A stretch of DNA of 20,970 bases. Source: a virus. Of the stretch, positions 1-20,970 are shown piece after piece. Under the pieces are notes generated by a model. The model worked only from the letters and a program-made list of their open reading frames with translations, did not search any database and was not told the origin of the DNA. Positions within the stretch are counted from its first letter, which is position 1; the number at the start of each line of letters is the position of its first letter. The DNA is taken from positions 1 through 20,970 of the IMG/VR virus record IMGVR_UViG_3300006925_002531, one strand, 5' to 3'. Both the position numbers and the translations under genes were made by a program.

Positions 1-1
1 A

Positions 2-46
2 GGGTCTGCTGGGGCATCAAAGAAGAAAGAATATCTCATTGAATAG
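2..46 (+). CDS. C-terminal tail of an upstream gene (partial, uncertain)
   Basis: The reading frame open from base 2 gives GSAGASKKKEYLIE and stops at TAG 44-46. It would be the end of a gene lying mostly outside the window. The frame starting at base 3 stays open a little longer, to TAG 75-77, and cannot be excluded, and too little remains to identify a product. I prefer the base-2 frame because its composition looks protein-like. Positions 47-107 hold no other feature I can name. Confidence 0.3.
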   Translation, partial: GSAGASKKKEYLIE

Positions 47-107
47 AGATAAACTGGCGAGCAGCGACACTCAGTAGATAAGTTATAACTATTTACTGGA
101 GAACAAC

Positions 108-248
108 ATGAAACATTTAATCCACATATTGGAAAAAAATGAAGACGTTGCCGAGACCTTAAAAACTGCTACATTGAGCATTATTATTACATTGTTAATT
201 TTAGGATTAGCACCAGCAATAATGATAGCTCAAGCATCCAGTTTTTAG
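108..248 (+). CDS. Small single-pass membrane protein, unknown function
   Basis: This 46-residue ORF starts at ATG 108 behind a clear GGAG ribosome binding site (99-102). Residues 1-19 are polar and charged (MKHLIHILEKNEDVAETLK). Residues 22-44 form one hydrophobic segment rich in Ile, Leu and Ala, long enough to span a membrane. There is no cysteine or known motif. It is followed within 20 bases by a strong hairpin, so it is probably the last gene of the preceding operon. Small one-helix membrane peptides are common among T4-like accessory genes and some alter the host envelope, but nothing here points to a specific role. Confidence 0.65.
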   Translation: MKHLIHILEKNEDVAETLKTATLSIIITLLILGLAPAIMIAQASSF

Positions 249-267
249 GTTTCATTGACAATCATGC

Positions 268-291
268 GGGGGTAAGAAATTACCCCCAACC
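268..291 (+). terminator. Rho-independent-type hairpin before gene 43
   Basis: A perfect 8-bp stem GGGGGTAA (268-275) and TTACCCCC (280-287) closes on a GAAA tetraloop of the GNRA class, followed by AACCTTTTG. The T-run is short and interrupted, so termination may be partial. It separates the small membrane gene from promoter P1 and would insulate gene 43 from upstream transcription. Confidence 0.75.
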
Positions 292-302
292 TTTTGAAAA
301 TA

Positions 303-320
303 ACGGTGTACATTCACCGT
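303..320 (+). repeat. Inverted repeat overlapping promoter P1
   Basis: ACGGTG (303-308) and CACCGT (315-320) are perfect reverse complements around the 6-base loop TACATT. The dyad covers the TGTACA element of P1. It could be a DNA operator for gene 43. In read-through RNA it would form a hairpin 22 bases ahead of the gene 43 start, loosely recalling the T4 gene 43 translational operator. No regulator is shown by the sequence. Confidence 0.4.
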
Positions 321-335
321 AAACTATGGTATAAT
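307..335 (+). promoter_or_regulatory. Promoter P1 (early-type) for gene 43
   Basis: TGTACA (307-312) and TATAAT (330-335) are separated by 17 bp, with TATGG directly before the -10 giving an extended -10 (TGG-TATAAT). The arrangement matches four other promoters here and resembles the T4 early promoter pattern (GTTTACA -35, TGnTATAAT). The expected transcript start is about 342, one base before the gene 43 ATG, so the message would be practically leaderless. Confidence 0.85.
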
Positions 336-342
336 ATACATT

Positions 343-2874
343 ATGTTACAATTCTACACTAACGTTTCTCGTTACGGCAATCAAATTCTACTCAGAGGAT
401 ATGACCACGGAAGACGTATCGAAAAACGAATCAAATACGAACCAATACTTTTTACATCAACTAATCTTCCAACAAAATGGAAAGCACTTGATAGCGCACC
501 TGTGGGTGTAGCAAATGCTGGTAAAAGATTTGAATCAATGAGAGCAGCCAATGAATACGTAAATGCAAACAAAGGCGTATCAGGCAAAAAGATTTATGGT
601 AATACAAAATACATTCCAGCATTTATAAACGATTACTATCCTGGTGATATTGAATTCAATCGAAATAAAATTAATGTATGTACAATTGATATTGAGGTTG
701 CATCTGATGATGGATTTCCAGAGCCAGAAAAAGCAGACCATAAGATTACAGCAATTTGTATGAAAAGCAATATTGGTGGAACTTATTACGTGTGGGGTTT
801 AGGTGATTATGATTCTGAAAAATCTCTTATGAAAGACCACATGGTAGTATATCGTAAGTTTGACCGTGAAGATGATTTGCTTATAAACTTCATTACACAT
901 TGGTCTTCTCAACAACACAGTCCTGATGTTGTAACTGGTTGGAACTCAAGATTCTTTGATATTCCATATCTAGTAAATCGTATCAATCGTATGCTTGGTG
1001 AAACCTATGTAAAAAGACTCAGTCCGTGGGGATTAGTTGATAGACAAGAAATTACTAAGATGGGTAGAACTCAAACAGCATACGAACTTAAAGGTATATC
1101 ACAACTTGATTACCTTGACCTATTTAAAAAGTTTGGTTACTCTTATGGTCCGCAAGAATCATATAAACTTGACCATATTGCACATGTCGTATTAGGAGAA
1201 AAGAAACTATCCTATGAAGAGTATTCGAACCTACATACACTATATAAACACAATCATCAAAAGTTTATTGATTATAATATTAAAGACGTAGAGTTGGTTG
1301 ACCGTATCGAAGACAAACTCGGTTTGATTACTTTATGTATGACAATGGCTTATAAAGGTGGTGTAAACTATAATGACACATTTGGTACTACAATGATATG
1401 GGACACAATCATATATCGTAGACTATATGCAAACAATATTGTAGTTCCTTTCGTAGAAGATAAAGTAAAAACGAACTATCCAGGTGGCTTTGTAAAAGAA
1501 CCACAGGTAGGAATACATGATAATGTCGTATCGTTTGACTTAAACTCTCTTTATCCTTCTATCATTATGCAATATAATATGTCACCTGAAACAATATCAG
1601 AAGGTGAGATTACACAATTCGATATCGAAAATGTTCTAACTAAATCCGTAAGACCTGATAATCGTGGCAAAGCTCTTGCCGCGAACGGGCAGTATTTTCG
1701 AACTGATAAGCCTGGCATTATTCCATTCATTATTGATGAGATGTATAAAGAACGTGTTGGCATAAAACAAGAAATGATTACTGCACAAAAAGAATTGCAA
1801 AAGGTAGATAAAAATGACAAACAAGAAATGTATCGTATTGAAAGAGATATCGCAATTGCCGAGAATAGACAAATGGCTATTAAGATTCTTCTTAACAGTT
1901 TGTATGGTGCTCTTGGTAATCGCTATTTTAGATTCTTCGACCAAAGAATCGCAGAAGCAATTACCCTTACAGGACAACTTACAATTCGATGGGCTGAATA
2001 TTCACTTAATGCCTATCTCAATCGAGTGCTTAAAACTTCAAAATGGAAAGACTTTGTTATTGCAATCGACACCGATTCGTTGTATGTATGCTTAGATGAT
2101 TTTGTACAAAAGTTTAAACCTGAAAATACAATCGACTTTCTAGATAAAGTTTGTAATGACGCATTAGAAGCAGAACTTGAAAAGTCTTATAGTCAACTAT
2201 ATGATATACTTGGTGGTGTAGATAATCGTATGGTAATGAAACGTGAAGCAATTGCTGACCGTGCTCTTTGGACTGCAAAGAAAAGATATATTATGAATGT
2301 TCATGATAACGAAGGTGTAAGATATGCTGAACCTAAATTAAAGATTATGGGTATTGAAGCAATCAAATCTTCTACACCTGAACCATGTCGAGATGCTCTC
2401 AAAAAAATGTTTAAAGTCATAATGAAAGAAGATGAAAAAACAGTACAAGAAGCAATCGAAAAGTTCAAAGGCTATTTTAAAACTCTTGACCCAGACCAAA
2501 TTGCTTTTCCAAGAGGTGTAACACAAGTTCGTAAATGGCAAGATAGAAATTCGCTTTATAAAAAAGGTACACCAATTCATGTTCGTGGTTCTATTCTATA
2601 TAATAAACTAATCGAAGACATGCAACTTAAAAAGAAATACGAACCAATTAACAATGGCGAAAAGATTAAGTTCTTATATCTTCGTCAACCAAATTCAATT
2701 CATGAAAATGTTATTGCTTTTCCAGATTATCTTCCAGAAGAGTTTGGCTTACGCAAATACATCGACCATGAGCTACAGTTTCAAAAAACATTCCTTGACC
2801 CAATCGAGCCAATCCTCGACGCAGTGGGTTGGACATCGAAAGAAGTCGCAAGCCTCGAGGATTTTTTTGGATAA
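343..2874 (+). CDS. 43: DNA polymerase gp43 (family B, T4 type)
   Basis: This is the replicative family B DNA polymerase with 3'-5' proofreading exonuclease, 843 residues against about 900 in T4 and RB69. The N-terminus MLQFYTNVSRYGN lines up with T4 MKEFYISIETVGN, which fixes the start. Exonuclease motifs are D116-I-E118, the N201/D206 region (GWNSRFFD) and YNIKD (D315). Polymerase motif A is DLNSLYPS (399-406), motif B runs from K514 through NSLYG (518-522), and motif C is DTDS (576-579). KKRY lies at 646-649. The C-terminal SLEDFFG matches the T4 tail SLDFLFG that binds the sliding clamp. All catalytic acids are present. The gene has its own promoter (P1), and the -10 box occupies the place of a ribosome binding site. 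No intein or split is seen. Confidence 0.98.
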   Translation: MLQFYTNVSRYGNQILLRGYDHGRRIEKRIKYEPILFTSTNLPTKWKALDSAPVGVANAGKRFESMRAANEYVNANKGVSGKKIYGNTKYIPAFINDYYPGDIEFNRNKINVCTIDIEVASDDGFPEPEKADHKITAICMKSNIGGTYYVWGLGDYDSEKSLMKDHMVVYRKFDREDDLLINFITHWSSQQHSPDVVTGWNSRFFDIPYLVNRINRMLGETYVKRLSPWGLVDRQEITKMGRTQTAYELKGISQLDYLDLFKKFGYSYGPQESYKLDHIAHVVLGEKKLSYEEYSNLHTLYKHNHQKFIDYNIKDVELVDRIEDKLGLITLCMTMAYKGGVNYNDTFGTTMIWDTIIYRRLYANNIVVPFVEDKVKTNYPGGFVKEPQVGIHDNVVSFDLNSLYPSIIMQYNMSPETISEGEITQFDIENVLTKSVRPDNRGKALAANGQYFRTDKPGIIPFIIDEMYKERVGIKQEMITAQKELQKVDKNDKQEMYRIERDIAIAENRQMAIKILLNSLYGALGNRYFRFFDQRIAEAITLTGQLTIRWAEYSLNAYLNRVLKTSKWKDFVIAIDTDSLYVCLDDFVQKFKPENTIDFLDKVCNDALEAELEKSYSQLYDILGGVDNRMVMKREAIADRALWTAKKRYIMNVHDNEGVRYAEPKLKIMGIEAIKSSTPEPCRDALKKMFKVIMKEDEKTVQEAIEKFKGYFKTLDPDQIAFPRGVTQVRKWQDRNSLYKKGTPIHVRGSILYNKLIEDMQLKKKYEPINNGEKIKFLYLRQPNSIHENVIAFPDYLPEEFGLRKYIDHELQFQKTFLDPIEPILDAVGWTSKEVASLEDFFG

Positions 2875-2879
2875 AACAG

Positions 2880-2908
2880 TGTACATTTACTTAAAAATGT
2901 GGTATAAT
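2880..2908 (+). promoter_or_regulatory. Promoter P2 (early-type)
   Basis: TGTACA (2880-2885) and TATAAT (2903-2908) with a 17-bp spacer ending TGTGG. It begins six bases after the gene 43 stop codon. The predicted start near 2915 leaves a short leader with GGAG (2921-2924) before the ATG at 2931. It serves the six-gene run to 5902. Confidence 0.87.
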
Positions 2909-2930
2909 ATATACAACTATGGAGAAAAAT

Positions 2931-3206
2931 ATGAAATTAGTTAGATTGTCCTCAGGAGAGGAAGTAATCGGTAAAGTAAGAGAAAGCGAAAATTCAATTG
3001 TTATTAAAGATGGCTATTCACTTATTCCTGCCGGAGAAGGTAAGATAGGCTTTATGCCGTTTATGGCTTATACAAAAGCAAAGGAAGGTATCTTAATTGA
3101 TAGAAAGTTTGTTGTCTTTATTGTAGAACCAGTTGATGAATTAGTCGACCAGGTAAGACAAATGGATAGTGGAATCGTAACAGCAAAATCAGGAATTATT
3201 ACATGA
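2931..3206 (+). CDS. Sm/Lsm-like small beta-barrel protein
   Basis: The product is 91 residues. It opens with MKLVRLSSGEEVIGKV, followed by alternating beta-strand-like stretches (SIVIKDGYSLIP, GFMPFMAYTK, KFVVFIVEP) and a C-terminal tail. The short five-strand layout, with a GEEVIGKV turn like the Sm1 region and a late FVVFIVEP strand, resembles Sm/Lsm barrels, which often bind RNA as rings. This is inferred from the pattern, not from a diagnostic residue. An in-frame ATG at 2919 exists, but GGAG (2921-2924) lies inside that extension at ideal distance from ATG 2931, so the shorter form is preferred. The stop overlaps the next start (ATGA). It is the first gene after P2. Similar small genes sit near replication genes in other marine T4-like phages. 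Confidence 0.72.
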   Translation: MKLVRLSSGEEVIGKVRESENSIVIKDGYSLIPAGEGKIGFMPFMAYTKAKEGILIDRKFVVFIVEPVDELVDQVRQMDSGIVTAKSGIIT

Positions 3207-3613
3207 GCAAAGACTGGGTAAAAGATATATCCGATATGCAATACAAATATGGCGTAAAGTCATGGATGCATAACAATAAAGAAGATGCTGAAAAACTACG
3301 TAAGTATCTTGAATTTAGAGTTAAGTTTATAAGAGAAGAACTAATGGAAACAGAAGCAGCTCTTACACATAATGACCCAGAAGAAATTGTCGATGGTCTT
3401 ATTGATATATGTGTTGTTGCTATTGGTACTCTTGATGCATTTGGTATTGACTCATACAAGGCGTGGGATGAAGTACTTAAAGCAAACCTATCAAAAGAAG
3501 TAGGTGTAAAAGAATCAAGACCAAATCCACTAGGATTGCCGGACTTAATAAAACCAGAAGGTTGGGAGGCTCCTTCACACGAAGGAAATCATGGTAAGTT
3601 TAACGATATTTGA
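3203..3613 (+). CDS. MazG / PRA-PH-like nucleotide pyrophosphohydrolase
   Basis: This 136-residue protein belongs to the all-alpha NTP pyrophosphohydrolases, which convert NTPs or dNTPs to the monophosphate plus pyrophosphate using Mg2+. The metal-binding pattern is visible as E45-E46-xx-E49 and E60-E61-xx-D64-xxx-D68, on two helices. The tail, with NPLGLPDLIKPEGW followed by EAPSHEGNHG, is typical of the phage phosphoribosyl-ATP-pyrophosphohydrolase-like branch. It is translationally coupled to the gene before it by an ATGA overlap. Substrate cannot be read from the sequence. In a phage that makes hydroxymethyl-dCMP, a dCTP-hydrolysing role like that of T4 gp56 is one option; general dNTP cleaning or an alarmone role as proposed for MazG is another. 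Confidence 0.8.
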   Translation: MSKDWVKDISDMQYKYGVKSWMHNNKEDAEKLRKYLEFRVKFIREELMETEAALTHNDPEEIVDGLIDICVVAIGTLDAFGIDSYKAWDEVLKANLSKEVGVKESRPNPLGLPDLIKPEGWEAPSHEGNHGKFNDI

Positions 3614-4508
3614 TAGCATATACGATAACAAAACAGATAAGCGTATGAATTATACAAGCTTCGACGAGTTCGAGGCTATTCTATATAAGCTATCTGAATC
3701 AACCAAATATCCAACAAAAAAAGATGCTCCACTCATAAGTCCTGCAGTATATATCCCCGATACAACAAGGGCTAATGACAACGTCACAGCATGGGGCAGC
3801 TTCGGGATTCTTGATATAGATGACTTTGACGGTAAGATGCATGACATCGAAGAGAAATACTCTCAATATCGATATGTCTGTTATTCAACTGCATCATCAA
3901 CAGTTGAGAATCCCAAATTTAGATTAGTGTTTCCACTAACACAAGCTGTAATGAAAGATGATATCAAACATTTTTGGTATGCATTAAATAAAGAGATTGG
4001 CGATATTGCTGATGCTCAAACAAAAGATTTAAGTCGTATGTATTATGTACCAGCTAAATATAAGAATAGTTTTAATTTTATATTCTCACATGCTGGTGAA
4101 ATAATGAATCCTGAAACACTCATGAATAAACATCCTTATGTCAAACCTAATCAAACAATGTTCGATAGATTTCCACCTGCAATACAAAAAGCTTTGCTTG
4201 AAAGAAAAAGAAATGAATTGAACAATACTAATTTTACATGGACATCTTATCGCGATTGTCCTTTTGTAAATAAAAAACAAATAGACGAATACAAAGGAAT
4301 CACCGGCACAGGTTGGTATTCTAAAATGTATCAAATCATGTTAACAACAGCTGGCAATGCAATGTCAAGAGGTTATCCAATTACATCAAAAGAAATCGAA
4401 TATATCTGTAGAGATTTAGATATTGATACAGGTGGTTGGTATGGTAAAAGAGATTTAGAAAAGGAGGCAGCACGAGCTATTGAGTTTGTGTTTAAAAATA
4501 ATATATGA
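3591..4508 (+). CDS. Primase-like protein (AEP-type catalytic domain with PriCT-like C-terminus)
   Basis: The 305-residue protein shows features of the archaeo-eukaryotic primase (PrimPol) superfamily as used by mobile replicons. Residues 71-79 (FGILDIDDF) carry the paired acids D75 and D77. YSTASST (98-104) followed by PKFRLVFPL (108-116) matches the central block, and KDLSRMYYVPA (145-155) the third motif. The usual motif-II histidine is not obvious. The C-terminal part from about residue 215 has the GWYSKMYQIMLTTAG and EKEAARAIEF helices expected of a PriCT-like domain. The start at 3591 follows GAAGGA with a 4-base gap, and the gene overlaps the previous one by 23 bases. It probably primes or assists DNA replication. 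No T4 gp61-type primase is in the window. A catalytically inactive relative is possible. Confidence 0.6.
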   Translation: MVSLTIFDSIYDNKTDKRMNYTSFDEFEAILYKLSESTKYPTKKDAPLISPAVYIPDTTRANDNVTAWGSFGILDIDDFDGKMHDIEEKYSQYRYVCYSTASSTVENPKFRLVFPLTQAVMKDDIKHFWYALNKEIGDIADAQTKDLSRMYYVPAKYKNSFNFIFSHAGEIMNPETLMNKHPYVKPNQTMFDRFPPAIQKALLERKRNELNNTNFTWTSYRDCPFVNKKQIDEYKGITGTGWYSKMYQIMLTTAGNAMSRGYPITSKEIEYICRDLDIDTGGWYGKRDLEKEAARAIEFVFKNNI

Positions 4509-5026
4509 ATAAAGAAACACACCCATTTAAAGCGTTTTTATATGGAATGGGATTTGGCGCATTATTAATGTTTATATTACTGTTGCCAGGTCAAGTAAAA
4601 GCGAGTGATGCAAACAATGATATTTATTGTATGGCACAAAACATTTATTTTGAAGCTGGTAATCAACCATTAGCAGGAAAGATTGCAGTAGCTCAAGTAG
4701 TTCTTAATCGATTAAAACATCCTAATTACCCAGCGACAATGTGTGATGTCATATATCAAGCAAAGTGGAAAAAAAATTGGAAAGGTAATATGGTACCAAT
4801 AAGAAATCAATGTCAGTTTAGCTGGTTTTGTGATGGTAAATCAGATGACCCTGTGGATAGTCCTACATGGCTTTTATCATTACATGTTGCAAGAGATGTA
4901 GTACAAAGTAGGTATGATGATATAACAGAAGGTTCTACTCATTACCACAACGATTCAATTCATCCATATTGGGCTGATTCACTTAATGAAACGGTTATTA
5001 TTAATAACCATATATTTTATAAATAG
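4505..5026 (+). CDS. SleB-type cell wall hydrolase with N-terminal membrane anchor
   Basis: The 173-residue protein carries the Hydrolase_2 (SleB) domain, a peptidoglycan-cleaving fold. Key blocks are CMAQNIYFEAGNQPLAGK (42-59) with the probable catalytic E50, AVAQVVLNRLKHPNYP, CQFSWFCDGK, and the late THYHND motif. Residues 12-30 are a hydrophobic segment (FLYGMGFGALLMF then ILLLPG) that should act as a signal peptide or signal anchor, so the enzyme probably works in the periplasm. It is coupled to the primase-like gene by an ATGA overlap. Lying in an early operon rather than beside structural genes, it may be a lysis enzyme exported by the host Sec system or an envelope-remodelling enzyme. 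Confidence 0.88.
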   Translation: MNKETHPFKAFLYGMGFGALLMFILLLPGQVKASDANNDIYCMAQNIYFEAGNQPLAGKIAVAQVVLNRLKHPNYPATMCDVIYQAKWKKNWKGNMVPIRNQCQFSWFCDGKSDDPVDSPTWLLSLHVARDVVQSRYDDITEGSTHYHNDSIHPYWADSLNETVIINNHIFYK

Positions 5027-5036
5027 GAGATAGAAC

Positions 5037-5300
5037 ATGAAAATGTTAGGAAATAACGTACTAATAACTGAAGTACAAGAAGAAAATCAATCATCAGGAG
5101 GTATTATACTTACTGATTCAATTGATAATGCAAGTAAACCAGGCTTAGTTTTAGCTGTATCATATAGAGCTTTAGGTCCAATAATGACAGGATATAGAGT
5201 ATATTTAGATTGGTCAAAAGCTATGCCAGTAAATGTTGATGGAAATGCAGCAGTTATAATAGATGCTGAACATATCAAAGCGGTTATAAGCGAAGAATAA
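5037..5300 (+). CDS. groES: GroES-like co-chaperonin
   Basis: This 87-residue protein follows the Cpn10 fold from end to end: NNVLITEVQEE, then a mobile loop NQSSGGIILTDSIDNASKPG with the hydrophobic GIIL tripeptide that contacts GroEL, then GLVLAVS, and a final strand VIIDAEHIKAVI equal to the GroES LIMSESDILAIV end. E. coli GroES is 97 residues. T4 gp31, the functional counterpart, caps GroEL so that it can fold the major capsid protein. Here the sequence is nearer to cellular GroES than to gp31. The start follows AGGAG with suitable spacing. The preceding bases read TATAAATA, but these are the last codons of the hydrolase gene. The host GroEL would be its partner. Confidence 0.9.
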   Translation: MKMLGNNVLITEVQEENQSSGGIILTDSIDNASKPGLVLAVSYRALGPIMTGYRVYLDWSKAMPVNVDGNAAVIIDAEHIKAVISEE

Positions 5301-5902
5301 TGATAGAAGAACAATATAAAGAATGGTTAAGTGAAGTTTCTTTTGCAAAAAATGAATTTATAAAAGAAAGAACTGATTGGCAAGCAAAAGGTATTATTGC
5401 TAATAAGAAAAAAATGAATGATAAAAGACCTGATGAGGTTATATATCGTAATACATGGGATTCAGTTGCATGCGAAATAGGTATTTCAAATATGATTGAA
5501 TCTTCTTATTTGAATGAACAGGAGTTTGATTTTAGAGACCCATCTACGTATGCTTGGGATATATATGAAAAGTTATTAGAACATCATATAGAAATTAAGT
5601 GGATGAGCTTAGAATCTAAATGGTGGTCTTTTACGACTGGAATGTATATGAAAATCAAAAAGAATATTACAAGAGGTTATCCGGATTCAATTGTGGTAGC
5701 TACACATATACCTGATATAAAAGCAGATGGAAGTAAAGTTTATCCTAGATTAGTTATAAATCCACACACCTTTGAAAAATATATTAGACAGTCTAAATTT
5801 AACAACTACAAACCTTATTATTATGACCACATGACAGCATCAAGAGATGAAGAATGCCATATATTTCATAGTGAAATAAATGAAAAAAACAGTGTACAAT
5901 AG
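5300..5902 (+). CDS. Unknown protein, possible PD-(D/E)XK nuclease fold
   Basis: I do not recognise this 200-residue protein with certainty. It has a charged, helical N-terminus (1-45), then ACEIGISNMI (57-66), YAWDIYEKLLEHHIEIKWM (84-102) and YPDSIVVATHIPD (127-139). E59, D87 and E98-I-K100 are in the order and rough spacing of restriction-endonuclease-like sites, and HHIEIK looks like the core beta strand carrying ExK. Many phage recombination and resolvase-like nucleases share this fold, but the match is only suggestive. It begins at a TAATG junction with the GroES-like gene. The last residues NEKNSVQ are encoded by DNA that is also the upstream part of promoter P3, so the gene end and the promoter overlap. 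Confidence 0.6.
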   Translation: MIEEQYKEWLSEVSFAKNEFIKERTDWQAKGIIANKKKMNDKRPDEVIYRNTWDSVACEIGISNMIESSYLNEQEFDFRDPSTYAWDIYEKLLEHHIEIKWMSLESKWWSFTTGMYMKIKKNITRGYPDSIVVATHIPDIKADGSKVYPRLVINPHTFEKYIRQSKFNNYKPYYYDHMTASRDEECHIFHSEINEKNSVQ

Positions 5903-5921
5903 TTTAAAACTGTGGTATAAT
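5893..5921 (+). promoter_or_regulatory. Promoter P3 (early-type)
   Basis: TGTACA (5893-5898) and TATAAT (5916-5921) with a 17-bp spacer ending TGTGG. The -35-like box lies inside the last codons of the preceding gene, whose TAG is 5900-5902. AGTTT-A-AAACT (5901-5911) is a dyad within the spacer. The predicted start near 5928 gives a leader with GGAGAT before ATG 5950. This promoter appears to serve the whole nine-gene run to 12216. Confidence 0.87.
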
Positions 5922-5949
5922 ATAACTATTAATAAATTATGGAGATACT

Positions 5950-6285
5950 ATGAAAGAAAGCTTAAGAGTACTGCAAGAATGTGCAGAATTACAAACTAAA
6001 AAATCAAACGATTATCAAAATCAAGAATCTAATGTAACTCAAGCAATGCATTATCGTAGAGGTGTCGATAGTATACATGACATCATCAACGGTAAAATGT
6101 TACGTGCCCAATCATTACTCGAAGCTGGTACACATGGTGAACCTAACTTTGAATCTCTTGAAGATACCTATAAAGATATGATTAACTATGCATCGTTTGC
6201 AGTATCATATATGCGTGGTCAAATGGAAGGCCAAGATTCAACAAGAGATATGTTCAACAGGAAGGTAAATAATGCAGACGACTAA
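5950..6285 (+). CDS. DUF1599-type protein (nucleotide-modification-associated)
   Basis: The 111-residue, mainly helical protein has the features I associate with DUF1599, a family described as nucleotide modification associated: ELQTKKSNDYQ (13-23), a central NGKMLRAQSLLEAG block (47-60), and PNFESLEDTYKDMINYASF (65-83) with the acidic ED..KD..NY pattern. The conserved acids resemble those of all-alpha nucleotide hydrolases, so binding of a nucleotide and metal is plausible, though the activity is not established. It is the first gene of the P3 operon, with GGAGAT before its start, and overlaps the dCMP hydroxymethylase gene by 14 bases. That placement supports a role in handling a modified deoxynucleotide or the pool feeding it. 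Confidence 0.65.
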   Translation: MKESLRVLQECAELQTKKSNDYQNQESNVTQAMHYRRGVDSIHDIINGKMLRAQSLLEAGTHGEPNFESLEDTYKDMINYASFAVSYMRGQMEGQDSTRDMFNRKVNNADD

Positions 6286-6952
6286 AGATATCGCAGAGAT
6301 ATTTATTAATGCTCTTGAAAGCAAACAGTTTACTAAAGATAAAACTGGCTGTAGAACAATCGAAATATTAGGTGCGTCTTTTCTTGCTGATAAGCCGTCA
6401 ATATTTGGCGATGTAAATCAAACATATGTTGATGCAGAAATAAAATGGTATGAATCTCGTTCCACTAATGTTAACAAACTTGCAGAATGTTATGGTACTA
6501 AAAAAGCTCCAGTTGCTTGGTTATATTCAGCTAATGATTATGGCGAAATTAATTCTAATTATGGTAAGCTTATTTTCGGTAAGAAATACTTTAAACAATA
6601 TAAAAGAGTTCTTGAAGAATTATCTGAAGTAAACCCTGATTCACGTAGAGCTTCTATGATTTATCAAAGACCAAGTATTTGGCATGAGTTTAACGAAGAC
6701 GGTAAAAATGATTTTATCTGTACAAATGCAGTAACATATTATATTCGTGATAATAAACTACATTGTGTAGTTCAAATGCGTAGTAATGATGTTGTGTTTG
6801 GTTATAAGAATGATTTTGCTTGGCAGCATTATGTTCTTAACAAACTAAGAAATGACTTGTACTATGTTGGATATAAACTCGATGAAGGTGATATCTATTG
6901 GCAAGTACAAAACTTACATGTATATGAGAGGCATTTTGACCTTGTTAAATAA
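6272..6952 (+). CDS. 42: dCMP hydroxymethylase (T4 gp42 family)
   Basis: The 226-residue protein is a thymidylate-synthase-fold enzyme that by homology transfers a hydroxymethyl group from methylene-tetrahydrofolate to dCMP. It is close to T4 gp42 throughout: DKTGCRTIEILGASFLAD against T4 DKTGVKTIEIIGASFVAD, GEINSNYG (91-98), PDSRRASMIYQRPS, and MRSNDVVFGYKND (169-181). Catalytic C150 (FICTNA) is present. D181 occupies the position where thymidylate synthases have Asn, and an Asp there selects cytosine over uracil. The C-terminus is NLHVYERHFDLV. T4 gp42 is 246 residues, so this version is slightly shorter at the end. It starts behind AGGAAGG and overlaps the next gene. The product would be phosphorylated and polymerised as hydroxymethylcytosine. 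Confidence 0.93.
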   Translation: MQTTKDIAEIFINALESKQFTKDKTGCRTIEILGASFLADKPSIFGDVNQTYVDAEIKWYESRSTNVNKLAECYGTKKAPVAWLYSANDYGEINSNYGKLIFGKKYFKQYKRVLEELSEVNPDSRRASMIYQRPSIWHEFNEDGKNDFICTNAVTYYIRDNKLHCVVQMRSNDVVFGYKNDFAWQHYVLNKLRNDLYYVGYKLDEGDIYWQVQNLHVYERHFDLVK

Positions 6953-7382
6953 GTGGGATAAAAGATTTCTTAGTATTGCATCTGAAATATCTACATGGAG
7001 CAAAGACCCAAGTAGAAAGATAGGTGCAATTGCAGTAAGAAATAGAAAAATATTATCTACAGGATATAATGGATTTCCTAAAGGTATTGAAGATAGCGAA
7101 GAAAGATATAACAATAGAGAAATAAAGTATCAATATGTTGTGCATGCTGAAATGAACTGTATATACAATGCTGCAGAAAATGGAATATCACTAAGAGATT
7201 CTACTTTATACATTTACGGTTTACCAGTTTGTGGTGATTGTGCACTAGGCATTATACAAGCTGGAGTATCAAGAGTTGTTTCAATATCAGAAGGAACTCC
7301 AGATAGATGGATAGAAGCAATAGGAAAAACAAATGAAATATTTAAAGAAGCTGGAGTGGAATATGAGTTCTCAGAAGTTTGA
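6924..7382 (+). CDS. cd: dCMP deaminase
   Basis: This zinc-dependent deaminase converts dCMP to dUMP. Numbered from ATG 6924, the zinc site is H74-A-E76 (VVHAEMN) with C103 and C106 (PVCGDC). DPSRKIGAIAV and STGYNGFPKGI are typical of dCMP deaminases. The start is uncertain. Homologues begin close to LLNKWDKRF, which would need a TTG at 6942 about ten bases after AGAGG (6927-6931), while the nearest in-frame ATGs are 6924 and 6918. All options overlap the gp42 gene, so translation is probably coupled. In T4, deaminase and hydroxymethylase belong to the same nucleotide-synthesising complex and divide dCMP between dTMP and hydroxymethyl-dCMP. The adjacency here fits that. Confidence 0.92.
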   Translation: MRGILTLLNKWDKRFLSIASEISTWSKDPSRKIGAIAVRNRKILSTGYNGFPKGIEDSEERYNNREIKYQYVVHAEMNCIYNAAENGISLRDSTLYIYGLPVCGDCALGIIQAGVSRVVSISEGTPDRWIEAIGKTNEIFKEAGVEYEFSEV

Positions 7383-7656
7383 CCCAAAAGAAATACAAAA
7401 TTCTACACGTATATATAAGAGTGCGACACCAAAATATACGATTGATTGGTATATTAAATGGATAGCATCTGTGTTTGTATTAGCAGGAATGTCAATACGA
7501 GGAGTAGATGGATTTCAATTTTATGATTTAATATTTTCAATTATTGGCGTAACACTTTGGACAGTTGTTGCAGCTTTATGGAAAGATAGAGCTTTATTAT
7601 TATTAAATGGAGTAGGAGTAATGTTTCTAATACGAAACTTAATTCAATCAATATGA
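7363..7656 (+). CDS. Small multi-pass membrane protein, unknown function
   Basis: The product is 97 residues. A polar N-terminus (MSSQKFDPKEIQNSTRIYKS) leads into hydrophobic stretches at about 30-45, 52-72 and 76-92, so two or three membrane passes are likely. The conserved-looking RIYKSATPKYTIDWYIKWI block suggests an established phage family, but I know no function for it. ATG 7363 is preferred over the in-frame ATG 7333 because GGAG sits about six bases ahead of it. The gene overlaps the end of the dCMP deaminase gene by 20 bases and the next gene by 4 (ATGA). Its place between nucleotide and sugar genes may only reflect operon packing. Confidence 0.72.
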   Translation: MSSQKFDPKEIQNSTRIYKSATPKYTIDWYIKWIASVFVLAGMSIRGVDGFQFYDLIFSIIGVTLWTVVAALWKDRALLLLNGVGVMFLIRNLIQSI

Positions 7657-8099
7657 GATTAGATTATAAAGAAAAAGGCAAGATAGGTATTACATTTTCA
7701 TGTTTTGATTTATTACATGCAGGTCATGTTACAATGTTAGAAGAAGCCAAAAGACATTGTGATTATTTAATTGTAGGATTACAAACTGACCCGACCATCG
7801 ATAGACCAGATAAAAACAAACCAATTCAATCAATAGTTGAAAGACAAATACAATTAGCAGGATTAAAATACGTAGATGAAATTGTCACGTATCAATCTGA
7901 AGAAGATATTATTGACTTACTTCTTACGTTACCAATTAGTGTAAGAGTAGTAGGTGAAGATTATAAAGGCAAAGACTTTACTGGTAAAGAGCTTTGTATA
8001 CAACAGAAAATTAAAATCATATATAATAGTAGGAAACACAGTTTTAGTACTACAAGTTTGAGGGAAAGATTAAATGAAAATAGCAATAACAGGAAGTGA
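7653..8099 (+). CDS. Glycerol-3-phosphate cytidylyltransferase-like (TagD/RfaE-C type)
   Basis: The 148-residue protein is a nucleotidyltransferase of the HxGH superfamily. The nucleotide-binding signature is FDLLHAGH (18-25, with H22 and H25), followed by EEAKRHCDYLIVGL, VERQIQLAGLKYVDEIV and the C-terminal HSFSTTSLRERL, equivalent to the ISTT motif. Length and motif set match TagD-like cytidylyltransferases, which make CDP-glycerol, and the C-terminal domain of RfaE, which makes ADP-heptose. Which sugar or polyol phosphate is used cannot be told. It is coupled by ATGA to the membrane protein and overlaps the epimerase gene by 26 bases, so a role in making an activated sugar or alditol for transfer to DNA or a surface glycan is the natural reading. 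Confidence 0.85.
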   Translation: MRLDYKEKGKIGITFSCFDLLHAGHVTMLEEAKRHCDYLIVGLQTDPTIDRPDKNKPIQSIVERQIQLAGLKYVDEIVTYQSEEDIIDLLLTLPISVRVVGEDYKGKDFTGKELCIQQKIKIIYNSRKHSFSTTSLRERLNENSNNRK

Positions 8100-8922
8100 T
8101 GGTTATATAGGTCAATGCCTAGTAGAAAAATTAAAAGATACAGAACATGAATTACTTTGTATTGATATGAATGAAGACCATAGACATCCTGCAGGTATAA
8201 ATGAAGTAAAACATAGAGCTTCTGAAACTTATTGGAATATTCGTAATACTCCAAATCATGGTGGACTACCTTGGCATTGGATAAACTTTGATTGTGTAGT
8301 ACATTTAGGAGCATTAGTAAAAGTAGGAGAGAGTGTTAAAAGACCGTGGGACTACTATGATACAAATGTAAATGGCACAAAGAAAGTCATTGAAGCTTTT
8401 CATGGTGCTAAGTTTATATTTGCTTCTACCGGTGCAGCATTTGACCCAACATCTCCGTATGCCAGGTCTAAAGTTGCTGCTGAAGATATTGTAAAAGAAA
8501 TGTGTGATGAATATACAATCTTTCGTTTCTTCAACGTAGGTGGAGGACAACCAACAAATCCTGAAGGTTTATACGCAGCAACAATGAATGCATGTGAATC
8601 AGGAACGTTTACAATTCATGGTAACGATTATAATACAAAAGATGGAACATGTGTAAGAGATTATGTTCATGTAGATGATTTATGTGATGCGATTATAAAA
8701 GCAATTCATGAACCAGGAGCTAATTCAGATTATGAACCACTAGGTTCTGGTAAGTCCTATACAGTTTCTGAATATGTAAATGCTTTCTTAGAAGTCAATG
8801 GTCCTAAATTTAAAGTAGAATATGGTCCAAGAAGAGAAGGAGATAATGAATCAAGTGAGGTACCATTTATGAGTAAGTTTATGAGCCCTCAAAAAACACT
8901 AGAGGATATAGTTAAATTATGA
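8074..8922 (+). CDS. NAD-dependent sugar-nucleotide epimerase/dehydratase (GalE-like)
   Basis: The 282-residue protein is an extended short-chain dehydrogenase/reductase. The Rossmann glycine motif is TGSDGYIG (6-13), and D31 at the end of the second strand suits NAD. The active site is S118/T119 (FASTG) with Y129-xxx-K133 (SPYARSK). Further blocks are RFFNVGGG, GTCVRDYVHVDDLCDA, and the C-terminal YGPRREGDNESS, equivalent to the RxGD motif of UDP-sugar epimerases. It is shorter than E. coli GalE (338 residues), with a trimmed C-terminal substrate domain. It probably acts on a UDP-sugar, perhaps interconverting gluco and galacto forms or the pentose equivalents, which would supply the mutase encoded further down. 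GAGGGAAAG precedes the start. Confidence 0.88.
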   Translation: MKIAITGSDGYIGQCLVEKLKDTEHELLCIDMNEDHRHPAGINEVKHRASETYWNIRNTPNHGGLPWHWINFDCVVHLGALVKVGESVKRPWDYYDTNVNGTKKVIEAFHGAKFIFASTGAAFDPTSPYARSKVAAEDIVKEMCDEYTIFRFFNVGGGQPTNPEGLYAATMNACESGTFTIHGNDYNTKDGTCVRDYVHVDDLCDAIIKAIHEPGANSDYEPLGSGKSYTVSEYVNAFLEVNGPKFKVEYGPRREGDNESSEVPFMSKFMSPQKTLEDIVKL

Positions 8923-10028
8923 AGATATTAATTACAGGAATGAATAAGAATCAAACAACAAAAGATTTTTATTTAAGACAACAATTAAAAGTTGTACCAT
9001 CTCACTATTCGTTAATACGATGTTTAGAAGATATGGGTTATGAAGTAGAACAAAGATTAGTCAAGATTGGAGAAGACTTAAGTGATTACGATAAAGTCAT
9101 ATGTTTTCTTGCTTCACCAAGACAAGCATTACAACTTGCATTTTATAATGGACTATGGGCAATACATTCTACACCAAAAGAAAATTTAGTTCTTGCAATG
9201 GATGATTGGCAAACAGAAGATATCTTTAAAGGTATTCAATCATGTAAAGATAAAGAATCTCTTTTAAAAGAATTTACAATTGGTCAAAACAAAATGACTG
9301 ACCCTGATATGTCATATGAATTACTTGAACCACATACACAAACATTATTAGATGCAGTTAACTTCATTGGTTCAAAACAAGCACCAATGCTATTATCAGT
9401 GTTTATGGGCGGCGATATGACAAAGCTTATCGATTATCCAAAAGATTTATTAGTCGGTTATGACCCAAATCCATATCATAGAAACAGAGCACCAGGTAAT
9501 AGAGGTGATGTTGAAATTGAAGATATGGAATTCATGGAACAACAAATGATGCCAACAATTGAAGAAGATACTGTGGTGCCAGAAGATAAACTAAAGTGTT
9601 TTAACTTTGCTTCATTAGTACAAGGTAAAACTAAAAGATGGTTAAAGCAACAAAATGTAACTGATTGGGACATTGAATTCTTTGGCTCAAGAAAAGAAAA
9701 GCAAAGAAGATTAGTTGAAGGTGATATGTGTAAAGTATATGCAGAACAATGGGGAAGTCTTATGCCAGGTTATCATCATGCTGGTTCAGGCTGGTGGAGA
9801 GCAAGACCTTATCAAGTTGCAGATGCTGGCTCTATTCTAATAGGTGAATATGATGAAATGTTTTTATTATATGGCGATGAAGAACTTGCTAATCTTACTG
9901 CAAGAGACCTAGAAATAAGTAATATAAATAAACTTACAATATTAGCAAAAAGACAAAGAGATGCTCTATATGAAAGACATCCACTTGATAAAGAGAAACA
10001 ACAAAAAGAATTGAAAGTTATATTATGA
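8919..10028 (+). CDS. Conserved phage protein, possible GT-B-like glycosyltransferase
   Basis: I cannot assign this 369-residue protein firmly. The N-terminus (MKILITGMNKNQTTKDFYLR, then SHYSLIRCLEDMGYEVE, and DYDKVICFLASPR at 57-69) has the look of a GT-B N-terminal Rossmann domain. The region from about 290, HHAGSGWWRARPYQVADAG followed by SILIGEYDEM, resembles the acceptor end of a GT-B C-terminal domain where a sugar nucleotide binds. There are insertions in the middle, including an acidic stretch (VEIEDMEFMEQQ). It overlaps both neighbours by ATGA junctions and lies between an epimerase and UDP-galactopyranose mutase, which favours a sugar-transfer role. T4 alpha- and beta-glucosyltransferases are also GT-B enzymes, but no direct similarity is visible by eye. 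Confidence 0.6.
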   Translation: MKILITGMNKNQTTKDFYLRQQLKVVPSHYSLIRCLEDMGYEVEQRLVKIGEDLSDYDKVICFLASPRQALQLAFYNGLWAIHSTPKENLVLAMDDWQTEDIFKGIQSCKDKESLLKEFTIGQNKMTDPDMSYELLEPHTQTLLDAVNFIGSKQAPMLLSVFMGGDMTKLIDYPKDLLVGYDPNPYHRNRAPGNRGDVEIEDMEFMEQQMMPTIEEDTVVPEDKLKCFNFASLVQGKTKRWLKQQNVTDWDIEFFGSRKEKQRRLVEGDMCKVYAEQWGSLMPGYHHAGSGWWRARPYQVADAGSILIGEYDEMFLLYGDEELANLTARDLEISNINKLTILAKRQRDALYERHPLDKEKQQKELKVIL

Positions 10029-11032
10029 GAATATTAATCGTAGGAGCCGGATTCTCCGGTGCTGTGATAGCAAGAGAATGTGCAGCAGCAGGTCATTTAG
10101 TAAAAGTAATCGATAAGAGAGACCATATAGGCGGTAACGCTTATGATTATACTGATTCAAATGGAATACGTATACACAAATATGGACCACATTTATTTCA
10201 CACAAATAACGAAAAGGTAGTGCAATGGCTATCACAATTTACTGAATGGGTTCCATATCAACATAAAGTCAAAGCACAATTAAATGATGGAACTTATGTT
10301 ACATTACCGGTAAATAAAGAAACAAAAAAGATTGTAGGTGAAGAGAATGTGTTAGATATTTTCTTTCGACCATACACAAAAAAGATGTGGGGCAAAACAC
10401 TTGATGAATTAGACCCATCAATTATAAATCGTGTACCTATTCGTGATGATGACAATGAGTTATACTTTCCAAATGATGAATATCAAATGATGCCAAAGAA
10501 TGGTTATACAGAAATATTTAAGAATATATTTAATCATTCAAATATTGAAGTAGAATGTAATGTAGAGTTTCATCAATCAATGGAAGAAGAATACGATTAT
10601 GTATTTAATTCAATGCCAATTGACATGTACTTTAACTATGATTATGGTGAACTTCCATATCGTTCAATTAAGTTTCATAATGTTACACTTCAACAACCAA
10701 AAGTATTACCTACAGGAACAGTAAACTTTACGCACGATGGTCCATATACAAGAGTTACTGAATGGAAGAATATTCCAGCTCATGGCAAAAATGATTATAC
10801 AACAGTTCTTACATACGAAGAACCATGCGACTATAAAGATAATAACTATGAAAGATATTATCCAGTAAAAGATTTAGAAGGAGCAAATAGAGAAACATAC
10901 AAAAAATATAAAGATAAAGTCAATGAAGATAAGATGACTTTTATTGGAAGATGTGGAATGTATGTTTATGTTGATATGCACCAGGCGATTAGTTCTGCTT
11001 TGGCAACTGCAAGGAGATTTTTAGACAAATGA
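10025..11032 (+). CDS. glf: UDP-galactopyranose mutase
   Basis: This flavoenzyme interconverts the pyranose and furanose forms of a UDP-sugar, classically UDP-galactose. The FAD-binding site is GAGFSG (7-12) with VKVIDKRDHIGGNAYDY (26-42). The family signature HKYGPHLFHTNNEKV follows, then WVPYQHKVKA. FFRPYTKKMWGKTLDEL and the closing block, with FIGRCGMYVYVDMHQAI and SSALATARRFL, complete the match. At 335 residues it is slightly shorter than bacterial Glf (about 367-380). It is coupled to its neighbours by ATGA overlaps. Related mutases act on UDP-arabinopyranose, so a pentofuranose product is also possible. The N-terminal codons are more GC-rich than the surroundings. A furanose donor implies a furanosyltransferase, for which the preceding gene is the only candidate here. 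Confidence 0.95.
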   Translation: MRILIVGAGFSGAVIARECAAAGHLVKVIDKRDHIGGNAYDYTDSNGIRIHKYGPHLFHTNNEKVVQWLSQFTEWVPYQHKVKAQLNDGTYVTLPVNKETKKIVGEENVLDIFFRPYTKKMWGKTLDELDPSIINRVPIRDDDNELYFPNDEYQMMPKNGYTEIFKNIFNHSNIEVECNVEFHQSMEEEYDYVFNSMPIDMYFNYDYGELPYRSIKFHNVTLQQPKVLPTGTVNFTHDGPYTRVTEWKNIPAHGKNDYTTVLTYEEPCDYKDNNYERYYPVKDLEGANRETYKKYKDKVNEDKMTFIGRCGMYVYVDMHQAISSALATARRFLDK

Positions 11033-12216
11033 ATTATGCAAGTATTGTACCATTAATAGGTGGTGAAACCATTGCAATGGAAAACGTGTTTGGTCAAAGA
11101 CCAGATTATATGTTAACCTTTGATGGATTTCAAGCAAATGAAACTCATTTAAATAATTACTATAAACATGAAGTACCTTACTTAAATTTATCAGAAGGAA
11201 AGAAACATCCTCATAGTGTAGATGTTATTAATACAGTTTGTCCTTGTGCAGGTTTAAGTTCTTTAAGTCCATCTGCTTCAAGCAACAATCCAATGAATGA
11301 ATGGATGTATACATCAGCAGAATATATATTAAATAAAGTACAACCTAAAGTTTTCTGGGGAGAGAATGCACCAAGATTAGCAAGTAAAATGGGAGAGCCA
11401 GTTGTAAAGAGACTGAGAAAAATTGGAGAGGAGAATGGATATACGTTTAGTATATTTAAAACAAAATCATTATTACATGGTTTAAGTCAAGTAAGAGATA
11501 GAACATTTTATTTCTTTTGGAAAGATGATAGAATACCATTATTTGATTATATACAAGAACAACCTACAATGATTGCTGATGATATACGTGCAGTAAAAAG
11601 ATGTGATAATGACCCAATGAGTCGAATACTTTGTAATGAAAAGAAACCATCTGAAGAACCGTATTATCGGTATGTACTTGAAGTATTAGAAGGTGGAATA
11701 TCACATAGTGAGTTTCAAGATAAAATAGAAAAGACAACAAACCCTATGGATTACATAGAGGAAAGAACAACATATAAAGAAGTAGCGCAATGGATGAGAG
11801 AAAATGGCTATGAAAGTATGGCAAAGAAATGTGATAGGCAATATCATAAGCTAAAAGCTGGTGGTAATATCATGAGAAAAACCACAGAGATTCCTAAAGA
11901 TAAAATAGGAGCTTTTGTAGGTCATATGCCAACTATGTTGACTCATCCAGATGAGGATAGATATCTTACAGTAAGAGAAGCTCTATCACTTATGAAATTA
12001 CCTTTTGACTTTATATTATTAAACCCTAAGAGGTCACTTAATCATATATGTCAAAACGTACCTGTTACCACTGCAGAACATCCAGCAAGAATGGTACAGA
12101 AATATTTAAACAATGATTTAGATATGATTGATACAAAGTTTATGGTTCAAGATAATAAAAAAAGAACCTACGAATATGAAAAAAACAGTGTACAATTGTC
12201 TGAATTTATGGTATAA
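11029..12216 (+). CDS. DNA cytosine-C5 methyltransferase-like protein, divergent motif I
   Basis: The 395-residue protein has the core motifs of C5-cytosine methyltransferases, which transfer a methyl group from S-adenosylmethionine. Motif IV is CPCAGLSS (71-78) with catalytic C73, motif VI is ENAP (112-115, usually ENV), motif VIII is QVRDR (154-158), and motif X is near NVPVTTAEHPA at the C-terminus. Motif I, normally FxGxGG, is replaced by VPLIGGETIAMEN (7-19), so cofactor binding is altered but not clearly lost. A long middle region (170-300) may be the target-recognition domain. The last residues EYEKNSVQLSEFMV run into promoter P4, and the TAA stop (12214-12216) lies inside its TATAAT box. 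The gene closes the P3 operon. It could protect phage DNA from host restriction. Confidence 0.85.
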   Translation: MNYASIVPLIGGETIAMENVFGQRPDYMLTFDGFQANETHLNNYYKHEVPYLNLSEGKKHPHSVDVINTVCPCAGLSSLSPSASSNNPMNEWMYTSAEYILNKVQPKVFWGENAPRLASKMGEPVVKRLRKIGEENGYTFSIFKTKSLLHGLSQVRDRTFYFFWKDDRIPLFDYIQEQPTMIADDIRAVKRCDNDPMSRILCNEKKPSEEPYYRYVLEVLEGGISHSEFQDKIEKTTNPMDYIEERTTYKEVAQWMRENGYESMAKKCDRQYHKLKAGGNIMRKTTEIPKDKIGAFVGHMPTMLTHPDEDRYLTVREALSLMKLPFDFILLNPKRSLNHICQNVPVTTAEHPARMVQKYLNNDLDMIDTKFMVQDNKKRTYEYEKNSVQLSEFMV

Positions 12217-12217
12217 T
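12189..12217 (+). promoter_or_regulatory. Promoter P4 (early-type) for rpsU-uvsX-41
   Basis: TGTACA (12189-12194) and TATAAT (12212-12217) with a 17-bp spacer ending TATGG. The whole element lies inside the end of the methyltransferase-like gene, whose stop codon is part of the -10 box. ACAATTGT (12192-12199) is an 8-base palindrome at the -35 edge. The predicted start near 12224 leaves AGGAG ahead of ATG 12252. Confidence 0.87.
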
Positions 12218-12251
12218 ATACATATTAAAATAAAAAACTAGGAGTGACTAT

Positions 12252-12518
12252 ATGCCAAGTATTGATTTAAGGCCAAAGCCAAATCGAAACAAACGAGATA
12301 AGCGACCACAAAAGGAAATGCCTTTTGATATTGCTTTAAGAAAATTTAAAAAGGCCTGTGAGAAAGCAGGTATTGTACAAGAAGTACGAAATAGAGAGTT
12401 CTATGAAAAACCTACTGCTAAAAGAAAAAGAAAAAAAGCAGAAGCTGTTTCAAGAGCTCGTAAACTACAACGCATAAATGATGCATACAACAGGCCGTCA
12501 AAAGCCAGGAGAAGATAA
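12252..12518 (+). CDS. rpsU: Ribosomal protein bS21
   Basis: The 88-residue basic protein matches small-subunit protein bS21, which sits near the mRNA exit region of the 30S subunit. MPSIDLR aligns with E. coli [24 protein letters not shown] (24-40) and [20 protein letters not shown] (42-61) align almost without gaps. Between them lies an insertion of about 13 mostly charged residues ([15 protein letters not shown]), and the C-terminal tail ends SKARRR. The cellular protein is about 71 residues. A strong AGGAG site and promoter P4 directly upstream suggest high early expression. Phage S21 homologues are known; exchange of host S21 to bias translation toward phage messages is proposed but not shown here. 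The sequence type resembles gamma- or betaproteobacterial S21. Confidence 0.95.
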
Positions 12519-12520
12519 TT

Positions 12521-13573
12521 ATGTCTATAATGGATAAATTAAAAAAGAATAGTAAAGTAAAAGAAACTGCTATTCTTTCAAAGTCGAAATTATTCGCTGA
12601 AAAAGATATCATTACAACAGACGTGCCAATGGTTAATGTTGCATTGTCAGGCGATATTGAGGGTGGACTAACATCAGGACTTACAGTTCTAGCAGGTCCA
12701 TCTAAACATTTTAAAACTTCATTTGCTTTACTAATGGGTGCTGCCTATTTAAAACAACATGAAGATGCAGTAATGCTTTTTTATGATTCAGAGTTTGGGT
12801 CACCTCAATCTTATTTCGAATCATTTGGTATTTATACATCAAGAGTATTACATACACCAATCACAGATGTCGAACAGTTAAAGTTTGACTTAGTGGGCCA
12901 ACTCGAAAATATCGAAAGAGGAGATAAGGTCATAGTTGTTATTGATTCTATTGGTAACCTTGCCTCTAAGAAAGAGTTGGAAGATGCTCTTAATGAAAAG
13001 TCAGTCGCTGATATGACAAGAGCTAAAGCATTAAAGGGATTATTCAGAATGGTCACTCCTTATCTTACTATGAAGAATATCCCTTTACTTGCTGTGAACC
13101 ACACTTATCAAGAAATTGGATTATTTCCTAAAGCAGTTGTTTCAGGCGGTACAGGTATCTATTACTCAGCTGATAACATTTGGATTATTGGAAGACAACA
13201 AGATAAAAAAGGTACAGAGATTCAAGGATATCACTTTGTAATCAATGTAGAGAAATCAAGGTTTGTAAAAGAAAAATCTAAAGTGCCAATCTCAGTATCA
13301 TGGGAAGGTGGTATCGAACAATATAGTGGTCTGTTAACAGTTGCAATGGCAGGTGGATATGTAACAAAACCAAATGTTGGTTGGTATGCTGCTGTTGATA
13401 TGAAGACAGGTGAAATACTAGAACCAAAAGTAAGAGAAAAAGATACTCTAAAGAAAAAGTTCTGGGAACCAATCTTTAAAGATACAGATTTTAAAGAATT
13501 TGTCAAAACATATTATTCAATTGGCCATAGACCAATGATTGATATTGACCTTGACCTTGAAATGGAAAGCTAA
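12521..13573 (+). CDS. uvsX: UvsX RecA-like recombinase
   Basis: This ATP-dependent strand-exchange protein serves T4-type recombination-dependent replication and repair. The Walker A motif is GPSKHFKTS (59-67, K65), YDSEFGS (88-94) holds the likely catalytic Glu, and Walker B is VIVVIDS (137-143, D142). NHTYQEIGLFPKAVVSGG resembles the DNA-binding loop region. The C-terminus is acidic (IDIDLDLEMES). T4 UvsX is 391 residues; this one is 350. ATG 12521 follows AGGAG at nine bases, with an internal ATG at 12530 as a less likely start. It is the second gene after P4, just behind bS21, and ends at a TAATG junction. UvsY, its usual loader, is not in the window. Confidence 0.97.
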   Translation: MSIMDKLKKNSKVKETAILSKSKLFAEKDIITTDVPMVNVALSGDIEGGLTSGLTVLAGPSKHFKTSFALLMGAAYLKQHEDAVMLFYDSEFGSPQSYFESFGIYTSRVLHTPITDVEQLKFDLVGQLENIERGDKVIVVIDSIGNLASKKELEDALNEKSVADMTRAKALKGLFRMVTPYLTMKNIPLLAVNHTYQEIGLFPKAVVSGGTGIYYSADNIWIIGRQQDKKGTEIQGYHFVINVEKSRFVKEKSKVPISVSWEGGIEQYSGLLTVAMAGGYVTKPNVGWYAAVDMKTGEILEPKVREKDTLKKKFWEPIFKDTDFKEFVKTYYSIGHRPMIDIDLDLEMES

Positions 13574-13905
13574 TGTATACAGTAACTGATAAAGATTACT
13601 CAATCGTAGAACACGAGAATAGTGCTTTTTATGGTGTAAAGTTAAAGACAGGAACATGGAAAGATGTAACTGTAATATACGGACAAGTAGGTATTAAAGA
13701 AGATGAAAATCTAGATATGGCTACACTAAGTTTTAACTACACAGTACAAGACCCAGCTGATTTTAATATAGATGAATTAAATAAAGATGAACCTTTTAAA
13801 AATTATCTTGGTGCAGTATTACAATATATAATAACAGATAGTTTAGAAAATGGAGGACATATTGGAGAATCAACTACCGACACACATACTCAATCATCTA
13901 CTTAA
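13573..13905 (+). CDS. Conserved protein of unknown function between uvsX and 41
   Basis: The 110-residue protein has a probable beta-rich first half (AFYGVKLKTG, DVTVIYGQVGI, MATLSFNYTVQDP) and a helical segment with FKNYLGAVLQYIITDSL. The C-terminus is hydrophilic and Thr/Ser-rich (GESTTDTHTQSST). I recognise no catalytic motif. It starts at a TAATG junction with uvsX and its last 56 bases overlap the start of the helicase gene in another frame, which implies coupled translation. The position between recombinase and helicase suggests a replication accessory role, but the T4 mediators UvsY and gp59 do not obviously match. Confidence 0.75.
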   Translation: MYTVTDKDYSIVEHENSAFYGVKLKTGTWKDVTVIYGQVGIKEDENLDMATLSFNYTVQDPADFNIDELNKDEPFKNYLGAVLQYIITDSLENGGHIGESTTDTHTQSST

Positions 13906-15247
13906 TAACGAAGATTATTGTAGAAGAGTAGTACCTTATCTGAAGCCAGATTATTTTGAAGGTACATATAGAACGGTATTCGACCTGATTGTCAGATTTG
14001 TTGGTAAACATAATAAGTTGCCAACATCCAAAATTTTAGACCTTGAGTTAAAGAAAATAAATGCACCTGAAGATATATTAAATAATGCTTCCAGGTTAAT
14101 CAATGAAATTGCTACTAAATCAGATATCGATACTGATTATCTATTAGATGAATCTGAAAAGTGGTGTAAAGAAAGAGCAGTATATAATGCCATCATGGAT
14201 TCAATACAAATTATTGATGGCAAAGATAAAGAACGAAGTGAAGGTGCTATACCTGAAATACTTTCAACAGCTTTAGGTGTTTCTTTCGATGAAGCAATAG
14301 GTCATGATTATATTGATAACTCAGAGGAAAGGTTTGAATTTTACAATCGTAAGGAAGATAGAATACCATTCGATTTAGATTATTTTAATAAAATAACAAA
14401 AGGTGGTCTACCTAATAAGACACTTAATATTGCCTTAGCCGGAACAGGTGTAGGTAAGTCATTGTTCATGTGTCATTGTGCAGCTGGCGTTCTAAGTCAA
14501 GGAAAGAATGTTTTGTATGTGACAATGGAAATGGCTGAAGAAAGAATTGCAGAAAGAATTGATGCGAATCTAATGAACTTACCAATTGAATCTCTTGGGT
14601 CTTTACCTAAGAATGTATTTGATGATAAGATTGGAAAGATTGCAAAAGCATCAGTAGGTAAACTTATAGTAAAAGAATATCCTACAGGTTCTGCACATAC
14701 AGGTCATTTCAGGGCTTTACTCAATGAATTAAGATTGAAAAAGAACTTTAGTCCTGATATGATATATATTGACTATTTAAATATTTGTGCATCAAGTCGT
14801 ATGAAAGGCATGGGCGGAAGTATAAATAGTTATACTTATATAAAAGCTATAGCGGAAGAACTCCGTGGTTTAGCTGTGGAATTCAATGTACCGATAGTAT
14901 CGGCAACTCAGACCACGAGGTCTGGTTTCAGTAATACTGATGTTGGTCTAGAGGATACATCTGAATCATTTGGTTTACCAGCAACGGCTGATTTAATGTT
15001 TGCTCTTATATCAACAGAGGAACTTGAAGAATTAGGCCAGATAATGGTAAAACAATTGAAGAATCGTTATAACGACCCGACGAAATATCGCAGGTTTGTG
15101 GTAGGCGTCGATCGTTCCCGCATGAAACTATATGATGTAGAGGAGTCGGCTCAATCAGACATTATGTCAGACATGGTGCCAGATAAGCCGATTAACAAGT
15201 TTGGTGAACGCGAAAGCAATGACTCGTTTGCTGACTTTAAAATATAA
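13850..15247 (+). CDS. 41: Replicative DNA helicase gp41 (DnaB family)
   Basis: The 465-residue protein matches T4 gp41 (475 residues), the hexameric 5'-3' helicase of the replisome. The N-terminal helical domain resembles gp41 (YFEGTYRTVFDLI against YFESGPAKNTFKLI). The RecA-like core has Walker A AGTGVGKS (197-204), LYVTMEMAEERIAERIDAN, a Walker B-type IYIDYLNI near residue 305, and SESFGLPATADLMFALI. VKQYPTGGA of T4 corresponds to VKEYPTGSA. The start may be ATG 13850, or TTG 13862 five bases after a perfect GGAGG (13852-13856), which would shorten the protein by four residues. The 3' part of the gene is less AT-rich than its surroundings. It lies in the P4 operon and would work with a primase; the primase-like gene at 3591 is the only candidate in view. 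Confidence 0.96.
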   Translation: MEDILENQLPTHILNHLLNNEDYCRRVVPYLKPDYFEGTYRTVFDLIVRFVGKHNKLPTSKILDLELKKINAPEDILNNASRLINEIATKSDIDTDYLLDESEKWCKERAVYNAIMDSIQIIDGKDKERSEGAIPEILSTALGVSFDEAIGHDYIDNSEERFEFYNRKEDRIPFDLDYFNKITKGGLPNKTLNIALAGTGVGKSLFMCHCAAGVLSQGKNVLYVTMEMAEERIAERIDANLMNLPIESLGSLPKNVFDDKIGKIAKASVGKLIVKEYPTGSAHTGHFRALLNELRLKKNFSPDMIYIDYLNICASSRMKGMGGSINSYTYIKAIAEELRGLAVEFNVPIVSATQTTRSGFSNTDVGLEDTSESFGLPATADLMFALISTEELEELGQIMVKQLKNRYNDPTKYRRFVVGVDRSRMKLYDVEESAQSDIMSDMVPDKPINKFGERESNDSFADFKI

Positions 15248-15258
15248 AGGAGAACTAT

Positions 15259-15441
15259 ATGAATATGTTAAATAACGCAAAAGCTTGGGTAATGGCAAGA
15301 TGGTCAGAAAGAACATCTTGGGACGGCGGACTTATTGTCGGTCTATCATTATCTTACCTACTATTAGGTGGCTTAGTTGACTTAGTAGCTTGGGTAGCCC
15401 TTGCTTATGGTATTTACACTTTTGTAAAAAAGGAAGTATAA
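15259..15441 (+). CDS. Small membrane protein, unknown function
   Basis: This 60-residue protein starts behind AAAGGAG. After a short amphipathic start (MNMLNNAKAWVMARWSERTS), residues 23-53 are hydrophobic with glycines, compatible with one long or two short membrane passes, ending in VKKEV. No motif is recognisable. It is the last gene of the P4 operon, 27 bases before the terminator stem. Confidence 0.7.
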   Translation: MNMLNNAKAWVMARWSERTSWDGGLIVGLSLSYLLLGGLVDLVAWVALAYGIYTFVKKEV

Positions 15442-15467
15442 TAACCTTTTAATAATGACAATTCGTG

Positions 15468-15490
15468 GGGGAGTTTCATACTCCCCTTTT
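15468..15490 (+). terminator. Rho-independent terminator after the P4 operon
   Basis: A 7-bp stem GGGGAGT (15468-15474) with ACTCCCC (15480-15486) around loop TTCAT, followed by TTTTATT. A G-T pair can extend the stem by one. This is a textbook intrinsic terminator and separates the helicase operon from promoter P5. Confidence 0.88.
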
Positions 15491-15537
15491 ATTCAAAAAT
15501 ATATATAAAATTTATATACTTTTTTTCACAAAAAGGG

Positions 15538-15566
15538 TGTACATTTGCGATGTACTATGGTATAAT
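15538..15566 (+). promoter_or_regulatory. Promoter P5 (early-type) for a small-gene operon
   Basis: TGTACA (15538-15543) and TATAAT (15561-15566) with a 17-bp spacer ending TATGG. GTACAT (15539-15544) and ATGTAC (15550-15555) form a perfect inverted repeat around TTGCG. An A/T-rich tract (15491-15534) lies upstream and could act as an UP element. The predicted start near 15573 leaves AAGGAGAA before ATG 15596. Confidence 0.87.
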
Positions 15567-15595
15567 ATAACTATAAATTGATAAGGAGAATATAA

Positions 15596-15808
15596 ATGTC
15601 ACATCACATAAACGAACAAATCCTCGAAAGAATTGCAGAGGATGTAGAGCAAATGTCCACTAGCCAAATTCTAAGAGAATTAGATGGTGGAATGAAACCA
15701 GGTATTTGTGAATCCTGGGATATGAGAGTTGGAATGACCGACAGAAACTGGGCTGTAGAATCTTTAATAACTAAAAGATTCGAAGCTATGCCGGAGGGTC
15801 CACAATGA
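15596..15808 (+). CDS. Small protein of unknown function
   Basis: The 70-residue protein starts behind AAGGAGAA, first in the P5 operon. It is acidic and probably helical at the start (MSHHINEQILERIAEDVEQM), then RELDGGMKPGICESWDMRVG and an amphipathic end (WAVESLITKRFEAM). No family is recognised. CESWD recalls ESWDKLCE in the next protein, but I do not claim homology. The stop overlaps the next start (ATGA). Confidence 0.72.
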   Translation: MSHHINEQILERIAEDVEQMSTSQILRELDGGMKPGICESWDMRVGMTDRNWAVESLITKRFEAMPEGPQ

Positions 15809-16017
15809 AAAACATATTATCACTAACACATCTTGCTACAAACATACCTGTAGAAATTGAATTGGACCTGGTTGAAATGACTTGGGCCAAAGATAAAAAT
15901 CCAAAAACCATAAACGAATCCTGGGATAAATTATGTGAATCAGTCAGAGTAAGAACTGGTCACAATATACCAGGTGAATTTGAAATTGAAACTTTAGGCG
16001 GGAGGCCATTACATTAA
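15805..16017 (+). CDS. Small protein of unknown function
   Basis: The 70-residue protein is coupled to the preceding gene by an ATGA overlap and has GGAGG ahead of its start. It has a beta-like first part (NIPVEIELDLVEMTW), a helical middle (INESWDKLCESVRVRTG) and a C-terminal EFEIETLGGRPLH. No known motif is visible. It belongs to the P5 run of short genes. Confidence 0.7.
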   Translation: MKNILSLTHLATNIPVEIELDLVEMTWAKDKNPKTINESWDKLCESVRVRTGHNIPGEFEIETLGGRPLH

Positions 16018-16018
16018 T

Positions 16019-16342
16019 ATGAAAAATACAAGAACAACTAGTTATGTCATGACAGTACATACAGAAAGCGCAGGCGATATGCTTGAATTAAAAACACTTA
16101 GAAAGACTATAAGTATAGTTAATAAACATGCAAAAGATAATGAAAAATGGTCTAAAATTAGATTTGAAAATGGTTATTCTGTAAAACAACCAACAAAGCT
16201 TCCTAGGTACTATGTTAAGTGCCAAGCAAGAGGTCCTAGAACTAAGTTTGCAAAAGCATTAGGAAGACATCCTAGAGCTTTTGACCAATCATTACCTCTT
16301 AAATTTGCGGAGAAAATGGATGTCTATGTCTACCAAAGATAA
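16019..16342 (+). CDS. Small basic protein of unknown function
   Basis: The 107-residue protein is basic, with about 20 Lys and Arg in the second half (RYYVKCQARGPRTKFAKALG, then RHPRAF). The first half looks like a beta-alpha element (SYVMTVHTESAGDMLELK, then a helix to about residue 42). Nucleic-acid binding is possible from charge alone. The start is one base after the previous stop, with GGGAGG 13 bases upstream. It overlaps the next gene by 23 bases. Confidence 0.7.
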   Translation: MKNTRTTSYVMTVHTESAGDMLELKTLRKTISIVNKHAKDNEKWSKIRFENGYSVKQPTKLPRYYVKCQARGPRTKFAKALGRHPRAFDQSLPLKFAEKMDVYVYQR

Positions 16343-16481
16343 AGCTTATAAAATAATAGCTAAGAAAAATCAAAAGGTTGTGGCTGAATATCTCTATGAA
16401 CTAGAGGAATCTGCTGCAGCTTTTGCCAGTAAAATGAAAGAAAAAGGATATCAAGTTTGGGTTGAAAAGGTATACCTATAA
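16320..16481 (+). CDS. Small lysine-rich protein of unknown function
   Basis: The 53-residue protein reads MSMSTKDKAYKIIAKKNQKV, then VAEYLYELEESAAAFASKMK, and ends QVWVEKVYL. The pattern is a beta strand, a helix and a second strand. ATG 16320 is preferred over the in-frame ATG 16281 because GGAG (16309-16312) is at good distance; ATG 16326 is also possible. It ends at a TAATG junction with the next gene. Confidence 0.65.
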   Translation: MSMSTKDKAYKIIAKKNQKVVAEYLYELEESAAAFASKMKEKGYQVWVEKVYL

Positions 16482-16648
16482 TGGAATATATTATTTTCTT
16501 TATTATGATTGGTGCTTGTGCATATCAATCATTTCAAATTGGTATTAAAGAAGGTTGTGAAAGAACAGTAAGAAAATTAATTGACGAAAGAATTATATCC
16601 ATTAAATTAAATGGTGATATTGTTCCAAATAAATTTTTTAAACATTAA
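16481..16648 (+). CDS. Small single-pass membrane protein
   Basis: The 55-residue ORF starts at a TAATG junction. Residues 3-19 are hydrophobic (YIIFFIMIGACAYQSF), followed by a charged cytoplasmic-type tail (KEGCERTVRKLIDERI) ending PNKFFKH. It has two cysteines, one in the membrane segment and one just after it. It is the last gene of the P5 operon, ending just before the late promoter. Confidence 0.62.
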   Translation: MEYIIFFIMIGACAYQSFQIGIKEGCERTVRKLIDERIISIKLNGDIVPNKFFKH

Positions 16649-16653
16649 AAGTT

Positions 16654-16661
16654 TATAAATA
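16654..16661 (+). promoter_or_regulatory. T4-type late promoter
   Basis: TATAAATA (16654-16661) is the exact T4 late promoter -10 octamer. It sits in the only intergenic gap between the small-gene operon and the capsid-type genes, with a related TATAAATT at 16663-16670. The transcript would start near 16667, leaving CTAGGAG before ATG 16689. The octamer also occurs by chance inside genes here (5018, 9923, about 19129), so the call rests mainly on position and gene content. Confidence 0.65.
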
Positions 16662-16688
16662 GTATAAATTAATTTTTCTAGGAGTACT

Positions 16689-18083
16689 ATGAAAAGCCTT
16701 AAAACTTTTATAAACAAAGATATTATTATTGAAGCAGTGGCTTTAACTCCTGCACAATTAGATGCAAATAATTCAAAAACTGGAAAAGCAAGAATTGATA
16801 TTCTTAAACAATTAGTTGTACAAAAAAAGCCATTAGAATTGGCAAAAGGTGGTTCTATTGTTGTAACAAATATAGAAGCTGCTTTAATTCACATAGCTAA
16901 TTTTAAAAAAAATCCATTACATTACGGTAAAAAAGGATTTCCATTAGAAACAGATTCAGGCACCTATATGTCAAATCAATTAGCTAAATCAAAAGTATTT
17001 GGTGGCGGAGGCGGCGGCGCAGGAAGTGGTACCAAAGATACAAAAAGAAATGAATCTCATAATGCTGTAATGATACATGCGATGTTAGAGCATGGTTATA
17101 ACCAGCCATTAGAATTTTTTACTAATGATATATTAAAAAATGCTTACAATCTAGCAAACGTTGATGCATCATGGAATGAATTATCTGATATGCCAGATGC
17201 TTGGATATTATCATCATATAATATTTCGAAAGAACTAATAAAAAAAGGTTATGTTAAAAAAGGAATGACCATACATCGAGGTAGTTCAGAAATGATACGC
17301 ATATATGCTAAGAAAAATGAAGCATATAAAAATATGGGATTAACTAAACTTAAAGATGATAAATGGAATCCAGGAGATGTATGGGCAATAGACAAAGGAT
17401 TTAATGTAGAATCGCTTGATGCGTCAAATATTAAATCATTAAATAATAACATATTAGAAAATTTTGTAGATAAAAAATTAATTGGTATATCTCTTAAAGG
17501 TCCTATGACTAAAAATGTTCCAATAAAAGAATATAATGTCGATGTGTCTTCATTAAAAAAATACAAATATGCACGCTTTGAATTAGAAACAAAAGGCGGA
17601 AACTATTGGTCTGCTAAAAATGGTTCACTAGTTTATAGCTCAGGCATATTAATGTTTAAAGATAATAAACAGTTTGGAAATATTAAAGCTGAAATTAAAG
17701 GCGGTAAAGCAAGAGGCGGAGGATTGTCATGGGGAATTATGCATGACTATTTAGTTAGAAATGGCCGTCAATATGGATTAAAACCTCACGCTGCATATAT
17801 TGTTAAACAAGCTAAAAAAATGGATAAAGGCGATGAAAGAGCAATAAAAGAATATTATACATATTTTAATTATTTTTATAATAATGTTTCTTATGAAGAA
17901 TTTAAAAAGAATTTAAAAGAAAAAGATGGACAATGGATATCATCTAAATTTGCTATTACGATGGTAGCTTATCAATTAGAAAAATTAGGTGGTACAAAAT
18001 TAAATGATACAATTACAAATTTTATTAACTATGCAGGTTCTGAATTATCAGAATCAAGTGCATATGTAAAAGCAGGAAAATAA
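16689..18083 (+). CDS. Putative capsid-targeted protein, possible nuclease-like domain
   Basis: The 464-residue protein begins MKSLKTFINKDIIIEAV, similar to the T4 capsid-targeting sequence, and III-E15 followed by A16 fits the prohead protease pattern (L/I-x-E). A glycine run (VFGGGGGGAGSGT, 103-115) links an N-terminal region to a larger domain. In it, DKWNPGDVWAID (224-235, D230), KLIGISLKG (263-271, S268 and K270) and the block ending AEIKGGKARGGG (334-345) recall phage proteins with a D...(E/S)xK site of restriction-endonuclease type. GMTIHRGSS (192-200) is slightly like the first motif of ADP-ribosyltransferases, but the later motifs are not evident. It is the first gene after the late promoter, with AGGAG before the start, and ends at a TAATG junction. 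Function is inference; packaging with the DNA is the better-supported part. Confidence 0.72.
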   Translation: MKSLKTFINKDIIIEAVALTPAQLDANNSKTGKARIDILKQLVVQKKPLELAKGGSIVVTNIEAALIHIANFKKNPLHYGKKGFPLETDSGTYMSNQLAKSKVFGGGGGGAGSGTKDTKRNESHNAVMIHAMLEHGYNQPLEFFTNDILKNAYNLANVDASWNELSDMPDAWILSSYNISKELIKKGYVKKGMTIHRGSSEMIRIYAKKNEAYKNMGLTKLKDDKWNPGDVWAIDKGFNVESLDASNIKSLNNNILENFVDKKLIGISLKGPMTKNVPIKEYNVDVSSLKKYKYARFELETKGGNYWSAKNGSLVYSSGILMFKDNKQFGNIKAEIKGGKARGGGLSWGIMHDYLVRNGRQYGLKPHAAYIVKQAKKMDKGDERAIKEYYTYFNYFYNNVSYEEFKKNLKEKDGQWISSKFAITMVAYQLEKLGGTKLNDTITNFINYAGSELSESSAYVKAGK

Positions 18084-19324
18084 TGAAATCACTAACTAAC
18101 TACTTATCAGAAGCCGCAGGTAAAAATACTCATATGACACATATTGAGGATTTGATTCTTGACGGCGGAGTTAAGGGGGCTCGCCAAGCTATCCTAGCGC
18201 TTAGGTCAATGAGGGATATGTTGAGCGGTAATGCAAAAGCACCAATAGACATTACTGTAAAGTGGGACGGAGCCCCCGCCGTATTTGCTGGAGAAGACCC
18301 GAGAGATGGTCAATTCTTTGTAGCAAAAAAAGGTATATTTAATGCAAATCCAAAAGTATACAAAAGTCATGCTGATATTGATGCAGATACATCAGGTGAC
18401 TTATCTAAAAAATTAAAACTTGCATTCGACCATTTAAAAGGCCTTGGCATTAAAGATGTGATACAAGGCGACTTTATGTTTGATTCAAGTGATTTAAAAA
18501 AGGAGAAAATAAATGGAGTTGGACATATTACTTTCCATCCTAATACTATCCTCTATGCTGTACCTCTTACTACGCCATTAGCGAAAGAAATACAAAGAGC
18601 AAAGATTGGTATTATTTGGCATACATCTTATAGTGGTTCATCATTCGAAACAATGTCTGCATCTTTTGGTAAAGACATTGTAACTAAACTTAAAAAATCA
18701 AATGATGTTTGGATGGATGATGCTACATTAAAAGATGTAAGTGGAACTGCAACATTAACAAAGGCAGAATCATTATTACTTAGTAAAAAGTTATCTGATG
18801 CTGGTAAAATATTTCAAAAGATTGCTTCTAAAACATTAAAAGAAATCGAATCAAATAAAGAATTAAACCTAGTAATTAATGTATATAATAATTCAATGGT
18901 AAGAAAAGGCCAAAGAATTACAGATACATCAAAACATGCGAAAGGTTTAATACAATTTGTGACTGATAGATATCAAAAACAAATCGACAAACGTACATCA
19001 CAAAAAGGAAAAGATATACAAATAACTAAAAGAGATGAATTATTATCCTTTTTTAGTTCAAGTAATCTAAAAAACTTAAAAAATGTATTCGATTTACATA
19101 ATTTAGTTACAGATAGCAAATTAATTATTATAAATAAACTAAATACTCTCAGTAAAATGGGAACATTTGTAAAAACTAAATCCGGGTTTAAAGTAACCAA
19201 CGTAGAAGGTTTTGTTGCTATAGACCGAATGGAAGGTGGCGCTGTTAAGTTAGTTGATAGATTAGAATTTTCAACTAATAACTTCAGCAAAGATATTATA
19301 AAAGGCTGGGATAATCCAGGCTAA
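18083..19324 (+). CDS. Ligase-superfamily nucleotidyltransferase, putative capsid-targeted
   Basis: The 413-residue protein starts MKSLTNYLSEAAG, a very good capsid-targeting-like sequence with LSE10 followed by A11. Covalent nucleotidyltransferase motifs follow: motif I VKWDGAP (59-65, nucleophile K60), FFVAKKG (78-84), a motif-III-like VIQGDFMF (126-133), motif IV VEGFVAIDR (374-382), and motif V AVKLVDR (387-393, K389). DNA ligases, RNA ligases and capping enzymes share this layout, in which K60 would carry AMP. Motif I normally continues KxDGxR, but here it is KWDGAP. Some 240 residues lie between motifs III and IV, much longer than usual. I recall similar proteins in T4-like phages as DUF6267, without known activity. 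The 5' end (18160-18300) is unusually GC-rich. Confidence 0.8.
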   Translation: MKSLTNYLSEAAGKNTHMTHIEDLILDGGVKGARQAILALRSMRDMLSGNAKAPIDITVKWDGAPAVFAGEDPRDGQFFVAKKGIFNANPKVYKSHADIDADTSGDLSKKLKLAFDHLKGLGIKDVIQGDFMFDSSDLKKEKINGVGHITFHPNTILYAVPLTTPLAKEIQRAKIGIIWHTSYSGSSFETMSASFGKDIVTKLKKSNDVWMDDATLKDVSGTATLTKAESLLLSKKLSDAGKIFQKIASKTLKEIESNKELNLVINVYNNSMVRKGQRITDTSKHAKGLIQFVTDRYQKQIDKRTSQKGKDIQITKRDELLSFFSSSNLKNLKNVFDLHNLVTDSKLIIINKLNTLSKMGTFVKTKSGFKVTNVEGFVAIDRMEGGAVKLVDRLEFSTNNFSKDIIKGWDNPG

Positions 19325-19341
19325 ATGGGAACCGAGGATAA

Positions 19342-20718
19342 ATGACAATTAAATCATTCAGTGATTATTTAACTGAAAACACAAAAGAAGTTTCATTCGT
19401 ATTTGGGCGATTCAATCCGCCTACAATAGGTCATGAGAAACTATTTGAAGCACTAAAGAAACAATCACGTGGTGGTTCATATCGCATATATGCATCTAAA
19501 TCTGTTGATGCAAAAAAGAATCCTCTTCAATTTAAAGACAAAATAAAATTCTTACGTAAGATGTTTCCAAAGCATGCTCGTAATGTAATGGCTGATAAAG
19601 ATATTCGTACAGTACTCGATGTAGCAGTAAAATTGTATGACCAAGGCTTTACCAAATTAAACATGGTTGCAGGTAGTGACCGTGTAAAAGAGTTTAATAT
19701 ATTATTAAACAAATATAATGGTAAACAAGCTAAACATGGCTTTTACAATTTCGAAGGTGCAATTAATGTAGTAAGCGCAGGAGAAAGAGACCCAGATGCA
19801 GAAGGTGCAACTGGAATGTCTGCTTCTAAAATGCGCATGACCGCTCAACAAAACGACTTAGCTGGTTTCGCGAAAGGGTTACCAGCTGGGTTCAATCCAA
19901 ATGATTTGTTTAATGCTGTACGTAAAGGTATGGGATTAAAACAAGAAAGTACTTTTAGACAACATGTTGATTTACCTGTTGTTTCAGAAGTAAGAGAAGA
20001 ATATGTAAGTGGTAATCTTTTTCAACAAGGAGATATTGTAAAAATAAAAGAAAGCTCTGAATTTGGTGAAATTGTTGTATGTGGAACTAACTATGTTATA
20101 GTTGAAACAGAAAATGGTAAGAAAAGACATTGGTTAGATAATGTTGCAATAGTAGAATATAATGAAATAGGAACTGATGAGTATACACAATACTTACTTA
20201 AAAATACACCTTTCGCTAAATTAGTAAAAGAAAGACAAGATAAAGATATTGGAAAAAGAAAAGGTTCACAACCTGCATCATATCATACAGGACTATCAAA
20301 GTCTACAAAAGTAAAAAGAGATGCTCAGTTTAAAAAACAAGCTAAAATGGATGATGATAATCCAGCAGCATATAAGCCTGCTCCTGGTGATGCTTCAGCA
20401 AAAACAAAGCCATCTAAACATACAAAGAAATTTAAACAAATGTTTGGTGAAATGGCAGAACATATTACATTCGAAGATTTTATGGTCGAAGCAAAAGGAA
20501 CAGATACTGCTTTAAAGAAAAAAGCAGATAAGTCAGGTATGCCGTTAGGTATATTAAGACAAGTATTTAATAGAGGAGTAGCAGCATGGAAGACAGGTCA
20601 TAGGCCTGGAACTACTGCAATACAATGGGGGTTAGCAAGAGTTAATTCATTTGTAACAAAATCAAAAGGAACATGGGGTAAGGCAGATAAAGACTTAGCC
20701 GCAAAAGTAAGAGGATAA
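19342..20718 (+). CDS. HxGH nucleotidyltransferase (NMNAT-like) fused to a C-terminal phage domain
   Basis: The 458-residue protein starts MTIKSFSDYLTENTKE, capsid-targeting-like. Residues 17-185 form an adenylyltransferase domain: FVFGRFNPPTIGHEK with T/HxGH, VAGSDRVKEF, and GMSASKMR replacing the ISxTxxR motif. This is the pattern of NMN adenylyltransferases, which make NAD from NMN and ATP, though other substrates are possible. A small beta-barrel-like segment follows near 227-275 (QQGDIVKIKESSEFGEIVV, then a WLDNVAIVE end), then a Lys-rich linker (290-365). A second targeting-like motif ITFEDFMVEAKG (375-386) precedes a C-terminal domain containing RGVAAWKTGHRPGTT and ARVNSFV, which I associate with DUF5824. 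GAGGAT precedes the start. Confidence 0.82.
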   Translation: MTIKSFSDYLTENTKEVSFVFGRFNPPTIGHEKLFEALKKQSRGGSYRIYASKSVDAKKNPLQFKDKIKFLRKMFPKHARNVMADKDIRTVLDVAVKLYDQGFTKLNMVAGSDRVKEFNILLNKYNGKQAKHGFYNFEGAINVVSAGERDPDAEGATGMSASKMRMTAQQNDLAGFAKGLPAGFNPNDLFNAVRKGMGLKQESTFRQHVDLPVVSEVREEYVSGNLFQQGDIVKIKESSEFGEIVVCGTNYVIVETENGKKRHWLDNVAIVEYNEIGTDEYTQYLLKNTPFAKLVKERQDKDIGKRKGSQPASYHTGLSKSTKVKRDAQFKKQAKMDDDNPAAYKPAPGDASAKTKPSKHTKKFKQMFGEMAEHITFEDFMVEAKGTDTALKKKADKSGMPLGILRQVFNRGVAAWKTGHRPGTTAIQWGLARVNSFVTKSKGTWGKADKDLAAKVRG

Positions 20719-20719
20719 A

Positions 20720-20962
20720 ATGAAAACGTTTTTTCAATTAAGAGAAGCCAAAGTTAAAAAACTTAAATTGGACTTTGATATGGGAGACCCAAGAAAACAT
20801 CAAGCTGATTGGCAGGAAGAAGATGTTTTTATAGTCAACTGGAACAAAAGTAAAATGGAAGTAACTGTTGAAGGAGAGCCTAAAGCTTTAGAGCAATGGT
20901 TAGTAGGAACTTATGGATACGATAAAAAAGAAGCTAAAGATGCAATGAGGAATGCAAAATGA
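20720..20962 (+). CDS. Small protein with capsid-targeting-like N-terminus
   Basis: The 80-residue protein begins MKTFFQLREAKVKK, in which LRE9 followed by A10 fits prohead protease processing. The remainder (KLDFDMGDPRKHQADWQEED, then VFIVNWNKSKMEVTVEGEP) suggests a beta-hairpin followed by a helix (ALEQWLVGTYGYDKKEAKDA). No known family is recognised. GAGGATAAA lies before the start, and the stop overlaps the next start by ATGA. It belongs to the late gene run. Confidence 0.75.
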   Translation: MKTFFQLREAKVKKLKLDFDMGDPRKHQADWQEEDVFIVNWNKSKMEVTVEGEPKALEQWLVGTYGYDKKEAKDAMRNAK

Positions 20963-20970
20963 AATTTAAA
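20959..20970 (+). CDS. Start of a further gene, cut by the window edge
   Basis: ATG 20959 overlaps the previous stop as ATGA and reads MKFK to the window end. The junction type matches the rest of the operon, and MKFK would suit another targeting-type N-terminus, but four codons prove nothing about the product. Confidence 0.5.

Follow-up and report, generated by a model that had tools for sequence, protein, structure and literature searches.

The open reading frame at positions 18083–19324 (+ strand, like all features below) of a 20,970-nucleotide viral DNA (positions 1 to 20,970 of IMG/VR record IMGVR_UViG_3300006925_002531, hereafter the window) appears, from its motifs and predicted fold, to encode a strand-joining, ligase-type enzyme of the DUF6267 family. 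In the window's lineage this protein seems, judging by its N-terminal residues, to bear a capsid-packaging tag. We consider it probable that DUF6267 proteins are unrecognized nucleotidyltransferases of the polynucleotide-ligase superfamily, that they ligate, and that the window's lineage packages them by means of a leader and injects them. Known carriers include T4-like cyanophages and pelagiphages, which are abundant ocean viruses.

The 413-amino acid frame, present where a preliminary description of this DNA had placed it, matches PF19782 (DUF6267) over profile positions 1–373 of 376 (E 2.4e-102; 343.5 bits vs. a cut-off of 27), as do 14 of 14 family members tested. DUF6267 is a Pfam family without assigned function whose members occur in hundreds of ocean phages, and the protein, initially described as unusual, is not a lone case but belongs to a widespread, conserved family (224 distinct members compared). 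No publication on DUF6267 by name was found in a literature search, and the available portion of a jumbo-phage review (PMC7824862) does not mention it. Matches were found in 289 loci, with a closed frame in 276, of which 275 exceeded 280 amino acids; frames were started at the furthest upstream ATG where one existed. The 224-row set, in which the fused S-PM2 protein was trimmed at 460 residues, comprises these locus proteins, with identical ones merged, two phage proteins and the window protein. One fold alignment had 75 rows (the window protein and 74 of 78 representatives) and the other 61 rows (drawn from the same set, plus locus L258). With the member from Vibrio phage 2.275 as query, no relative was found in the viral contig collection.

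The preliminary description recognized a nucleotidyltransferase core in three motifs, all of which are present (K60-W-D-G-A-P, E375-G-F-V and V388-K389-L-V); K60, D62, G63, P65, D130, Y158, E375, G376, V378 and K389 are invariant in 224/224 distinct members. Motif I (KWDGAP, residues 60–65, 18260–18277, its position confirmed on the DNA) contains K60, the presumed AMP-accepting lysine. K83 (18329–18331), likewise present in 224/224, is the presumed motif Ia residue, assigned by order and spacing. Motif III (QGD, residues 128–130, 18464–18472; Q128 in 223/224) lies on strand 126–134, while motif IV (EGFV, residues 375–378, 19205–19216) and motif V (AVKLV, residues 387–391, 19241–19255; V391 in 222/224), with E375 and K389, fall on adjacent predicted strands, 376–381 and 386–390. 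Relative to classical ligases, DUF6267 has lysine for arginine in motif Ia, aspartate for glutamate in motif III, and one lysine for two in motif V, where the second is replaced by V391 in the window protein. The AP that takes the place of xR at the end of motif I is real, but it is not the oddity it was thought to be, since RNA ligases normally lack xR (T4 Rnl2 relatives have K-I-H-G-[TA]-N).

The pattern KxDG, then EGxV, then K arose in 7 of 20,000 shuffles of the window protein, and among the 16 stop-to-stop frames of at least 150 amino acids in the window only the DUF6267 frame contains it. Across 2,290 frames of at least 150 amino acids in the loci, the hits were 182 frames with the family signature HxxHxED and a single frame without it, located in the locus (L331) that holds a T4 Rnl1-type ligase match. 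Because 224/224 members keep the core residues, the motif set is not a product of chance.

AlphaFold models were obtained for the window protein (pLDDT 88.6) and for a natural short member of 296 amino acids (90.6), and both resemble RNA/DNA ligases, at modest scores. RNA/DNA ligases account for 47/50 and 50/50 of the VIA-align matches listed for the window and short-member models, respectively; the best match of each is the Naegleria RNA ligase (window, Z 8.4, 3.9 Å over 186 residues; short member, Z 9.5, 3.6 Å over 178 residues), values to be read against a common background of Z 7–8. Among the Foldseek matches listed for the short-member model 44/50 are ligases, and no PDB match reached E 0.001 with either model (best, 0.054 for the window and 0.012 for the short member). 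In a BFVD search the first ligase-annotated match, at rank 15, was the Atu_ph07 RNA ligase (E 4.6e-3). RLIG1 and capping enzymes are absent among the VIA-align matches listed for both models, an absence that excludes neither. Superfamily membership, as originally proposed, thus has invariant motifs and two fold predictions in its favor, and modest similarity scores against it. Since the nearest folds are end-sealing enzymes, the initial suggestion of an end-healing or tagging enzyme is unsupported.

The large interval noted between motifs III and IV (about 240 residues) measures 244 residues from D130 to E375 but is not constant, ranging from 155 to 249 over the 224 members. It corresponds to a helical insert (residues 227–354, 18761–19144, from DSSP of the model) between motifs III/IIIa and IV, smaller in short relatives, in which N270 and K346 are invariant among the 224 members. 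Ahead of the first strand, at residue 56, the window model has only a disordered leader and a helix (21–47), with no N-terminal OB domain of the kind found in NgrRnl-type (Rnl5) ligases. After K389 there are 24 residues in the window protein (mostly 18–27 across the family), with one helix at 393–401. ATP-dependent DNA ligases carry an OB domain with motif VI beyond motif V; judged by the window model and family lengths, DUF6267 lacks the OB domain that follows motif V in PF01068 DNA ligases. No separate nucleic-acid-binding domain is apparent in the window model.

Sequence searches did not link DUF6267 to known ligases. Searching PDB sequences with the single protein and with a profile gave weak rows and no ligase, an NCBIfam search of a DUF6267 protein gave no ligase link, and none of 14 members matched PF09414 (T4 Rnl2 family), PF09511 (T4 Rnl1 family) or PF01068 (ATP-dependent DNA ligase) at E up to 1. 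Profile-profile comparison of DUF6267 with T4 Rnl2 returned probabilities of 0.4% and 0.2%, but this test is powerless at such depth, because true ligase pairs fail too (Rnl2/Rnl1 1.2%, Rnl2/DNA ligase 0.4%, Rnl1/DNA ligase 0.9%, vs. 0.2–3.6% for DUF6267 in the same control run).

The Naegleria gruberi RNA ligase (NgrRnl, of the Rnl5 family) shares with DUF6267 a KxDG motif I and a chain that ends soon after motif V. It differs in having extra residues, presumably an N-terminal OB domain, before the catalytic domain (the aligned part starts at about 142), where DUF6267 has only its leader; the helices that separate motif III from motif IV are an addition on the DUF6267 side. E312 and K326 of NgrRnl are its motif IV and V residues. 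The motif IV–V spacing is 14 in DUF6267 and in the Naegleria ligase (E312–K326, from PDB titles) and 13 in RLIG1. T4 Rnl1 and Rnl2, which are also phage enzymes with a motif I lysine, match the short-member model at Z 7.9 and 7.6; each has a C-terminal domain that DUF6267 lacks, and Rnl2 has two lysines in motif V, DUF6267 one. Human RLIG1 (C12orf29) and Yasminevirus RLIG1 resemble DUF6267 in having KxDG and a nucleotidyltransferase domain that lacks the RNA-binding domain, and the Naegleria ligase was the top Dali match of RLIG1 (available text of PMC11494293). RLIG1, a formerly uncharacterized protein found to be a ligase, did not seal nicks, according to the sections available of PMC9931718. 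Unlike DUF6267, it has arginine in motif Ia, glutamate in motif III, no capsid leader and no phage context.

The capsid-type N-terminus proposed in the preliminary description has gained support. A putative capsid-targeting leader, MKSLTNYLSE (residues 1–10, 18083–18112), is indicated by low pLDDT (<50 for residues 1–16, which are disordered in the window model), by near relatives and by T4 precedent: in T4 IPIII a ten-residue leader suffices, with processing at residues 8 and 10, and by analogy cleavage is expected after E10. The pattern [LIVFM]xE before the core is loose (7/24 other window ORFs also fit it), and its distribution divides cleanly between sub-lineages: it is found in all 78 readable loci of 80 near the window and all 78 readable of 80 near pelagiphage HTVC008M, in none of 80 (all readable) near cyanophage Syn1, and in none of the six readable loci of seven in a second cyanophage group. 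Genome contigs carry it in 16 of 21 readable cases (28 in total) and named phages in 4 of 11 (13 in total). Published virion proteomics of S-CREM2 list a cytidylyltransferase, the product of a neighboring gene, that bears a similar leader; the leaderless DUF6267 protein is not among the 52 proteins. For S-CREM1, the available part of the publication gives a virion list of 14 proteins. T4 internal proteins and Alt, all of them capsid-targeted and injected, share the short N-terminal leader ending in [LI]xE; DUF6267 differs from them in that its cargo is a predicted ligase-type enzyme. A catalytically dead ligase relic retained as an internal head protein would account for the leader in the window's lineage and the modest fold scores, but we hold it highly improbable given catalytic positions invariant in 224/224 members, some only 26–28% identical to the window protein, and the existence of leaderless members such as that of S-CREM2, missing from its virion list.

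Directly downstream in the window lies an NMNAT/cytidylyltransferase-like protein that ends in DUF5824 and starts with a comparable leader, MTIKSFSDYLTE (19342–20718; phrog_3041, E 5.8e-97; PF19141, E 4.3e-18), relatives of which follow DUF6267 in 210/215 loci. This linkage, together with the divergent motifs Ia, III and V, the family-specific insert with its invariant N270 and K346, and the lack of an apparent separate nucleic-acid-binding domain, would suit an enzyme that keeps the fold yet transfers AMP or GMP to an acceptor different from a nick in nucleic acid (for example, a metabolite, a protein or the 5' end of an RNA), possibly in partnership with the NMNAT-like neighbor. We consider such an acceptor unlikely: the ligase-superfamily rows among the VIA-align matches listed are all polynucleotide ligases, and RLIG1 ligates without an RNA-binding module (PMC11494293, available text). 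Upstream is a phrog_1462 protein of no assigned function with a leader-like N-terminus (16689–18083, E 2.1e-29), and farther downstream an 80-amino acid ORF (20720–20962) whose leader-like N-terminus, MKTFFQLREA, is assigned on sequence and a loose pattern. The upstream neighbor is variable, with phrog_1462 relatives in 106/243 loci, and an injected nuclease-ligase pair formed with it was dropped as a candidate. In HTVC008M a P-loop kinase (Zeta_toxin, E 3.1e-13; AAA_33, E 3.8e-11; PHROG polynucleotide kinase, only E 8.5e-8) lies between DUF6267 and the cytidylyltransferase, and 74 of the 276 closed-frame loci have a relative of it downstream; a PNK-ligase repair operon was set aside, the cytidylyltransferase directly following DUF6267 in the window.

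In cyanophages the DUF6267 gene lies within the gp43-uvsX-gp41 cluster, a position consistent with the replicative DNA ligase missing from T4-like cyanophages and pelagiphages, which would seal replication nicks and be packaged at most as a side feature. No match to PF01068, PF09511, PF01653 or PF09414 was found in 11 of the 14 DUF6267 phage genomes, which makes DUF6267 a candidate for the ligase that T4-like marine phages seem to lack; as far as the available text of PMC2984593 goes, cyanomyoviruses lack T4 g30, with unidentified distant homologs allowed for. A ligase gene is mentioned in the publication on the S-CREM2 genome; searches there with two profiles, PF09414 and PF01068, found none. 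Against a replicative role, a PF01068 match accompanies DUF6267 in DLP_6, Vibrio 2.275 and S-CRM01, phylogeny confounds the co-distribution, the host ligase may suffice (same part of PMC2984593), the closest folds among the VIA-align matches listed are RNA ligases, and the leader in two groups favors a role at entry. We rate this role as possible, though doubtful.

Under the preferred explanation, injected ligation in the window's lineage, the DUF6267 catalytic domain would resemble those of RLIG1 and the Naegleria RNA ligase, except for the helical insert peculiar to the family. K60 would attack ATP to form lysyl-AMP, with D62, D130, E375 and K389 handling metal and phosphates; AMP would pass to a 5'-phosphate, and a 3'-OH would then close the RNA or DNA break. 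In the window phage and its near relatives, the 10-residue leader ending in LSE would direct the protein into the prohead, where a gp21-type protease would remove it, and the enzyme would enter the host with the genome, alongside the cytidylyltransferase with its similar leader; in cyanophages, where the protein has no leader, expression of the replication cluster would supply the enzyme inside the cell. More tentatively, DUF6267 may be the ligase that T4-like marine phages have long been missing, and one more type of phage ligase in addition to gp30, Rnl1 and Rnl2; its insert would read the substrate, and in lineages infecting heterotrophs the enzyme would be pre-packaged and injected to mend host-inflicted RNA or DNA breaks ahead of all phage gene expression.

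Packaging of the form with a leader would make it an injected ligase; we know of no phage example, and a literature search found no publication describing one. T4-like cyanophages are described in the available part of PMC3874168 as lacking the T4 tRNA-repair pair Pnk and Rnl1, which is used there as an argument about host defense. If DUF6267 proteins are ligase-type enzymes, both that statement (PMC3874168) and the statement that cyanomyoviruses have no homolog of the T4 DNA ligase (PMC2984593), as given in the parts available, would be reopened, and both could be tested with one purified protein.

The ORF at 18083-19324 (+ strand) encodes a 413-residue protein that, in profile searches, matches Pfam DUF6267 (PF19782) over its full length (343.5 bits, E 2.4e-102) as well as PHROG 455 (E 1.9e-93), two entries without an assigned function. 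Relatives were detected by tblastn in 466 of 50,697 phage records, or in 468 when the member from cyanophage Syn1 served as query. Cyanophages account for the majority of these records, the other holders including Pelagibacter phage HTVC008M, Methylophilales phage Melnitz, Stenotrophomonas phage DLP_6 and Vibrio phage 2.275. Tallied as totals by record name rather than as record-by-record pairs, 368 Synechococcus records carry DUF6267 vs. 376 with gp41 helicase (at E ≤1e-60), and 61 Cyanophage records vs. 61.

A preliminary description had recognized a covalent nucleotidyltransferase motif set in this protein, comprising motif I (KWDGAP, 60-65), IV (EGFV, 375-378) and V (VKLV, 388-391); this set is real and not a product of chance, given its invariance across the family and the shuffle and frame counts. 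Among 224 distinct members, K60, D62, G63, P65, G70, K83, D130, P153, N154, Y158, H180, T181, Y183, N270, K346, E375, G376, V378, K389, F396, N400 and F401 are invariant, as are the N-terminal H17, H20 and E22, while conservation reaches 223 members for D23, Q128, R393 and K407 and 222 for V391; the lowest identity to the window protein in the family alignment is 26%. The typed motif I, IV and V pattern arose in 7 of 20,000 shuffles, and of 2,290 frames in the collected loci it matched 182 bearing the family signature plus a single further frame, from a locus where a T4 Rnl1-type match lies. With motifs assigned by order, spacing and secondary structure rather than superposed coordinates, DUF6267 differs from textbook ligases in replacing the motif III glutamate with aspartate, the motif Ia arginine with lysine, and the second lysine of motif V with valine.

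An AlphaFold2 model built from 75 aligned sequences (pLDDT 88.6, pTM 0.85; residues 1-16 below 50) places motifs IV and V on strands 376-381 and 386-390, shortly before the chain ends. RNA or DNA ligases occupy 47 of the 50 VIA-align rows listed for the full-length model, headed by Naegleria RNA ligase (Z 8.4, 3.9 Å, 186 residues), the first non-ligase being Hsp70 at rank 35. As Z near 8 may represent background, a second model was made of L289, a naturally short member (296 residues) whose insert is smaller (pLDDT 90.6); all 50 rows listed were ligases, including Naegleria RNA ligase (Z 9.5, 3.6 Å, 178 residues), T4 Rnl1 (7.9), REL1 (7.8) and T4 Rnl2 (7.6). The fold comparison proposed in the preliminary description points, at modest similarity scores, to a ligase-like structure. 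Foldseek matches were weak (best E 0.054 for the window model and 0.012 for L289, none at E 0.001 for either), with ligases making up 44 of the 50 listed for L289; in a viral structure library, the first ligase-annotated match was the RNA ligase of phage Atu_ph07 (rank 15, E 4.6e-3, probability 0.98). No ligase emerged from searches of PDB sequences, Pfam searches with 14 members or profile-profile comparison with T4 Rnl2, a control showing that profile comparison lacks power between true ligase families as well. A nucleotidyltransferase fold and active site are probably present, and a polynucleotide-ligase function is moderately likely.

The long gap noted earlier between motifs III and IV measures 244 residues here (D130 to E375) and 155-249 over 224 members; those of ~300 residues retain the motifs with a shorter insert. 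In the AlphaFold2 model, the insert preceding motif IV is helical (227-246, 249-257, 259-274, 282-303, 307-324 and 326-354), and is probably functional, judging from the invariance of N270 and K346 inside or beside it. Neither an OB nor a C-terminal domain was seen in the model. RLIG1, described in PMC11494293 as a working 5'-3' RNA ligase with KxDG and a nucleotidyltransferase domain without an RNA-binding domain, has Naegleria RNA ligase as its top Dali match; it is reported not to seal nicks (PMC9931718). DUF6267 fits this description in its KxDG, the lack of a visible additional nucleic-acid-binding domain and the top structural match, and RLIG1 shows that a protein so constructed can be a functional ligase.

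Cyanomyoviruses are described as lacking DNA ligase, allowing for unidentified distant homologues (PMC2984593), and the absence of Pnk and Rnl1 from T4-like cyanophages is remarked on in PMC3874168. Among 14 named phage genomes with DUF6267 surveyed for PF01068, PF09511, PF01653 and PF09414, 11 contained none of these; PF01068 was found in three (DLP_6, Vibrio 2.275 and S-CRM01), PF09511 and PF09414 in one each, both Vibrio 2.275, and PF01653 in none. The T4 control possesses three of the four families and no DUF6267. DUF6267 is a candidate to fill the DNA ligase or the Pnk/Rnl1 gap, although the replacement argument is weakened by the three genomes having both DUF6267 and PF01068 and by shared ancestry; that it is the replicative ligase seems unlikely.

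In the cyanophages examined, the gene sits in the gp43-uvsX-gp41 cluster, and an NMNAT-like cytidylyltransferase comes after it in 210 of the 215 loci whose downstream flank exceeds 1,500 bases. The S-PM2 gene (L084:5998-7773) encodes 591 residues vs. the usual 400, is named cytidyltransferase-like in BFVD, and is probably a fusion of these two neighbours; PHROG 455 points the same way. In HTVC008M, a P-loop kinase (Zeta_toxin/AAA_33; L082:7718-8380) lies between the two, with relatives downstream in 74 of 276 loci. The phrog_1462 proteins (window 16689-18083; L085:4478-5977) share a glycine-rich patch and a KWNPxDxW stretch, and by eye, without profile support, could have a nuclease-like fold. 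Elsewhere in the window, inspection by eye suggests a SleB-type cell-wall hydrolase whose N-terminus has a membrane segment (4505-5026), a sugar-nucleotide set of cytidylyltransferase-like, epimerase-like and UDP-galactopyranose-mutase-like proteins (7653-11032), and a protein resembling C5 DNA methyltransferases (11029-12216), in which PCAG and ENAP stand in place of the usual PCQG and ENV.

Directly before the conserved core (KNTHMTHIED), the window protein carries MKSLTNYLSE. Ten residues of T4 IPIII are reported to suffice for capsid targeting, residues 8 and 10 setting processing (PMC9026906), and T4 Alt is cleaved at ITE and LTE (PMC5694885). A leader ending [LIVFM]xE precedes the core in 78/78 readable loci retrieved with the window protein and 78/78 with the HTVC008M member, 16/21 from genome contigs, 4/11 named phages, 0/80 retrieved with Syn1 and 0/6 with ACG-2014d; the leader sequences themselves diverge widely. 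The pattern occurs at the last four ORFs of the window and at 7 of the 24 others, which makes it weak evidence by itself; the lineage distribution nonetheless supports the suggested capsid-type N-terminus. The 52-protein S-CREM2 virion proteome (PMC10665884) includes cytidylyltransferase gp154 (three unique peptides), which begins MKNFSSFLTEA, and lacks the leaderless DUF6267 protein gp87; its authors caution that such virion enzymes might be contaminants. The same source records a putative protein kinase in S-CRM01 virions, and an S-CRM01 kinase-like protein near DUF6267 (L290:7670-10135) begins with a leader of the same type, MISFDQFLSE. We consider packaging of DUF6267 in the window phage lineage somewhat more probable than its absence from the head. 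DUF6267 is predicted to be a widespread, functionally unassigned branch of the ligase superfamily that has an insert of its own and that certain lineages equip with a leader for targeting to the head.
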